Source: Bacteroidota bacterium
Lineage (GTDB): Bacteria > Bacteroidota > Bacteroidia > 2-12-FULL-35-15
DNA length: 64,000 nucleotides
Assembly: GCA_029237775.1 (NCBI GenBank)
Contig: JAQZBR010000002.1
Location: 372,001 to 436,000 of the forward strand
Direction of reading: 5' to 3'
Below, in pieces: positions 1 through 64,000 of the stretch. The position numbers and the translations under genes are program-made. The notes below the pieces were generated by a model. The model was not told the DNA's origin and searched no databases. It saw nothing but the letters and a program-made list of their open reading frames with translations. The stretch's first letter is position 1. Every line of letters begins with the position of its first letter.

Positions 1-111
1 TAATAATGCAGGAATTGTTTTTTCCTGAATAGGTGTAGGAGCTTCAAACCCCAATTCTGTTACAGCTCTAACGATAGCATCGTTAAGCCCTAACGCTTCA
101 AATTTGTTCAT
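1..111 (-). CDS. DEAD-box RNA helicase, N-terminal fragment
   Basis: Only the first 37 codons are in the window and the gene continues off the left edge. The ATG is at 109-111 on the minus strand. The visible residues contain the helicase Q motif: an aromatic residue, a GF pair (ELGFEAPTPIQEKTIPALL) and the invariant Gln, typical of ATP-dependent DEAD-box RNA helicases that remodel RNA in the cytoplasm. The upstream region holds a candidate promoter at 257-264, giving a leader of roughly 140 nt with a perfect hairpin. Bacteroidota commonly carry several such helicases (RhlE/DeaD types), and the subtype cannot be decided from this fragment. Confidence 0.85.
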   Translation of the reverse strand, partial: MNKFEALGLNDAIVRAVTELGFEAPTPIQEKTIPALL

Positions 112-183
112 TGAATGTTTATTAAGTTAAATAATCCGAAGAAATGCTTCGGCACAGTTGTCAACTTGTTTGGGCAATTTCGG

Positions 184-201
184 TCCCGATAGCAATCGGG
201 A
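184..201. repeat. Short perfect palindrome TCCCGAT-AGCA-ATCGGGA
   Basis: A 7-bp perfect stem with a 4-nt loop lies in the presumed 5' leader of the helicase gene. There is no T-run on either side, so it is not an obvious terminator. Palindromes of this form recur in many Bacteroidota genomes; that it is a dispersed repeat here is inference, as only one copy was noticed in this window. Confidence 0.6.
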
Positions 202-256
202 TATTTTCAGTTGTAAATTCGTCTCAGCAAAAATCCTATTTTGACTAAAACCGTTG

Positions 257-264
257 CAAAGATA
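257..264 (-). promoter_or_regulatory. Candidate -7 box (TATCTTTG on minus strand) for the helicase gene
   Basis: CAAAGATA on the plus strand reads TATCTTTG on the minus strand and fits the Bacteroidota -7 consensus TAnnTTTG. A CTTG lies 19 bp further upstream (284-287 on the plus strand), near the expected -33 spacing. It would produce a leader of about 140 nt. Confidence 0.45.
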
Positions 265-366
265 CGAAAATAAATGGCTTGAACAAGAGGGTAAGTGTAT
301 ATTTAAATTTTCAAACTTGCACAATAACACGAAAACACTTGATCTCACTGCATTTAAGGCTGATAA

Positions 367-939
367 TTATTTTGCCTTATTATAAAAATCATAAAGCTCA
401 TTATCCAGCGCTTCAGCAATTTCCTTATAAGTACGTGTTTTAACACCTGCTTTGTTTGTCCGGATAAATGATGGAAAAGGAGAGTCTAACTGAACGAGAT
501 TTCGGTCTTGTATAATTAATCCTTCAATTTTACTGGTGGTGCTTTCACCGAATTCAGCTATCAGGTAATTTATTGTATTAAAAGTTGAATCTTTTTCAAG
601 CCCTCCGTTCATAAGGCTTCCAAAATCCCCGTTCTTAATTGAGTTTGTATTTGCCGAATAGAAAAAATAAGTCTTGCAAAAAGTGATCTGCTCCGTAAAT
701 GCTTGTGCTATCTCTTTGTTTTTAGAAAGCTGTTCTTCCCTTAGTTTCTCAGCCTCAGCTGTTCTCCCCGCGCTTATTAGCCCGTTAATTGCATTCTCTG
801 AGGTTTTAAGCTTGATCAATAAAGCACCATTCTTAAGCATGAGAATTTCAGCAGCAGCTTTTTCACGTCCACTTTGACTAAAAACTGAGGTGGCCGGCAG
901 TATAAATACCAACCATAAAACAATTACGTGATTTTTCAT
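367..939 (-). CDS. Exported protein of unknown function
   Basis: 190 residues. It begins with a clear Sec signal peptide (Lys, hydrophobic stretch, likely cleavage after SVFSQ near residue 22). The mature part is charged and mostly helical at first (about residues 25-85, rich in Lys/Glu/Ala), then mixed. No catalytic motif or named domain was recognised. It lies 14 bp downstream of the 4-TM protein gene at 954-1388 on the same strand, so the two are probably co-transcribed and both act in the envelope. Function unknown. Confidence 0.7.
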   Translation of the reverse strand: MKNHVIVLWLVFILPATSVFSQSGREKAAAEILMLKNGALLIKLKTSENAINGLISAGRTAEAEKLREEQLSKNKEIAQAFTEQITFCKTYFFYSANTNSIKNGDFGSLMNGGLEKDSTFNTINYLIAEFGESTTSKIEGLIIQDRNLVQLDSPFPSFIRTNKAGVKTRTYKEIAEALDNELYDFYNKAK

Positions 940-953
940 TTTGGGATTATGAT

Positions 954-1388
954 CTATTCTTCCTCCAGATGTGCAGAAGGATCGTAAACGAAGAGATGGA
1001 CAAGTCCTACCACTACTCCGCCAATGGATTGTTCAATAGTCTGCCACGTTACATCCAGCAACATGTTTTCCAATTTGGAACCGGTGCTGAATGAAACTCC
1101 AACCACGGTCGCAACAAGGAAAAATGCGACTCCGCACATAGCACCGGAAATAAGTCCGCGTACAATAGGTTTACGCTTAAAATTCTTTTCCAGGATCTTG
1201 ATATCAATTGCTTTTGAAACAACAAAACCGATCATGATGTAAACTAAAGCAGCGAAGAAAAGAAATAAGTGTTTTGAATATGAAAGCCTTGAAAAGTCGG
1301 TAAGCACCAAACCGTGCCAAACGTACGACAATAAGAACATCACAAGAGATGATGCGACACAGGAAATAAAAAAGCGTTTGTTGATCAT
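954..1388 (-). CDS. Small four-helix integral membrane protein, unknown function
   Basis: 144 residues with about four hydrophobic segments (residues 7-29, 40-60, 78-100 and 118-137) and a short acidic tail. The WHG in the first extracytoplasmic loop resembles small uncharacterised membrane families of Bacteroidota, but no family can be named with confidence. It is the first gene of a two-gene unit with the exported protein at 367-939. A perfect CAAAGTTA (TAACTTTG on the minus strand) at 1406-1413 fits its -7 promoter box, 17 bp before the ATG. Confidence 0.7.
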   Translation of the reverse strand: MINKRFFISCVASSLVMFLLSYVWHGLVLTDFSRLSYSKHLFLFFAALVYIMIGFVVSKAIDIKILEKNFKRKPIVRGLISGAMCGVAFFLVATVVGVSFSTGSKLENMLLDVTWQTIEQSIGGVVVGLVHLFVYDPSAHLEEE

Positions 1389-1405
1389 TATATTTTTAGC
1401 GGATA

Positions 1406-1413
1406 CAAAGTTA
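1406..1413 (-). promoter_or_regulatory. -7 box TAACTTTG for the 4-TM protein gene
   Basis: An exact match to TAnnTTTG on the minus strand, 17 bp upstream of the ATG at 1388. No convincing -33 TTTG was identified. Confidence 0.45.
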
Positions 1414-1545
1414 CGCTTTTAATTTGATTTTAAAAGCCTTGGGGGCTTCATTCAAAGTAAAAATTTACTGATTTTTGCATTTATAGCAGACATGATAATT
1501 TTACTATCTTTAAACCTTTAACAAATAGTATAAAGAAGCCAATTC

Positions 1546-3144
1546 ATGAGAAAAAAAACGGTACTGATCCTTGCTTGCATGCTTCTGGCTTTTATAGCAT
1601 GCAGAAAAGAATTCGAAAAACCTTCCTGGGACACGAATGTTCTCGCCCCTTTGGTGAGTGCTTCTATGAATATCAATAATATTCTCCCGGATTCTATTTT
1701 GCAAGAAAATGCCGACAGTTCCATGAAGATCCTATTTGAGGGTGATATCTATAAGATCTCAATGGACACTCTCTTTAACATTCCGGATACGACTTTAAAA
1801 AATTCATTCACCATTCCCTTCGGTAACCCAAGCTTTGCTCCAGGTGCAACTGTAATTAATAATTCAATTTCTGAAACAACTTACAATCTGGGCGGGCCTC
1901 AGCTACGCAAGATCATTATTAAAAGAGGGTTTGTAAAGTACTCTGTAAAAAGTAAGATCCACGAGAAGACTCATTTTCTTTACAAGATCCCGTGTGCAAA
2001 ACTGAATGGTGTACCTTTTCAGATAGATGTGGAAGTGCCTGCAGGAACCGCTTCTGCTCCCGGCTTATATAACCAGACCTTTGATCTTTCGGGATATGAG
2101 ATCGACCTTACAGGTTTGAATCAAAATCGTGTTAACACAATTTACACTTCCCTAACAGCTTCCATAAGTACCTCAGCTGCGGGCCCGGTAACGGTGAGTA
2201 ACACCGACAGCCTAATCATCGAAAATAAATTTTATGACCTCTTCCCTTATTATGCGAAAGGATTTTTCGGCACTAACACGTTTAATGTAGGACCCGAACA
2301 AACGGCATTCACACTTTTTAATCGCATAGTGGATGGCACTCTTCGATTAGAGGATGTCGATTTTCAATTGAAACTGGAAAATCCAATTGGCCTGGACGCA
2401 AGAATCTTTATCAATGATCTGACCTCAGTAAATTCAAGAACAGGAAACTCGATCCCATTAGCAAATGCGATCATTAATGCGCCAATAAATATTAACCGTG
2501 CATCAGAAAGCGGTAGTACAGTTAATCCTACGTATGCTAATTTCCCCTTGACCACCTCCAACTCGAATATTAAAGAAATGATCGAAAATCTTCCCGATCA
2601 TTTCGGTTATTCGATGCAGCTAACGACCAATCCGATGGGAAATGTTTCCGGGTCAAACGATTTCATTTATTCCGATCAATTACTGAAAGCCAAACTTAAT
2701 ATGGAGATTCCGCTTTCTCTGATCGCCACAAATCTGGCGCTTGTAGATACACTTGACCTGAATATTCAAACGAACAGTGAATCGCAGAACCTTCATAGCG
2801 GTAATATTACGCTTGTAGCCAACAACGGATTTCCATTTGACGCGTCTGTTCAGTTATATTTATTGGATGATTACAATAATATAAAGGATTCACTTTATAT
2901 GAATACCAATACGATCGATCAGGGCCTACTGAATACTAACCTGAGAGTCACCCATAAAAAAACGACCCGGCTTAGCACACCTGTAAATGAGGCTAAAATG
3001 GATCTTCTTTACAATACTAAAAAAGTAATGCTGAAGGTAAAGTTCAATACGGCAAGCCAAACGCAATACGTAAAAATTTACAGCGATTACAGCATAGATA
3101 TCCAGATCATCGGAGACATCAACTACACTATCCAGTTAAAATAA
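1546..3144 (+). CDS. Conserved lipoprotein, first gene of a pair with DUF5723
   Basis: 532 residues. The N-terminus is a lipoprotein signal ending LLAFIAC, so Cys19 should be acylated and the protein anchored in the outer membrane or periplasm. The rest is rich in Asn, Thr and beta-strand-like segments, without enzyme motifs. It is 9 bp upstream of the DUF5723 outer-membrane protein gene, so they form one operon and probably one surface complex. No biochemical role can be assigned. ATG at 1546 is the only start that keeps the full signal peptide. Confidence 0.75.
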   Translation: MRKKTVLILACMLLAFIACRKEFEKPSWDTNVLAPLVSASMNINNILPDSILQENADSSMKILFEGDIYKISMDTLFNIPDTTLKNSFTIPFGNPSFAPGATVINNSISETTYNLGGPQLRKIIIKRGFVKYSVKSKIHEKTHFLYKIPCAKLNGVPFQIDVEVPAGTASAPGLYNQTFDLSGYEIDLTGLNQNRVNTIYTSLTASISTSAAGPVTVSNTDSLIIENKFYDLFPYYAKGFFGTNTFNVGPEQTAFTLFNRIVDGTLRLEDVDFQLKLENPIGLDARIFINDLTSVNSRTGNSIPLANAIINAPININRASESGSTVNPTYANFPLTTSNSNIKEMIENLPDHFGYSMQLTTNPMGNVSGSNDFIYSDQLLKAKLNMEIPLSLIATNLALVDTLDLNIQTNSESQNLHSGNITLVANNGFPFDASVQLYLLDDYNNIKDSLYMNTNTIDQGLLNTNLRVTHKKTTRLSTPVNEAKMDLLYNTKKVMLKVKFNTASQTQYVKIYSDYSIDIQIIGDINYTIQLK

Positions 3145-3153
3145 CAGATACCT

Positions 3154-4419
3154 GTGAGGACAAAAATTTCTCTTATCTTTTTAATACTTTTCTCGTTGGG
3201 CTCGCAGGCTCAGATCAGCACGATCTTCGCGGATGAATTCCCTGATTCGGCAAAAACAAGGATCGGAATAAATGCAGATTACAGCATCGGATCAAATAAT
3301 CTTACCAACGAGTTCCTTGGTAAATTCTATAAAGGCGGCTTTATTGATAAGGACCTTAAAGATGAAGTTTTGAACCGGAGTGTAAATAAAAACCGGTTCG
3401 GAGCAGATATCAACGTTGGGATGTATGCTGCATTCAAGCTGGACTCACTGATGCATAAAAAGAATATCAGTGTGTTCTTTGCAATTAAAGATCGTCAGCA
3501 TTTTGATGCGAGCTTTTCAAAGGATCTTTTTAAACTGGGCTTTTACGGAAATGCTTCTTATGCAGGTAAAACTGCATACATGAATGGTTTCAACATGAAC
3601 CTGTTAAGATATCAGCAGATCCAGATCGGATTGTTTTCTTCAAAGCTAGACAGCGCTGCCCGCTGGGGCATTGGTTTATCATTCCTGAAAGGAGAACAGT
3701 ATGCTTCTGTGTATGCAAAGACTGCGGAGCTTTATACGGCAGAGGACGGTTCATACATTGACTTTAACACTTCCATTGAAGCAGCTAAATCAGATACAGC
3801 CAAAAAAGGCATCGGTGCATTTAATGGTTATGGTGCAAGCGTTGATATTTATTTCGAGGCGCCATTTAAAGCAAAGTTCGGTGATTCAAAGATTCGTGTT
3901 TCTGTATCAGATATCGGTTTGATCAATTATAATCAAAACACACTTTATCTTAAACAGGATTCTCTCTTCCACTATACCGGATTTCACGTTAACAGCATTT
4001 ATGATCTTCAGGACTCGACACTATCTCAAAATACTTCTCAGGACAGTGTTATTAGTGCCGTTGCCCCATTCAGGAAACAGGAGGTTTCAGTAACATTACC
4101 TGCCATTCTTAATTTATCCTTTGAAACACGATTCAGCAAGAACTTCGAATTATCGGAAGGAATACGATACGTTTTTAATGCTAACTACAATTTATTGACT
4201 TACATAAAAGCCTCTTTTTATTTCAGTCCGAAATTTATGCTATCTACTACATTAAGCTATGGCGGCTACAGCACGTTTAATTGCGGGATCGGGGCTTTTG
4301 CCAACCTTGGAAACGGCTTTATTATTTATGCCGGCAGTAATAATATTGAAGGTTTTATAGTACCGAAGAAAACAACTGCTCAGGGAGTTTATATTTCGAT
4401 CGTTAAAAATTTAAAGTAG
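3154..4419 (+). CDS. DUF5723-type outer membrane beta-barrel protein
   Basis: 421 residues. It has an N-terminal signal peptide (cleavage after SQAQ near residue 20), then an alternating aromatic pattern ending in amphipathic strands, as in OmpP1/FadL-like barrels. The segment after the signal (FADEFPDSAKTRIGINADYS) and the overall layout resemble the DUF5723 family of Bacteroidota, whose function is unknown. The start codon is GTG, 9 bp after the stop of the lipoprotein gene. Expected location is the outer membrane; transport or surface assembly is only inferred from the barrel. Confidence 0.7.
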   Translation: MRTKISLIFLILFSLGSQAQISTIFADEFPDSAKTRIGINADYSIGSNNLTNEFLGKFYKGGFIDKDLKDEVLNRSVNKNRFGADINVGMYAAFKLDSLMHKKNISVFFAIKDRQHFDASFSKDLFKLGFYGNASYAGKTAYMNGFNMNLLRYQQIQIGLFSSKLDSAARWGIGLSFLKGEQYASVYAKTAELYTAEDGSYIDFNTSIEAAKSDTAKKGIGAFNGYGASVDIYFEAPFKAKFGDSKIRVSVSDIGLINYNQNTLYLKQDSLFHYTGFHVNSIYDLQDSTLSQNTSQDSVISAVAPFRKQEVSVTLPAILNLSFETRFSKNFELSEGIRYVFNANYNLLTYIKASFYFSPKFMLSTTLSYGGYSTFNCGIGAFANLGNGFIIYAGSNNIEGFIVPKKTTAQGVYISIVKNLK

Positions 4420-4554
4420 TACAGTTACAATAACGAATCTTATTCGAATTTACGAATCAGGACTCAGAGATAATTATTTTCTAAACACAGATTAGTAAAT
4501 TCGTTTTTTTTATTTGTTATCAGTACCAATGAAATCATCATTAAGAAGGAAATC

Positions 4555-5367
4555 ATGAATTTAAATATCCCAAACATTAAACATTTAGACAAGAACAATT
4601 TTTTTCTTCTTGCGGGGCCCTGTGTTGTAGAAAGTGAAGAGATCTGTTTCGAAATTGCAGAAAAAGTAAAAGCGGTGACCGACAAGCTAGGAATACCTTA
4701 CATTTTCAAAGCATCATATAGAAAAGCAAACCGTTCACGCCTCGATTCTTTTACCGGAATTGGAGATGAAAAGGGATTAGAAATCATTGCTAAGGTTGGA
4801 AAGCATTTTAATATTCCTACCGTAACCGATATTCATGGACATGAAGAAGCAGCAATTGCAGCTAAATATGTTGATGTCCTTCAAATCCCCGCGTTTCTTT
4901 GTCGCCAGACTGACTTATTAGTCGCGGCAGCGCAAACAGGTAAATATGTAAACATTAAAAAAGGACAATTCCTTTCGGCCGGCTCCATGAAATTCGCGGT
5001 GGATAAAGTGCGTGAATCGGGCAACAACAATGTGATGCTGACTGAAAGAGGTACTTTCTTAGGGTATCAGGATCTTGTTGTTGATTACCGTGGGATCCCG
5101 GAGATGCAGGAGAACGATGTTCCCGTGATCATGGACATCACCCACTCACTTCAACAACCAAATCAGACCAGCGGAGTAACCGGAGGGAAACCTGAATTGA
5201 TCGGAACAATCGCGAAAGCGGCAATCGCTGTGGGTGCTGACGGGCTCTTTTTGGAAACACATCCAAATCCGTCAAAAGCAAAATCAGATGGAGCAAACAT
5301 GCTTCACCTTGATCATTTTGAAAAACTAATGACCGACCTGATCAGGATCAGGGAGGCGATTAAATAA
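4555..5367 (+). CDS. kdsA: 3-deoxy-8-phosphooctulonate synthase (Kdo-8-phosphate synthase)
   Basis: 270 residues, the normal family length. It condenses arabinose-5-phosphate with phosphoenolpyruvate to Kdo-8-P, an early step of lipopolysaccharide core synthesis in the cytoplasm. Hallmarks are LAGPCVVES (residues 19-27), KASYRKANRS, IPAFLCRQTDLL, VNIKKGQF, THS, and ETHPNPSKAKSDG. Cys23 in GPCVVES is the metal-ligand Cys of the metal-dependent class; the E. coli metal-independent enzyme has Asn there. The neighbouring His (THS), Glu (ETHP) and Asp (SDG) complete the likely metal site. Two membrane-protein genes of possible glycan function follow 3' of it, after a T9SS cargo gene. Confidence 0.95.
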   Translation: MNLNIPNIKHLDKNNFFLLAGPCVVESEEICFEIAEKVKAVTDKLGIPYIFKASYRKANRSRLDSFTGIGDEKGLEIIAKVGKHFNIPTVTDIHGHEEAAIAAKYVDVLQIPAFLCRQTDLLVAAAQTGKYVNIKKGQFLSAGSMKFAVDKVRESGNNNVMLTERGTFLGYQDLVVDYRGIPEMQENDVPVIMDITHSLQQPNQTSGVTGGKPELIGTIAKAAIAVGADGLFLETHPNPSKAKSDGANMLHLDHFEKLMTDLIRIREAIK

Positions 5368-5371
5368 TATT

Positions 5372-6838
5372 ATGATGAAACGATCTGTAAGATTCTTTAC
5401 TGCAATTTTAATAATTACGGCTGTAAACTTTTGCTATTCCCAAAACACGAAATTTGCACGTTCTTATGGGGGTTCAGGTTATGACTACGGATACTCAGTA
5501 AAGCAAACCTTTGATAATGGATTTATTGTTTGTGGTTCAACGACCAGTTTTGGCGCGGGTGCAACAGATTTGTATTTAATTAAGCTTGATTCTGCAGGCA
5601 ATCCTGCGTGGCACAAAACCTTTGGAGGAGTCAACATCGATAAAGGATACTCAGTAGTACAAACTTCCGATTCTTGTTATGTGATTGCCGGTTATACTAA
5701 TAGTTTAGGATTTGGTGGGTATGATGTATTTGTAATCAAGACGAATTCTCTTGGAGACACATTATGGACAAAAACTTACGGGGGCACCGACTGGGATTTT
5801 GGATATAGTATTCAGTCAACTTCAGACACAGGATTTATAATTGCTGGAGGGACTTATAGTTTTGGGACTGGAAGTGAAGACATGTATCTTGTGAAAATTG
5901 ATGGTGAGGGAGCCGTTCAATGGTCAAAAACCTATGGTGGCACAAATGAAGATGAGGCAAAATCTGTTAAACAAACCAATGATGGAGGTTACATTTTAAC
6001 CGGATTCACAAAAAGCTTTGGCGATATTAATAAGGATATTTATGTGGTTAGGACTACCCCATTGGGAGATACAGTTTGGACAAAACAGCTGGGGGGATCT
6101 TTAACCGATGAAGGTGCCGACATAATTGAAGCTGCGAATGGAGATTTTGTTCTTGTCGGGGGAACAAGAAGCAGTGGCGTAGGCGGGTATGATTGTGTGA
6201 TAATGAGATTGGGAATATTGGGAGATAGCTTATGGTCGAGAACGTATGGAACATTAAATTACAACTTTGCTACTTCTTTACTAGAAACTAATTCCAATAA
6301 ATTTGTTTTTTCTAATACAACTGAAGATAGCGGAGCGGGTTTGAAAGATGGCTGTATATTTATTGCTGATGCTGCAGGATATTTTGTGAATACGTTAACT
6401 TACGGCTCCGCTTATAATGAGGAAGTATACTCAATTTCTAAATGTTCCGATAATGGGTATGTGATATGTGGCTATACAGAAGGCTATAATTCAGGTTTGT
6501 CAAATGTGTACGTTGTCAAAACTGATTCCTTAGGCAATTCAATACCATTTGTAATTTCAGTTAATGAATTAGAGCATTCAAATCAATTTCAGATATTTCC
6601 TAATCCTACTCTTGGAGGTTCTGTTGTTTCAATCAGCTTAGAAAACAGGAAATTAAATGTCACGTATAGAATTAAAATTCTTGACGTTACAGGGAAATTT
6701 GTAAGGGAGTTAGAATGCTCAGCAGATGGTTCGACAATTAGCTTCCCTATTGGTCAACTTGAAAATGGCACCTATTTAATTAATTTAATCGAAGATAATA
6801 CTATTGTTGGTTATTCTAAGCTTACGTATATTAATTAG
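5372..6838 (+). CDS. Secreted repeat protein with T9SS type A sorting domain
   Basis: 488 residues: signal peptide (to about residue 24), about seven repeats of roughly 48-52 residues, and a C-terminal T9SS sorting domain starting near FQIFPNPT (about residue 407). Each repeat has a similar core: a GG..yD.GYSV.QT beginning, a FI..G.T.SFG centre, and a D.YLIK.D..G...W.KT end, suggesting a beta-propeller. It should be exported by Sec, then carried across the outer membrane by T9SS and attached to the cell surface. The gene begins 4 bp after kdsA. It resembles the protein at 20991-22583. Ligand unknown. Confidence 0.8.
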   Translation: MMKRSVRFFTAILIITAVNFCYSQNTKFARSYGGSGYDYGYSVKQTFDNGFIVCGSTTSFGAGATDLYLIKLDSAGNPAWHKTFGGVNIDKGYSVVQTSDSCYVIAGYTNSLGFGGYDVFVIKTNSLGDTLWTKTYGGTDWDFGYSIQSTSDTGFIIAGGTYSFGTGSEDMYLVKIDGEGAVQWSKTYGGTNEDEAKSVKQTNDGGYILTGFTKSFGDINKDIYVVRTTPLGDTVWTKQLGGSLTDEGADIIEAANGDFVLVGGTRSSGVGGYDCVIMRLGILGDSLWSRTYGTLNYNFATSLLETNSNKFVFSNTTEDSGAGLKDGCIFIADAAGYFVNTLTYGSAYNEEVYSISKCSDNGYVICGYTEGYNSGLSNVYVVKTDSLGNSIPFVISVNELEHSNQFQIFPNPTLGGSVVSISLENRKLNVTYRIKILDVTGKFVRELECSADGSTISFPIGQLENGTYLINLIEDNTIVGYSKLTYIN

Positions 6839-6841
6839 TAT

Positions 6842-8119
6842 ATGCTCAAACAAATTCTTTACAAGCCGTATATTCTTGTTTGTGTACACTTTATATTTCT
6901 TTTAACGCTGTTATTTGTTCTCCAAATTAGTGGGATCGAAAAGTTCCATTCTGGTATTGACGGCCTCTTAAATTTCGATGCTTCATGGTATAACGATCTT
7001 AAAACTAATGGTTATATTTTTAGCTCTTCAGCACAAAGTAATACAGGCTTTTATCCAACTTTTTCTTTTGTATGGAGATTAACTGGCCTATCCCCACTAG
7101 GTATCAGTATTTTGAATTTATTCTTATTCATAATTGCATTTTTAATATTAGCTCGAAACTTCAACTTTAATATTAAAGAATCTTTAATACTTCTTTCAAT
7201 ACCAAGCTTGATCTTCCTGTATATACCATACACTGAATCTCTTTTCTTTTTATTCGCCACTTTTATATTAACCGGATTAATAAGGCGAATTAAATTCTAC
7301 ATTTTATCAGGCTTATTTCTATGTTGTTTAGTAAGACCTGTAACAATAGTCTTCCTCCCGCTGATCGCTTTTCTTGCACTTCTTGATAAGAGAAATGAGT
7401 CTGGAAATTTACTTTACTTTGTTCAACTTGCATTCGCCTGCATAATTCCGTATTTTTTAGTTGCATTAATACAATGGGACGTAACTAACGTTTGGTTTGC
7501 ACATTCTAAATCACAAATTATGCATTGGGATCATAATTTCCACATTCCAAAACTCCCTTTTACCACCTGGGGCGGCCCAAGAACTATATGGCTTGACGGA
7601 ACAGCTTTTTGGCTCGGCCTAATATGCATAGGAGCTTGTTGTTATTTGCTTTTCAAACGATTAAAACCCGTTTTGGTATTGTCGACACCAACGCTGTTTT
7701 CAATAGGATACCTTTCTACGATCACATTAATAGTTGTGTTTTTAAATGGTTACAACGAAAATGGCCAAACTTCTTTACTAAGTTTAAATAGATATTTTTT
7801 TGCTACCCCATTTTTCTTTATTGCATTTTTATACTTTTTAAGATCTCGTCCATTTTCAAATAAGGAGTATTTATATTTAATGCTGTCACTGGTTTTCGTT
7901 TGGTTATTATTTGGTGCTTACACTAAGATAGATTGGCTAAATCATATTAAAACCATTATATTTTTCAGTCTTTTAACCGTTGTTGTTTTGGGAATTGTTT
8001 TGACATTAAACCATAAATGGTTTCTCCAAAAAAACATTTGGATATTTCTGTATGCTGGAAGCTGTTTTTTACAAATTTATCTCTTATTCCGTTTTTTAAA
8101 AGGGGATTGGGTTGGTTAA
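6842..8119 (+). CDS. Multi-pass membrane protein, putative GT-C (PIG-V-like) glycosyltransferase
   Basis: 425 residues with about ten hydrophobic segments. After the first helix, a luminal-type loop carries an acidic pair context, GLLNFDASWYNDLKTNGY (Asp46), followed by GFYPTFSF. This resembles the Asp-containing loop and FFPLYP-like motif of PIG-V-type mannosyltransferases that use lipid-linked sugars. The gene follows the T9SS cargo gene by 3 bp and precedes another multi-pass protein, so these may form a unit. Base composition is visibly more AT-rich than the flanking genes. The sugar substrate and even the enzymatic class are inferred from weak motifs. Confidence 0.5.
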   Translation: MLKQILYKPYILVCVHFIFLLTLLFVLQISGIEKFHSGIDGLLNFDASWYNDLKTNGYIFSSSAQSNTGFYPTFSFVWRLTGLSPLGISILNLFLFIIAFLILARNFNFNIKESLILLSIPSLIFLYIPYTESLFFLFATFILTGLIRRIKFYILSGLFLCCLVRPVTIVFLPLIAFLALLDKRNESGNLLYFVQLAFACIIPYFLVALIQWDVTNVWFAHSKSQIMHWDHNFHIPKLPFTTWGGPRTIWLDGTAFWLGLICIGACCYLLFKRLKPVLVLSTPTLFSIGYLSTITLIVVFLNGYNENGQTSLLSLNRYFFATPFFFIAFLYFLRSRPFSNKEYLYLMLSLVFVWLLFGAYTKIDWLNHIKTIIFFSLLTVVVLGIVLTLNHKWFLQKNIWIFLYAGSCFLQIYLLFRFLKGDWVG

Positions 8120-8128
8120 TTGTTATAT

Positions 8129-9400
8129 ATGAAATCACTCAACCCCAAACACTTCCTTTTCTTCCTCCTCCCACTCTGCATTTTTCTTACGTTCAATAAA
8201 CATGCTCATGATAAAAAAGGTAGCTACCATGGAGTCATCTGGGCCGATGCTGCAGGGTATTATGTGCATTTACCGATTTGGTTCGTCTATAGGAATGACG
8301 CAAAGGCTTTTCCTGATAACATCACAGAGCAAACCGGACATGGATTCCGCATCGATTCTCTTAACAATAAGATCATCACAAAATATTATTGCGGGACGGC
8401 AATGATGATGTCCCCTTTCTTTTTAACAGCACATGTCCTTGCTGAGCCGCTCGGCTTTGAAGCTGACGGGTTTTCCAAGATCTATTCTTACTCTTTATAC
8501 TTTTCCGGCATCGTGTATTGCTGCCTGGGCCTGTTCCTGCTCTCTGTTTTTCTTCAAAAGCATTTCAGTACGTCAATTGCTTTACTCTCCTCCTTTATCC
8601 TGTTTATCTCCACAAATCTTTTTTATTATGCCATTGACGCACCAGGAATGTCACACATCTATTCATTCTTTCTGGTTTCACTATTTCTTTATTCCACTCA
8701 AAAATTACTTGGAGAAGAAAAACTGATCTATTATATATTTTTCTTCCTTGCTTTTGTGTTAGCGGTATTAACCCGCCCCACAAACGCTATCATCATATTG
8801 TTTCCATTGTTTTATGAAAACGGTGCTTTTGTAAAGAGGTCGCGAGTGCTTGTAAAAAACAGTCTCAAAGTGGCTATTTCTATTGTTTTGGGAATACTGT
8901 GTCTTCTGCCGCAGCTATTTTATTTCAAGAGTATTTCGGGGAGCTACTTTACGTATCCGTACGGACAGGAGACATTTAGCAATCTGGGACATCCGCACAT
9001 CTTAGAGACGTGGTTCAGTCCTAATAACGGTTTATTCATTTATGCCCCGGTTTTACTTTTGTCTGTTTTAGGAATATTTATGATGATAAGGGAAAAGAAT
9101 AAATTCGGCTATTATCTTGCCGGGATCTTTCTTCTGATGAGCTACTTATTTGCCAGCTGGTGGAACTGGTGGTTCGGGTGTTCGTTCGGGGCAAGAAGCT
9201 TTGTCGACTTCTACCCGATCCTGAGCATTGCAATGGCTTGGTGCATACAGCGTATCTGGCCACAAAGAAATACACGATATTTTCTATTCGGATTCGTCAT
9301 AATTTGCAGTGTTATGTATTTCAATATTGAATATTATTATGATGGCTGTTTCTATGGAGATACGTGGGATTTTAAGGCTTTCATTAAATTATTACAGTAA
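8129..9400 (+). CDS. Multi-pass membrane protein, possible GT-C-like glycosyltransferase
   Basis: About 423 residues and ten or more hydrophobic segments. The first loop contains WADAAGYYVHLP, reminiscent of the Asp-bearing loop of GT-C family proteins, and later a GWG-like WWNWWFGCSFGARSF segment. I start it at ATG 8129; an in-frame TTG at 8120 overlaps nothing but is less likely. It lies directly downstream of the PIG-V-like gene (10 bp gap) and is probably co-transcribed with it. It might act on a surface glycan, but there is no direct evidence of activity. Confidence 0.5.
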   Translation: MKSLNPKHFLFFLLPLCIFLTFNKHAHDKKGSYHGVIWADAAGYYVHLPIWFVYRNDAKAFPDNITEQTGHGFRIDSLNNKIITKYYCGTAMMMSPFFLTAHVLAEPLGFEADGFSKIYSYSLYFSGIVYCCLGLFLLSVFLQKHFSTSIALLSSFILFISTNLFYYAIDAPGMSHIYSFFLVSLFLYSTQKLLGEEKLIYYIFFFLAFVLAVLTRPTNAIIILFPLFYENGAFVKRSRVLVKNSLKVAISIVLGILCLLPQLFYFKSISGSYFTYPYGQETFSNLGHPHILETWFSPNNGLFIYAPVLLLSVLGIFMMIREKNKFGYYLAGIFLLMSYLFASWWNWWFGCSFGARSFVDFYPILSIAMAWCIQRIWPQRNTRYFLFGFVIICSVMYFNIEYYYDGCFYGDTWDFKAFIKLLQ

Positions 9401-9429
9401 ACTCTTTTTTGCTAATTTTACAGCCTGAT

Positions 9430-9459
9430 AACCATTAACTATTAACCAAATAACCAAAT
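9430..9459 (+). repeat. Heptad/octad AAC array upstream of yebC
   Basis: Consecutive units AACCATT, AACTATT, AACCAAAT, AACCAAAT occupy the space just before the yebC ATG at 9463. They belong to a set of short AAC-based arrays with a 7-bp period found at several loci in this window. Confidence 0.6.
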
Positions 9460-9462
9460 AAA

Positions 9463-10170
9463 ATGGGACGCGTATTTGAAAAACGGAAATATAAAATGTT
9501 TGCCCGCTACGATAGAATGGCGAAAGGGTTTACACGGGCTGGAAAAGAGATTGCAATTGCTGTAAAGCTTGGTGGCCCGGATCCTGACGGAAATTCCCGT
9601 TTACGTGTTGCGATCCAGAATGCCAAAGGGATCAATATGCCTAAGGATAGAATTGACGCTGCTGTAAACCGTGCGGCTTCAAAAGATGCCAAAGGCCTTG
9701 AAGAAGTTGTATACGAAGGAAAAGGCCCTTATGGTGTCGGGATCCTGATTGAAACTGCAACCGATAATCCTACCCGGACGGTTGCTAACGTACGCATGCA
9801 CTTCAACCGTAATGGTGGTGAGCTTGGAAAAACAGGTTCTCTAGACTATTTGTTTGAACGCAAAAGTGTTTTTACGATCAAAAATGAAGGCATTGATAAA
9901 GAGGAGCTTGAGCTTGAGCTGATCGATTTTGGCGCTGACGAGATCGAAGGAGATGATGAACAGATCGTGATCTATGCTGCTTTTACTGATTTCGGAAAAA
10001 TGCAGAAAGCCCTGGAAGCTAAAAATCTTAATATCATAAGTTCTGAACTGGAACGAATTCCTACTTCCACAGTAGAACTAACTGAAGAACAGGTTGCGGA
10101 AGTAATGGTTCTTATCGAAAAGCTTGAGGAAGACGATGATGTACAGAATGTGTATCATAATATGAAATAA
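9463..10170 (+). CDS. yebC: YebC/PmpR family protein
   Basis: 235 residues, normal for the family. Signature segments are MGRVFEKRKYKMFARYDRM, KEIAIAVKLGGPDPDGNSRL, NAKGINMPKDRIDAAVNRA and YEGKGPYGVGILIE. Long annotated as a DNA-binding regulator, the family also includes the mitochondrial translation activator TACO1, so a role in translation is also likely. Its upstream 30 bp is an AAC-based heptad array and its 3' end is followed by a repeat that contains a terminator-like hairpin. No operon partner is evident. Confidence 0.9.
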   Translation: MGRVFEKRKYKMFARYDRMAKGFTRAGKEIAIAVKLGGPDPDGNSRLRVAIQNAKGINMPKDRIDAAVNRAASKDAKGLEEVVYEGKGPYGVGILIETATDNPTRTVANVRMHFNRNGGELGKTGSLDYLFERKSVFTIKNEGIDKEELELELIDFGADEIEGDDEQIVIYAAFTDFGKMQKALEAKNLNIISSELERIPTSTVELTEEQVAEVMVLIEKLEEDDDVQNVYHNMK

Positions 10171-10184
10171 GCTTCGCTTTTATT

Positions 10185-10233
10185 TTTTACCACTAAGGCA
10201 CAAAGGCGCTAAGATTTTTCTTGGCGCTTTTTT
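10185..10233 (+). terminator. Terminator-like hairpin within a dispersed ACCACTAAGGCAC repeat, after yebC
   Basis: The 17-nt TTTTACCACTAAGGCAC at 10185-10201 is identical to a copy after fabI (26148-26164). Downstream, GCGCTAAG (10206-10213) pairs with CTTGGCGC (10220-10227) with one G-T wobble, and a T-run follows. The repeat and the hairpin are therefore merged, and it probably ends yebC transcription. Confidence 0.65.
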
Positions 10234-10262
10234 ATTTCACAGTGAATTAACATACGGAGTCT

Positions 10263-10331
10263 TCCCCTCCTTTTAGGAGGTGTCAGGGGTGGTCCTCTTA
10301 TACCACCCTAACCCTCCTGAAAGGAGGGAAT
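10263..10331. repeat. Long imperfect palindrome (CCCTCC...GGAGGG family)
   Basis: The left arm CCCTCCTTTTAGGAGG contains its own inverted repeat, and a second block CCCTCCTGAAAGGAGGG closes the right side, with GGGGTGGT and ACCACCC as inner arms. The whole could fold as a nested hairpin. It sits between the convergent genes yebC and the BadF-type kinase. Similar palindromes are known as dispersed repeats in Bacteroidota; mobility is not shown here. Confidence 0.55.
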
Positions 10332-10381
10332 TGATCTCAATAGATTTCTTAATTATAGTTTTGGATGCGGGATTAAAAGAG

Positions 10382-11224
10382 CTACTCTCCTAAATGATAA
10401 AGCGTAAGACCCGCGATAGGAGTTTCCACAATAGTATCAATGTTCAGTCCTTTGTCTTCTGCAACAGAGCGCAGAATGTTACTGTAGTAAAAAGCGACTG
10501 AGCCGGAACAGCTCAATTTCACTTCTTTATGCTGAGGATATTTTAAGATATGCTTATCAAAAAATAATTCGAAGGCCCCTTTTACCAGGTCGATCATGAA
10601 CTGATCTTTTAAATTCTGATAGATGAATTTGCTGAAACCGGCAAGGAATCGGTTTGGCAAGGGCTTTCTGTAAACGGTATCGATGACCTCATCTTTACTC
10701 AACTTAAACCTTTCTGTAAAACGCTTTGAAAGCTCATCCGGCAGTTCATCATTCAGGAAGGCCTGCACAAGCAATTTTCCAAGATGGGCTCCGCTGCCTT
10801 CATCACCGAGAATAAAGCCTGAAGACGTTCTGTTGATTACTATGTTTTCACCATCGTAATAACATGAATTCATCCCTGTTCCGAGGATCGCTGCGATTCC
10901 GGGATTATGTCCGCAGACAGAACGTGCAGCTCCCAGCATATCGCTTTCAACTATGATCCGGCCTTTCTTAATTACTGAACTAAGTGCATTGGCAACGGCC
11001 ACTTTTTTATCCTCTGCCTTACACCCTGCGCCATAAAAGAAAACTGCGATCTCTGATTCAAGAACTGATGATGGGAAATGAGCAGATTCTATTACTTTTT
11101 GAATCTGTTCCTGATCCTGAAAGTATGGATTGATGCCTTCACTGCTGAACTGATGGATCTTCTGATTCTCATCCATCAGTCTCCAGTCTGTTTTGGTTGA
11201 TCCGCTGTCTGCTATTAATATCAT
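10382..11224 (-). CDS. BadF/BadG-type ATPase, N-acetylglucosamine-kinase-like
   Basis: 280 residues, with the ASKHA sugar-kinase fold. The phosphate-1 loop is LIADSGSTKTDWRL (residues 3-16), followed by FFYGAGC, a phosphate-2-like GTGMNSC and the GDEGSGAHLG segment typical of the BadF/BadG/BcrA family that includes GlcNAc kinases. It probably phosphorylates an amino sugar or similar substrate in the cytoplasm, but the substrate is not visible from the sequence. It is monocistronic, convergent with yebC, and head-to-head with serA. Confidence 0.8.
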   Translation of the reverse strand: MILIADSGSTKTDWRLMDENQKIHQFSSEGINPYFQDQEQIQKVIESAHFPSSVLESEIAVFFYGAGCKAEDKKVAVANALSSVIKKGRIIVESDMLGAARSVCGHNPGIAAILGTGMNSCYYDGENIVINRTSSGFILGDEGSGAHLGKLLVQAFLNDELPDELSKRFTERFKLSKDEVIDTVYRKPLPNRFLAGFSKFIYQNLKDQFMIDLVKGAFELFFDKHILKYPQHKEVKLSCSGSVAFYYSNILRSVAEDKGLNIDTIVETPIAGLTLYHLGE

Positions 11225-11414
11225 CCGCCTAAATTACATTATTTATATATCAGGTGTAAACTCTTTTCTTATTCCTTAAGTAAGCACCTACAGTCTAATC
11301 AATGTCTAATAGTAGGAAGTTTTTTTCTGCTTGTCCATCCTCGCGGATTGTTTATTTTGTTTCAAGGCAACAGAAAGAGATAATTGTTATTTTTACAACA
11401 TACAAACAGTTACT

Positions 11415-12371
11415 ATGAGCAAAAAAATATTGGCCAATGATGGCATAGACGCACAAGGAAAAGCACTATTGGAAAAAGCAGGCTTCACTGTTATAACTGA
11501 AAAAGTTGCACAGGAAGATCTTGCAAAAGCTATCAATGAGCAAAAATATATTGGCCTGACTGTCCGGAGCGCCACTAAAGTTAGAAAAGATGTTGTGGAC
11601 GCTTGTCCCGGCCTGAAGCTTATCGGCCGCGGTGGTGTGGGAATGGACAATATCGATGTGGATTATGCACGAAGTAAAGGAATAGAAGTGGTAAACACTC
11701 CGGCTGCTTCATCACATTCAGTTGCTGAACTTGTATTCGCTCACCTGTTTAATTCCGTGAGGTTTTTGTACGACAGTAATCGCCAGATGCCTGTTTCAGG
11801 TGAATCACAGTTCGAAACCCTGAAAAAGAAATATGCGAAAGGGATTGAATTAAAAGGCAAGACAATTGGCATCATAGGGTTTGGTCGTATCGGACAAGCA
11901 GTTGGAAAGATTGCTTTGGGCTGTGGAATGAAAGTGCTTGCTTACGATCCATATTTACAGGAAGCACTATTGATCCTGAATATTGAAGGTGCTGAACAGC
12001 CTGTAAGCGTTCGTGTTACTACAGTTCCTTTGGAAAAGCTATTAGCAGAAAGTGACTTTATTTCGATGCATGTTCCGGGTGGAAAAGTGATCACAAAAAA
12101 AGAAATCGCTCAAATGAAAAATGGTGTGATCCTCGTAAATGCATCCCGTGGTGGCGTAATTGACGAATCGGATCTTATCGAAGAATTAAATTCAGGGAAG
12201 ATCGCCCACGCTTGTCTGGACGTGTTCGAAAATGAACCTACTCCGAACAAGGCTTTATTAAATCATCCGAAGATCTCATTGACTCCTCATATTGGTGCAG
12301 CTACTGAAGAGGCACAGGAGCGGATCGGGATTGAATTAGCTGAGTTGATTATAGCGAAATTAAGTTCGTAG
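11415..12371 (+). CDS. serA: D-3-phosphoglycerate dehydrogenase (short, no ACT domain)
   Basis: 318 residues when started at ATG 11415; the earlier in-frame ATG-less extension to 11331 runs through non-conserved sequence. It oxidises 3-phosphoglycerate in the first step of serine synthesis. Rossmann motif GFGRIG at 155-160; catalytic Arg245 (NASRGG), Glu274 (ENEP) and His292 (TPHIGAA). There is no C-terminal ACT domain, so serine feedback must work differently or be absent. The stop codon lies inside the first unit of a heptad array. A DUF1015 gene follows, with a four-helix-bundle gene between. Confidence 0.92.
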   Translation: MSKKILANDGIDAQGKALLEKAGFTVITEKVAQEDLAKAINEQKYIGLTVRSATKVRKDVVDACPGLKLIGRGGVGMDNIDVDYARSKGIEVVNTPAASSHSVAELVFAHLFNSVRFLYDSNRQMPVSGESQFETLKKKYAKGIELKGKTIGIIGFGRIGQAVGKIALGCGMKVLAYDPYLQEALLILNIEGAEQPVSVRVTTVPLEKLLAESDFISMHVPGGKVITKKEIAQMKNGVILVNASRGGVIDESDLIEELNSGKIAHACLDVFENEPTPNKALLNHPKISLTPHIGAATEEAQERIGIELAELIIAKLSS

Positions 12372-12409
12372 AACGTAGTTGGTAGCTAGTAGTTCGGAGT
12401 TCGGAGACG
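12365..12409 (+). repeat. Six-unit heptad array (TTCGTAG-type) left of the four-helix-bundle gene
   Basis: Six consecutive 7-bp units, TTCGTAG, AACGTAG, TTGGTAG, CTAGTAG, TTCGGAG, TTCGGAG, run from 12365 to 12406 and end in ACG (12407-12409). The first unit contains the serA stop codon. The inverted partner lies at 12830-12860. Confidence 0.75.
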
Positions 12410-12459
12410 ATTCACCTTATGACTAAGGTATATTCAATAATTTTAATGAAACTAACCGT

Positions 12460-12864
12460 ATGCAATTTAACTTTGAAAAACTAATCACTTATCAAAAATC
12501 ACTCGATTATGTTGATTTTGCTTATCGAATCACTGAAGGTTTCCCGAAGATCGAGCAATTCTCTCTGACAGATCAGTTTCGGAGAGCAGCGGTATCGATT
12601 TCATTAAACATTGGTGAGGGAAGCAGCGGGACTAAAAAAGAATTCATGAACTTTCTTCGAATCTCAAATCGGTCCTTAAGAGAATGCGTTGTTTGCACTT
12701 CAATCGCTTACAGAAGAAAGTATATTTCAGAAGAAATCCACAATAAATCAAGGGAACAACTTGTAGAGATCGCTAAATTAAACAGCGGACTATTAAATAG
12801 TTTGAAGACCCCAAATGATAATCGGAAACCGTCTACGAACTACAAACTACAAACTCTCAACTAA
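12460..12864 (+). CDS. Four-helix-bundle protein (23S rRNA intervening-sequence-protein family)
   Basis: 134 residues. The sequence has family hallmarks: YQKSLDYVDFAY near the N-terminus, FRRAAVSISLNIGEGSS (residues 41-57), KEFMNFLRISNRSLREC and a final helix. These proteins are small helical bundles of unknown or varied function, first noted inside 23S rRNA intervening sequences. The last 11 residues (PSTNYKLQTLN) are encoded by the downstream heptad array, so the array has been absorbed into the reading frame. The gene sits between serA and a DUF1015 gene and looks inserted there. Confidence 0.8.
   Translation: MQFNFEKLITYQKSLDYVDFAYRITEGFPKIEQFSLTDQFRRAAVSISLNIGEGSSGTKKEFMNFLRISNRSLRECVVCTSIAYRRKYISEEIHNKSREQLVEIAKLNSGLLNSLKTPNDNRKPSTNYKLQTLN
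12830..12860 (-). repeat. Four-unit heptad array (CTACAAA-type), inverted copy right of the four-helix-bundle gene
   Basis: CGT at 12830-12832 is followed by CTACGAA, CTACAAA, CTACAAA, CTCTCAA. On the minus strand this reads as TTxGTAG units ending in ACG, mirroring the left array at 12365-12409. It overlaps the end of the four-helix-bundle gene and stops just before the DUF1015 ATG at 12865. Confidence 0.75.
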
Positions 12865-14112
12865 ATGGCTAAGATAATCCCCTTCCGCGGCATCCGGCCT
12901 TCAAAAGATAAAGTACATTTGGTGGCATCCCGCTCCGTAGATGGATACGATAAAAAGCAACTGCACGAAAAGCTGGCGAGCAATCCATATTCGTTCTTGC
13001 ATGTGATCAGCCCTGATTTTAAAGATGGTAAAAGAACCAAACCAGGTTCCCCTGCACGATTGCAGAAGGTGAAAGCCCAATACCTTGAATACATCAAGGA
13101 AGATGTTTTCATTACCGATAAAAAGCCTGCTTATTATATCTATCAGCAGTTTAAAGAAGGCAATGCTTACACGGGAATCATAGGTTGCAGCAGCATTGAC
13201 GATTACTTTAATGGAGTGATCAAGATCCATGAACAAACGCTGACTGAACGCGAACAAAAGTTGATGGAATATTTAGAGGTCTGTGATTTCAATGCAGAAC
13301 CTGTACTTTTTAGTTATCCGAATGATGCAGTGATTGATGAGATCACAGCGAAAGCTACATTTCACGAACCTGTTTATGATTTCACCACAACGGACCGTGT
13401 AAGACATAAGTTATGGGTTCTTGATGATGCTGAACAGGTAAAACAAATCGAAAAACGTTTTGAAAAAATTCCGGCTGTATATATTGCAGATGGACATCAC
13501 CGTTCAGCTTCTTCTGCGCTATTGGGAAAATCTAGAAGAGAAAAAAATCCCGCATATAAAGGTGATGAACCTTATAACTTTTATCTTGGGGTTTTCTTCC
13601 CGGAATCGCAATTGAAGATTTATGATTTTAACCGTGTAGTCAAGGATCTGAATGGATTAAACTCGGAAGCATTTATTGAACGGCTTGAAGAAAAGTTCAT
13701 CGTTACACTTAAAGGTGAATCGGAATATAAGCCTGTAAAAAAACATAATTTCAGTATGTATCTGGAAGGCAACTGGTATTCTCTTGATGCAAAGAAAGAG
13801 ATTGTCCATAATGAGCAGCCTGTTGGTAGCCTTGATGCATCCATCCTTACAGAGCACATCCTCTCTCCTATTCTCAATATTCACGATCTGAAAACAGATA
13901 AACGTATTGGATTTGTTTCAGGCATAAAAGGCACGAAGGAATTAAAGAACCAGGTTGATAAATGGAATTACACCGTAGCTTTCGGATTATATCCTGTTGA
14001 AATGGAGCAGCTGAAACATATCGCGGATACAAATAATATCATGCCTCCTAAAACAACCTGGGTGGAGCCAAAGATGCGCAGCGGATTGGTCATTTACAGT
14101 TTGAGTGAATAA
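12865..14112 (+). CDS. DUF1015 family protein, next to serA
   Basis: 415 residues, usual length for the family. The N-terminus (FRGIRPSKDKVHLVASRSVDGYDKK) and the central YIADGHHRSASS (Asp209-Gly-His-His-Arg213) identify DUF1015. The DGHHR motif resembles the phosphate-binding loop of ParB/sulfiredoxin-fold proteins, which include an ADP-dependent serine kinase of archaea. With serA upstream, a role in serine/phosphoserine metabolism is plausible but inferred. The ATG directly follows the stop of the previous gene, so it is likely translated in the same transcript. Confidence 0.8.
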   Translation: MAKIIPFRGIRPSKDKVHLVASRSVDGYDKKQLHEKLASNPYSFLHVISPDFKDGKRTKPGSPARLQKVKAQYLEYIKEDVFITDKKPAYYIYQQFKEGNAYTGIIGCSSIDDYFNGVIKIHEQTLTEREQKLMEYLEVCDFNAEPVLFSYPNDAVIDEITAKATFHEPVYDFTTTDRVRHKLWVLDDAEQVKQIEKRFEKIPAVYIADGHHRSASSALLGKSRREKNPAYKGDEPYNFYLGVFFPESQLKIYDFNRVVKDLNGLNSEAFIERLEEKFIVTLKGESEYKPVKKHNFSMYLEGNWYSLDAKKEIVHNEQPVGSLDASILTEHILSPILNIHDLKTDKRIGFVSGIKGTKELKNQVDKWNYTVAFGLYPVEMEQLKHIADTNNIMPPKTTWVEPKMRSGLVIYSLSE

Positions 14113-14132
14113 TATCACGCGCCCATCTTTTT

Positions 14133-14160
14133 GTCATTCCGACCGAAGCGGAGGAATCTC
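14133..14160 (+). repeat. Dispersed GTCATTCCGA...GAGGAATCTC repeat
   Basis: A 28-bp element of the form GTCATTCC-GACCGAAGCG-GAGGAATCTC, with imperfect dyad symmetry, lies between the DUF1015 gene and yggS. Closely related sequences are widespread dispersed repeats in several bacterial phyla. It ends 8 bp before the earliest yggS start. Confidence 0.6.
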
Positions 14161-14177
14161 ATTTTTAAATGTTTATT

Positions 14178-14843
14178 ATGTCAATCGCTGAAAATCTCTT
14201 TGAAATAAAATCCTCACTTCCCAAAGATGTAACCCTCATTGCGGTTACCAAAACTCATCCGCCTGAAAAGCTGATGGAAGTTTACGATGCCGGCCACAGG
14301 ATTTTTGGAGAGAATAAAGTGCAAGAGATGGTGGATAAATACGAAGCTCTTCCGAAGGATATTCAATGGCACCTGATCGGCCACCTGCAGACCAACAAAG
14401 TAAAATACATTGCACCTTTTGTGTCGCTGATACATTCTGTCGACAGCCTGAAATTATTGCAGGAGATAAACAAGCAGGCTTTAAAAAACAACCGGATCAT
14501 TGATTGTCTGCTCCAGATCTATATAGCTAACGAAGAAACTAAATTCGGGCTTTCATTTGAAGAAGCTGAAGCCTTAATAAGCTCTGAACAGCTAAAAGAT
14601 CTGAAGAACATTAAGGTCACCGGATTTATGGGTATGGCAAGCAATACGGACGATCAGGAACAGATCAGAAGAGAATTCCGTTCTCTCAAATCATTTTTTA
14701 CAAAACACAGTCCCTTTTTAACCTTTAACTTTTCACTTTTAACTTTAAGTATGGGTATGAGCTCTGATTATTCGATCGCAATCGAAGAAGGAAGCAATAT
14801 GATACGGGTGGGCAGTGCAATTTTTGGAAAAAGGGACGTTTGA
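14178..14843 (+). CDS. yggS: YggS family PLP-binding homeostasis protein
   Basis: 221 residues from ATG 14178; an in-frame ATG at 14169 exists but its extra residues (MFI) follow directly on the GTCATTCC repeat and match no family pattern. It binds pyridoxal phosphate to keep vitamin B6 and amino/keto acid pools balanced. The PLP lysine is in AVTKTHP (Lys25), followed by FGENKVQE, HLIGHLQTNK and LSMGMSSDY. Near residues 180-192 the family sequence is interrupted by LTFNFSLLTL, encoded by a heptad array, just before LSMGMSSDY. Function is probably retained because the downstream motifs are intact. Confidence 0.9.
   Translation: MSIAENLFEIKSSLPKDVTLIAVTKTHPPEKLMEVYDAGHRIFGENKVQEMVDKYEALPKDIQWHLIGHLQTNKVKYIAPFVSLIHSVDSLKLLQEINKQALKNNRIIDCLLQIYIANEETKFGLSFEEAEALISSEQLKDLKNIKVTGFMGMASNTDDQEQIRREFRSLKSFFTKHSPFLTFNFSLLTLSMGMSSDYSIAIEEGSNMIRVGSAIFGKRDV
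14720..14747 (+). repeat. In-frame heptad array inside yggS
   Basis: Four 7-bp units, AACCTTT, AACTTTT, CACTTTT, AACTTTA, lie within the coding region and are translated as part of LTFNFSLLTL. The unit pattern matches the other AAC-based arrays in the window. Confidence 0.65.
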
Positions 14844-14965
14844 TGATCAATCTAATATAAGGATTTCTACCTGTCCATTAAACTGTTGATAACCCCCTTT
14901 TTTTCGCTGAAGGGTCATTGAGCATCGACCTTGCAACCTAAAAAAACGATAAGATTTATAAAAAA

Positions 14966-14997
14966 TTTGTTTTTTTTATTTAATTGATATAAATTTG
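14966..14997 (+). promoter_or_regulatory. Promoter for the cold-shock gene (TTTG -33, TAAATTTG -7)
   Basis: TTTG at 14966-14969 and TAAATTTG at 14990-14997 are separated by 20 bp, matching the Bacteroidota sigma-factor consensus (TTTG, 19-21 bp, TAnnTTTG). The expected start is near 15003, giving a leader of roughly 30 nt before the ATG at 15034. Confidence 0.7.
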
Positions 14998-15033
14998 TCT
15001 CACTAAATATTAATTAATCAATACTTTTTTAAA

Positions 15034-15222
15034 ATGAAAACAGGTACAGTAAAATTTTTTAATGAAACAAAAGGATTCGGTTTTATTAAAGATGAAGCAG
15101 GTCAGGAAATTTTTGTTCACGCAACAGGTTTAACTGATAAAATCAAAGAAAACGACACAGTGACTTTCGAAGTTGCTGAAGGTAAAAAAGGCTTAAATGC
15201 AGTTAATGTAAGAAAAGCCTAA
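15034..15222 (+). CDS. Cold-shock domain protein (CspA family)
   Basis: 62 residues. It is an OB-fold nucleic-acid chaperone that melts RNA secondary structure in the cytoplasm. The sequence contains the two RNA-binding motifs KGFGFI (residues 14-19) and IFVHATG (residues 26-32), and GTVKFFN at the N-terminus. Compared with CspA of E. coli it is a few residues short, as is common in Bacteroidota. A good promoter lies upstream and a strong hairpin terminator follows, so it is monocistronic. Confidence 0.93.
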   Translation: MKTGTVKFFNETKGFGFIKDEAGQEIFVHATGLTDKIKENDTVTFEVAEGKKGLNAVNVRKA

Positions 15223-15246
15223 TATATAAGGCCCTTTTATTACTCA

Positions 15247-15284
15247 TAAAAAATCCCTCCCGCAAACGCGGGAGGGATTTTTTA
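15247..15284. terminator. Bidirectional rho-independent terminator after the cold-shock gene
   Basis: ATCCCTCCCGC and GCGGGAGGGAT form a perfect inverted repeat with a short loop. It is followed by T-rich sequence on the plus strand and preceded by A-rich sequence, which makes a T-run on the minus strand. It can serve the cold-shock gene and the convergent gene ending at 15298. Confidence 0.85.
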
Positions 15285-15297
15285 TTTTGAATTAATT

Positions 15298-15798
15298 CTA
15301 TTCTGTAATAGTGGTGGTTGTCGTGCTATCCTTGGGAGCTGCCGGTGCTACAGGAGCTTTCGGCTGTGGCTTAGGCTTTTTCTTATTCTTCCATTTGCCC
15401 GTAAGGTTATACGTATGTTGGATCTTTCCTTTTTTACGGATGATCGCAGTACCCGACAGATCATCCCCATTGATGTTCCCTTCCCATGAAAATCGTTCCT
15501 GGTTCTCATTTTTGGCTTCAACCGTAAACTTATACACAGGAGAACCTGAAGTCGAATCGACTTCGTATTCGTAATCCGTTTGCTGGAATCCCGCAGTCAG
15601 CAAAAAATTCGATTTGAATTTCCCTCCCGGTAAAAAAGAACATTCGTCTTTTACAGGCTCTGCTTTCTTTTCACCTTCAGGTGCAAGAGTCAATGTAAAA
15701 ATGCGGTTATCAAGCGGACTCTTAACCTTCTTAGGGGCTTGTGCAAAAACGGAAGTTGCTCCGATAAATGCAATTGCGATCAATATGTTTTTTTTCAT
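15298..15798 (-). CDS. Exported protein of unknown function with Pro/Lys-rich C-terminus
   Basis: 166 residues, with a signal peptide (cleavage after SVFAQ near residue 20). The mature protein has a beta-rich part (about residues 28-135) with Trp-rich strands, then a basic and proline-rich tail (KKKPKPQPKAPVAPAAPK) ending in Thr residues. No named domain recognised. The upstream small lipoprotein gene lies 12 bp away on the same strand, so they may form an operon. Convergent with the cold-shock gene through a shared terminator. Confidence 0.6.
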   Translation of the reverse strand: MKKNILIAIAFIGATSVFAQAPKKVKSPLDNRIFTLTLAPEGEKKAEPVKDECSFLPGGKFKSNFLLTAGFQQTDYEYEVDSTSGSPVYKFTVEAKNENQERFSWEGNINGDDLSGTAIIRKKGKIQHTYNLTGKWKNKKKPKPQPKAPVAPAAPKDSTTTTTITE

Positions 15799-15810
15799 AA
15801 TTCTGATTTT

Positions 15811-15936
15811 CTATAACCAGCCACCCATATCGGTCTTGGCTGTTTTTTTATGCCCCTGACAGTCGCGGTGAGCACATGAACTAATTGTCATTACTGATAA
15901 TAGTAACAATCCGATAAAAAAGGTTTTTTTCTTCAT
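15811..15936 (-). CDS. Small lipoprotein (41 residues)
   Basis: ATG at 15934-15936 on the minus strand, stop at 15811. The 41 residues have a lipobox ISSC, with Cys21 as the acylation site, followed by a short mature part with a second Cys (RDCQG), His/Lys residues and the end MGGWL. It shares its strand with the exported protein at 15298-15798, 12 bp away. Small Cys/His-rich lipoproteins of this type are frequent in Bacteroidota but their function is unknown. It is easily missed by length filters. Confidence 0.7.
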   Translation of the reverse strand: MKKKTFFIGLLLLSVMTISSCAHRDCQGHKKTAKTDMGGWL

Positions 15937-15968
15937 TTCGTTTAAGTTTTGTGAACAGCGCTTCCGAA

Positions 15969-17225
15969 TTATTTTATTTCAGAATGCAATGCGATCTTAT
16001 CCGACATATACTGTCCTGATTTCAGCTTTCCAACGATCTTTGAGAAACAATCAATTGTATAGTTTACATCTTCAATTGTATGAACCGCTGTCGGGATCAA
16101 ACGTAAAATAATCATGCCTTTCGGTACAACCGGGTAAACAACCATTGAACAGAAAACGTTGTAGTTTTCACGAAGGTCAAGGATCAGGTTAGTGGCCTCA
16201 GGTATAGAACCATTCATATAAACCGGGGTTACACATGAATTTGTATCTCCGATCTCGAATCCCGCTTTTTTCAGTCCTGACTGTAAAGCACGGGTGATCT
16301 CCCATAACTTATCTTTTAACTCCGGTTTGGTATTGATCAGCTCCAAACGCTTTAGCAATCCAACAACTAAAGGCATTGGCAATGCTTTTGCGAAGATCTG
16401 CGAACGCATGTTGTAACGTAAATATTCCACGATTTGCTCTTCGCTGGAAATAAATCCACCGATCAAAGCAAACGATTTCGCAAACGTTCCGAAATAAATA
16501 TCGATCCCATCCTGGCAGCCTTGCTCCTCGCCTGTTCCTGCACCAGTTTTACCAAGTGTTCCGATACCATGCGCGTCATCAACAAATAAACGGAATTTGA
16601 ATTTTTTCTTCAGGTCAACGATCTCTTTTAATTTTCCCTGATCGCCACGCATACCGAAAACACCTTCTGTAATGACCAGGATAGATCCGTTCTGCGCTTC
16701 AGCTAATTTTGTAGCACGCTCTAATTGTTTTTCGCAATCAGCGATATCATTGTGTTTGAACACATATCTTTTTCCCATGTGGAGACGAACTCCGTCAAGG
16801 ATACATGCATGTGATTCTGCATCGTAGACGATTACATCATGGCGGTCAACAAGACAATCAATAGCAGATACCATCGCCTGGTATCCAAAATTACAAAGGA
16901 TAGTATCTTGTTTCTGAACAAGGGCAGAAAGGCCTGCTTCAAGTTTTTCGTGGTTATTGGAATTTCCGCTCATCATCCTTGCGCCCATTGGCATTGCAAA
17001 TCCGAACTCGGCAGCAGCCTCTGCGTCCGCTTTTCTTACTTCAGGATGATTAGCTAATCCAAGATAATTATTAAGACTCCAGTTTAAACGCTCTTTCCCT
17101 CTGAACATCATACGTGGCCCGATATCTCCTTCCAGCTTAGGGAAGGTAAAATAGCCGTGTGATTCTTTTGCATGCATCCCGATAGGACCGCGGTTAGCTT
17201 TTATCTTTTCAAATAGATCTTTCAT
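15969..17225 (-). CDS. Alpha-oxoamine synthase (serine palmitoyltransferase / KBL-like PLP enzyme)
   Basis: 418 residues. The PLP-binding core is present: His139 stacking residue (ESHA), DDAHG (residues 216-220) and the Schiff-base Lys250 (TFAKSF). Members condense an amino acid with an acyl-CoA, as in sphingolipid, KBL or sulfonolipid synthesis; the substrate is not deducible. GARMMSGNSNNHEKLE and GMRGDQGKLKEI are the segments that place it with the Bacteroidota group. It stands alone on the minus strand, divergent from bamD. Likely role is making a membrane lipid base, by inference. Confidence 0.8.
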   Translation of the reverse strand: MKDLFEKIKANRGPIGMHAKESHGYFTFPKLEGDIGPRMMFRGKERLNWSLNNYLGLANHPEVRKADAEAAAEFGFAMPMGARMMSGNSNNHEKLEAGLSALVQKQDTILCNFGYQAMVSAIDCLVDRHDVIVYDAESHACILDGVRLHMGKRYVFKHNDIADCEKQLERATKLAEAQNGSILVITEGVFGMRGDQGKLKEIVDLKKKFKFRLFVDDAHGIGTLGKTGAGTGEEQGCQDGIDIYFGTFAKSFALIGGFISSEEQIVEYLRYNMRSQIFAKALPMPLVVGLLKRLELINTKPELKDKLWEITRALQSGLKKAGFEIGDTNSCVTPVYMNGSIPEATNLILDLRENYNVFCSMVVYPVVPKGMIILRLIPTAVHTIEDVNYTIDCFSKIVGKLKSGQYMSDKIALHSEIK

Positions 17226-17353
17226 AATGATAAAATTTTAATTTTAGAAGTGCGAAAATAAGGCTTTAACAGGGATATTCAAAACCTTTTTAATTAACAT
17301 GTTATTCTCAAAAGTTAAAAAAAGTAAATACCGGTTTTTTGCCTTAAAATAAC

Positions 17354-17361
17354 TATATTTG
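17354..17361 (+). promoter_or_regulatory. -7 box TATATTTG for bamD
   Basis: An exact match to TAnnTTTG 10 bp upstream of the bamD ATG at 17372. No good -33 element at standard spacing was found. Confidence 0.5.
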
Positions 17362-17371
17362 CACCCAATTT

Positions 17372-18340
17372 ATGACCAAAAACAACCTGTTTATATCTTT
17401 TTTAGTATGTCTGCTGATACTCGTGTATTCATGCAACAGTGAAAAAAAGATCTATTATTCCGATGGCGGTACTGAAAAAGTCCGTGAAAGCGATGACAGC
17501 ATTAGCAAATTCCGCCTCGCATTCCGTAAAATGGGCCGTGTTTTTAAAAAAGATGAGGATAAAGAAAAAAAGTTCTCAATCACTATCGGCCGCTACAACA
17601 AGCTTGTAAAAAACGGCTCACTGGAAGATAAATACCAGGCAGCCATCAGATATTTTGAAAAAGAAGAATACACCAAAGCCCTTACCCTTTTTGAAGAGTT
17701 AATGAGTGTTTACCGCGGGACTTCCAGGGGTGAAGAAGTGCATTACTACTATGCTTATTGCAATTATAACCTTCAGGACTACCTCGTTGCCGGTTACCAG
17801 TTCAGAAATTACGCGCGGGTGTTCCCTTTAGGCAAACATGCTGAGGAATGCGCCTATATGAATGCTTATTGTTTTTATCTGAATTCACCTGAATACAGTC
17901 TTGATCAGATCGATACTAAACTAGCAATCAAGGAGTTCCAGAGTTTTGTTAACCGATACCCTCAGAGTGAGAGAATCCCGAAATGTAACGAGCTGATCGA
18001 CCAGCTCAGAGGGAAATTAGAGAGAAAGTCTTTCGAAACTGCCATGCTTTTCTATAATATGAACGATTACAAGGCAGCGATAACCTCCTTTCTCAATCAC
18101 AATAAGGATTTCCCGGGAAATCAGCATGAGGAACAGTTCAATTACCTGACTATAAAATCGTATTATTTACTGGCTTTGAACAGTATAGAGTCAAAAAAAC
18201 AGGAGCGTTTTAAGGCTGCTGTCGATTCTTATGCTAAATTTGCAGAGTCGTTTCCTAAAAGCAGCTATTTAAAAGATGCTGAATCGATAGAAAAGAGTGC
18301 CGCTAAAAATTTAGAGAAGTATAACAAATCAACATTATAA
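17372..18340 (+). CDS. bamD: Outer membrane assembly lipoprotein BamD
   Basis: 322 residues. It is the lipoprotein partner of BamA, with a lipobox ending VYSC (Cys21) and a set of tetratricopeptide helices (about residues 80-300: YFEKEEYTKALTLFEEL, YCNYNLQDYLVAGYQFRNYARVFP). In Bacteroidota this gene leads the cluster bamD-rpoZ-coaBC-porD-recN. The -7 box at 17354-17361 fits as its promoter. The protein is longer than the E. coli homologue (245 residues), as typical of the phylum. Confidence 0.9.
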   Translation: MTKNNLFISFLVCLLILVYSCNSEKKIYYSDGGTEKVRESDDSISKFRLAFRKMGRVFKKDEDKEKKFSITIGRYNKLVKNGSLEDKYQAAIRYFEKEEYTKALTLFEELMSVYRGTSRGEEVHYYYAYCNYNLQDYLVAGYQFRNYARVFPLGKHAEECAYMNAYCFYLNSPEYSLDQIDTKLAIKEFQSFVNRYPQSERIPKCNELIDQLRGKLERKSFETAMLFYNMNDYKAAITSFLNHNKDFPGNQHEEQFNYLTIKSYYLLALNSIESKKQERFKAAVDSYAKFAESFPKSSYLKDAESIEKSAAKNLEKYNKSTL

Positions 18341-18344
18341 GAAA

Positions 18345-18674
18345 ATGGACTACAAAAAAACAAATGCCGATCTTACTACCACAACCCGTGATTTACGTGA
18401 AATGGATTCTAAAACCGGTAACCTTTACGAAAGTATTGCGATTGTTTCTAAACGTGCAAATCAGATCAGCTCTGAAATGAAGGAAGAGTTAACAAACAAG
18501 TTAGCTGAGTTCGCTTCTCATACAGATAACCTTGAAGAGATCTTCGAAAACCGCGAGCAGATCGAAATTTCTAAATATTACGAGCGTTTGCCAAAACCTT
18601 CTTTGATCGCGATCAACGAATTTTTGGAAGACAAAATTTATTACCGTAATCCTACAATCGAAGTACAGAAATAA
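18345..18674 (+). CDS. rpoZ: RNA polymerase omega subunit (Bacteroidota type)
   Basis: 109 residues. It assists assembly of the beta' subunit. The conserved omega core is TGNLYESIAIVSKRANQISSEMKEEL (positions about 25-50), and the C-terminal half (YERLPKPSLIAINEFLEDKIYYRNP) is a Bacteroidota-specific part. It starts 4 bp after bamD and is followed by a strong hairpin before coaBC. Confidence 0.88.
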   Translation: MDYKKTNADLTTTTRDLREMDSKTGNLYESIAIVSKRANQISSEMKEELTNKLAEFASHTDNLEEIFENREQIEISKYYERLPKPSLIAINEFLEDKIYYRNPTIEVQK

Positions 18675-18689
18675 TTTAATCTGGATCAG

Positions 18690-18753
18690 ATTGGCAGTTA
18701 ACTTTAGCACCGGCTTAAACACCGCTTTTAAAGTTAGCTGCCAATTTTTTTTG
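18690..18753 (+). terminator. Strong terminator/attenuator-like hairpin between rpoZ and coaBC
   Basis: ATTGGCAG (18690-18697) pairs with CTGCCAAT (18738-18745), then TAACTTTA (18699-18706) with TAAAGTTA (18729-18736), with a T-G wobble between. This gives a stem of about 17 bp closed by a 22-nt loop and followed by at least seven T. It ends 6 nt before the coaBC ATG at 18759. It would either end bamD-rpoZ transcription or act as an attenuator for the downstream genes. Confidence 0.85.
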
Positions 18754-18758
18754 AGGCT

Positions 18759-19982
18759 ATGTTAAAAAACAAGAACATACTGATCGGAGTTTCAGGAAGT
18801 ATTGCTGCGTATAAATCAGCATTCCTGGTTCGCCTGTTGGTTAAAGCCGGTGCGAATGTCAAGGTCATCATGACCGAAGCTGCTACCGGATTCATTACGC
18901 CTCTCACCCTCTCTACCCTTTCAAAGAATCCTGTCCTTATCGACTTTACAAAAAACAAAGAAGGTGAATGGAACAATCACGTTGAGCTTGGCCTTTGGGC
19001 TGATGCTTTAGTAATTGCTCCGGCAAGCGCCAACACTATTGCTAAAATGGCTAATGGCATTTGCGACAATCTTTTGCTTGCGACCTATTTATCCGCCCGC
19101 TGCAAAGTATATCTGGCACCTGCAATGGACCTTGATATGTATAAGCACAAGGCAACCATCGATAATTTAAAACGTCTTCAATCGTTCGGCAATGGTATAA
19201 TCGCGCCCGGAAACGGTGAGCTTGCGAGTGGCCTGTTTGGCGAAGGAAGAATGGCTGAGCCGGAAGAAATCATTGAGTTCCTTGAAAAACAATTTTCATC
19301 TTCATTGCCATTAAGTGGTAAGAAAGTTCTGGTTACTGCCGGACCGACGTATGAAGCGATTGATCCGGTTCGTTTCATCGGAAATCATTCTTCAGGTAAA
19401 ATGGGTTTTGCACTCGCAGAAGAGCTTGCCTCACAAGGCGCTGATGTTACGCTGGTGTGCGGTCCGAACAGCTTAAGTCTTACGAATAAAAATATTTCAA
19501 AGATTGATATCACTTCTGCCGAAGAGCTTTACAATGCTTCGGTTAAAGCATTCAAGAATGCAGATGTCGCCATACTTTCTGCTGCAGTTGCTGATTACAA
19601 GCCTGCTTCTACGGCAAAACAAAAGATAAAGAAAACTGAGGCGACAAAAAATATTGAGCTGGTTCCGACAAAGGATACACTTGCAGAGCTTGGAAAATTA
19701 AAAAAAACGAAACAGCTCTTGGTCGGCTTTGCGCTTGAAACGAACAACGAAGTGGAAAATGCAAAAGCAAAGATCAAAAAGAAAAATCTCGACCTGATCG
19801 TTTTAAATTCATTGAACGACAAAGGAGCAGGATTTAAAAGCGATTCTAACAAGATCACGATCATCGACAAGAATAATAAAAGCATTAAATTTGAGTTGAA
19901 AAGCAAGGCTGAAGTGGCGAAAGATATTGTAAATGTTATATCCAAACTTCTCAATCCTAAATCACAAAATCTTAAATCCTGA
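18759..19982 (+). CDS. coaBC: Bifunctional phosphopantothenoylcysteine decarboxylase / phosphopantothenate-cysteine ligase
   Basis: 407 residues. CoaC part (about 1-185): the FMN-binding GVSGSIAAYK, PASANTIAKMANGICDNLL and APAMDLDMY; CoaB part (about 186-400): VTAGPTYEAIDPVRFIGNHSSGKMG. It converts phosphopantothenate to phosphopantetheine on the way to coenzyme A, in the cytoplasm. The ATG follows a terminator-like hairpin by 6 bp. Its last residues (NPKSQNLKS) are encoded by AAATC-type heptad repeats at 19950-19985, so the C-terminus is probably not conserved. porD follows 6 bp downstream. Confidence 0.93.
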   Translation: MLKNKNILIGVSGSIAAYKSAFLVRLLVKAGANVKVIMTEAATGFITPLTLSTLSKNPVLIDFTKNKEGEWNNHVELGLWADALVIAPASANTIAKMANGICDNLLLATYLSARCKVYLAPAMDLDMYKHKATIDNLKRLQSFGNGIIAPGNGELASGLFGEGRMAEPEEIIEFLEKQFSSSLPLSGKKVLVTAGPTYEAIDPVRFIGNHSSGKMGFALAEELASQGADVTLVCGPNSLSLTNKNISKIDITSAEELYNASVKAFKNADVAILSAAVADYKPASTAKQKIKKTEATKNIELVPTKDTLAELGKLKKTKQLLVGFALETNNEVENAKAKIKKKNLDLIVLNSLNDKGAGFKSDSNKITIIDKNNKSIKFELKSKAEVAKDIVNVISKLLNPKSQNLKS

Positions 19983-19985
19983 ATT
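19950..19985 (+). repeat. AAATC-type heptad array at coaBC 3' end
   Basis: Units CTCAATC, CTAAATC, ACAAAATC (8 bp), TTAAATC, CTGAATT run through the end of coaBC, including its stop codon, and towards the GTG start of porD. Confidence 0.55.
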
Positions 19986-19988
19986 TCC

Positions 19989-20888
19989 GTGCGTAAATTA
20001 ATTTCAGCCATCCTTATAATTATCTCTGCGGTCCGCTTACAGGCTCAGGAATTGAATTGCCAGGTACAGGTGCTTTCCCAGCAAATCCCGGGATCTGATA
20101 AGAGTATGTTCACTGCTATGCAGACAGCGATCTTCGAATTCATGAACAATCGTAAATGGACGAATGAAACATTCAAGCTTGAAGAACGGATCGATTGCAG
20201 TATCCTTATAAACTTGACAGAAAAGATCAGCTCAGAGGAATACAAAGGCACATTTCAGATCCAGTCGAGAAGGCCGATCTACAAAACTTCCTACAACTCT
20301 GTTTTGTTGAATTTTAACGATCAGGATTTCCAATTCAAGTACAATGAAAATCAGCCATTGGAATTTTCTGAAAACACATTCACAAACAATCTAACTGCAG
20401 TACTTGGATTTTACGCATACATGATCATCGGCCTTGATTATGATTCCTATGCATTAAATGGAGGAACCCCTTATCTTCAAAGGGCTCTGGCAATCTCCAA
20501 CCAGGCACAGGATGCGGCAGAACCGGGCTGGAAAGCTTTTGAAAGCAACAAAAACCGGTACTGGATGATCAACAATCTTATGGATGCATCTTTTGTTCCA
20601 TTGCGTGAATGCTATTATAACTATCACCGTAAAGGACTCGATGTTATGACTGAAAATAAAGAAGGAGCCCGCACCGCGATCGCAGAAAGCATTGAAGAGC
20701 TAAGAAAAATCCATTCAATTAAACCATTATCTTTTAATCTCCAGATCTTCTTCAATGCAAAGTCAGACGAAGTGATAAATATTTTCTCCGGAGCATTTAC
20801 TGATGAGAAGGCCAAGATCGTGAATACGCTGAACGAGATCGATCCTACCAACGCAAATAAGTACGCGAAGATCAATAACTCTAATTAG
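19989..20888 (+). CDS. porD: PorD-type T9SS protein (DUF4835)
   Basis: 299 residues, GTG start 6 bp after coaBC. The N-terminus is a signal peptide (cleavage after RLQAQ near residue 20). The body has ELNCQVQV, FMNNRKWT, GAFTDEKAKIVNTLNEIDPTN and other DUF4835 hallmarks. In Bacteroidota this family is the PorD protein needed for T9SS. It is the only T9SS machinery component recognised in the window and matches the conserved order coaBC-porD-recN. Periplasmic or outer-membrane location expected. Confidence 0.85.
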   Translation: MRKLISAILIIISAVRLQAQELNCQVQVLSQQIPGSDKSMFTAMQTAIFEFMNNRKWTNETFKLEERIDCSILINLTEKISSEEYKGTFQIQSRRPIYKTSYNSVLLNFNDQDFQFKYNENQPLEFSENTFTNNLTAVLGFYAYMIIGLDYDSYALNGGTPYLQRALAISNQAQDAAEPGWKAFESNKNRYWMINNLMDASFVPLRECYYNYHRKGLDVMTENKEGARTAIAESIEELRKIHSIKPLSFNLQIFFNAKSDEVINIFSGAFTDEKAKIVNTLNEIDPTNANKYAKINNSN

Positions 20889-20990
20889 GCGGGAGATTGT
20901 AGGGAGAAGAATTTTTCCTATAACTGATTTGTTTAAACATATTAAGAAAATTCCAGAGGGATATTTTTTATTCGTGTATTAACATTCAAT

Positions 20991-22583
20991 ATGAAAAAAC
21001 TATTATTTTTTGTTACAGCTTTCTTCTTCTTGACAATCGCAAACGGACAGACTTACTTTCATATGCGATATGGCTCTTCATTTCATGACGAAGCAAGGAA
21101 AGTAATCCAGTCAGGAGATGGGAATTTTTTAGTAGCTGGACTGACGGGGGGATTCGGTTCAGGTGGCAATCCCTTTATCATGAAAGTAGATCATTTTGGG
21201 ACAATTTTGTGGCTTAAAGATTATGCTGGGATTAATGTAGATATCATGTTTGATATTATTGAGCTCTCAAACGGCAGCAAGGAGTTGATGATGTGTGGCG
21301 CCACAAATAGTTATGGTGCAGGTTTTAGAGATGGATTCGTGATGCGCACAGATAGCCTCGGAAATTTAATATGGGCAAAAGCTTATGGTTCCTATCAATA
21401 TGAAGAATTCTATAAAATAGCGGAGGGAGAACCGGGTACTTTTTATGTGTCTGGTTTTGCCCCGGATCCCAATAGTGCCGGATCATCAGGAACCACTATC
21501 ATGAAAATAGATGATTCAGGCAATGCATTATGGACGAAATGGGTCAACTCTTGGTCTCCCCAGGGAATAGGTTGGTGGCCAGTTAGTGTTACACCCCTAA
21601 AATCGGGAGGGGTTGTTCTTTGTGGATGTAATCAGAATTCCCAAATTGATGTATATAAATTTTCTTTATCTGGTAATCTGATTTGGTCAAAACAATATTC
21701 ACCGGGTGGGTATGGCCTGTCAAGTTTTGAGAACAAAAAAGGAGAAATTCTAATTAATCATTCTGTCGGGAATATAAACACAGTTTCTCAATCTGTTGAT
21801 ATTTGCATTTTAAAAATAGATAGCAGTGGAAATTTTATATGGGATAAATGCTATGGTGGTACTTTTGACGATTTCGGCAAATCTATTACAAATACTACAG
21901 ATGATGGTATTCTGATTAGTGGAGAAACAAATAGTATTGGCAATGGCGACTTAGACGCTTGTTTAATAAAACTAGACTCTAGCGGATTTGTACAATGGTC
22001 AAAAGTATACGGATCTGCGTGGACCGAACTAACATGCAATGGTTTTCAGACGTCTGATAAAAATTATATTCTTGCAGGTCAAACATGGTCTGTTGGCACT
22101 AATCCCGACAGTTCCAAAGTTTATCTCGTTAGAACAGACTCTTTAGGTAATTCTAATTGCAATGCGAGTCCATGGACCCCTATTGTAAGTAATCAGATAT
22201 TAAGCCACTCCAATGTATCTGCACCAATAAATCTGGCATTTTTAAGTAATCCAATTTCATGGCCGGTTAACAATCGCCATTTCTATTCAGCTGTAATATG
22301 TACTCCCACTTCAGTAGGTTTTTTCAACAAAACATATAATACAAATGTTATTTTCCAAAATCCATTTTCCGATCAGACTGTTTTGCATACATCTACTACT
22401 TTACAAAACGCCTCCATGTCCATTTATAATTCAGTGGGTATACTTGTAAAACAACTGACTGGTCTTGACGGGGAAACGATTATTTTTAATCGAGACAATT
22501 TAGCCGATGGAATGTATTACTTTCAGATCATTCAAGACGGAAAATTATTTACTACAAACAAATGTTTAATTATGGACCTTTAA
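20991..22583 (+). CDS. T9SS cargo protein with beta-propeller-like repeats, inserted between porD and recN
   Basis: 530 residues: a signal peptide (to about residue 20), six to seven repeats of about 50 residues (GGT/FGSG..., D..LIKLDSSGFVQWSKVYG pattern) and a C-terminal T9SS sorting-like domain from NVIFQNPFSD (about residue 452) to the end. It resembles the protein at 5372-6838. Most Bacteroidota genomes have porD directly followed by recN; this gene and a heptad array separate them here. Its coding region is AT-rich and has no obvious promoter match. Ligand unknown. Confidence 0.75.
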   Translation: MKKLLFFVTAFFFLTIANGQTYFHMRYGSSFHDEARKVIQSGDGNFLVAGLTGGFGSGGNPFIMKVDHFGTILWLKDYAGINVDIMFDIIELSNGSKELMMCGATNSYGAGFRDGFVMRTDSLGNLIWAKAYGSYQYEEFYKIAEGEPGTFYVSGFAPDPNSAGSSGTTIMKIDDSGNALWTKWVNSWSPQGIGWWPVSVTPLKSGGVVLCGCNQNSQIDVYKFSLSGNLIWSKQYSPGGYGLSSFENKKGEILINHSVGNINTVSQSVDICILKIDSSGNFIWDKCYGGTFDDFGKSITNTTDDGILISGETNSIGNGDLDACLIKLDSSGFVQWSKVYGSAWTELTCNGFQTSDKNYILAGQTWSVGTNPDSSKVYLVRTDSLGNSNCNASPWTPIVSNQILSHSNVSAPINLAFLSNPISWPVNNRHFYSAVICTPTSVGFFNKTYNTNVIFQNPFSDQTVLHTSTTLQNASMSIYNSVGILVKQLTGLDGETIIFNRDNLADGMYYFQIIQDGKLFTTNKCLIMDL

Positions 22584-22669
22584 ATCTGTATTAATTTCTG
22601 TCTTTCGCATTAGATTTGCTATTATATCTTTTCGCAGAAACACTACTTCCAACTCCTTTTCTTTCTCCG

Positions 22670-22718
22670 AACAACCAACTACAAACCACTAACTAACAGT
22701 AACTAACTAAAAACTGTT
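22670..22718 (+). repeat. Seven-unit AAC heptad array upstream of recN
   Basis: AACAACC, AACTACA, AACCACT, AACTAAC, AGTAACT, AACTAAA, AACTGTT run without a gap in the 204-bp interval before recN (ATG 22787). Same period and same AAC start as the other arrays. Confidence 0.7.
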
Positions 22719-22786
22719 GATTTCTTTTTCTCCGCAATTTCCGGAATGCCTATTAAACCCTTAATTTTAGGTACAATTTTAAAATC

Positions 22787-24442
22787 ATGCTAAAACACTT
22801 ATCAGTACAGAACTACGCGCTGATCGACAAACTTGATGTGGATCTGAAGGACGGATTAACGATCATTACCGGGGAGACAGGTGCAGGAAAATCCATTTTG
22901 CTTGGTGCATTGGGACTGATCGCAGGTTCACGCGCTGATACGCAATCACTGCAGGACAAAACCAGGAAATGCATCATCGAAGCTGAATTTAATATCAAAG
23001 GATATTCCCTTAAAGACTTTTTCAAAGAGCATGAGCTTGATTTTGAGGAAGTCACTACCATACGCAGGGAGATCAATCCTGAAGGCAAATCGAGGGCCTT
23101 CATCAATGACACTCCGGTTACTTTAAATCAGTTGAAGGAGCTTGGTGAAAGACTGATCGACATTCATTCCCAACATCAGACCTTATCGCTTAACGGAAGT
23201 GATTTCCAGCTTTCTGTGGTTGATGCTTATGCAAAACATGAAAGCTTACTTGAGGAGTATCACAACGATTTCAGGTCATTTAAAAGTCTGGAAATACAAT
23301 TGAATGAGCTGGTCGAAAAAGAAGCACAGGCAAAAAAAGACCTTGATTATTTTCAGTTCCAGTTCAATGAGCTGGAGGATGCCGGGTTAAAAACCGGTGA
23401 GCAATCTTCAATGGAGCAGGAGCTTGAAACCCTGAATAATGCCGAAGACATCAAATCCAATTTATCAAAGGCATTCAGTTCACTGAATGGTGGCGAGCAA
23501 AATCTGCTTTCATCGCTTAATGAGATCAAAGCACTTCTGAATTCAATGGCTAAGTTCAAACCGGAGATCGCGGAACTAAGTGCGAGGCTGAACAGCAGCT
23601 ATATCGAGCTGAAAGACATTTCCAATGAGATCGAATCACTGGAGCAGGAAGTCGTTTATGATCCCAAGCAAATAGACATCCTGAATGAGAAGCTGGATGC
23701 CATTTACAGACTTCAGCAAAAACACCAGGTTAAAACAATTGAAGAACTGATCGCGATCAAAGATGAATTGAGCAATAAGCTTCTTGATTTCAGTTCGCTT
23801 GAAAATGAAATAGAAAAGACGAAAGCTGCACTTGATAAAGTAAACAAAGCTCTCAGTACAAAAGCAAAAACAATTTCCGATAACCGCAAAAAGGTGATCC
23901 CTAAAATTGAAAAAGAAATTGCTTCCCTCCTCTCCTCTTTATCAATGCCGAATGCACAGCTGCAGATCACTCAAACCATTGGTGAAACTTTCAGTGCGAC
24001 AGGGATCGATAAGATCAGTTTCTTATTCTCTGCCAATAAAGGCAGCGATTTCAAAGAGCTGAACAAAGTGGCTTCCGGTGGTGAGCTTTCCAGATTGATG
24101 TTAAGCATCAAATCATTGATCGCACAACTAACAGCCCTACCTACAATTATTTTTGATGAGATAGACACAGGAGTTTCAGGAGATGTGGCTGATAAGGTTG
24201 GAACGATCATGAATGCTATGTCTGCAAAGATGCAGGTGATCACTATCACGCACTTACCTCAGATAGCAAGTAAAGGCCAGTCGCATTTGTTTGTTTATAA
24301 AGAAGACAAGAACAACAAGACCTACAGCAATATCAAAAAGCTGAATTCAGAAGAGCGGATTCAGGAAGTTGCAAAAATGCTGAGCACTGGCACTCCAACA
24401 GCTGCAGCTATCAGCAATGCAAAAGAATTATTAAATCAATAA
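22787..24442 (+). CDS. recN: DNA repair protein RecN
   Basis: 551 residues, the normal size. It is an SMC-like ATPase that joins broken DNA ends for recombination repair. Walker A GETGAGKS (29-36), a coiled-coil middle (about residues 160-360), the ABC signature SGGELSR and a Walker B IIFDEIDTGVSGD near residues 456-468. It is separated from porD by a T9SS cargo gene and a heptad array. An SdiA-regulated-like gene follows by 2 bp. Confidence 0.95.
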   Translation: MLKHLSVQNYALIDKLDVDLKDGLTIITGETGAGKSILLGALGLIAGSRADTQSLQDKTRKCIIEAEFNIKGYSLKDFFKEHELDFEEVTTIRREINPEGKSRAFINDTPVTLNQLKELGERLIDIHSQHQTLSLNGSDFQLSVVDAYAKHESLLEEYHNDFRSFKSLEIQLNELVEKEAQAKKDLDYFQFQFNELEDAGLKTGEQSSMEQELETLNNAEDIKSNLSKAFSSLNGGEQNLLSSLNEIKALLNSMAKFKPEIAELSARLNSSYIELKDISNEIESLEQEVVYDPKQIDILNEKLDAIYRLQQKHQVKTIEELIAIKDELSNKLLDFSSLENEIEKTKAALDKVNKALSTKAKTISDNRKKVIPKIEKEIASLLSSLSMPNAQLQITQTIGETFSATGIDKISFLFSANKGSDFKELNKVASGGELSRLMLSIKSLIAQLTALPTIIFDEIDTGVSGDVADKVGTIMNAMSAKMQVITITHLPQIASKGQSHLFVYKEDKNNKTYSNIKKLNSEERIQEVAKMLSTGTPTAAAISNAKELLNQ

Positions 24443-24444
24443 TT

Positions 24445-25269
24445 TTGAAGATCCGGTCGGGAAGTAATGCGAAATCTGTAAGACTAGCCTGGATAGCTTT
24501 TCTGTTGCTTTCCGTTATGATCATCATTTATGTATTCTCTTCTGAGAAAACAGAGTGGCTCATGCCGAAGGAACTTAACGAGATCTCCGGTATCTCGTTC
24601 GTCAATGAACATACTCTGGCCTGTGTTCAGGATGAAAAAGGATTCATCTATTTGTATGACCTGAATGCATCTGAAATAACAGGAAAGATCCGCTTTTCTG
24701 AAAAGGGAGACTATGAAGGAATAGCAATAGCGGATAAAACAGCATGGGTGATCACCGGGGAAGGAACCTTGTATGAAGTGAAGAATTTCTTATCTGATGC
24801 CACTGTTAATACATATCAAATCGAGCTTGAGCCTGGCGAAGAAAGCGAAGCGATCTGCTATAATAAAACTAAGAACACATTGCTTCTTGCATTTAAGGAT
24901 AGCAGAAAAAACATACAACCGGCTATTTATTCATTCGATTTGGCCTTGAAAGTACTTGATCGTTCATCTTCAATCAACATCGACCTTTCGGAAACCCAAA
25001 GAAAAAAGAAGCGCGGACATAAAAAAGCAGAATGGCAGCCATCCGATCTGGCCATCAATAAAGAACATGATATGATAAACGTTGTTGATGCGATTAATAT
25101 AAATCTTATTCAGCTCTCATTTGATGGTGAAATTGAGAATTTCGTCAGCCTTAATCAAAAGATTACAGATCATCCGGAAGGCATTTCTATTAGTCCGGAC
25201 AATGAGATCTATATCTGCAATGACGGAAACAAGAATGGAAAAGGTAAGATCGTTAAACTCAGTAATTAA
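24445..25269 (+). CDS. SdiA-regulated-domain protein, membrane-anchored propeller
   Basis: 274 residues starting at TTG 24445, 2 bp after recN; the next in-frame ATG would delete most of the N-terminal helix (about residues 14-31). The rest has the SdiA-regulated/YjiK-like pattern: KELNEISGISFVNEHTLACVQDEKGFIYLYDL, GDYEGIAI, SEAICYN, WQPSDLAI and HPEGISISPDNEIYICNDG, predicted to fold as a beta-propeller outside the membrane. Location is probably the periplasm. The role is not known; the link to recN by spacing may just be shared transcription. Confidence 0.7.
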   Translation: MKIRSGSNAKSVRLAWIAFLLLSVMIIIYVFSSEKTEWLMPKELNEISGISFVNEHTLACVQDEKGFIYLYDLNASEITGKIRFSEKGDYEGIAIADKTAWVITGEGTLYEVKNFLSDATVNTYQIELEPGEESEAICYNKTKNTLLLAFKDSRKNIQPAIYSFDLALKVLDRSSSINIDLSETQRKKKRGHKKAEWQPSDLAINKEHDMINVVDAININLIQLSFDGEIENFVSLNQKITDHPEGISISPDNEIYICNDGNKNGKGKIVKLSN

Positions 25270-25279
25270 AACTCTTTGC

Positions 25280-25287
25280 TATATTTG
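25280..25287 (+). promoter_or_regulatory. -7 box TATATTTG for fabI
   Basis: Exact TAnnTTTG match between the SdiA-like gene and fabI (ATG 25329), giving a leader of about 35 nt. Confidence 0.5.
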
Positions 25288-25328
25288 TAAGCATACAAAC
25301 ACAAACAAGAATTCTAAAATAAACAGAC

Positions 25329-26144
25329 ATGTCATACAACTTATTAAAAGGAAAACGCGGGATCATTACAGGAGCGCTTGATGAAAATTCAATTGCATGG
25401 AAAGTTGCTGAAAAAGCGCATGAGCAGGGTGCTACATTTGTTCTTACCAACGCACCGATCGCTATGAGAATGGGCGAGATCAAAAAACTTGCAGAAAAAA
25501 CGAATTCTCAGATCATCCCTGCGGACGCAACAAGCGTAGAGGAGTTAACAACTCTTTTTACTCAGTCACAGGAAGTGCTAGGAGGAAAAATTGATTTCGT
25601 GCTTCACTCAATTGGTATGAGTGTAAACATCCGTAAGAACATTCCTTATACAGAATCAAACTACGATTACTTCATGAAAGGAATCGATGTTTCTGCAATG
25701 TCATTCCATAAGATGCTTGCTGTGGCAAAGAAAATGGACGCAATCAGCGAATGGGGAAGCGTTGTAGCATTAACATACATGGCTGCACAACGTACCTACC
25801 CTTTCTATACAGATATGGCTGATATCAAAGCTATGCTTGAATCAATCGCACGCAGCTTTGGATATCATTACGGATTAGAGAAAAAAGTTCGTATCAACAC
25901 TGTTTCCCAGTCACCGACTAAAACCACTGCCGGAACCGGCATCAAAGGATTTGGAGATTTCTATGATTATGCAAACTCAATCGCTCCCTTAGGAAATGCA
26001 AGCGCTGAAGATTGTGCTAATTATTGCATCACTCTATTCTCTGATCTTACAAGAATGGTGACCATGCAGAATCTTTTCCATGACGGAGGATATTCTACAA
26101 CAGGTGTAAGCATGGAGGTGATGAGTAAACTTGGGGTAGAATAA
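25329..26144 (+). CDS. fabI: Enoyl-[acyl-carrier-protein] reductase (NADH)
   Basis: 271 residues. It reduces enoyl-ACP in the last step of each fatty-acid elongation cycle. NAD-binding GALDENSIAW, HSIGMSVN, the catalytic pattern Tyr160-x6-Lys167 (YTDMADIK) and the SQSPTKTTAGTGIKGF loop are present. The gene has its own -7 box at 25280. It ends 3 bp before the ACCACTAAGGCAC repeat. It is convergent with the desaturase gene, a fitting pairing for membrane lipid synthesis. Confidence 0.94.
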   Translation: MSYNLLKGKRGIITGALDENSIAWKVAEKAHEQGATFVLTNAPIAMRMGEIKKLAEKTNSQIIPADATSVEELTTLFTQSQEVLGGKIDFVLHSIGMSVNIRKNIPYTESNYDYFMKGIDVSAMSFHKMLAVAKKMDAISEWGSVVALTYMAAQRTYPFYTDMADIKAMLESIARSFGYHYGLEKKVRINTVSQSPTKTTAGTGIKGFGDFYDYANSIAPLGNASAEDCANYCITLFSDLTRMVTMQNLFHDGGYSTTGVSMEVMSKLGVE

Positions 26145-26176
26145 TTTTTTTACCACTAAGGCACAAAGACACTAAG

Positions 26177-26215
26177 ACCTCAGACTAATCGTCTGAGGTT
26201 TTTCTATTTTTTGAA
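26177..26215 (+). terminator. Terminator for fabI
   Basis: ACCTCAGAC (26177-26185) and GTCTGAGGT (26191-26199) make a perfect 9-bp stem with a 5-nt loop (TAATC), followed by TTTTT and further T-rich sequence. Confidence 0.9.
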
Positions 26216-26250
26216 CAGTTAAACTCTGTTTTAAAAATCCTACAAACAAA

Positions 26251-26283
26251 AAGAGGAGCTTCTCAGCTCCTCTTCTATTTTTT
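26251..26283. terminator. Second terminator-like hairpin, AAGAGGAGC/GCTCCTCTT
   Basis: A 9-bp perfect stem (26251-26259 with 26266-26274) with a 6-nt loop lies before a T-rich tract and after A-rich sequence. It is oriented so it could end the desaturase transcript (minus strand) as well as fabI. Confidence 0.7.
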
Positions 26284-26319
26284 CTCGTGGTCTTAGTGCC
26301 TTAGTGGTAAAACCTTAAC

Positions 26320-27390
26320 TTAAGCTCTCCCCACTTGTTTCAAATGCCCTACATGCGAACGTACAGCACTTAATACAGTTGGAAATTCCATGTAGGAGAT
26401 ATTAAACTGTTGGCAGGTTTCGCGCACAAGCTCGGAAATTTTCGGGTAGTGAACGTGACTGATCCTTGGAAATAAATGATGCTCCACCTGGAAGTTCAAA
26501 CCGCCAGTGAACCAGGAAACGATCTTGCTTTTTGTCGCGAAATTAGCTGTGGTCTGGATCTGATGAACAGCCCATTCTGATTCTACTTTGTAATTAGGAG
26601 CATTTGGGGTTTCGAAATTTGCATCTTCAACTATATGTGCTAACTGAAATACTACAGCGATCACAAACCCGCACACACCGGCCGCAACTAAATACCCGAT
26701 GATCATGTCTACGAATCCTACAGTGAAGATAGGCAGAACGATAAAAGCGCCAACATAGAAAAGCTTTCCGATCCAGAAAATAACATGCTCTTTCGCGTCC
26801 ATTTTACGGAAAGGGATATCACCGATCTTTCCAGTGAAATATTTCTTAAAATCCTGAACGAACACCCAAAGAATGTAGGTCACGCAATACAGAATAGCCC
26901 AATAAATATGTTGAAACTTATGATACCAGTGCTTTTCCTGATCAGGGTGGATCCTGATCCAGGGTTTAATATCGATATCCTCATCCATACCTTCAATATT
27001 GGTGAATGAATGGTGATTTACATTGTGTTTATATTTCCATAAATAAACGCTGCCACCCATGAAATTAAGGGAATAACCCATGAGCTCATTCACCCAGGTT
27101 TTGGTTGAAAAGCTGCCGTGAGCGCCATCGTGCATCACGTTGAAGCCGATTCCCGCCAGGTTGATACCCAGCAAAGCGCAAAGGGCTAAAGAAAGCCAGC
27201 CACTAGACGGTGTAAAAAAGACAAGAGTTGAATATAAGGTAAGAGCGGAAAGTGTTAAAAGGATGGTTTTTATGTATAATTTATAGTTTCCTGTCTCTTT
27301 TATGTTGTTGGATTTGAAGTAGGTATCTACTTTTTCTTTAAGCGCATTAAAAAACACACTGTTCTTGTTGTTAAAGCTTACTCGTTGCAT
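26320..27390 (-). CDS. Membrane fatty acid desaturase (acyl-CoA/front-end type)
   Basis: 356 residues. Three histidine boxes are visible: HDGAH (87-91), HNVNHH (122-127) and QVEHH near residue 310, separated by hydrophobic helices, as in membrane-bound desaturases that insert a double bond into acyl chains using iron and oxygen. The Gln-x-x-His-His box resembles linoleoyl/front-end desaturases. A -7 box lies at 27413-27420. It is convergent with fabI, and both adjust membrane lipid composition. Exact regiospecificity unknown. Confidence 0.85.
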   Translation of the reverse strand: MQRVSFNNKNSVFFNALKEKVDTYFKSNNIKETGNYKLYIKTILLTLSALTLYSTLVFFTPSSGWLSLALCALLGINLAGIGFNVMHDGAHGSFSTKTWVNELMGYSLNFMGGSVYLWKYKHNVNHHSFTNIEGMDEDIDIKPWIRIHPDQEKHWYHKFQHIYWAILYCVTYILWVFVQDFKKYFTGKIGDIPFRKMDAKEHVIFWIGKLFYVGAFIVLPIFTVGFVDMIIGYLVAAGVCGFVIAVVFQLAHIVEDANFETPNAPNYKVESEWAVHQIQTTANFATKSKIVSWFTGGLNFQVEHHLFPRISHVHYPKISELVRETCQQFNISYMEFPTVLSAVRSHVGHLKQVGRA

Positions 27391-27412
27391 TAAAATATTT
27401 TTTTGATTGTTA

Positions 27413-27420
27413 CAAAGGTA
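27413..27420 (-). promoter_or_regulatory. -7 box TACCTTTG for the desaturase gene
   Basis: CAAAGGTA on the plus strand is an exact TAnnTTTG match on the minus strand, 22 bp before the ATG at 27390. Confidence 0.5.
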
Positions 27421-27472
27421 CGCAGAAAAACGTAAAAAGGACTGTTAAATTATCCCAAGGCATTGTTAAAAA

Positions 27473-27949
27473 CTACTTCATTTTCGCCTTGAGAGACCAT
27501 GTAAAGACGAACTCAGAGACAATATGATTTTCGTCATCCCTCCCCGTTGAACGAAGCTCAACAGTAACCCCTTCTCCGCTGTTGCGAACCTTATTGATCG
27601 TTTCCGAAATTTTCATGCCGTCAGGACAAGTAAATGCAATTTTCCCCACTGCCTTTTTCATAAAAACCGATTCGTTTTTAATAACAAGCATTGATATACC
27701 GGGCTTCGATTGATATACACCATTCATAACAAGTAAGCCGGTCGACATTTCAGCCGCCATCGCCTGGCAAGCGAAATACATAGAGCGAAACGGGTTTTGA
27801 TTGATCCAGCCGAACTTAATTGTCGTCACGCACTGTTCATCATTCAGTTCCCTGATCTTGACTCCTGCAAAATAAGCCATTGGCAGGCTTTTTAACAGAT
27901 AAAGCCTCATCAGGAAAGAATTATTTACAAGCTTTTGGAATTTTGTCAT
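27473..27949 (-). CDS. DUF4442 hot-dog-fold protein
   Basis: 158 residues. The order of segments NPFRSMYFACQAMAAEMSTGLL and the later long strand region match the DUF4442 family, a hot-dog-fold (thioesterase-like) group. If it is a thioesterase, it might act on acyl-CoA; this is an inference from fold only. It overlaps nothing and lies 8 bp downstream of the HMG-CoA lyase gene on the same strand, which fits an acyl-CoA-related pair. Confidence 0.7.
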   Translation of the reverse strand: MTKFQKLVNNSFLMRLYLLKSLPMAYFAGVKIRELNDEQCVTTIKFGWINQNPFRSMYFACQAMAAEMSTGLLVMNGVYQSKPGISMLVIKNESVFMKKAVGKIAFTCPDGMKISETINKVRNSGEGVTVELRSTGRDDENHIVSEFVFTWSLKAKMK

Positions 27950-27957
27950 GTTATTGA

Positions 27958-28809
27958 TTAGTGAAGTGGAAAAATTTTCGCGGATAGTTGCATAGCTTCC
28001 GCGAATGCATTTTCATCTACACCGGTGGCTATCTTATGCTTATTGAAATAGTCCAGAAGCTTTTCTGTGGGCATGTTTCCGGTTAACTTGTCGGCTGCCA
28101 TCGGACAACCACCATAACCCTTTATTGCTCCGTCAAAACGTCTGCAACCGCTTGTGTATGCCGCATGTACTTTCTCTTCCCATGTGTCGGGAGTGGTATG
28201 TAAATGTGCCCCGAACTCAACGCCCGGCAGCTCCGGAACCAGCTTGGAGAACAGATAGGTAATGTTCTCCGGATTGGATACCCCGGTTGTATCAGAAAGA
28301 GCAATGATCTTCACGCCCATATGCGCAAGACGTTTAGCCCATTGCATAGCAACCTCACTGCTCCACTCATCACCGTAAGGATTTCCAAATGCCATAGAAA
28401 TATAGACCACTAGCTGCTTTTTATTTCTTGCACAAAGATCCTGGATCTCTTCAACGCGTATTAATGATTCGGCAATACTAGCATTGGTATTTCTTTGCTG
28501 AAAAGTTTCTGAAATTGAAAAAGGAAACCCCAGGTAGCTGATCTCTTCAAACTCGACAGCATCCTGCGCTCCACGTGTATTCGCTATGATTGCCAGGAGT
28601 TTTGATTTTGTATTAGTTAGATCAAGCTGTTCAAGAACCTGAGCCGTATCCTTCATTTGCGGTATTGCTTTCGGTGAAACAAAGCTTCCGAAATCAACTG
28701 TATCAAATCCCGCTTTTAAAATAGCATTGATATATTCTACTTTTTTTTCTGTCGGGATAAAATCGTGTATGCCCTGCATCGCATCACGTGGACATTCTAT
28801 TAGTTTCAT
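27958..28809 (-). CDS. Hydroxymethylglutaryl-CoA lyase
   Basis: 283 residues. It splits HMG-CoA to acetoacetate and acetyl-CoA at the end of leucine catabolism. Motifs are ECPRDAMQG (5-13, with Arg8 and Asp9 of the metal/substrate site), LSDTTG (171-176), HLHTTPD (His202 and His204 as metal ligands) and GYGGCPMA with Cys235. The gene is upstream of DUF4442 (8 bp) and 40 bp downstream of pyrD on the same strand. Confidence 0.9.
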   Translation of the reverse strand: MKLIECPRDAMQGIHDFIPTEKKVEYINAILKAGFDTVDFGSFVSPKAIPQMKDTAQVLEQLDLTNTKSKLLAIIANTRGAQDAVEFEEISYLGFPFSISETFQQRNTNASIAESLIRVEEIQDLCARNKKQLVVYISMAFGNPYGDEWSSEVAMQWAKRLAHMGVKIIALSDTTGVSNPENITYLFSKLVPELPGVEFGAHLHTTPDTWEEKVHAAYTSGCRRFDGAIKGYGGCPMAADKLTGNMPTEKLLDYFNKHKIATGVDENAFAEAMQLSAKIFPLH

Positions 28810-28849
28810 AAGCTTGATATTTAAGCGAATTTAAGCATTTAAAACCGGA

Positions 28850-29884
28850 TTAATTTTGCTTCAACAGGCCTTTATTAATGCGCTTAACAATTCCCGGGCC
28901 TTCATAAATAAATCCGGTGTAAACCTGCACCAGACTTGCCCCTGCATTTAGTTTTTCGATAGCATCCTCTGCCGTGTAAACACCGCCAACTGCAATGATC
29001 GGGAATGCAGCTTTTGATTTTTCATGTAAGTAACGTACAACCTCGGTTGATCTTTTGGTAACAGGCTTTCCGCTTAAACCACCGGAACCGATTGCCTCTA
29101 ATCTTTCTTTGGGCGTCAGCAGATTTTCCCTTGAGATTGTTGTATTGGTTGCCACTACCCCATCAATCTTTGTGGTTGCAACGATTTCTATAATATCATC
29201 TAATTGCTCGTTTGTCAGATCCGGAGCGATTTTTAAAAGAAGGGGCTTTGGATTTTTCCTCGCAGAATTAAGCTCTTTCATCCTGAACAACAATTTCGTT
29301 AACGGCTCTTTATCCTGTAAAGCCCTGAGATTGGGGGTATTCGGAGAGCTTACATTCACAACAAAATAATCGACATGATCAAACAATGCTTCGAAACATT
29401 TTTCATAATCATGCACAGCTTCCTCGTTCGGGGTCACCTTATTTTTACCAATATTACCCCCTATGATGATTCTTGTTTTTCTAAGCTTCAGCCTTTCAAC
29501 CGCAGCTTTAACTCCACCATTGTTGAAGCCCATCCTGTTGATCAGGCCTTCATCTTCAGGCAAGCGGAACATCCTTGGCTTTTCATTTCCCGGCTGATCT
29601 ACGGGAGTTAAGGTGCCGATCTCTATAAAGCCAAAACCGTAATAACCCAGCTCATCAAAAAGCTTCGCGTCCTTATCAAATCCTGCAGCCAATCCAACCG
29701 GATTTGGAAATTTAAGGCCGAAAACAATACGTGACAGACGAGGATCATTCACAGTATAACATCCTTTAATGATATTCGGAACGCCCGGGATTTTACAAAG
29801 AATCTTAATTGATTTGAATACCAGATGATGGATCTTTTCAGGATCGATGAGAAAAAACAGAGGTCTAATAAGAGCTTTATACAT
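28850..29884 (-). CDS. pyrD: Dihydroorotate dehydrogenase (quinone, class 2)
   Basis: About 344 residues from ATG 29884; a longer reading frame from 29920 adds [12 protein letters not shown], which is unlike the family start ([20 protein letters not shown]). It oxidises dihydroorotate to orotate in pyrimidine synthesis at the inner membrane, using quinone. The N-terminal amphipathic helices and the class 2 catalytic Ser in [12 protein letters not shown] are present, along with IGGNIGKNK and the FMN-phosphate loop GGVYTAEDA. It is upstream of HMG-CoA lyase and perhaps in the same transcript. Confidence 0.92.
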
Positions 29885-30027
29885 AGAGCGCAAAGTTCGC
29901 AAGGAAATCAGTATCCACAAGAATCGTTAATAAATAGGCTCAAATTGTTAATTATTAAATTGGAATTATTGAAATTAATCTATAAATTTACCCATCTAAT
30001 CTAATTAAAACAACGCTTAATCGGATA

Positions 30028-30468
30028 ATGAATAAAATTATAACGAGTACGGCAGAGATCACTTACGAGGCAAATTCCAGGATACTCAAGCTTAAGATCC
30101 TGGAAGGTGCTGAAATTGAATTGGCAGATGCGCTTCAAAACCATGAAGCGAGCATGTTGCTTACCAAGGGTGACAGGTATCTGGTATTAGTTGATGCACG
30201 CGTCAGCGTTTCCGTTTCAAGAGAAGCCCGGGCGTATGCAGCCGGTGGAAAATCCGGTGACCAAAGTATTGCTTCAGCTTTTGTCATCACGTCCACAGCC
30301 AATAAACTGATCGGAAACTTCTATATTAATGTAAACAAACCTGAGGTTCCTACAAAGATCTTTTCTTCTGAAGAAAAAGCAATTGAATGGTTGGAAGGAT
30401 TTTTATATCAGACCACTCAAGAGCACGAATCATCCTATAAAACAAGCAGCAGTAAAACTATTTTTTAG
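30028..30468 (+). CDS. STAS/SpoIIAA-like protein, unknown function
   Basis: 146 residues. Its alternating strand/helix pattern with LVLVDARVSVSVSREARAYAAGG and VTSTANKLIGNFYI is like SpoIIAA/STAS-type single-domain proteins that Bacteroidota encode in several copies. No phosphorylation Ser can be assigned. It is convergent with the TPR gene and the two reading frames overlap by 11 bp at their 3' ends (30458-30468). Confidence 0.6.
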   Translation: MNKIITSTAEITYEANSRILKLKILEGAEIELADALQNHEASMLLTKGDRYLVLVDARVSVSVSREARAYAAGGKSGDQSIASAFVITSTANKLIGNFYINVNKPEVPTKIFSSEEKAIEWLEGFLYQTTQEHESSYKTSSSKTIF

Positions 30469-31522
30469 GGGCTGGAACTCCGCAACCTTCTGCAAGTGAC
30501 TTAGCATCTTCAAAGCCTAAAGAAGCTGCAGTTTTAAAGTCTTTACAGGCACTATTGTCTTTCGCGTCCTGATTAACCAATCCCCTTTTATAATAAGCAA
30601 GACCGTCAGAAGGCTTTATTCTAACAGCCTCCGAATAATCATAACTGGCAGACCGGTAATTTTCCATTCCTTCGCAGGCAGCCCCTCTTTGCATGTATGC
30701 ATCGTAATTGTTCGGGTCTAAGCGGATAACTTTGGAAAAGTCATCAAAAGCAGATTTGTAATTTCCGGAAGCATTGAATGAAAGACCTCTCAAATAAAGA
30801 ATTTTAACGGTGTCCTGGTTGATCTTCAAAGCTTTGTTATAATCATTCACAGCCTTATCATATTTTTTCAGGGTTACATTACATACCCCCCGTTTGATAT
30901 AAGGATCGGCCTGTTCCGAATTAAGCTGTATAGCTGAAGTATATTCTGCGAGTGCTCCTGCGTAATCTTTATTTTCAAACTTCTTATCCCCAGCCTGAAC
31001 AAACGAGCCGCTCATCGATGAACAGGCATTTGTTTCATAAAGTGACTTAGCCTTCTCATTGCCCAGTACCTTAGCTTTTCTAAGGTCAATACATCCTTTG
31101 TCCTTCATTCCTTTGGTAATTTCAACAACGCCTCTTTCGCAGATCGCAGCAGCAAACTTTGGATCAATGCTGATCGCTTTCTCAAGATCAGTTAAGGCTT
31201 CATCAGATTTTCCAAGACCTTGTAATGCCAAACCATGCCCATAAAATGGAAGGGCAAGTTGATGATCATAAATAAAGCCGTCAGGCATATCAGAACTGGA
31301 ACGCTGGAATTCGTTCATAGTCCCGTACTTTTTCATTTTCTCCAGATATGCGGTTGTTACACCATCATTTAAACGAATAGCAGTAGCGAAATCAACTTCA
31401 GCCCCCGCAAAATCTGATGAGGCTAATTTAGCCTCTCCATTTTTTATGATCGTTGGGAGATCCTGTGCATTTAATAAATTGAGCGTAGATAAAAAAGTTA
31501 AAGAGAAAAGAATTCGTTTCAT
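30458..31522 (-). CDS. Exported TPR-repeat protein
   Basis: 354 residues with a signal peptide (cleavage near LLNAQ, residue 19) and about eight tetratricopeptide repeats spread from residue 25 to 345, for example YASALAEYTSAIQ-like units (AGALAEYTSAIQLNSEQADP, KAVNDYNKALKINQDTVK, SAFDDFSKVIRLDPNNYDAY). It is presumably a periplasmic scaffold for protein interactions. It starts 25 bp after the end of the secreted deiminase gene on the same strand, so they may share a transcript. Overlaps the STAS-like gene by 11 bp. Confidence 0.8.
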   Translation of the reverse strand: MKRILFSLTFLSTLNLLNAQDLPTIIKNGEAKLASSDFAGAEVDFATAIRLNDGVTTAYLEKMKKYGTMNEFQRSSSDMPDGFIYDHQLALPFYGHGLALQGLGKSDEALTDLEKAISIDPKFAAAICERGVVEITKGMKDKGCIDLRKAKVLGNEKAKSLYETNACSSMSGSFVQAGDKKFENKDYAGALAEYTSAIQLNSEQADPYIKRGVCNVTLKKYDKAVNDYNKALKINQDTVKILYLRGLSFNASGNYKSAFDDFSKVIRLDPNNYDAYMQRGAACEGMENYRSASYDYSEAVRIKPSDGLAYYKRGLVNQDAKDNSACKDFKTAASLGFEDAKSLAEGCGVPAPKK

Positions 31523-31547
31523 TGAAATACAATTAAATATCTGAAAA

Positions 31548-33347
31548 TTATTTTACCATTAATTTTTGAGAGTACCTTGAATCTTCGGTTTCTACAGTAA
31601 TATGATATGCACCGGGTGCAATGTCTAGCGCAAGAGAATTAATAAAATAATTTTTTTCTCCAATTGTCATCTGCCCTTCAAAAATGGTGGTAACAAGATT
31701 CCCAAGCATATCATACAATCTGATAGAGCCTCCCATGTTTTTTGATACAGATACGGGAATGCAAGTAATACCGTGTGAAGGATTAGGATATGCAGGCTTC
31801 ATATTTACCGCTCCAAGCTCGTTAACACTTGTTGCACCTAAAACCCTGAACTCGAAATTGCCGGTCGGAGCCGGCATCGGTCTCACCTGCTCCTTACCCG
31901 AATTCGCATGCCCTTTTATATAATAATAGATATGTGATCCGACAGCTTGAGCCGGGATGTATCCTGTCCATGTGTCGGTAGTAGCATTTGTTAAGCTCAT
32001 GCTTACTGCATTAAAAGGCTGAGTAGTATCAGTTGTCCAGTAGACCTGCGCATTCTGAATCCCGGACTTATGCTGGATAAGGGCATCTACCTGATACGGA
32101 GTTGTAGAATTGTAAGTGTCATTCAAATAATTATGGACGATGCGTAATGGATCTGAAACCCCAACGCAATGTGTGATGCAATGAATTACACCACTTTGTG
32201 CAATGATATTAGAGTTACTGTTATCTGCATCAATAGTAACTATTCTATATCCGGGCATGGCGTCACGGATAATTCTTACTGCAGTTGTATCGTATTGCTG
32301 GCGATAAACAGGCATGATGATGGTTTTATTAACTATCACAAAATTAGAATAGGTCCTGTAAGAAGCATTCGGAGCATATGCACCTGATGTGCTTGGTGGC
32401 ATTGGTACCCTGATTATCTTATAAGGATCGCCCCATGCATTATTAAAATTGCTTAACACATATTGAATGTTCGCTTCCATTTGTGGCCCGTCTGAAACAC
32501 CATTTGGAAATTCTCCGACAAGGATCGTTTTCTCATCCAGGAACTTCATGTGCATATCAATATGATGGATCCCATCGTATGGAAGTGTAGGCATTTTAAT
32601 ATACCTGTTGATTCCGTGATAAGTGCTCATTATCTGGTCGATCTGACTCTCTGTATGATTCGGATATGGAAAGGATAATGAATACTGCCCCGATCCGTCA
32701 TTCTCATCAAGGATCAGCTCAGAAGCTAAAGCAGTTCCCAAACCATCCACCATCCAGTTTCCACCTGTGTTTACTAGGTTGTTCGGGCTTAAATGTGTTT
32801 GATATAACGGAACATTCAGGTAGGAAGAGTATGCTAAAGGGATATCATCGTCATCAGGACGGGGGCGGTTATAGATCCAGTCGACAAGCACCAGTGAATC
32901 TACATCATTGAGATAGCATGTGTTTGCGGCATAATCGCGGATCCAGATAGAATTAAAAGGCACTTCGATGAACTTCACATTTGTAAGAGGTATCCCATTG
33001 TTTGTCAGATCAGTTTTTACTGCGTTCGAGTCGGCACAATGAATGATAACCTTACACTCCAGCTGGGCCGCTGCAACTATTTGGCGGTGAATGACAGGAA
33101 AGCCCGTCCAGGTAATTAATAAAGCCTGAGATTCTTCCCATTGCGCAGATGTACGGATGGGTTGCGTAGGAGGTGTTGTAATTCCAGCGCGCGGATGCGG
33201 GCGGTTTAAATAGTCCCCCATTAACTGTTCTTCTCCGGGAGCAAACCCAATTGGTAATAAAGGAGTTTGCTGAGCTGAAGCACTTCCCGCGATAAGCAAG
33301 AAAGTAAAACTCAATGCGATAGAAGTTTTAAGTAAAGTTTTCTTCAT
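31548..33347 (-). CDS. Secreted peptidylarginine-deiminase-like enzyme (PPAD-like) with T9SS sorting domain
   Basis: 599 residues starting at ATG 33347; a longer frame from 33428 would overlap the divergent gene and lacks a signal at its start. Signal peptide to about residue 25; deiminase domain (about 50-410) with the pattern Asp138 (WIRDYA), His262 and Asp264 (HHIDMH) and Cys390 (IHCITH), as in the agmatine/peptidylarginine deiminase superfamily; an Ig-like domain (about 415-505); then a T9SS sorting domain from about 518. This order matches the surface PAD of Porphyromonas gingivalis. The product is likely a citrullinating or arginine-hydrolysing surface enzyme; substrate not tested. Confidence 0.8.
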   Translation of the reverse strand: MKKTLLKTSIALSFTFLLIAGSASAQQTPLLPIGFAPGEEQLMGDYLNRPHPRAGITTPPTQPIRTSAQWEESQALLITWTGFPVIHRQIVAAAQLECKVIIHCADSNAVKTDLTNNGIPLTNVKFIEVPFNSIWIRDYAANTCYLNDVDSLVLVDWIYNRPRPDDDDIPLAYSSYLNVPLYQTHLSPNNLVNTGGNWMVDGLGTALASELILDENDGSGQYSLSFPYPNHTESQIDQIMSTYHGINRYIKMPTLPYDGIHHIDMHMKFLDEKTILVGEFPNGVSDGPQMEANIQYVLSNFNNAWGDPYKIIRVPMPPSTSGAYAPNASYRTYSNFVIVNKTIIMPVYRQQYDTTAVRIIRDAMPGYRIVTIDADNSNSNIIAQSGVIHCITHCVGVSDPLRIVHNYLNDTYNSTTPYQVDALIQHKSGIQNAQVYWTTDTTQPFNAVSMSLTNATTDTWTGYIPAQAVGSHIYYYIKGHANSGKEQVRPMPAPTGNFEFRVLGATSVNELGAVNMKPAYPNPSHGITCIPVSVSKNMGGSIRLYDMLGNLVTTIFEGQMTIGEKNYFINSLALDIAPGAYHITVETEDSRYSQKLMVK

Positions 33348-33374
33348 TCCGGTAATTTTTTGATGAAGGTATAT

Positions 33375-33382
33375 TAAATTTG
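33375..33382 (+). promoter_or_regulatory. -7 box TAAATTTG for the gene at 33420
   Basis: Exact TAnnTTTG match 37 bp before the ATG at 33420, in the short divergent interval with the deiminase gene. Confidence 0.45.
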
Positions 33383-33419
33383 CAAGAATTCCAACCCCGG
33401 ATTTTATAAAAATTGAACC

Positions 33420-33821
33420 ATGAAACACTTTATAAAAGTTCTCTCTGTCTTAGTTATAGTCGTTTTAATCATTTCTTTTGTTGCAGATGATTGCAAAGTA
33501 AATTACAACGGTATTTACACATATAAAATTGATGAAGAGCATTCTGCGGTTCTTCGTTTTTATGAGGATAAAACTGTACTGGCCTCGACTTCCACAAATG
33601 ATTACATGGATGTTATGAGCTGGTTTAATAAAGAGAACAAAGAGATGGTCTTGAAAGGCTCGTACAGCATAAAAGGGTCTACAATAAAATTTAAGGTGAG
33701 CGGTATGACCGGAGAGCAGAACTACGAAGGTGAAATCGCTGCGGATAAAATTAATTTCAACCTTAAAAATAAAGATTCAAAAAAGGGGATTAACAGAACC
33801 TATACTTTTATAGCTCTTTAG
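33420..33821 (+). CDS. Small exported or anchored protein, unknown function
   Basis: 133 residues with an N-terminal hydrophobic segment (about 6-22) followed by a Asp-Asp-Cys and a beta-rich body ending TYTFIAL. It resembles lipocalin-like single-domain proteins of Bacteroidota, but no motif allows a name. It is divergent from the deiminase gene and its end is 1 bp from the 3' end of the TonB receptor gene. Confidence 0.6.
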   Translation: MKHFIKVLSVLVIVVLIISFVADDCKVNYNGIYTYKIDEEHSAVLRFYEDKTVLASTSTNDYMDVMSWFNKENKEMVLKGSYSIKGSTIKFKVSGMTGEQNYEGEIAADKINFNLKNKDSKKGINRTYTFIAL

Positions 33822-33822
33822 A

Positions 33823-36066
33823 TCAATAGAAGTTATATCTGATACCAAGGAAATATCTTCTTCCCTGCATAGGTGCATAATTATAAGAAGGATCGAACGT
33901 ATATCCGTTCGGATTATTCTCGTCCACATATTTATCAAAAGGATCGAAAGGCCTGAGAATTGGATCTTTCGGAGTAAAATCGAAAATGTTCTTGACCCCA
34001 CCATAGATCTCTATTCCGGAATTGAACTTTCTGGTCACCTGCAAATTCTGAAGCGTAAACCATGGCGATTGTTCCGGCCTGTAATCATTAGGAACCACCG
34101 GTAAATGCATGGGGCTCTTTACATTTCCCGTATAGTCAACAGTGATCCTGGCTTTATTGAAAGTATAACTGATGCTGTAATTCCCGGAAAACTCCGGAGC
34201 ATGTAATTGAGGTGTTTTAACGGTTTCGTTGAATTTCTTTTCAACACTATAAACATTCATATACGTGCCTCCGAGATTGATCTTTAACCCGTTTGTGAAT
34301 ACAGCATTAATGCTTAAAGATGCACCTTGTGAAATAGCATATCCATTAATATTATCGAATATGATCTTGTTGGGATCAGTTATAAAGTCACCGATGATCT
34401 TATTTGAAAAGTAAGTATAGAATAAGCTGGCATCAACTTCTATAAAGCCGGCAGTCATCGTAATAAATCGCTGGTAATTTAAATTCGCATTCCATGAGCG
34501 CTCGGGTTTAAGATCGTTTTTTATCACCACTTCCCTTGCCCCTGTTAAAGCCGCATGATCTTCTGTGAATAAATTCACAACACGATATCCGTTCCCCGTG
34601 CTCAGCCTGAAGATGTTGTTTGAATTGAGAGAGTACTTTATACTTAAGCGTGGGGAAAGAATATTGCCATGCATCGTATTGTAATCATATCTTAAACCTG
34701 CAAGGAATACAAACTTCTTCAATCTGGTTTCTGTTTGTGCGAAGATGCCGGGCAGATACGTGTGCTGAGGTTTGTTTCTGATTGTTAATGTATCTGCATA
34801 TTGAGTTCCAACAGAATTGTCATCATAATAAGTATATCTGAATGGTAAGCCAACCAGAAGATCAGTAGAAGGAACTATCTTTTTGGTCCAGTACAACTGT
34901 GAAAAGAGAATGTTCTGACTCGCCATATAAGGAGTAGTTCCGTAATATGAATTCTGGTTATGATTATTAAAAGAATATTGAAAGAAGATCCTCTCCTTTA
35001 CAGGCAGCTGATAGATCCCGATCAATTCGTATCTCGAAGTATATATCGATTCTCCGTAAATACTGTCGCTGCCTCTCCATTTTGATCCCCAGTCAGTTTC
35101 ACCGCCCCAACGGTCCTCGTATACAAACCTTGCAGCAATGTTTGCCAACCTGCCCTCTTTCCTTTCTATACTCCACTTATTAAAAACAGATATCCTATTT
35201 TGAAGTGTGATATCAGTGAAGCCATCCTGATTTTTATCCATTACATTTTGAAAGTTGAAATAACTGATTCCTAAAAGTGAATGAATTTTTCCGGACTTGA
35301 TCTTGACTCCAATATCAGCATTGTATTCCTGATCTGTTGTAGCAAAAATATCTGCACTTACTTTTGGCGCATCCATAGGGTTTTTCGTAATAATATTGAT
35401 CAGCCCTCCGACAGCTTCCGATCCGTATAGGGTGCTCGCTGGCCCCTTTACAACTTCAATGCGATTGACAAGGCTATTCGGAATACCACTTAAACCATAC
35501 ACCGTGGAAAGGGCGCTGACTATAGGCATTCCATCAATGGTGATCATTGTGTACGGGCCTTCCATACCATTGATATGTATGTCACCGGTATTGCAAACAT
35601 TACAGTTTAATTGCGGTTGAACACCATTCACCATTTGCATGGACTCGAAAAGACTAGGTGTTGGATTTTTTAAAAATAATTTCGGGGTGAGGATCTCGAT
35701 AGGGATCGCGGATTCGGACCGACTAATCTCCTGCATGGTACCCGTTATCACAACCGTGTTCAAGCTGTTTTCGGATACAACTATCTCTTGCTTGAAAGAA
35801 ACCGTTTTACCGTTCTCTACCCGAATATTCTTTTTTACTTTTTCATAACCTATCAAAGATAATTGCAGCTCGTAGCTACCTTCAGGAATATCAGTAATCT
35901 TAAAAAAACCATTCTTATCTGTCAGCGCAGAATATTTTGTCCCTGTAAGTCCGGCAACAACCATTTCAACTGGCTTGCCTTCACTCAATACTTTTCCTTC
36001 CACACTGCCCTGGGCATATATGATCGATAACGAAAACAGGAATAGTATAAAGGTAAAAAGCCTCAT
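33823..36066 (-). CDS. TonB-dependent outer membrane receptor, likely manganese/metal-related
   Basis: 747 residues: signal peptide (to about 18), a carboxypeptidase-like regulatory domain (20-98), TonB plug (about 105-230) and beta-barrel to the C-terminus with a terminal Tyr. Within the plug is Cys155-x-x-Cys158 (NCNVCNTGDIHING), which could bind a metal. The gene is divergent from mntR/mntH and has a 6-4-6 palindrome over its promoter, so uptake of Mn or another divalent metal is the best guess. Iron-siderophore or other roles are not excluded. Confidence 0.8.
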   Translation of the reverse strand: MRLFTFILFLFSLSIIYAQGSVEGKVLSEGKPVEMVVAGLTGTKYSALTDKNGFFKITDIPEGSYELQLSLIGYEKVKKNIRVENGKTVSFKQEIVVSENSLNTVVITGTMQEISRSESAIPIEILTPKLFLKNPTPSLFESMQMVNGVQPQLNCNVCNTGDIHINGMEGPYTMITIDGMPIVSALSTVYGLSGIPNSLVNRIEVVKGPASTLYGSEAVGGLINIITKNPMDAPKVSADIFATTDQEYNADIGVKIKSGKIHSLLGISYFNFQNVMDKNQDGFTDITLQNRISVFNKWSIERKEGRLANIAARFVYEDRWGGETDWGSKWRGSDSIYGESIYTSRYELIGIYQLPVKERIFFQYSFNNHNQNSYYGTTPYMASQNILFSQLYWTKKIVPSTDLLVGLPFRYTYYDDNSVGTQYADTLTIRNKPQHTYLPGIFAQTETRLKKFVFLAGLRYDYNTMHGNILSPRLSIKYSLNSNNIFRLSTGNGYRVVNLFTEDHAALTGAREVVIKNDLKPERSWNANLNYQRFITMTAGFIEVDASLFYTYFSNKIIGDFITDPNKIIFDNINGYAISQGASLSINAVFTNGLKINLGGTYMNVYSVEKKFNETVKTPQLHAPEFSGNYSISYTFNKARITVDYTGNVKSPMHLPVVPNDYRPEQSPWFTLQNLQVTRKFNSGIEIYGGVKNIFDFTPKDPILRPFDPFDKYVDENNPNGYTFDPSYNYAPMQGRRYFLGIRYNFY

Positions 36067-36079
36067 AATTTAATTTAAG

Positions 36080-36087
36080 CGAATATA
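36080..36087 (-). promoter_or_regulatory. Candidate -7 box of the TonB receptor gene
   Basis: CGAATATA on the plus strand reads TATATTCG on the minus strand, one mismatch from TAnnTTTG. It lies 13 bp before the receptor ATG; the palindrome at 36097-36112 sits over its spacer and expected -33 region. Confidence 0.4.
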
Positions 36088-36096
36088 CGATTTATT

Positions 36097-36112
36097 TTTA
36101 GACTTATCTAAA
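36097..36112. promoter_or_regulatory. Candidate MntR operator TTTAGA-CTTA-TCTAAA
   Basis: A perfect 6-bp inverted repeat around a 4-bp spacer in the interval between the TonB receptor gene (minus) and mntR (plus). DtxR/MntR-type proteins recognise palindromes of this general form. Its position, covering the receptor promoter and upstream of mntR, suggests metal-dependent repression of the receptor and possibly of mntR-mntH. Confidence 0.65.
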
Positions 36113-36142
36113 TTTTAATTAAAAGTGGTAGAATTTATTCTT

Positions 36143-36150
36143 TATATTTG
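36143..36150 (+). promoter_or_regulatory. -7 box TATATTTG for mntR
   Basis: Exact TAnnTTTG match 18 bp upstream of the ATG at 36169. This location decides against a TTG start at 36148, which would lie inside the box. Confidence 0.55.
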
Positions 36151-36168
36151 CGTAAAAATATTTGCCAA

Positions 36169-36834
36169 ATGCATTCATTTACCGAAGAGAATTACATCAA
36201 AGCGATCTACAAGCTTCTGGAAAGTAATGATGAAACCGTAAGTACAAATGCAATAGCAGAAAGAATGAATACAAAAGCTGCGTCCGTAACGGATATGCTT
36301 AAAAAACTTTCTGCGAAAAAGCTGGTAAATTATCAGAAGTACCAAGGAGTTACCCTGACCGCGAAAGGGGAAAAAACTGCTTTGAACATCATAAGAAAAC
36401 ACCGGTTATGGGAAATGTTCCTGGTGGAAAAATTCAATTTCACATGGGATGAGGTGCATGACGTAGCCGAACAACTGGAACACATTCAGTCGGAAAAGTT
36501 GATTGACGAGCTTGACAAATTCCTCAATTTTCCAAAAGTAGATCCGCATGGTGATCCGATCCCGGACGCGAAAGGAAAACTCCATTTACAAAAGTCAAAA
36601 CCTCTTTCACAGTTTAATATAGATGATGTATGTGTGATAACCGGGGTTGTAGACCACTCCCCTTCCTTTTTACGCTATCTCGACAAGCAGGGATTTGTAC
36701 TTGGCAACGAAATTAAGATAAAGGATATGGCCGATTTTGACAGGTCGTTGCAGATAAGTGTAAATAAACGAGCATCATTTTTTATAAGTAATGATGTTGC
36801 AAAAAACATATTGGTGATAGCTAAACAGATATGA
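36169..36834 (+). CDS. mntR: DtxR/MntR-family metal-dependent transcriptional regulator
   Basis: 221 residues from ATG 36169. N-terminal winged helix (about 3-65: EENYIKAIYKLL, MNTKAASVTDMLKKLSAKKLV), the dimer/metal domain with RKHRLWEMFLVEKF and EVHDVAEQLEHIQSE (the usual His/Glu ligand helices), and an SH3-like C-terminal part. It probably senses Mn(II) or Fe(II) and represses transport genes when metal is plentiful. Its stop overlaps the ATG of mntH (ATGA), so they are co-translated. A palindrome upstream fits as its target. Confidence 0.88.
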   Translation: MHSFTEENYIKAIYKLLESNDETVSTNAIAERMNTKAASVTDMLKKLSAKKLVNYQKYQGVTLTAKGEKTALNIIRKHRLWEMFLVEKFNFTWDEVHDVAEQLEHIQSEKLIDELDKFLNFPKVDPHGDPIPDAKGKLHLQKSKPLSQFNIDDVCVITGVVDHSPSFLRYLDKQGFVLGNEIKIKDMADFDRSLQISVNKRASFFISNDVAKNILVIAKQI

Positions 36835-38705
36835 CTAAAATCTCAGGAAAATCGCTGGGTGAAGTTCACTCAAGTGTAGAAACAGGAAAGAATTCTTTTT
36901 GGAAAAAGCTTTTTGCATTTATGGGTCCTGCCTATCTTGTAAGTGTAGGTTATATGGATCCGGGTAATTGGGCAACCGATATTGCCGGTGGTAGCCAATT
37001 TGGGTATAAGCTCCTCTGGGTGCTGGTCATGAGTAACCTCATGGCCTTATTACTTCAAACCCTGAGTGCCCGCCTTGGCCTTGTCAGAGGTCTTGATCTT
37101 GCCCAGGCTTCGAGAGCTACTTATCCACCCGTAGTAAATTTCATTAACTGGGTGCTTGCCGAAATTGCGATTGCAGCTTGTGACCTGGCCGAAGTTATAG
37201 GAATGGCGATCGGCCTTCAATTACTTTTTAACATTCCCCTTTTGGCAGGTGTATCTATAACCGTGGCTGACACGCTTCTTATCCTCTTTCTTCAAAAACA
37301 CGGGATCAGAAAAATGGAAGCGTTTATTCTGGCTCTGGTAGCTACGATCGGAGTGGCGTTTATTGCCGAGCTTTATTTCGCGAAACCTGATGGAGGGGAA
37401 TTGATCAAAGGACTTATACCAAGCATACCGAATAACAATGCCTTATATATCGCAATAGGAATTATCGGTGCCACAGTAATGCCACATAATCTTTATCTGC
37501 ATTCATCTCTTGTCCAAACGAGAAAAATTGAGCGCACACCGGCAGGGATTAAAGAAGCGTTGAAGTTCAACCTTATTGATACGACCATTGCATTGAATGC
37601 TGCGCTCTTTGTAAATGCTGCAATCCTCATACTTGCAGCAAGTGCTTTTTTCTCCACAGGCAGATATGGCGTTGCCGAAATTCAGGATGCATTCCATTTG
37701 CTTGAAAATATTCTGGGAACTCACCTGGCTCCTATTCTGTTCGCTGTTGCCCTTATCGCTGCCGGACAAAGCTCTACACTCACAGGGACACTTTCCGGAC
37801 AGATTGTTATGGAAGGGTATCTGAATCTTAGAATGCAACCATGGTTAAGAAGATTGATCACACGGATGATCGCAATAGTTCCTGCCTTACTTGTCATTCA
37901 CTTTTTTGGCGAAGAAGCGACAGGTGAACTGCTTATTTTGAGTCAGGTGATCCTTAGCTTGCAGCTTGGCTTTGCGATAATCCCATTGATTCATCTGACA
38001 AGTGATAAAAGACAAATGGGAATTTTTGCAAACAAACTATGGATCAAAATTGCTGCCTGGCTTATTGCAACTATAATTGTGATCCTTAACGGTCGCCTGG
38101 TGATACAAACCACCGAAGAGTGGATAGCATCTTCAGAAAATCCCGTAATTCTTTATTTGACTGTGATCCCATTGATTGCGGGTGCAGGGATTTTATTATT
38201 GTATATAACGTTTAGCCCTCTCATAAAAAAAGCGAAGGTCAGGGATGCTAATTCTCCGGATGGAAATCCCGATGAACTTGACATAGTGCCACTTCTTAAA
38301 TATAACAAGATCGCGATAACAGTCGATTTCAGCAGAAGTGATAGCAAAGCCATAAGCAATGCTTTTTCACAGGGAGGTAAAAAAGCGGAGTATGTATTGA
38401 TTCATATCGTAGAAACCGCAGGCGCGCGTATGATGGATCAAGAAATAGATGATTTTGAAACTGTTTCCGATAAGATAAACCTTGAAAAATATAAGGTTGA
38501 GCTTTCAGCCAAAGGTTATATTATACATACAAAACTTGGCTTTGGAAACCCTAAAAAAAGCATCCCGGAAATAGTGAACCAAACAGACTGTGACCTTCTT
38601 GTCATGGGCGCTCATGGTCACCGCGCCTTTAAAGACATACTTCTGGGTACCACGCTTGACGCGGTAAGGCATAATGTTCGTGTGCCTGTTTTGATTGTTA
38701 AATAA
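36831..38705 (+). CDS. mntH: Nramp-type divalent metal transporter fused to a universal stress domain
   Basis: 624 residues. The Nramp part (about 25-470) has eleven or so helices, DPGNW (43-47) and MPHNLYLHSS (217-226), the metal-site motifs of proton-coupled Mn/Fe transporters. The C-terminal part (about 491-624) is a UspA-like domain with the nucleotide-binding pattern GAHGHRAFKDILLGTT. The domain faces the cytoplasm by prediction. Such fusions occur in Bacteroidota and suggest nucleotide-dependent control of transport, by inference. ATGA overlap with mntR. Confidence 0.92.
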   Translation: MTKISGKSLGEVHSSVETGKNSFWKKLFAFMGPAYLVSVGYMDPGNWATDIAGGSQFGYKLLWVLVMSNLMALLLQTLSARLGLVRGLDLAQASRATYPPVVNFINWVLAEIAIAACDLAEVIGMAIGLQLLFNIPLLAGVSITVADTLLILFLQKHGIRKMEAFILALVATIGVAFIAELYFAKPDGGELIKGLIPSIPNNNALYIAIGIIGATVMPHNLYLHSSLVQTRKIERTPAGIKEALKFNLIDTTIALNAALFVNAAILILAASAFFSTGRYGVAEIQDAFHLLENILGTHLAPILFAVALIAAGQSSTLTGTLSGQIVMEGYLNLRMQPWLRRLITRMIAIVPALLVIHFFGEEATGELLILSQVILSLQLGFAIIPLIHLTSDKRQMGIFANKLWIKIAAWLIATIIVILNGRLVIQTTEEWIASSENPVILYLTVIPLIAGAGILLLYITFSPLIKKAKVRDANSPDGNPDELDIVPLLKYNKIAITVDFSRSDSKAISNAFSQGGKKAEYVLIHIVETAGARMMDQEIDDFETVSDKINLEKYKVELSAKGYIIHTKLGFGNPKKSIPEIVNQTDCDLLVMGAHGHRAFKDILLGTTLDAVRHNVRVPVLIVK

Positions 38706-38731
38706 AGATTTATATTAAGTTTTTTAGTTAG

Positions 38732-38739
38732 TATCTTTG
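38732..38739 (+). promoter_or_regulatory. -7 box TATCTTTG immediately before smpB
   Basis: Exact TAnnTTTG match only 4 bp before the smpB ATG at 38744. If used, the transcript would be leaderless or have a very short leader. Confidence 0.45.
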
Positions 38740-38743
38740 CTGT

Positions 38744-39196
38744 ATGAGTGGTGATAACCGGATAGATATAAAAAACAGAAAAGCATCCTTTGAATACGCG
38801 TTCATTGATAAATTCATTGCAGGCATCCAGTTAACTGGCACTGAAATAAAATCTATCCGCGAAGGTAAAGCTAACATCAACGAAGGATTTTGCGTATTCA
38901 CTAAAGAAGAGCTTTTTATCCGGAACATGCATATTGCTCATTATTTTAATGGGACCTACAATAATGTCGCAGAAAAACGTGACCGTAAGCTTCTGCTCAA
39001 CCGGAATGAGCTTAATAAACTTCAGAACAAATTAAAGGATCAGGGCCTAACGATCATCCCCTTACGTCTTTTCATCAGTGATAAAGGTTACGCGAAGCTG
39101 GAGATTGCGTTAGCAAAAGGTAAAAAACTTTTTGACAAGCGTGAAGACATCAAGAAGAAAGACACTCAGAGGGAAATGGACAGAAGAATGAAATAA
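38744..39196 (+). CDS. smpB: SsrA-binding protein SmpB
   Basis: 150 residues. It brings tmRNA to stalled ribosomes for trans-translation. The family segments are [62 protein letters not shown] and [20 protein letters not shown] (basic tail). The gene ends 0 bp from the radical SAM gene's stop on the other strand. No tmRNA gene was recognised in the window. Confidence 0.94.
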
Positions 39197-40216
39197 TTAA
39201 TATCCCTGACAACCCTTACACATTCCAATTTCACTTTTGTTCTCAAACCGGTGTCCTTTCCGGAAGGTTTTCATAATATGGCCATTCCACAGGTCGGTGA
39301 TGCTCAGGTCTTTTATATTTCCTAGCTCAAGTCCCCCGTTTCCATTTTGATATACAGAAGAACCACATAAAAGAACCTGGCCTGTCCATCTTATCTCCAG
39401 ATTCTTAAATATCAGTGAGCATTTAGGAATTTGATGTGATGATCGTTGTATGGGAGTGAATATATCATCAGCCAACGGAGTTTCTTTAATATGAGTGATG
39501 TATTGGGGCATTACCGAATCGGCATAGCCTTTCCAGAATTTCATGTGGTCATCTTGCCGCTCCACCTGAGAAGGCCTAAGCATAAGTCTGATGTTTATTC
39601 TAGTTTTTGACTTAAGAAGATCTCTTTGCTTTTTTAAATAAGTAAGGTTTCTCAGTAATCTCTCATAACTGCCCCCTATTCTGCTGCTCTCGTATTCAAC
39701 GGCATTGGAGCCATCAATTGAGATTCCGACCATCTGGAAAGGAGTCATCAATAAGGTGTCTGCTATTTTAAGATTCTTCCATTGTGCATTTGTCACAATA
39801 GTAAAAAACTTTACATGTTTAGCAATTTGTTTCGCATAGGAACTAAATTCAGGATGCAAGGTGCTTTCACCATTGCCCACCATCCTCAGTCTTGAAATGT
39901 TATTCTGCTTAAGTGAAGCGATCAGGTTTTGAAATGTAGTACCATCCATATAACCGCGGCTGCGAAGTCCTAAGGGACTTGGGCAATAATTACATTTAAG
40001 ATTGCAGTAATTAGTGAGTTCGATACTTACAATAGGAGGTTTCGGAAGGTCATTGAATTGAAATGGAAATTGCGTGATCAGTAATTCCTTTACCGGAACT
40101 TTATTGATCAGCGCATTTACAAACAGTTTTCGGTAAGCATCAAATCGGTAAATGATCTTAGCGATGCGGTTAGAATTATCAATAAATGATTTATTGCTGA
40201 ATGGTGAAGTCTTCAT
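39197..40216 (-). CDS. Radical SAM protein with SPASM-like C-terminus
   Basis: 339 residues. CxxxCxxC at 71-78 (TNYCNLKCNYCPSP) binds the radical SAM [4Fe-4S] cluster, followed by MVGNGESTLHPEF and SIDGS. The last 80 residues have PKCSLIFKNLEIRWTGQVLLCGSS and end CKGCQGY, a SPASM-type arrangement for auxiliary clusters. Such enzymes modify peptides, proteins or glycan precursors. It follows the pentapeptide-repeat gene by 10 bp and so is likely in the same transcript; a substrate is not evident. Confidence 0.8.
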   Translation of the reverse strand: MKTSPFSNKSFIDNSNRIAKIIYRFDAYRKLFVNALINKVPVKELLITQFPFQFNDLPKPPIVSIELTNYCNLKCNYCPSPLGLRSRGYMDGTTFQNLIASLKQNNISRLRMVGNGESTLHPEFSSYAKQIAKHVKFFTIVTNAQWKNLKIADTLLMTPFQMVGISIDGSNAVEYESSRIGGSYERLLRNLTYLKKQRDLLKSKTRINIRLMLRPSQVERQDDHMKFWKGYADSVMPQYITHIKETPLADDIFTPIQRSSHQIPKCSLIFKNLEIRWTGQVLLCGSSVYQNGNGGLELGNIKDLSITDLWNGHIMKTFRKGHRFENKSEIGMCKGCQGY

Positions 40217-40226
40217 TATCCGGCAC

Positions 40227-40793
40227 CTAAATTATTTCGAGCTCATATTTATCAAGAAGTCCCGCTAAGCCTGCCCTATCGAACTTTGCCCGTTTTATCC
40301 TGTTTGATTCCGGATTAATTGAATAATTGTATGATGAACGGAAATCTGTTTTTTCCAGAATGGTATCCATGAAAACAACCCTTCCGAGATCGCAATGTTC
40401 GAAGCATGCGGAAGATAAGTCAGCTGCCGTAAAATCTGCTTCTTTCAGGTCACAACCGATAAATTTTGTTCCTTTGAGCTTTACCCTATAAAATACGCAG
40501 AGGTTCATAATGCAATTCTGAAATGCAACAGAAAATAAAAAGCTATTGCAATTATTGAAGTGAAGCCCCAACAATTTGCAATTACTGAACCTCACGTTTT
40601 TCAGCGCGGTATTGTTCAGATTCGTCAGACTTAAATTGCAGTTCTCAAAGTCACAATCTATAAAATCAATATTTGAAAGAGCTGCAGCAGAAAGGTCACA
40701 ATTCTTAAATGTGCAATTGTCATATTCTTTTGACATTGGAATGTTTGCATCAAAAGTGATCTTTTCGAAAATTTTATTCTCTGTATAGCTCAT
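40227..40793 (-). CDS. Pentapeptide-repeat protein (Qnr/McbG-like)
   Basis: 188 residues with tandem five-residue repeats from about 25 to 150 in which the central residue is Phe or Leu (CTFKN CDLSA, IDFID CDFEN CNLSL). This gives a right-handed quadrilateral beta-helix like Qnr-type gyrase-protection proteins. The tail YNYSINPESNRIKRAKF and LAGLLDKYELEI is a common ending in Bacteroidota members. Gyrase binding is possible but not shown. A -7 box lies 90 bp upstream, and a 19-codon leader frame sits between them. Confidence 0.8.
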   Translation of the reverse strand: MSYTENKIFEKITFDANIPMSKEYDNCTFKNCDLSAAALSNIDFIDCDFENCNLSLTNLNNTALKNVRFSNCKLLGLHFNNCNSFLFSVAFQNCIMNLCVFYRVKLKGTKFIGCDLKEADFTAADLSSACFEHCDLGRVVFMDTILEKTDFRSSYNYSINPESNRIKRAKFDRAGLAGLLDKYELEII

Positions 40794-40803
40794 CTTTATT
40801 TTT

Positions 40804-40863
40804 CTATTGTGAAGTTATAGCATGCCCCTCTTCTTGCTTTCCCGTTTCAAAAAAAAGATCCAT
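40804..40863 (-). CDS. Possible 19-residue leader peptide upstream of the pentapeptide gene
   Basis: ATG at 40861-40863, stop at 40804-40806, giving MDLFFETGKQEEGHAITSQ. It lies between the -7 box at 40883-40890 and the pentapeptide-gene ATG at 40793. There is no homology I can name, and a frame this short can arise by chance. It is listed only because of its place in an operon that also has a radical SAM enzyme. Confidence 0.2.
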   Translation of the reverse strand: MDLFFETGKQEEGHAITSQ

Positions 40864-40882
40864 TTTTAAAAAACGATAATTT

Positions 40883-40890
40883 CAAATATA
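40883..40890 (-). promoter_or_regulatory. -7 box TATATTTG for the pentapeptide/radical SAM genes
   Basis: CAAATATA on the plus strand is an exact TAnnTTTG on the minus strand. It gives a leader of about 85 nt. Confidence 0.45.
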
Positions 40891-40990
40891 CAGAAATATG
40901 AAATCCTAGGCGTGTAGAAAAAATACCTCATCTTATTTCAGCCCATATTGAAGTTCTATCGGTATTTTTGCTTCCTCATAATGAACAGGA

Positions 40991-42739
40991 ATGCAAGGGT
41001 ATACAGCCGAACAGCAAAAGACATTTAACGCGGAGAAACAGATTGCAATTGTACGATCAATTGTCATACTTTTCGGAACAGCTACATTTTTATTTCTTGA
41101 AAATCCTTTTATTAAACATCAACTGGCATATTGCCTGTTAGTTCTTATTTGGTTGTATGGGGCTTACATTCTTTTCTTTAAGCCTTATGAAAAATATCCT
41201 ATTTTTTTAGCCAGCTGGTTCACATATATTGGCGACTGCATATTTGCCACTATATGGATCTATGCAACCGGAGGATATTATTCACCCTATCACGTAATGT
41301 TATACACATCAATTATTGCTGTGGCTTTTCGGTTTAACTTACAAACAACTTTATTTACATCCAGCCTATACACTCTTGGCTATTTAGGTTTGCTGCTTTA
41401 TATGGGCCAGCTTAACGGCCATCTTGACAATGCTTTAGTGAGAGCCGGCTTTATCTTTATCATCGGTTACATGACCAATCTGATTACAAAGGAAACTTTG
41501 GCGCAGACAGAACAAAAGATCGAAATGCAAATGCTGGCAGAAGAAGCCAAAACGGCTAATGAAATGCTTGTTGAAAGTCAAAAACAGCTGGCTGAGATGA
41601 ATCAGACGCTTCAGTTACAAAATAACATTTTCAAGCATGCAGAAGAGAACTCCTCAATCGGCAGCTTTTCCTGGCACCTGCACAGCCAGGAAATCCATTA
41701 TTCCGATAATCTTTTCAGAATCTTAGGATACGAACCGGATGAATTTACACCTTCGCTTATAAAGTTTGCAAGCTTTATTCATCCTGATGATAAGCAAAAA
41801 TTAAATCAGAGAATTGAAACCCACTCCAACGGGGAGGCTATGGCTCCAAACATTTATCGTGTATTTAATAAAACCGGTCAGCTAAGGTATTTACGATCAA
41901 CAAGTAAATACATCGATCGTGATAAAGAACGTATGATGATTGGTACATTACAAGACATCACTGAAGACGTGCTTTTACATCAAGAATTGAAAAGTAAAAA
42001 TTCTGAACTTGAGATGGCCAATCATCATCTGGCATCTTTTAATTATATCGCCAGCCATGATCTGCAGGAGCCTGTCAGGAAAATACAGGTATTTAAAAAT
42101 CTCATACTTGAAAAAGATCAGAAAAATTTAACAGAATTCACAAAAAAATATCTTGAAAGAATTGCTGTGTCTGCCGACCGCATGCAAGCACTTATTCAAT
42201 CATTTCTTAATTATTCCCGGATAGGGAACACAGAAGTCGTTTTTCAGGAGACAGATCTGAATCAGCTGGTCAATAATGTAAAACAAAATCTGCATGATAT
42301 AATTGCTGAAAAGAATGCCGTTATCGAATGTGATCCGTTACCTGTTATACCTGTTGAACCTGTGCAGTTCCATCAGCTGTTTATCAATCTGATCAGTAAT
42401 GCGATTAAATACAGCCGAGCCGGAATTGATCCTGACATTCGTATCACTGCCGGTAAACTTTCAGGTAAGGAAATTAACGAACCGGATGTTAACGCTTCAA
42501 TAAATTATTGGAAATTCAGTATCAGGGATAATGGAATTGGTTTCGATACGCAGTATGCTGATAAGATCTTCGAAGTATTTCAAAGGCTTCATACCCGCGA
42601 TGAATACGGGGGCAGTGGTATCGGACTCGCGATCTGCAAAAAGGTGGTTCTGAGCCATAAGGGTTTTATCAACGTGAATAGTAAACCGGGAGAAGGTTCG
42701 ACATTCAATATTTACATCCCTGATCTTTCAGATAAATAA
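40991..42739 (+). CDS. Membrane PAS-domain sensor histidine kinase
   Basis: 582 residues. It has about five N-terminal membrane helices (20-165), a coiled-coil linker, a PAS domain (about 215-325), the phosphoacceptor region with His356 (IASHDLQEPVRK) and a HATPase domain with N box NLISNAIKYS, G1 DNGIGFD and G2 GGSGIGLAICKK. It should autophosphorylate and pass phosphate to a response regulator, which is not adjacent. The signal is unknown. It ends just before a bidirectional terminator. Confidence 0.88.
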   Translation: MQGYTAEQQKTFNAEKQIAIVRSIVILFGTATFLFLENPFIKHQLAYCLLVLIWLYGAYILFFKPYEKYPIFLASWFTYIGDCIFATIWIYATGGYYSPYHVMLYTSIIAVAFRFNLQTTLFTSSLYTLGYLGLLLYMGQLNGHLDNALVRAGFIFIIGYMTNLITKETLAQTEQKIEMQMLAEEAKTANEMLVESQKQLAEMNQTLQLQNNIFKHAEENSSIGSFSWHLHSQEIHYSDNLFRILGYEPDEFTPSLIKFASFIHPDDKQKLNQRIETHSNGEAMAPNIYRVFNKTGQLRYLRSTSKYIDRDKERMMIGTLQDITEDVLLHQELKSKNSELEMANHHLASFNYIASHDLQEPVRKIQVFKNLILEKDQKNLTEFTKKYLERIAVSADRMQALIQSFLNYSRIGNTEVVFQETDLNQLVNNVKQNLHDIIAEKNAVIECDPLPVIPVEPVQFHQLFINLISNAIKYSRAGIDPDIRITAGKLSGKEINEPDVNASINYWKFSIRDNGIGFDTQYADKIFEVFQRLHTRDEYGGSGIGLAICKKVVLSHKGFINVNSKPGEGSTFNIYIPDLSDK

Positions 42740-42741
42740 AA

Positions 42742-42770
42742 AAAGCCTGAATTTCCACTCAGGCTTTCTT
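42742..42770. terminator. Bidirectional terminator between the sensor kinase and dapA
   Basis: AAAGCCTGA (42742-42750) and TCAGGCTTT (42759-42767) form a perfect 9-bp stem with an 8-nt loop, with A-rich and T-rich flanks. It serves both convergent genes. Confidence 0.85.
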
Positions 42771-42789
42771 AAAATCTCCGCTTTGTATT

Positions 42790-43677
42790 TTATTTATATC
42801 GTTTGACTAACTCAGTAAGTGCATTCTGGGTTGCCTGATTGACATTTACAAGTGGTAAGCGCACTTGGGATGAACAAATCTTCATCATTTCAAGAACTGC
42901 TTTTATGCCGGCAGGATTTCCATCAGCAAACAATTGCTCTATAATATCCGTAAGCTTATAATGAAGCTTCTGTGCTTCCTTAACTTTTCCTGCAAGGATC
43001 TGACGGGTCATCTCAGAAAAATCTTTTGGAAAGGCATTTGCCACCACTGAAATCACGCCATCTGCACCGCATGCGATCATCGGTAATGTAAGAGCGTCAT
43101 CACCGGAAATAACAAGAAAATCTTTAGGCTTGTTCTTTATGATCTTCATGCATTGCTCCAGATTTCCGGAAGCTTCCTTAATGGCAATTATATTTTTAAA
43201 ATCTTCCGCAAGCTTCACTGTCGTGTCAGCAGTCATATTAGAAGATGTTCTGCCCGGAACATTATAAAGAATGATCGGCAAAGGAGATGCTTCAGAAAGC
43301 GCTTTATAATGCTGGTAGATCCCCCTCTGATTTGGTTTGTTATAGTACGGAGAAACAGAAAGCAATGCATCAATACCATTGAAACTGTCTTTTTTTAAAG
43401 AGTTTACAAGCTCTAGTGTATTATTACCTCCGAGACCCAGCACAATAGGAACACGCTTATTTACGGCTTCAACCACGTGTGAAACAACAGACTGCTTTTC
43501 CTCTTTTGTCAAAGTAACCGACTCACCGGTAGTTCCCATAACAACAACGTACTCTACCCCACCTTTGATTATAAAATTGACAAGTTTTTCCAGCCCTTTA
43601 AAATCAACGTTTCCATCTTTTGTAAATGGTGTAACAATTGCTACACCTGTCCCTTTGAATTTATTTTTCTTGCTCAT
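42790..43677 (-). CDS. dapA: 4-hydroxy-tetrahydrodipicolinate synthase
   Basis: 295 residues. It condenses pyruvate and aspartate semialdehyde in lysine/diaminopimelate synthesis. Motifs: GTTGE (48-52), LYNVPGRT with Tyr138 and the Schiff-base Lys167 (IAIKEASG). Its normal size and residues suggest a functional enzyme. It is monocistronic here, facing the sensor kinase. It supplies peptidoglycan cross-link precursors. Confidence 0.93.
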   Translation of the reverse strand: MSKKNKFKGTGVAIVTPFTKDGNVDFKGLEKLVNFIIKGGVEYVVVMGTTGESVTLTKEEKQSVVSHVVEAVNKRVPIVLGLGGNNTLELVNSLKKDSFNGIDALLSVSPYYNKPNQRGIYQHYKALSEASPLPIILYNVPGRTSSNMTADTTVKLAEDFKNIIAIKEASGNLEQCMKIIKNKPKDFLVISGDDALTLPMIACGADGVISVVANAFPKDFSEMTRQILAGKVKEAQKLHYKLTDIIEQLFADGNPAGIKAVLEMMKICSSQVRLPLVNVNQATQNALTELVKRYK

Positions 43678-43757
43678 GATCTTTTTTTATCATGGTAAAG
43701 ATATATGGAATTTTAAACCATGTTGAATGATTTAAGTTTTTTATTGTGAATTAAATT

Positions 43758-43784
43758 AAAAAGTCCGGAGCTTATCCCGGACCT
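43758..43784 (-). terminator. Terminator after the 1304-residue protein gene
   Basis: On the minus strand GTCCGG and CCGGAC form a stem around an 8-nt loop, followed by TTTTT. It lies 11 bp after the stop of the giant gene. Confidence 0.75.
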
Positions 43785-43794
43785 TATGGTATAA

Positions 43795-46700
43795 TTAAAA
43801 ACTATCTACATCTATCGGCCTTAGTACACCGAACCACTTCAATGTTTTTTCTCCAATACCTTCTGCTTTCACATGTATGATGTACATTCCGCTGGAAACA
43901 GGAATCCGCGCATCGTTCTTCAGATCCCAGTCGATTGAGGTGATACTGCTATCATCTTTTTCAATTTTTCGTACCAAAGAACCGTTGAGGCTATAAATGC
44001 TTACCGTACATTTTACCGGAACGTTTGTGATCTTAACAAGATTCTCCAACGCAGATTTTTCATATTCTGAATAAGCGTAATAAGGATTAGGGACTATATT
44101 GATGAGATCAAGCGCATCTTTAGCAGCTGCATTATCATTTTTAACGGTGTGCAGATCTGCTGTACTGAAAGTGTACATCGGAAAATTATGATTTTCCTGA
44201 GCCGAGGAAGTATCTGCAGAAGCAGTGTTGGCAGCTGTTCCCCATCTGCCAGAATAGGATGGCGCGTAAGGTTTAGCAACTCTGATTCTTACACGGACAT
44301 CTGTTTCATATAACTTATGGTTTGCTGCAAGCATAGGAATATTCACCCACATTGCACTGTTGAATACAGCGTTCTTCTTCAGCTTATAGCTTGCGGCTGT
44401 CCCTTGTTGTGATGCATTCAGCATTTTGTAAATGGCTGATCCTTTATCATATCTCGGAACATCTTTCAATTCGTTAGGCAATAGCAGGTCAGTGGCCGAC
44501 CATCTTGCATCACCATTGTGTGCAAAAACATAAATATAATGCTTGCCTCCAAAAACCGGATCGCCATTAGAAGTGTACATAGTGGATGTCGGATCCCATC
44601 GCATATTATTTCCATGATCAGATGCAAACCAGGAATCTTCCCCAAAAGCCATATTCAGCCTTTCACCGGTTTCAAGATTTATTGCATATCCGGGAAACCA
44701 ACCCATTCCTTCTGGAAAATCATTGTTATCCGAATTGATTATCGTGTTTCCATCCTTATCTACAGAAGGATGCTTTCTCAGATCAAGCTTATTGGCTTTA
44801 CCCTCCGCGAGTTCCGACTGCTCCTGCATTTCAAGAACCGGACAACGGGTCCATTTAGTTCTGTCATTAGTGATAACAACATCCACGCTTGTCAGAAAGG
44901 AAAGGCTGTCTTGAAGAACATTAATTACTCCACCATTTACAGCGGGCCCGCAAATACTTTGCAGCGAAGCATCTGAATAAGCACATAAAGCATAAGGCGC
45001 CCAGGTACCATTAATTATCTTTTCAAATTTTCCCTGAGGATCAAGAAAGGCAGGACCGGTTGACGTGTTTTTAAACCGGTCGTCAAAAGCAATTGAACCT
45101 GTTGTGGCGTGCACACTTCCTGCACGAATCCAGTTCGAAGGTGTTTCTCCTTCTTCATCAGGTATAGCAGTGAGCCATTGTTTTGATGGATCAGAAAAGA
45201 TCATAGTGGCTTCGATAAGGCCAGCTGTTTCCAATGTTAACCCTCCTACATTTTCTGCCTGTTTTATGCTGATTGAAAGTCCCCACTGAGGGATCAGCTG
45301 TTCATTCAAAACCGAGATCGAACGCTCCGAAGTGAAAGTTTGTCCATTTGTGTTAGAGGTAATCTTCCAGTTTGAATTGGCAGATGCACCACTGAATTTA
45401 ATAGTATACTCATCAGAAGGCACATTTAAGGGGTCGATCACTTTAACATTAACAGGCCCTTTGCCGGGAATGTATTTTACTTTGATTGCACGCGAGCTAT
45501 TACTTTCCATGATTTCTTTTTCCGATTCAGCCGAAATATCCAGAACCTGTCCTCCATTCCCTTGCCCTTCTACACGTGTGATTGCAGGGCTCGCGCCAAA
45601 CTGTGCGTTTTGAATAGTTCCCATTTGTTCAGGAGAAGGTATATGCGGTATCGCAGAATACACTTTAATATTTTTTCTACCTGATAAATAAGGAGTATTG
45701 GAGTTTGTACTGATATATGGATTCGGAGATAGTTCGCCCGGATTGAAAGCATATGCTATAACCATATAATAATATTGCTTGTGATTGATTAGCGTATTTG
45801 CTCCGGGAGCAAACATATCCTTGGTAATACTGAAGGAATGAAATATACCTGTATTGGCGCCATTCACTTCCTCAACAGGAACCCAGGCGCTTAACTGCGG
45901 ATCATTCACATAATTAATGATCTGACCTGCTGCGTTCCTGACATCACATTGCATGACCAATCTGGCACGGTCAATATTGTGAAGATCATTTGCACTTACC
46001 GTTGCATCTTTTAACTGAAACACCTGGTAACCTTCAAATTTATAAAGTGTATCAGCACCTGAAGAAATATACGGATCACGTTCCTGATATTCTTCGTTAA
46101 TATTATTCGATGACAAAGATTGAGTAAGTGAAAAAACCAATTGATTGTTAAGCTCCTGTATCGCCATGTCTGGAGCGGTAGGGCCGTCAAGCAACTTGAA
46201 ACAATTTTTAAATAAAGCCTGAGCCTTTGTATCTGCAGCTTTTAAAAGTGCGAGGGATGCAAGGTTGCCACCTTGTGTAGCTCTCGCCCACACAACACCT
46301 GTAGTTACATAATTTACTGCACCCGGCTTTAAAGTGAACGGTCCTGACGACTGAAGAAATCTCCTGTCGCCAACCGGATTGTTTACCGAGTATTCATCCC
46401 AGGGGTTTTGAATATCTCCATCAGTACCAAAACCTGCCGGATCGGAATTTCCCGGAAACATATAGTCACAAACCGGCCCGCCCGACATGTGGCCGGTACC
46501 TCCATATGTAAAAGGCGATCCGTCCTGCCAAAGCCCTTTCAGATAACCATAAAATTCTGTTGCCGTATTAGGATCACCTTGTCCCGAGGATGCACCGTTG
46601 GTGTAATAAACGAATTTTGACATTCCCAGACGTTCGTTATCTACAACATTATCGCCATACCCAAGACCGTTTGCAGAACTGTCTGCAGGGTCTGCTAAAA

Positions 46701-47709
46701 AGTTTTTATCTGCGAACGGCCCTTCAAAAAAATCTATCCCTACAGCCGGAGGATTTGATCCATATGCTAATTCACCGCTTGCTACGCCATCATCCACCAG
46801 GTCGCCATTGTAACAATATCCCAAACCACGCGCAACATCACATCCAACATAATCATCAATTGAACCTCCGAGATCAGCATCTGCCCAAACTCCGAAGTAT
46901 GTTTGTTTCAACTCAAATGAAGATTTATTAATGATCTTGTATTTATAAAATGTCATGTTATTTATTTCATCATTCGTGCTGAATGCAAATGCCTGTGCCT
47001 GGATTTCTAATCCTATACCCTCGCCTCCTGTTTCAGAGTGCGTATTCCCTTTATCATTGAAGATCCACCATAATGTCTTGTCTCCTTTCAACTGTGCAGA
47101 ACATCCGCGATTACCGGTAAGATCAAAATCAGGGTAATCTCCACCCTGAGGATTGTAATCACCGCTGCCATCCGCATCATAGTATGGAGCCAGTGGTTGC
47201 CCGTCATTCGAGATTGTTGGCCAGTTTAGAATGTTAGTAGTTGCAATTCCTGTTGCATGAAAAGTTTCAACTTCTTGTCGGGTTATCACGAAATGTTTAT
47301 CCCATTGAAGACAAGTTGATGCATCCACAGATGCAGAGCTGTTAAGCGGCCCGGGCCAGAAATCATTTCCCTGCTGCCTGTAGGTCATTCCTGCCACTTT
47401 AAGATTATTACCTCCGTCTATACCACCAATCCACAACGATCCGGCATAGAGCGAATTTCTTCCACTGCCTTTCGGAATCTCGTATTGGCCACGCAAAAGG
47501 TCCCACCACATATCACCACCGGTCAGAAGTGTTGTGCGAACATTATTGATATCAAGATCCGTTCGTGCAGTAGCAGGCGAGCAACCTGCCATAACTGACC
47601 TTGAACTATTGTCTTCGGAAGGAGATCTGAGATTTTTGATTTTTCCCGCCTGCACTTGTGTTGCAAAACTGACTGCTGCAGCCAATGCAATGAACATTTT
47701 TGATTTCAT
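43795..47709 (-). CDS. Giant exported protein with a C-terminal T9SS-like domain
   Basis: 1304 residues with a signal peptide (to about 21). The body has Gly/Asp/Asn-rich segments such as DADGSGDYNPQGGDYPDFDLTG that suggest calcium binding, and many aromatic beta strands. The end has a VPNPYYAYSEYE start and GMYIIHVKAEGIGEKTLKWFGVLRPIDVDSF, a T9SS type-A-like sorting domain followed by a short extra tail. It is likely cell-surface. Only the C-terminal domain is recognised; the function is unknown. Confidence 0.7.
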   Translation of the reverse strand: MKSKMFIALAAAVSFATQVQAGKIKNLRSPSEDNSSRSVMAGCSPATARTDLDINNVRTTLLTGGDMWWDLLRGQYEIPKGSGRNSLYAGSLWIGGIDGGNNLKVAGMTYRQQGNDFWPGPLNSSASVDASTCLQWDKHFVITRQEVETFHATGIATTNILNWPTISNDGQPLAPYYDADGSGDYNPQGGDYPDFDLTGNRGCSAQLKGDKTLWWIFNDKGNTHSETGGEGIGLEIQAQAFAFSTNDEINNMTFYKYKIINKSSFELKQTYFGVWADADLGGSIDDYVGCDVARGLGYCYNGDLVDDGVASGELAYGSNPPAVGIDFFEGPFADKNFLADPADSSANGLGYGDNVVDNERLGMSKFVYYTNGASSGQGDPNTATEFYGYLKGLWQDGSPFTYGGTGHMSGGPVCDYMFPGNSDPAGFGTDGDIQNPWDEYSVNNPVGDRRFLQSSGPFTLKPGAVNYVTTGVVWARATQGGNLASLALLKAADTKAQALFKNCFKLLDGPTAPDMAIQELNNQLVFSLTQSLSSNNINEEYQERDPYISSGADTLYKFEGYQVFQLKDATVSANDLHNIDRARLVMQCDVRNAAGQIINYVNDPQLSAWVPVEEVNGANTGIFHSFSITKDMFAPGANTLINHKQYYYMVIAYAFNPGELSPNPYISTNSNTPYLSGRKNIKVYSAIPHIPSPEQMGTIQNAQFGASPAITRVEGQGNGGQVLDISAESEKEIMESNSSRAIKVKYIPGKGPVNVKVIDPLNVPSDEYTIKFSGASANSNWKITSNTNGQTFTSERSISVLNEQLIPQWGLSISIKQAENVGGLTLETAGLIEATMIFSDPSKQWLTAIPDEEGETPSNWIRAGSVHATTGSIAFDDRFKNTSTGPAFLDPQGKFEKIINGTWAPYALCAYSDASLQSICGPAVNGGVINVLQDSLSFLTSVDVVITNDRTKWTRCPVLEMQEQSELAEGKANKLDLRKHPSVDKDGNTIINSDNNDFPEGMGWFPGYAINLETGERLNMAFGEDSWFASDHGNNMRWDPTSTMYTSNGDPVFGGKHYIYVFAHNGDARWSATDLLLPNELKDVPRYDKGSAIYKMLNASQQGTAASYKLKKNAVFNSAMWVNIPMLAANHKLYETDVRVRIRVAKPYAPSYSGRWGTAANTASADTSSAQENHNFPMYTFSTADLHTVKNDNAAAKDALDLINIVPNPYYAYSEYEKSALENLVKITNVPVKCTVSIYSLNGSLVRKIEKDDSSITSIDWDLKNDARIPVSSGMYIIHVKAEGIGEKTLKWFGVLRPIDVDSF

Positions 47710-48013
47710 AACCTTTGTTTTTAGGATAAAACAAATGGCATCGGGGAAATTGTTTAAGCAAGTATACGCCCGTTTAACAGGTAATGTTTACCAAATTTTC
47801 TCAGTTCTATACCAGTCTTCAGAAACGATTCAGTCTACTAAAACGCCTTAAAACTCACGATAATTAAGCAACTCCAGCGCATTCATGCATTGGCTAAATT
47901 ATACACGTCAAGAGGCTGAAACTTCATATAGTTTTACCACCGTTAAAACCTTCGGACAACCGTTTATTTAAAATTGATCATGGAAAAGAGATTAACCATT
48001 ATCTTTATCTGGT
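47710..48013. other. 304-bp intergenic region between divergent genes
   Basis: This lies between the giant T9SS protein gene (minus) and the DUF5916 gene (plus). It is AT-rich. A weak TATCTTTA (48000-48007, one mismatch to TAnnTTTG) lies 6 bp before the DUF5916 ATG. No small gene, repeat or RNA structure could be supported. Confidence 0.5.
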
Positions 48014-50479
48014 ATGAAAAAGCTTACATTCTTCATAATGTTTCTTGCGCTGCAGCAATTACAAGCACAGAAAGATTCGCTGATTGCAAGGAAAGATTAT
48101 GAGATAACACGCGCTACAAAAACTCCAAGAATTGATGGAATTCTTGATGATGCAACGTGGGAGAATGCAAATGTTCTTGGAAACTTCAGTCAGAATTATC
48201 CGAGAGAAAAGGCTCCGGTTTCTCAAAAAACTGAAGTGAAACTGGTTTATGACAACACTGCAATTTACATAGCTGCCAAGCTATTCGATACAGCACCCGA
48301 CAGTATCAGAAGGCAATTAGGGAACAGGGATGATAATCTGAATGCGGATATTTTCAGAATCGTTTTCGATACTTACAACACTCAGCAGGACGCATTTGAT
48401 TTCTCAGTAACTGCCTCCGGAGTTCAACTTGATTCAAAATTTTCTGACGGACAATATAACGCAGTATGGGAAAGTGCAGTTAAAATAAATGAGGATGCAT
48501 GGATCGTTGAAATAAAAATACCTTATTCAGCCTTAAGATTTCCAAGTGCCGAGAAACAGATCTGGGGATTGCAGGTCACCAGAAACATTGCACGAAATAA
48601 TGAATTCGATCAGTGGGCATTAACTCCACGAACCGCATCTAATGGATTATTTTACTGGGGCCTCCTTAAGGGACTGAATAATGTAAAGGAGCCGGTTCGC
48701 CTTTCTTTAACTCCATACATCACTGCTTACACTTCGCACTATCCATCAAACACTGCAGGTGAAAGTAATTTCACAAGCAATGTAACCGGAGGGTTGGATC
48801 TTAAATATGGGATCAACGAAAGCTTTACGGTTGACGTTAGCTTACTACCCGATTTTTCACAAGTGCAAAGTGATAATGTGGTTAAGAACCTAAGTGCCTT
48901 TGAAGTACAATATAACGAACAGCGTCCATTTTTTCAGGAAGGCACCGACTTGTTTCAGAAAGGCGGACTTTTTTATTCCCGTAGGATTGGCAGAAGGCCT
49001 GGAGGTTATTACAAAGCCTACAATCTCACGAATCCCGAAAGCAAAGAAGTTATAATTAAAAATCCGGATCAGGCGAAACTCTTAAATGCAACAAAAATTT
49101 CAGGGAGGACAATCAATGGTCTGGGTGTTGGAGTTCTGAATGCAGTTCTTGACAATACCTATGCTATCGCTTCCGATTCTCTTGGACATGAACGAAAAAT
49201 CCTCACGGAGCCGTTTTCCAATTATAACATCGTGGTATTTGAACAGCAAATGAAAAACAGTTCAAATGCTTATATAATTAATACTAACGTAAATCGTCAG
49301 AAAGGATATAATAATTCCAACGTTACAGGTTTGGGTGGACGACTGAACAACAAGAAGAATACGTATGGACTGAATGGAGATCTGGCGCTCACTAATGTAT
49401 TGACACCTGATACAGCATCCAACAGATATTCCGATCTGTTTGGTTACTCTTATAATGCAGCTTTCAGCAAAACAAGCGGTAAATTTCAATTCACGCTTTA
49501 CAGGAATGCGGTTAATCCTACTTTCCAAAACAATGATTTTGGTTACAACCAGGAAGTTAATTATATCAATAATGGAATGAATGTTTCATTCATACAGGCA
49601 AAGCCTTTTGGAAAATTTTTAAATGCATCTGTAAACATAAGTGCATCTCAAATGGAAAACTTTTCTACTCACAGACTGGGTGGTGTTTTCACTGGAGTGA
49701 ATATGAATGCGACTTTAGCTTCCTTTAACAGTATATATTTTGGTTTTGATGGAAAGGTAACTGAACAAATTGATTATTATGAACCACGTGTTCCGGGAAG
49801 GATTATGATTCGCCCGCGCGGTTTCTCCTTTTTCGGAGGAGGTTCAACCGATGGAAGAAAGAAGTTAAGCGCTGACATTAATTTCTGGGCTGGCTCAACC
49901 GGATTGATTTCACCAACAATAGGCTACAATCCTTATTATGGTCTTTCTCTGGCGCCACGCATGCGCTTTTCAGATAAGTTTTCATTATATCTGAATTCAA
50001 GCTATTCAAGAGACCTCGGTGATCGCGGTTTTGTAAACATTGACGAGAATAATGATGTGATCATTGGGGTTAGGTATTTGACAAACGCTACCAATACAAT
50101 TGAAGGACGATATCTTTTCAGAAACAATCTTTCACTTGGCCTCAGGGTAAGACATTACTGGGCCCGGGGTGACTATAAAAGCTTTTGCACGCTTTCAGAA
50201 GAGGGGCGATTACAGGATAACTTAAGCTATAACAACAATCACGATTTCAATTTTAATGCGTTTAATGTCGATATGGTTTTTCAATGGCAATTTGCTCCCG
50301 GAAGCTCATTGAATCTTGTTTGGAAGAATTCTATCGCGAGAGAAGAAGATCATGTTATTAACAGTTTTTCCAATAATCTGAGTAACACTTTTGAAACAAA
50401 ACAATTGAACACCGTTTCACTTAAAGTGTTGTATTATTTCGATTATCTTTACCTGAGAAAAAAACGCTCGGAGAAATGA
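48014..50479 (+). CDS. DUF5916 exported protein with CBM9-like N-terminal domain and beta-barrel
   Basis: 821 residues: signal peptide (to about 18), a carbohydrate-binding family-9-like domain (about 30-215: [56 protein letters not shown]) and a long C-terminal barrel-like region ([42 protein letters not shown]). This matches DUF5916 proteins of Bacteroidota. It may be an outer-membrane protein that binds sugars; the evidence is only fold similarity. The stop overlaps the start of lolD (ATGA). Confidence 0.75.
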
Positions 50480-51129
50480 TGATCAAAGCATCTGGCATTC
50501 AAAAATCGTACGGAGCACTTCAGGTGCTGAAAGGTGTCACTATCGAAATAAAAAAAGGCGAGGTGATCTCCATCGTAGGTGCATCCGGTGCAGGAAAAAC
50601 CACTTTGCTTCACATTCTCGGCACGCTCGACAGGGCTAATACCGGTGACCTTGCGATCAACGGCACAAGCATATCATCTTTGAATGACAAAAAACTAGCG
50701 GAATTCAGAAACAAGAACATCGGTTTTGTTTTTCAGTTTCACCATCTGCTTCCGGAATTCACTGCGCTTGAAAATATTTGTATTCCGGCTTTTATTAACG
50801 GAACGTCAAAAGTAGTTGCCGAAAAAAAAGCACTCGAACTTCTTTCATTTTTAGGATTATCAGAACGTGCCGGACACAAACCGAGCGAACTCTCGGGAGG
50901 CGAACAACAAAGAGTTGCTGTAGCGAGAGCTCTGATAAATAATCCGGCTGTTGTGCTTGCAGATGAACCCTCGGGTAATCTGGATTCATCAACAGCCAAA
51001 GAACTTCATCAATTGTTTTTCACGTTGAGGGAGAAATTCGATCAAACTTTTGTAATTGTAACTCACAACGAGGAGCTTGCAAATATGGCTGACAGGAAAT
51101 TAGTAATGAGAGACGGAAATATTATTTAA
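50476..51129 (+). CDS. lolD: Lipoprotein-releasing ABC transporter ATPase LolD
   Basis: 217 residues, normal size. It powers lipoprotein release from the inner membrane with LolC/E. Walker [10 protein letters not shown] (35-43), LSGGEQQR (139-146), Walker B AVVLADEP (158-165) and the H-loop VTHNE. It starts within the end of the DUF5916 gene (4-bp overlap). Its membrane partner was not recognised in the window. The end is 1 bp from arsC on the other strand. Confidence 0.85.
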
Positions 51130-51130
51130 T

Positions 51131-51532
51131 TTAAATTTTGGAATTTGAAATCCTTTCAATCAATTCTTTAACCCTTCTCTCTATTTCATCACGCACTTTA
51201 TTAAACTCAAATGGTTCCATATTTTTTGGATCATCCAGTTTCCAGTCTTCACGATGATCAGCTTTAATAAATGGACATTCATCACCACATCCCATTGTGA
51301 TCGCATAGTCATATCTTATCATTGGAATTTCATCCAGCGATTTAGAATGATGCGAAGTGAGATCATAATTTAACTCCTTCATAGCCGCAATCGCCTTCGG
51401 ATTTATTTTTCCCGAAGGGCGCGAGCCAGAGCTGTACGCATTAGTGATATAAGATCCGTGGATCTTAGCAAATGCTTCTGCCATCTGGCTCCTGTTTGAA
51501 TTCTCGACACAGACAAAAAGAATATTTTTCAT
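51131..51532 (-). CDS. arsC: Arsenate reductase, low-molecular-weight-phosphatase type
   Basis: 133 residues. It reduces arsenate to arsenite in the cytoplasm. The P-loop CVENSNRS has Cys8 and Arg14; further cysteines Cys82 and Cys86 (TMGCGDECP) and DDP at 100-102 complete the thiol relay. The spacing between the second pair is four residues, not seven as in the S. aureus enzyme, so the thiol partner may differ. It is the last gene of the ars operon and overlaps aqpS by 4 bp. Confidence 0.9.
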   Translation of the reverse strand: MKNILFVCVENSNRSQMAEAFAKIHGSYITNAYSSGSRPSGKINPKAIAAMKELNYDLTSHHSKSLDEIPMIRYDYAITMGCGDECPFIKADHREDWKLDDPKNMEPFEFNKVRDEIERRVKELIERISNSKI

Positions 51533-52167
51533 TTTTCCAGAGGCTTTAATAAATTGAACATTACTACTCCTGCAACAGCACCGGCAATTGGACCTGTAAG
51601 ATAGATCCAGAGTTCAGATGTATTTGAATTCATCACTGCAGGTGCAAAAGAACGTATAGGATTCATAGAACCTCCACAATAAGGGCCACCTATAAAAATC
51701 CCAAGCGCTACATAAGCTCCGATCAACCAAGGTTCGTATTTTAATTTATATCTAGCTCCAATCAGGATGACCACCATCAGAAAGAACGTGAGAACAAATT
51801 CCATTGTAAATGCCCACTTGCCGTCAATTGTTGGCAAGGTTTCCCCCAATGTAGGACTTTGAGAGAAAATCATTCTCAGCAAATAGCTGGCGCTTAGTGC
51901 ACCTGCCGCCTGAGCTAATATATAAGGCAAAATGTCTTTTTTAAAGAACTTGCCCCCGGCTGCAAGTGACAATGTTACAGCGGGATTCATGTGAGCTCCG
52001 CTCCATTTGCCAAGAGTGATGATCATTAATGATACAACAAGTCCTGTGATTATAGAGATGCCCGCGAGAGTCACTTCCCCTCCGGTAACATGATCTAAAA
52101 TAACAGAACCTGTTCCGATGAACACCAAGAAGAAGGTTGAAATAAATTCGCCTAAAGTTTTTTTCAT
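51529..52167 (-). CDS. aqpS: Aquaglyceroporin-type channel in the arsenic operon
   Basis: 212 residues, six transmembrane helices. The first pore motif is MNPAVT, the second GGSMNPIRSF, where the usual NPA is NPI with the selectivity Arg kept. In Sinorhizobium an AqpS channel passes arsenite downhill after ArsC reduction. With arsR, DUF6428 and arsC next to it and no ArsB or Acr3 in view, the same route is likely here. It is upstream of arsC with a 4-bp overlap. Confidence 0.82.
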   Translation of the reverse strand: MKKTLGEFISTFFLVFIGTGSVILDHVTGGEVTLAGISIITGLVVSLMIITLGKWSGAHMNPAVTLSLAAGGKFFKKDILPYILAQAAGALSASYLLRMIFSQSPTLGETLPTIDGKWAFTMEFVLTFFLMVVILIGARYKLKYEPWLIGAYVALGIFIGGPYCGGSMNPIRSFAPAVMNSNTSELWIYLTGPIAGAVAGVVMFNLLKPLEK

Positions 52168-52176
52168 ATAAGTTTT

Positions 52177-52647
52177 TTAACAACATCCACCACCGGGTGA
52201 ACAACAAGTAGCCGGTGACGATAATTCAGACAAATTTAATTTTACTTTTTCTTTCGGAATCCCACAGGAATCACTTGCAAGACAATTAGTAAATTTTGGT
52301 ACCAGCTTGAACTGATCATCTTTATATTCAACACCGTATCGTCCGATTGTATTTGTCTGGTACTCAACTTCAACTTCCATATCAGCAATTCCAAGTTTAT
52401 TTTCGCAGAGTTCAATAATGCCAGAAAGTTTCTTTGCTGTGAGACGATGATGAGTATCGTTCGCTTCCCAAAGCTGAAAATTAACTAACTTTTCTTCACG
52501 TATTGTTCCTCCGCAATCGATGAAGTTTTTTGTGGTTACTCCAACTTCAGTGATATGGAAATGTGCCGGAACAGGAAGTCCGTCCACTTGTAGAAAGCTT
52601 ACATTCTCCAGTGAATTAAGCTTTGTTTTAAATTCTGATAATCTCAT
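52177..52647 (-). CDS. DUF6428 family protein with Cys-rich tail
   Basis: 156 residues. The body (about 1-130) has a HFHITEVG motif near residue 30 and CGGTIREEKLVNFQLWE, typical of DUF6428 proteins that accompany arsenic genes. The end ATCCSPGGGCC has four Cys and could bind As(III) or another soft metal. It lies between arsR (45 bp upstream) and aqpS (9 bp downstream). The role is unknown. Confidence 0.75.
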   Translation of the reverse strand: MRLSEFKTKLNSLENVSFLQVDGLPVPAHFHITEVGVTTKNFIDCGGTIREEKLVNFQLWEANDTHHRLTAKKLSGIIELCENKLGIADMEVEVEYQTNTIGRYGVEYKDDQFKLVPKFTNCLASDSCGIPKEKVKLNLSELSSPATCCSPGGGCC

Positions 52648-52692
52648 GATTTTATAATTTTAAAGTTAATAGTTTGAACGTTCGACAGATTG

Positions 52693-53025
52693 CTAACAAC
52701 ATTTTTTCATCGCTTCAAACTGAAGCCTGAACAATTCCGAGAATAAGTCTTTTGCTTTTTTCCAGTTCTCTTTATGAATACAGTAACAAACTCTAGGACC
52801 GTCAACTTCTCCCTGGATCAATCCTGCGGATTTCAGCTCTTTGAGATGTTGTGATACTGTCGACTGAGACAAAGGAAGATGTTCAACAATATCATTGCAT
52901 ATGCATGATTTTTGTTCCGCGAGAAATTTTAATATTGCCACGCGTGCGGGATGTGATAAGGCCTTGGCTATCTCACTTACGACAATCTCTTCTTTACTGA
53001 ATTCTTCTTTTTTCGAATAAGCCAT
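52693..53025 (-). CDS. arsR: ArsR-family arsenic-responsive repressor
   Basis: 110 residues. A winged-helix regulator with [26 protein letters not shown] and [23 protein letters not shown]. Cys41 and Cys43 form the CxC of the alpha-3 metalloid site, and a terminal Cys109-Cys110 pair could add ligands. It should repress the operon until As(III) binds. An inverted repeat bracketing the -7 box lies 15 bp upstream. Confidence 0.9.
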
Positions 53026-53039
53026 TTATATTTATCTTA

Positions 53040-53077
53040 TATCGCAAATATACGATAATATAAAATACAAAAGCAAA
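53040..53077 (-). promoter_or_regulatory. ars operon promoter with ArsR-type operator around the -7 box
   Basis: TATCG (53040-53044) and CGATA (53053-53057) form an inverted repeat. Its 8-bp spacer CAAATATA (53045-53052) is the -7 box TATATTTG on the minus strand. A TTTG at 53074-53077 (CAAA on plus) is 21 bp away as the -33 element. Binding of a dimer would block the -7 region directly. Confidence 0.7.
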
Positions 53078-53105
53078 TATTTTAACTTCTTTTTACAATA
53101 TTATT

Positions 53106-53510
53106 TTAGAAATAGCCTTTTATCCGATCGATAAAGGTTTCCGGAGCACGACATGGTTTGTTCGTTTCCATGTTTATAAAAACCAGCGTAGTGCTTCCGA
53201 TGTTCAATAAATCGTTCTTCTGGTTATATATCTCATAGTCAAAAGTGATCTTTAGCGTGGGCAGTTCTTTTATAGTGGTTTTGATCAGAAGCAGATCGTC
53301 ATACAATGCAGGCTTCAGATATTTAAGGTTGCAGGTGTATACCGGAAGCATAACCCCATTGTCTTCCATTTCCTTATAGCTTGTTCCTAATGAACGTAAG
53401 GCCTCTACCCTTCCAACTTCGTAATACTGAGTGTAATTTCCATAATATACATAACCCATTTTATCCGTTTCAGCGTATCGCACACGAAGGGTTGTTTCAG
53501 ATATATACAT
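53106..53510 (-). CDS. YbgC/4HBT-type acyl-CoA thioesterase
   Basis: 134 residues, single hot-dog domain. The catalytic Asp16 is in RYAETDKMGYVYYGNY, followed by YYEVGRVEALRSLG and YTCNLKYLKPALYDD. It should hydrolyse acyl-CoA thioesters in the cytoplasm; chain preference is unknown. It is separate from the ars operon, 80 bp upstream on the same strand. Confidence 0.85.
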   Translation of the reverse strand: MYISETTLRVRYAETDKMGYVYYGNYTQYYEVGRVEALRSLGTSYKEMEDNGVMLPVYTCNLKYLKPALYDDLLLIKTTIKELPTLKITFDYEIYNQKNDLLNIGSTTLVFINMETNKPCRAPETFIDRIKGYF

Positions 53511-53666
53511 AGGATAATTTTTATTTATTTAACCGCACTCAAAATACATTTTTTATTTAATCTTACTAAAAGAAAAAAATATTTTATTTCTTTTTTTTTC
53601 GCTTTCCGATGTCATAATTATTCTCTATTATTGTAAGGCTCTAGGAAAGTAAATACCATCAATTTA

Positions 53667-54431
53667 ATGAATAAACATCCCCTGCAATACATCATTGTAT
53701 TTATTGCTATTGCCATATTTCAAAGCTGCTCCGGGCCTCCAAAGATAAAATCGGTAAACACCGGCTCTGTTGAATTCAATTCACTGAACACCTCTGTTGA
53801 CTCATCAGCATATAAACTAATTGCTCCTTATAAAAAGGAAATGGATCTTATCATGAATGAGGTCCTTGTAAAATCTGATTCTTCGTTTACAAAGGAGCTG
53901 CCTGAAAGTACGCTTGGAGATCTTGTTTCAGATGCGGTTCTCATTCAAACAAATAAACATTACAAACCTTCAGACGGATTGCCGGCTGATATTTGTCTGC
54001 TCAACAACGGAGGCTTACGTGCGCAATTGCCCAAAGGCGCAATCACGCGCGGAAATGTTTTTGAATTAATGCCTTTTGAGAACAGCATACTTATTCTGAC
54101 ATTAAAAGGTGAAAGAATACAACAAATGTTTCAATCACTCGTTGATAACAACGGTGCTCCTTTTGCAGGCGCAAGGCTGGTTTCAAAAGCAAAGAAGATC
54201 ACTGATCTCAGAATAAACGGACAAGCTTTCGATATCACGAAAACATATAAGGTTGTCACTTCAGACTATCTCGCAGCAGGCGGTGATAAATATGACTTCT
54301 TTAAAGATCCTCTGAAAGTTGATACATTGAACTACAAGCTTCGTGATGCGATCATCGATTACATGGTGGAAGAAAATAAAAAAGGAAATACTTTAAAAAG
54401 TAAAAAGGATGGAAGAATTAAATTTGAATAG
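53667..54431 (+). CDS. 5'-nucleotidase C-terminal-domain lipoprotein
   Basis: 254 residues. A lipobox ending FQSC (Cys21) leads a domain with NNGGLR (138-143) and AAGGDKYDFF (about 210-219), the nucleoside-binding part of UshA-type 5'-nucleotidases. No metal-binding domain is included, so it should need its partner. It overlaps the downstream gene by 23 bp, so the two halves are encoded in reverse order compared with UshA. It is a lipoprotein, and the partner is predicted to use Tat. Confidence 0.85.
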   Translation: MNKHPLQYIIVFIAIAIFQSCSGPPKIKSVNTGSVEFNSLNTSVDSSAYKLIAPYKKEMDLIMNEVLVKSDSSFTKELPESTLGDLVSDAVLIQTNKHYKPSDGLPADICLLNNGGLRAQLPKGAITRGNVFELMPFENSILILTLKGERIQQMFQSLVDNNGAPFAGARLVSKAKKITDLRINGQAFDITKTYKVVTSDYLAAGGDKYDFFKDPLKVDTLNYKLRDAIIDYMVEENKKGNTLKSKKDGRIKFE

Positions 54432-55362
54432 CAGAAGATCATTTCTGAAAAAGAGCGCTTTCGCAGGAGCAGGCTTCTTTGCATTCAATAGCATCCCCAA
54501 CGATGTTCTTGCAAAATCAGAGCTTGTAAAGATCACCATTCTTCACACCAATGATGTTCACAGTCATATCGATCCTTTTCCAGAGAATGATCCCAAGTAT
54601 CCCGGATTAGGAGGAGCAGTGAATCGTGCAGCACTTATAAAAAAAATCAGGATGGAAGAAAAAAATGTTCTTCTGCTTGACTGCGGTGATATCTTTCAGG
54701 GAACACCTTACTTTAATATGTATGGCGGAGAACTGGAATTTAAATTAATGAGCATGATGCAATATGATGCTTCCACCATAGGAAATCATGATTTTGACAA
54801 TGGTCTTGATGGGCTTGTAAAACAATTACCGCACGCGGCATTTCCTTTTATTAATAATAACTATGATTTTTCTGACACACCAATGGCCGGTAAAACAATT
54901 CCGCATAAAATATTCATGAAGGATGGAATAAAGATAGGTGTGTTTGGAATTGGTATCGAGCTTGCGGGTTTAGTAGATAAACGCATGTATGGAAATACAA
55001 TTTATCTTGATCCGGTTAAGAAAGCAGCCGAAGCAGCTCATCATTTAAAGCAAGAGGAAAAATGTGACCTTGTTATTTGTCTTTCACATTTAGGTTACAC
55101 TTCAAAAGGAAAGCAAATAAATGATGTTGAATTGGCAAAAAAATCAAAATACATTGATGTTATTTTAGGAGCGCATACGCATACATTTTTAGACAAGCCT
55201 TCTGAATATCAAAATAGTGATGGAAAAAAAATTCTTGTTGCACAAGTCGGATGGGCAGGCCTCCGATTAGGCAGAATTGACTATATATTCGAGAGGAAGA
55301 CAAAAAAAATGGCCGCAGAAGGGCACAGTATAAAAATTTCCAAAAAGTCAATAGCAATTTGA
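54409..55362 (+). CDS. Metallophosphatase, 5'-nucleotidase N-terminal domain, Tat-exported
   Basis: 317 residues. A twin-arginine signal (SRRSFLKKSAFAGAG) starts the protein. Metal-site motifs follow: HTNDVHSH (45-52), DCGDIFQG, GNHDFDNG, LSHLGY and GAHTHTF. Together with the upstream lipoprotein it would rebuild a two-domain periplasmic 5'-nucleotidase. It is translationally coupled by a 23-bp overlap. Confidence 0.88.
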   Translation: MEELNLNSRRSFLKKSAFAGAGFFAFNSIPNDVLAKSELVKITILHTNDVHSHIDPFPENDPKYPGLGGAVNRAALIKKIRMEEKNVLLLDCGDIFQGTPYFNMYGGELEFKLMSMMQYDASTIGNHDFDNGLDGLVKQLPHAAFPFINNNYDFSDTPMAGKTIPHKIFMKDGIKIGVFGIGIELAGLVDKRMYGNTIYLDPVKKAAEAAHHLKQEEKCDLVICLSHLGYTSKGKQINDVELAKKSKYIDVILGAHTHTFLDKPSEYQNSDGKKILVAQVGWAGLRLGRIDYIFERKTKKMAAEGHSIKISKKSIAI

Positions 55363-55390
55363 TTTTTTTTTAATCTTTTTTTCATCAATA

Positions 55391-55428
55391 TTTGTTGCCG
55401 CTAAATTAAAGTTGTATATATTTACAAC
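55391..55428 (+). promoter_or_regulatory. Candidate dnaA promoter with GTTGTA-N6-TACAAC palindrome
   Basis: TTTG (55391-55394) and TATATTTA (55417-55424, one mismatch to TAnnTTTG) are spaced 22 bp apart. The -7-like box is embedded in the inverted repeat GTTGTA (55411-55416)/TACAAC (55423-55428). It could be a regulator site. No consensus DnaA boxes (TTATCCACA) were seen in the interval. Confidence 0.45.
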
Positions 55429-55500
55429 GGAATAAGCGGAAACACTGCACACACAGCAAACTATCATAAGTTAAATAGCATAATAAATTACAGAAAGCGA

Positions 55501-56931
55501 ATGGAGAAAGCGTACGTAAAAGTTTGGGAGAGTTGTCTGGCGATAATAAAAGACAATGTAAGTTCACAAAGTTTCAAAACATGGTTCGAGCCGATTAAAC
55601 CGGTAAAATTAACAAACAGTGTATTAACGATTCAAGTTCCAAGTCAATTTTTTTATGAATGGTTAGAAGAACATTACATTACTTTATTAAAGAAAACAAT
55701 TAAGAAAGAACTGGGAGCTGAAGGACGTCTTGAGTACAGCATTATTATGGAGAACTCCCATAATACTTCTAAACCATATACAGTTAAAGTACCTACCACT
55801 AGCAAAAAGGAATTAAAGAATCCTTCGGTATCAATGCCGATCGATCTTAATCAAAATACCATACGCAATCCTTTTATTATTCCGGGATTAAAAAAGGTGA
55901 ATGTTGAATCACAACTGAACGCAAATTATTCATTTGATAATTTAGTTGAAGGTGATTGCAATCGTCTTGCACGCTCTGCAGGTTTTGCGGTTGCTAACAA
56001 ACCTGGAGGAACAGCTTTCAATCCTCTTCTTATCTATGGTGGTGTTGGCTTAGGAAAAACGCATCTTGCTCACGCTATTGGTATTCAGATCAAAAATGAA
56101 TTTCCTAATAAAACGGTGTTATATGTTTCGTCTGAAAAATTCACTCAGCAATACATTGACTCTGTAAGAAATAATAATCAGAACGACTTCATTCACTTCT
56201 ATCAGATGATCGATGTACTGATCATTGATGATGTGCAATATTTCGCTGGTAAAGAAAAAACTCAGGATGTATTCTTTCACATCTTCAACCACTTACACCA
56301 AACAGGTAAACAATTGGTTTTAACAGCTGATAAGCCTCCTGTTGAACTACAGGGTTTTGAACAACGTTTATTATCCCGTTTTAAATGGGGCCTTGCAGCT
56401 GATCTTCAAACTCCGGGACTGGAAACACGTATTGCAATCCTAGAGAAAAAAGTTTATGCTGATGGAATTGATCTTCCTAAAGAAGTTATTGAATACCTTG
56501 CTTACAGTATCACGACCAATGTTCGCGAATTAGAAGGCGCTTTAATTTCATTGCTGGCTCAGTCTTCAATGAACAAAAAAGCGATTACTTTGGAATTAGC
56601 GAAACAAATGATCGATAAGTTCGTAAAAAATACAGCGCGCGAAGTTTCAATCGATTACATACAGAAAGTTGTTTGCGATTATTTTGATCTGCCTATTGAG
56701 CTTTTAAAATCAAAGACCCGCAAACGTGAAGTTGTACAAGCCCGTCAGATTGCAATGTATTTTGCAAAGAGCATGACTAAATCTTCTCTTGCGACAATCG
56801 GACTTCATTGCGGTGGAAAAGATCACGCTACTGTTTTACATGCTTGCCGTACGGTAAATAACTTGATGGACACTGATAAACGTTTTAAAAACTATATCGA
56901 TGAGCTTAATAAAAAGATCAGCATCCAGTAA
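55501..56931 (+). CDS. dnaA: Chromosomal replication initiator DnaA
   Basis: 476 residues. Domain I (about 1-75), linker (80-130), AAA+ domain III with Walker A GGVGLGKTH (180-188) and Walker B VLIIDDVQYF, and domain IV with KSSLATIGLHCGGKDHATVLHACRTV (about 425-455), the DNA-binding signature. It opens the replication origin. The region upstream (55363-55500) has no DnaA-box cluster, so oriC may be elsewhere. A clear terminator follows. Confidence 0.96.
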   Translation: MEKAYVKVWESCLAIIKDNVSSQSFKTWFEPIKPVKLTNSVLTIQVPSQFFYEWLEEHYITLLKKTIKKELGAEGRLEYSIIMENSHNTSKPYTVKVPTTSKKELKNPSVSMPIDLNQNTIRNPFIIPGLKKVNVESQLNANYSFDNLVEGDCNRLARSAGFAVANKPGGTAFNPLLIYGGVGLGKTHLAHAIGIQIKNEFPNKTVLYVSSEKFTQQYIDSVRNNNQNDFIHFYQMIDVLIIDDVQYFAGKEKTQDVFFHIFNHLHQTGKQLVLTADKPPVELQGFEQRLLSRFKWGLAADLQTPGLETRIAILEKKVYADGIDLPKEVIEYLAYSITTNVRELEGALISLLAQSSMNKKAITLELAKQMIDKFVKNTAREVSIDYIQKVVCDYFDLPIELLKSKTRKREVVQARQIAMYFAKSMTKSSLATIGLHCGGKDHATVLHACRTVNNLMDTDKRFKNYIDELNKKISIQ

Positions 56932-56961
56932 TACTCAAAATAAATCTCTCTAAATTCAGAA

Positions 56962-56997
56962 TAGGAATCAGGTAAATTATCTGATTCCTATTTTTGT
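56962..56997 (+). terminator. Terminator after dnaA
   Basis: TAGGAATCAG (56962-56971) and CTGATTCCTA (56981-56990) form a 10-bp stem with a 9-nt loop, followed by TTTTTGTT. Confidence 0.85.
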
Positions 56998-57011
56998 TAT
57001 ATACACTATAG

Positions 57012-60011
57012 GTGAGAATAAAAAAGCTACTCTCTTTTAATCTGTTACTGATCATTTGCACGATGATCGGTTCTAACCTGCCCGCTCAGAATTTTAATTT
57101 CAGAAACTTTTCGCTTGATGATGGCTTGTCACAATCTGAGATCAATTGCATTCATGAAGACAGCCGGGGTTATCTGTGGATGGGTACATCGGGTGGAGGG
57201 CTTAACAGGTTTGACGGAAGATCCTTTAAAGTCTATGAGCAGAAAGATGGAGTCTGCAGTCAGATCATTTCAGCCCTGGGTGAAGATAAAAAAGGAAATC
57301 TATGGATTGGCAGTCAGCAAGGTTCCCTCTGCATGTTCAATGGAAAATCTTTTACAAAGATCACCGATCCTGACTCAGCAAATTCAAAAGGAAAGATCAT
57401 CTTTATCAGCATCGATGATAACGAAGACCTGATCGTGGGAAAAGAGAACGGGTTATTCGTTTATAAAGGAAAAGTTCTTGAGCAACTAAAGTCTACAAGT
57501 GATCCGGTAAAAGACTACACGGTCAATTGTTATAAAAAAGACAGCAGGAACATTACCTGGATCGGAACTTCAAAAGGAGTGCTTGTTTTAAAGAACAAGT
57601 CGCTGATCCGTATAGATGATCCATTTTTGAATGGGAACATTAATATCACTTCAATAACTGAAGATATTAATGGCAATCTTTGGGTCATTAAAGACAGAAC
57701 CGAATTTTTTCATATAAAGATCATCGGCCCTTCCCATTATCAGGTAAGAACCTCCAAAATCGATTCGATCAATGTTCCGGAAAACACAATTATTTCGGCA
57801 GTACATTTTGATAAGCGAAATCAGCTTTGGATAGCAAGCGTTAACAAAGGAATTGTAAAGATATCCGGAAATAGCTTTGTGCAATTTGATCAAAGAAGCG
57901 GATTGTCTGTTGAAACAATTAAAAATATTTATGAGGACAAGTCGGGCAATCTCTGGTTCGGAACCAGCGGTGGTGGACTTATTCGCTTCACAAACCAGGC
58001 GTTTGCTTATTTCGACAATCAGGATGGTTTTAACTCCCCGGATATTTTTGCCATCAATGCCGATCAGAAAAACAACATCTGGATTGGAACTCAGCTGCAC
58101 GGAATTTACAAATTCGATGGAAAGAGTATAGTTAAGATGCCGTCATTTCAGGATGATGAAGTTCGTTGTATCTATACAGATAAAAAAGGTACGGTCTGGT
58201 TTGGAAGCACTTCCGGCATCAGAATTTATAATGGAAATTCTTTTACGGAATTTAAACCAACGAAGGAGCTGAAAAACATCAGAGGAATTTTTGAAGACAG
58301 TAAAGGAACTATCTGGATCGGAACTAAGGGAAGTGGAGTTTATACGTATGACGGTGAAACACTTCGAAAATTGGAAGACGCTTATGATAATGCATATACG
58401 TTTACAGAAGATGCAAAAGGAAATATCTGGATTGGTACCGGAGCAGGAGTATATATTTATAAAGACGGCAAAAAAATTAATTATTATTCAACCAAAGAAG
58501 GACTTTGTAATTCTTATGCGGGTAGCATTGTAAAAGATAAGTTTGGCAACATCTGGGTAGGTACTGATAATTGTGTGGCCAGATTTGATGGAAATAAATT
58601 TACAAGCTATGGAGTTGAAAATGGCCTCACCTCAGGAACTGTTTACCTCATTAACGCAGATACAATTGGAAATGTTTGGGTTGGGACAAACAAAGGGCTT
58701 GACAAAATCATTCTCAATGATAAAGGGGAAATACTAAGCATCCGTAATTATGGAAAGGCAGAAGGATTCAAAGGCATTGAATGTAACTCAAGAGCAACCT
58801 GCACCGATAAAAAAGGAAATCTATGGTTCGGTACAATTAAAGGGGCAATTAAATTTGACCCTCACGAGGACGTAAATCTTAGCAAAGAGATTCCAATTAC
58901 GCATATCACATCAATTAAACTTTTTTATGACGAAGTTGACTGGACCAAGTATTCGGATTCAATTTCAGCATGGTTCAATGTTCCGGTAAACGCAGAGCTT
59001 CCATATAATAAAAATCAGATCACCTTTGAATTTGACGGGATCAGCAAAACATTTCCGGAGAGCATTAAATACAGTTTTATGCTTGAAGGTTTTGATAATG
59101 ACTGGACTCCTGCAAATGATAATCGCACGGCCTCCTACTCCAATCTGCCTCCCGGACAATACACCTTCAAAGTTAAAGCAGTAAATAAACGCGGATTGTG
59201 GAGTGCCAATGAAGGTTCTTTCACCTTTACGATCAAAACTCCTTTCTGGAAATCATGGTGGTTCATTCTTCTCAGTCTGACTGCAATATGTATTCTTATT
59301 TATTTCTACAACATTTACAGAAAGCGAACGCATGAACTTTATAAGGAACGCCTGGAAAAGATCATCAGGGAGAGAACCTCTGAGATCATTAAACAACGCG
59401 ATGAGAAGGAAATACTTTTAAAGGAGGTTCATCACAGGGTTAAAAACAACCTTCAAATCATTAACAGCCTGATAAACATACAATCGGATTATGTGAATGA
59501 TGCAAAATCCATTGAATTATTCAAAGAGATAAGAAACAGGATCCGTACGATCTCACTCGTTCATGAAAAACTGTACAAGTCTGAGGATTATTCCAATATC
59601 AATGTGAAAGAATATATTCACATGCTGGTGCAGAATCTCATTGAAACTTATAATTTTGATAAAAACATCCAGCTTAAGATTGATCTTAAGATTGAATATT
59701 TTAATCTTAATACTATTATTCCTTTAGGTCTGCTTCTTAACGAAATAATATCCAATTCGTTCAAGTATGCATTCAATAATACAAATGAAGGACTTATTGA
59801 GATCAGATTGGAAAAGATACAAGACGAGAAATATCTGTTAACGATTGGTGATAATGGTCCTGGCTTTGACCGTGATCCGTTCTCAACAGAGAGCAGCACT
59901 CTTGGATTAGAGCTTGTCCGCATCTTATCAGAACAGCTGAATGGCAAAATAATTAAATTAAAACAGCCGGGAGCATATTACCAGCTTGAATTTAAAACAT
60001 TGAAAGATTAA
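57012..60011 (+). CDS. Two-component propeller sensor kinase (HisKA_2 type)
   Basis: 999 residues from GTG 57012. Signal/anchor (to about 25), then a two-component-regulator propeller domain of about fourteen repeats with GNLWIGT-like cores (30-620), a Y_Y_Y domain (about 680-745), one membrane helix (about 748-768) and a cytoplasmic kinase with the HHRVKNNLQ box (His807-His808) and HATPase (DNGPGFD). No receiver domain or DNA-binding domain follows, so it is not a hybrid. No partner regulator is adjacent. It resembles sensors of extracellular ligands in Bacteroidota. Confidence 0.88.
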
Positions 60012-60017
60012 TTTTTT

Positions 60018-60482
60018 ATGGCAAAAATATTAATGGTCTGCCTGGGTAATATTTGCAGATCACCGCTTGCAGAAGGAATACTCAGAGTAAAAGCAGAAAA
60101 AGCCGGTGTTGAAATTCAAATTGATTCAGCCGGAACATCCAACTACCACATCGGTGAACACCCTGATAAACGTACCGTTTTAAATGCACAGAAACATGCT
60201 GTTGATGTATCTCAGCTTAAAGCCCGTCAATTTCAGGTTTCAGATTTTGACGAGTTTGATCATATTTTTGTAATGGATAGCTCCAATTATGGCGATGTGC
60301 TTTCACTCGCCAGAAACGATGCTGACAGAAAGAAAGTCGAACTTATTCTGAACAGGGTATATCCCGGTGCCGACATGTCTGTTCCTGATCCCTATTTCGG
60401 TGGTGAACAGGGTTTCGAAAATGTGTTCATTCTTCTCGACAAGGCATGTGATGTTATTATCAGCTCCCTTAAACACTCATAA
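60018..60482 (+). CDS. Low-molecular-weight protein-tyrosine phosphatase
   Basis: 154 residues. P-loop CLGNICRS with Cys8 and Arg14, and DPYFGG (about 123-128) with the general acid Asp. It should dephosphorylate tyrosine residues in the cytoplasm. It is 6 bp after the sensor kinase gene and immediately followed by an RsmI-like methylase gene (ATG directly after the stop). Confidence 0.9.
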   Translation: MAKILMVCLGNICRSPLAEGILRVKAEKAGVEIQIDSAGTSNYHIGEHPDKRTVLNAQKHAVDVSQLKARQFQVSDFDEFDHIFVMDSSNYGDVLSLARNDADRKKVELILNRVYPGADMSVPDPYFGGEQGFENVFILLDKACDVIISSLKHS

Positions 60483-61196
60483 ATGGAGAACCGGGGAATT
60501 CTTTATCTCATTCCAACTACCCTTGGCGATACTGCTGAAACAGCCGATGTATTACCTGTTAGGGTAAACTCGGTTATTAATTCTGTTGATGAGTACATTG
60601 TGGAAAATGAAAAATCTGCAAGACATTACCTTAAAAAGATGGGTATCAAAAAGCCCTTGCAGGAGATCATTCTACATCCATTGAATCAGCATACTGAAAT
60701 GCATGAGATCTCTTCTTATCTCAATTCGCTCGACTCAGGTAAAAGCATTGGTGTGATCTCAGAAGCAGGTTGTCCCGGTGTTGCTGATCCCGGAGCAGAA
60801 GTTGTAAGGCTGGCACATGAGAAGAACATTCGGGTTATTCCACTTGTTGGCCCCTCCTCTATTCTGTTGTCGCTGATGGCTTCAGGGTTCAACGGACAAA
60901 GCTTTGCATTCAATGGCTATCTTCCGAAGGAACGGGCTGACAGAATAAAAAAAATAAAAGACCTAGAGTTTCTTGCCGTAAAGAAAAACCAAACTCAGTT
61001 GTTCATAGAAACGCCTTACAGGAACATGCATTTACTGGAAGATCTTCTGGGAACCTGTGATAATAACACGAAGCTTTGTGTTGCATGTGATGTAACTCTC
61101 AACACAGAGTTTATAAAAACAAGAACGGTCGGCTCATGGAAAAAACAATTGCCGGACCTGAATAAACGGCCTACCATTTTCCTTATCAACAGATAA
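60483..61196 (+). CDS. RsmI-like tetrapyrrole-methylase-family protein
   Basis: 237 residues. It has the family's SAM-binding pattern (SEAGCPGVADPGAEVVRLA, GPSSILLSLMASG) and the RsmI-like start (GILYLIPTTLGDTAE). RsmI makes a 2'-O-methylation on 16S rRNA; this protein is shorter (about 285 in E. coli), so it may be a distinct paralogue. Exact target not known. Immediately follows the phosphatase gene. Confidence 0.75.
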   Translation: MENRGILYLIPTTLGDTAETADVLPVRVNSVINSVDEYIVENEKSARHYLKKMGIKKPLQEIILHPLNQHTEMHEISSYLNSLDSGKSIGVISEAGCPGVADPGAEVVRLAHEKNIRVIPLVGPSSILLSLMASGFNGQSFAFNGYLPKERADRIKKIKDLEFLAVKKNQTQLFIETPYRNMHLLEDLLGTCDNNTKLCVACDVTLNTEFIKTRTVGSWKKQLPDLNKRPTIFLINR

Positions 61197-61198
61197 GT

Positions 61199-63841
61199 TT
61201 AAAGTTTTATCCACTTAGCAGTTTCGCCTTTATCCGTTCTGATCAGATAGATACCTGAGTTCAGCAATGAAATATCTGCGCTCATTTGTTCATTTCCGGA
61301 AAGGACAGCCTGTCCCAGAGAATTACTGATTGAATAATTCACAGGCTTATTGAAAAATATCCTATTGCTGTTTTTCGAAGGATTTGGATAAACAAGCAGA
61401 GGTTCTGTCTCATCAATCATTGTTGGTGTGTAATTTGATCTTCCCGGAGTCGGCTTTTCAAAGTCGATCCATTGGGTCGAGCCATCGAAGGCACGGCCTA
61501 AGGAATGATTGTAAGCTTGCGAAGAAAAAATTATGGAATCAACAACGGTGTTACCATCCGGCAATACAAGAAAAAGTTGTTCGCCTGCCGCAGAAAATTT
61601 AAAGTTAGCGTGTAACGAGCCCTGCCACATCTGTTCATCAGCCCAGATCAATTTAAATCCTTTCGCAGGAATAACGGTGTTTGAATTGCCACTTGATATC
61701 CTGAATTTTTTCTTATTGCCTAATGTGTCGCTCAAATAATAATTATCAATATCAACAGGAAACCCATTAGGATTGTATATTTCCATCCAGTCATTATATT
61801 CATCGTATTCGTCTCTGATGAGGTATCGGTTATCTGCAGAAATTTCATTGATATATAAATAATGTTGCGCAACGAAACTGGAATCAACAGCGAAAACGGC
61901 TTTAAACATTGTATCAGTCGTTGGTAAGATTAATATTTCAGGTTCGGTAATGTTTGTGTTATTCCATCTTAAAAACCTATAACCCGGACGGGCAATGGCT
62001 TTCAAAGGGACGGGGATATCAATAAAATACTTACCCATCCACGGGTATGGAAGAGTATTAACACCTTCAATATTTTTGTCAATTAACAAAGTACTGATTT
62101 TAACTCTTCCCGCAAGTGTGTCTGAAACATCCACTGTTATTTGCAAAGTATCTGAAAGTGCAAAAAGATTCATATACTGAGCTCTTACTTTACCCGGCCT
62201 CCTGTTTGCAAATTCTAAAAGCTCGGAAGTGATGTTGTTCCATTTAAGAGTGGATGGAACTTCGGATGCACGTGCTGCCAGTGTTGAAGCAATTGATGGA
62301 TATCGCCAACGCGCAATATGTTCAGGCATTTCCGGATTTAACTCCGAAAACAGACTGCTTTCAATTGTCTGTACGCGCTGAGGAAGAAAAGTTGTGTTCA
62401 ACAGATCTGCGGAACGGTTAATAAACTGATTTTTAAATTCCTGATTGTTCAGTAAGGCCCGCAGAAGCCTTGTTGAATTTCCTCCACTGGTAGAAACAGC
62501 TGCAGATAACGCATTGTAACTCATGTGAACGTCAATGCAATCGCCACTAAACCCCGCGTCAAGATCATACATCATCCAGCGCCATCTACCATCTCTTCCA
62601 ATACCTGCACGCGGGTTGTAAGAACTTTTGAGCCGCCAGAATTTAATATTGTTGTTCGGCCAGTCGCCATTGCCAAAGTAAACTTCCGATGCAACATAGT
62701 CGATAAAATTATCTGCATCCATCTGAGTCTTGATATAATTGTAATTCGCAGATGATGTCATGTCGTTGTTGACAGCAAAATCGCGCATATTCAAATAATG
62801 ATCATTATCACCGGGCAATCCATCATCTAAAAAACCGCTTAATTCAAGAACTACCACATTGTCCTTGTTGAGATGATATTTATGGCTGAGGTAATGTTCA
62901 TCAAAAACATCTTTTATAGTTTGTATACCCCAATACTCGCCATTGATAAACACAATTGCATGTCTTGAATACTGAACTTCAAAATCCAAATGTTTCACAA
63001 TGTTTCCCGCCAGATCATCACGTGGATAACAATCAGGCCGATGGCCACCATTGCGTAACAGCAATGAATTAAATTCAGATAGAACTTTACCTTCAAAAGG
63101 TTTAAAGCTAAACACCGGGCTGCCATAGTCTTTTTCTGCTTCCAGCTGTAGCGACTTTTGCGGAGCATGGCGTCCCCCTCCTCCATGATTCTTTACATTG
63201 CAATACTGTGATAAAACAAGCTCACCACTCTTTTCAAAGAATTGTACGTGTACTTTTCTTTTTACACCATCTATTGAGTAATTCCCTTCTGCTGTTGAAT
63301 TTATTCCATACACATAGATTCCTGTGCTGTCAGAAAAAAAAGAATTGCTGTCAGCACTAATAGATAACACCGGCAATGAATAACGGTTATTGAGCAATGG
63401 ATCAATAATATAAGTGGCCACCGCTGTTTCACTTGGTGCAGAACCGCTTCTGAATGATTTCGCTTTAACCACCCATATTTTATATACTTCACCCAATGGA
63501 GGAAGCCAGCCCCTACTATTTGCACGGGATGTGTCGTAGCCCGGCAAAGGATAATTAAACGATGGATTTGTGGGAATCAACGAGAAAGTATTCGGCCTGC
63601 CGGCCTTACTCTTGATCAAAAGTGCTGAAGTGTAAATTGGAGATGAAAGGGTTGGCTCATCACCGTTTAGTGTATAATGGATTATTGAGTTAGGATCTGA
63701 TGTTATAGTTAAGAAAATAGAATCGGGATAGAAGCCAGGCGCGTAAGAAAATGTTGGTGTTGCTAAATTTTGTGCAAATGAATAACAACAAGCCAGAAGG
63801 CCAATAAGAAAAGCTATTTTCTTTTTATGCAATAATGACAA
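61199..63841 (-). CDS. CotH-kinase-family secreted protein with lamin-tail and T9SS sorting domains
   Basis: 880 residues starting at TTG 63841 (no in-frame ATG precedes the signal peptide). Signal (to about 24), a chitobiase-like domain (25-75), a CotH kinase domain (about 150-520) with RWMMYDLDAGFSGD (about 415-428), a lamin-tail domain (665-770; YINEISADN...DWMEIYNPNGFPVDI) and a T9SS sorting domain (about 810-880). It is probably a surface kinase phosphorylating other secreted proteins. Ends 2 bp from the RsmI-like gene. Confidence 0.82.
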   Translation of the reverse strand: MSLLHKKKIAFLIGLLACCYSFAQNLATPTFSYAPGFYPDSIFLTITSDPNSIIHYTLNGDEPTLSSPIYTSALLIKSKAGRPNTFSLIPTNPSFNYPLPGYDTSRANSRGWLPPLGEVYKIWVVKAKSFRSGSAPSETAVATYIIDPLLNNRYSLPVLSISADSNSFFSDSTGIYVYGINSTAEGNYSIDGVKRKVHVQFFEKSGELVLSQYCNVKNHGGGGRHAPQKSLQLEAEKDYGSPVFSFKPFEGKVLSEFNSLLLRNGGHRPDCYPRDDLAGNIVKHLDFEVQYSRHAIVFINGEYWGIQTIKDVFDEHYLSHKYHLNKDNVVVLELSGFLDDGLPGDNDHYLNMRDFAVNNDMTSSANYNYIKTQMDADNFIDYVASEVYFGNGDWPNNNIKFWRLKSSYNPRAGIGRDGRWRWMMYDLDAGFSGDCIDVHMSYNALSAAVSTSGGNSTRLLRALLNNQEFKNQFINRSADLLNTTFLPQRVQTIESSLFSELNPEMPEHIARWRYPSIASTLAARASEVPSTLKWNNITSELLEFANRRPGKVRAQYMNLFALSDTLQITVDVSDTLAGRVKISTLLIDKNIEGVNTLPYPWMGKYFIDIPVPLKAIARPGYRFLRWNNTNITEPEILILPTTDTMFKAVFAVDSSFVAQHYLYINEISADNRYLIRDEYDEYNDWMEIYNPNGFPVDIDNYYLSDTLGNKKKFRISSGNSNTVIPAKGFKLIWADEQMWQGSLHANFKFSAAGEQLFLVLPDGNTVVDSIIFSSQAYNHSLGRAFDGSTQWIDFEKPTPGRSNYTPTMIDETEPLLVYPNPSKNSNRIFFNKPVNYSISNSLGQAVLSGNEQMSADISLLNSGIYLIRTDKGETAKWIKL

Positions 63842-63862
63842 GATGGAGTACAGGAATAATTT

Positions 63863-63870
63863 TATATTTG
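63863..63870 (+). promoter_or_regulatory. -7 box TATATTTG for the gene at 63919
   Basis: Exact TAnnTTTG match, 48 bp upstream of the ATG at 63919. Confidence 0.4.
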
Positions 63871-63918
63871 ATAAAGTTACTCAAAAATTTTTTTTTCACA
63901 ACCTAAATCAAAGACAAT

Positions 63919-64000
63919 ATGATCAGAATAAAAATTATACTTTTTGCTGCACTCCTTTTTGGAGGTTGTTTGCATGCGCAGAATAATGCCCGCATCACTT
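63919..64000 (+). CDS. Exported protein, N-terminal fragment
   Basis: The first 27 codons are present and the gene runs off the right edge. The start ATG at 63919 leads a signal peptide (LFAALLFGGCLHAQ) with a possible lipobox FGGC; signal peptidase I cleavage after LHAQ is also possible. Nothing else can be said from this fragment. Confidence 0.6.
   Translation, partial: MIRIKIILFAALLFGGCLHAQNNARIT

Follow-up and report, generated by a model that had tools for sequence, protein, structure and literature searches.

The stretch of DNA analyzed here (the window, 64,000 nucleotides of a Bacteroidota genome) contains an inverted repeat, TTTAGA-CTTA-TCTAAA (TTTAGACTTATCTAAA, positions 36097-36112, with no strand assigned), between the gene for a TonB-dependent receptor on the reverse strand (33823-36066) and mntR on the forward strand (36169-36834), whose start is 57 bp from the repeat. 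As judged from its Pfam domains and metal-ligand columns, mntR encodes a DtxR-family metalloregulator with a C-terminal FeoA domain: PF01325, PF02742 and PF04023 all scored above their cut-offs, giving the product both the DtxR-type helix-turn-helix and the metal-binding and dimerisation domain, and no other gene in the genome belongs to the DtxR family (PF02742). The next gene, mntH (36831-38705, forward strand), encodes an NRAMP metal importer that ends in a Usp domain at its C-terminus; the mntH start codon and the stop codon of mntR overlap (ATGA), and the mntH product scored 594.5 bits against the curated NCBIfam model for MntH (NF001923, cut-off 430). At the same operon position, three relatives (L068, L091 and L100) have another membrane protein in place of NRAMP, which in L068 is a ZIP transporter by Pfam, while the operator and the receptor are kept. 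Elsewhere in the window, 31548-33428 encodes a peptidyl-arginine deiminase domain of the Porphyromonas type, and its product has a C-terminal tail for type IX secretion.

A preliminary description of this DNA had pointed to the palindrome between the receptor and mntR, and that observation holds and clearly exceeds what chance would give. Rather than being frequent at unrelated places, TTTAGA-N4-TCTAAA was found only at 36097-36112 when the whole genome of 4,079,927 bases was searched for the exact pattern. Because the exact site is unique, none stands before other metal genes of this genome, where further copies had been proposed. With up to two mismatches, the window held 6 matches, of which only that at 36097-36112 is exact, against 8.3 expected, and the genome held 41 forward matches against 85 for a reversed-pattern control; since both searches gave numbers at or below background, we claim no further regulon members in this genome. 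The relaxed pattern TTTAG-N6-CTAAA identified four further genome sites, none of which keeps the symmetry of the inner bases in full; at least three of them fall inside open reading frames.

To follow the element across the phylum, mntR homologues were gathered from 59 relatives and 80 genome contigs, among which 98 distinct Bacteroidota loci had enough upstream DNA. A palindromic operator before regulator or transporter genes, a trait of DtxR/MntR systems, was found in 93 of these 98 loci (at least 9 of the 10 bases of TTTAG-N6-CTAAA within 330 bp upstream of mntR), and all ten bases were present in 90, compared with a full match in 2 of 1960 shuffled upstream sequences; the loci span down to approximately 50% protein identity and are mutually related, and therefore they are not independent draws. 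The consensus of the Bacteroidota MntR operator is TTTAGRYTARYCTAAA. In an alignment of eight receptor-type relatives, including the window, all of the palindrome's ten outer bases are unchanged (10/10), as against 16% of the other columns, and both -7 elements are conserved. It is scarcely credible that the inverted repeat arose by chance or is the site of an unrelated factor: the intergenic DNA is AT-rich and two-mismatch matches are no commoner than chance, as such an explanation would have it, but the perfect match is unique in the genome and is conserved beside mntR across the phylum, which contradicts it. On its uniqueness, its conservation upstream of mntR and its invariant core, the palindrome is a real operator of the MntR/DtxR type, as predicted from sequence, and it would almost certainly be the binding site of the neighbouring MntR.

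The position of the operator relative to the two promoters was analyzed next. The -7 box of Bacteroidota promoters has the consensus TAnnTTTG. For the receptor promoter, the predicted -7 element is TATATTCG (36080-36087, reverse strand), an imperfect fit to this consensus, and in relatives TATATTTG or TACATTTG serves as the receptor -7 at the same distance of 15-17 bp from the operator centre. As this element (36087-36080) is only 9 bp away from the palindrome, the palindrome fills the -33/spacer interval of the receptor promoter, in agreement with the placement over the -7 to -33 span originally proposed. For the mntR-mntH promoter, it is TATATTTG (36143-36150, forward strand), which starts 38 bp past the operator centre in the downstream direction, so that the operator lies just upstream of the -33 region of this promoter. 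The same arrangement was found in related loci: the distance from the operator centre to the receptor -7 was 14-17 bp in all ten receptor-divergent loci, and that to the mntR -7 was 36-39 bp in eight of the ten, whereas it was 16 bp in 12 of 12 loci with a divergent Lrp-type gene. Thus, the operator is usually shifted into the mntR promoter at receptor-less loci, while in the window's clade it occupies the -33 to -7 interval of the receptor; the rule is not absolute, as L044 and L050 keep the long spacing despite having no recognisable divergent receptor. Since the operator is in the core of the receptor promoter but only upstream of the -33 of mntR, direct repression of the receptor is the better-supported half of the proposed regulation, and its effect on mntR-mntH in this arrangement could be weaker.

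The operator could, in principle, serve the autoregulation of mntR-mntH alone, with the receptor start falling on its other side by coincidence and the receptor outside the regulon. The operator is present in most relatives that lack the receptor and the intergenic space is short, both of which agree with this explanation. Nevertheless, we regard it as improbable, because loci with a divergent receptor have the operator in the core of the receptor promoter and not in that of mntR, and because receptors of the same family that are unlinked to mntR often have a site of their own. For the latter analysis, we used the mntR sites of receptor-less loci, and no others, to train a weight matrix and scanned the 200 bp before receptor genes with a cut-off score of at least 15. 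The family comprised 83 loci, 33-80% identical to the window receptor, a few of which are the same genome under two names. Sites at or above the cut-off preceded 53 of the 83 receptors, namely 24 of the 35 whose fetched stretch contains mntR and 29 of the 48 whose stretch does not, "unlinked" here meaning that no mntR lies within about 1-1.5 kb, which is not proof of a distant location. In contrast, none of 24 other TonB receptors scanned with the same matrix reached the cut-off, and a paralogous TonB family (27-31% identity), used as a control, had neither the operator nor the CxxC motif described below. The remaining 30 family receptors scored below 15, with variant sites in some and no visible site in others. 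Individual loci with a clear receptor operator include L145/L137 and L147, as well as L063, in which one operator precedes mntR and a second precedes the receptor, located beyond mntH. Because receptors of the family that stand apart from mntR have operators of their own, the assignment of the window receptor to the predicted MntR regulon is supported, and these sites suggest that the whole receptor family would be switched on across Bacteroidota when manganese, and perhaps also iron, runs low.

Other types of genes were also found near this operator. In L004, L005, L014 and L018, the divergent partner of mntR is a different predicted outer-membrane protein with the motif DRPDQTE; a member of this type in L131 (1501-2307) belongs to Phenol_MetA_deg (PF13557) and has its own operator with no mntR nearby. 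The operator is also located before lipoprotein genes of one type in L012, L028, L029, L041 (upstream of mntR), L119 and L134, and the lipoprotein in L134 (1501-2746) is a di-haem oxidoreductase (DHOR, putative peroxidase), which hints that metal limitation may be linked to the handling of peroxide.

The preliminary description considered the receptor a porin-like step, and this does not apply, as the protein is a plugged TonB-dependent receptor. It contains the Plug (PF07715) and an N-terminal CarbopepD_reg_2 domain, and its AlphaFold2 model (mean pLDDT 81, pTM 0.77) is a plugged TonB barrel whose fold matches, BtuB, FepA and Cir, give no cargo identity. Alignment and model place a CNVC motif (C155 and C158) in the centre of the plug. 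Both cysteines are invariant in a 36-sequence alignment of the family, and CxxC is present in 81 of the 83 family loci (in one of the exceptions, L234, the gene has an in-frame stop) as opposed to none of the 24 control TonB receptors. In many lineages, a gene for a secreted protein of approximately 155 amino acids with a WCxxC thioredoxin fold comes next after the receptor gene, and the codons of the two often overlap. No thioredoxin gene is located directly 3' of the window receptor, where the downstream gene is convergent and has no Pfam match. A 188-amino acid thioredoxin-like protein on contig C4 (45% identical) was considered as the partner and was rejected, as its gene has neither an operator nor a receptor beside it. 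The plug CxxC, accompanied in many lineages by the thioredoxin-fold protein, would act as a metal or redox site, and the receptor would transport Mn2+ or a Mn2+ complex. A conserved loop of the receptor, DxNxDGxTD (residues 277-285; window 35212-35238, reverse strand), resembles an EF-hand-like metal site, and its D277, D281 and D285 are invariant in the family alignment. A second receptor subfamily with CQNC or CQTC adjoins mntR-like genes in other Bacteroidota (L100, L274 and L277), sometimes with a thioredoxin gene and an operator, and the operator is found less consistently before the CQNC-type receptors, with scores above 13 in 5 of 16. The 14 CQNC-type genomes are absent among the 70 CNVC-type genomes, as if one type replaces the other, in a comparison uncorrected for phylogeny.

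Which metal operates the switch was considered from the regulator and its partner genes. The solved sequences nearest to the window MntR are 5zr4, SloR and ScaR. Its ligand columns are N8, K11, H78, E101, E104 and H105, where Bacillus subtilis MntR has D8, E11, H77, E99, E102 and H103; since only four of the six ligands of the binuclear Mn site are kept, the protein is a DtxR-family regulator and not a B. subtilis-type MntR. Glu101 is at the position that discriminates between Mn and Fe, where the iron-type DtxR has Cys, and therefore Mn is favoured, whereas Asn8 and Lys11 make the Mn dependence that was originally proposed less certain, Lys11 and the conserved His97 being as in DR2539 of Deinococcus radiodurans, which responds to both Mn(II) and Fe(II) (PMC3327659). 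DR2539 is also similar in its conserved His98, its SH3-like domain and its control of mntH through an inverted repeat, and differs in that the passages covered describe no outer-membrane receptor (PMC3327659). A mainly iron-responsive operator and regulator, with a receptor that imports an iron compound, would account for K11, His97 and the FeoA/SH3-like domain, which match DR2539 (PMC3327659), for the fact that characterised TonB receptors mostly carry iron compounds, and for the need for Mn and Fe limitation together at a similar locus of Stenotrophomonas maltophilia (PMC13217887). We consider this unlikely, although less so than the other alternatives, because the regulator shares Glu at position 101 with Mn sensors, its partner transporter is recognised by the MntH model, and Fe(II) destabilises the DNA complexes of PgMntR from Porphyromonas gingivalis (PMC4805248). 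Mn dependence of the predicted switch is thus probable; Mn is a likelier signal than Fe, although Fe may also serve, alone or together with Mn.

The MntR-controlled TBDR-pTFP module of S. maltophilia (PMC13217887, 2026) also has, close to mntR and mntH, a TonB receptor whose plug contains CxxC and whose promoter contains an MntR-box, and its reporter fusion is active only under a shortage of both Mn and Fe and is shut off by 80 nM Mn. Its thioredoxin-fold partner is located downstream, as in many Bacteroidota relatives but not adjacent to the window receptor, its motif is CQNC instead of the CNVC of the window subfamily, and the window operator, unlike that of the module, is common to the receptor and mntR-mntH. 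Bacteroidota are unmentioned in the main text of that report ("bacteroid", 0 occurrences). PgMntR is likewise a Bacteroidota DtxR-family Mn regulator with C-terminal FeoA domains that binds the promoter of its own transporter operon, more tightly with Mn, but it has two FeoA domains, an Asp19/Cys108 ligand set and an FB2 (FeoB-type) transporter in place of NRAMP, and the portion of its text searched mentions neither a palindrome nor a TonB receptor (PMC4805248). Our literature searches found no described outer-membrane Mn step for Bacteroidota and no prior report on MntR with TonB in Bacteroidetes or Flavobacterium. Compared by description, MnoT of Burkholderia and MnoP of Bradyrhizobium are outer-membrane Mn steps; MnoT is TonB-dependent and differs in that it partners TseM, a Mn-binding protein secreted by the type VI system. 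MnoP is a porin-like channel regulated by Mur.

Based on these results, we think it quite likely that the palindrome is an MntR operator through which metal-bound MntR represses the divergent receptor, and probably mntR-mntH as well, in a two-membrane metal uptake system. When metal (Mn2+, possibly Fe2+) is plentiful, metal-bound MntR would occupy the palindrome and block the -33/-7 region of the receptor and, from its position just upstream of the mntR promoter, would probably also damp mntR-mntH. When metal is scarce, the repressor would leave, and the outer-membrane receptor and the inner-membrane NRAMP importer would be made together as a two-membrane uptake route. The computational results that back this model are the uniqueness and conservation of the operator, the promoter geometry, and the recurrence of the operator before unlinked family receptors; MntR binding and the triggering metal are predictions. 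The preliminary proposal of a simple Mn-dependent receptor switch was therefore largely right. Its core, a predicted repressor operator over the receptor promoter beside the only DtxR-family gene, stands, with metal and cargo inferred; it was incomplete in that the same site, as receptor-less relatives indicate, also serves, or served, mntR-mntH, and so the switch is not simple.

The passage of Mn2+ across the outer membrane is poorly understood. A phylum-wide manganese importer of the Bacteroidota outer membrane, consisting of a CxxC-plug TonB receptor that would be serviced by a secreted thioredoxin-fold protein in many lineages, repressed by MntR through its own operator, and metal- or redox-responsive at its plug CxxC, is a tentative proposal that we hold somewhat short of even. 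The MntR-controlled receptor module has so far been reported from Lysobacterales, Sphingomonadales and Opitutales and is now extended to another large phylum, and TTTAGRYTARYCTAAA provides a usable MntR motif for the annotation of Bacteroidota. Furthermore, as operator position ties the receptor family to MntR in dozens of genomes, also for copies that are not beside mntR, the question of how manganese crosses the outer membrane becomes directly testable.
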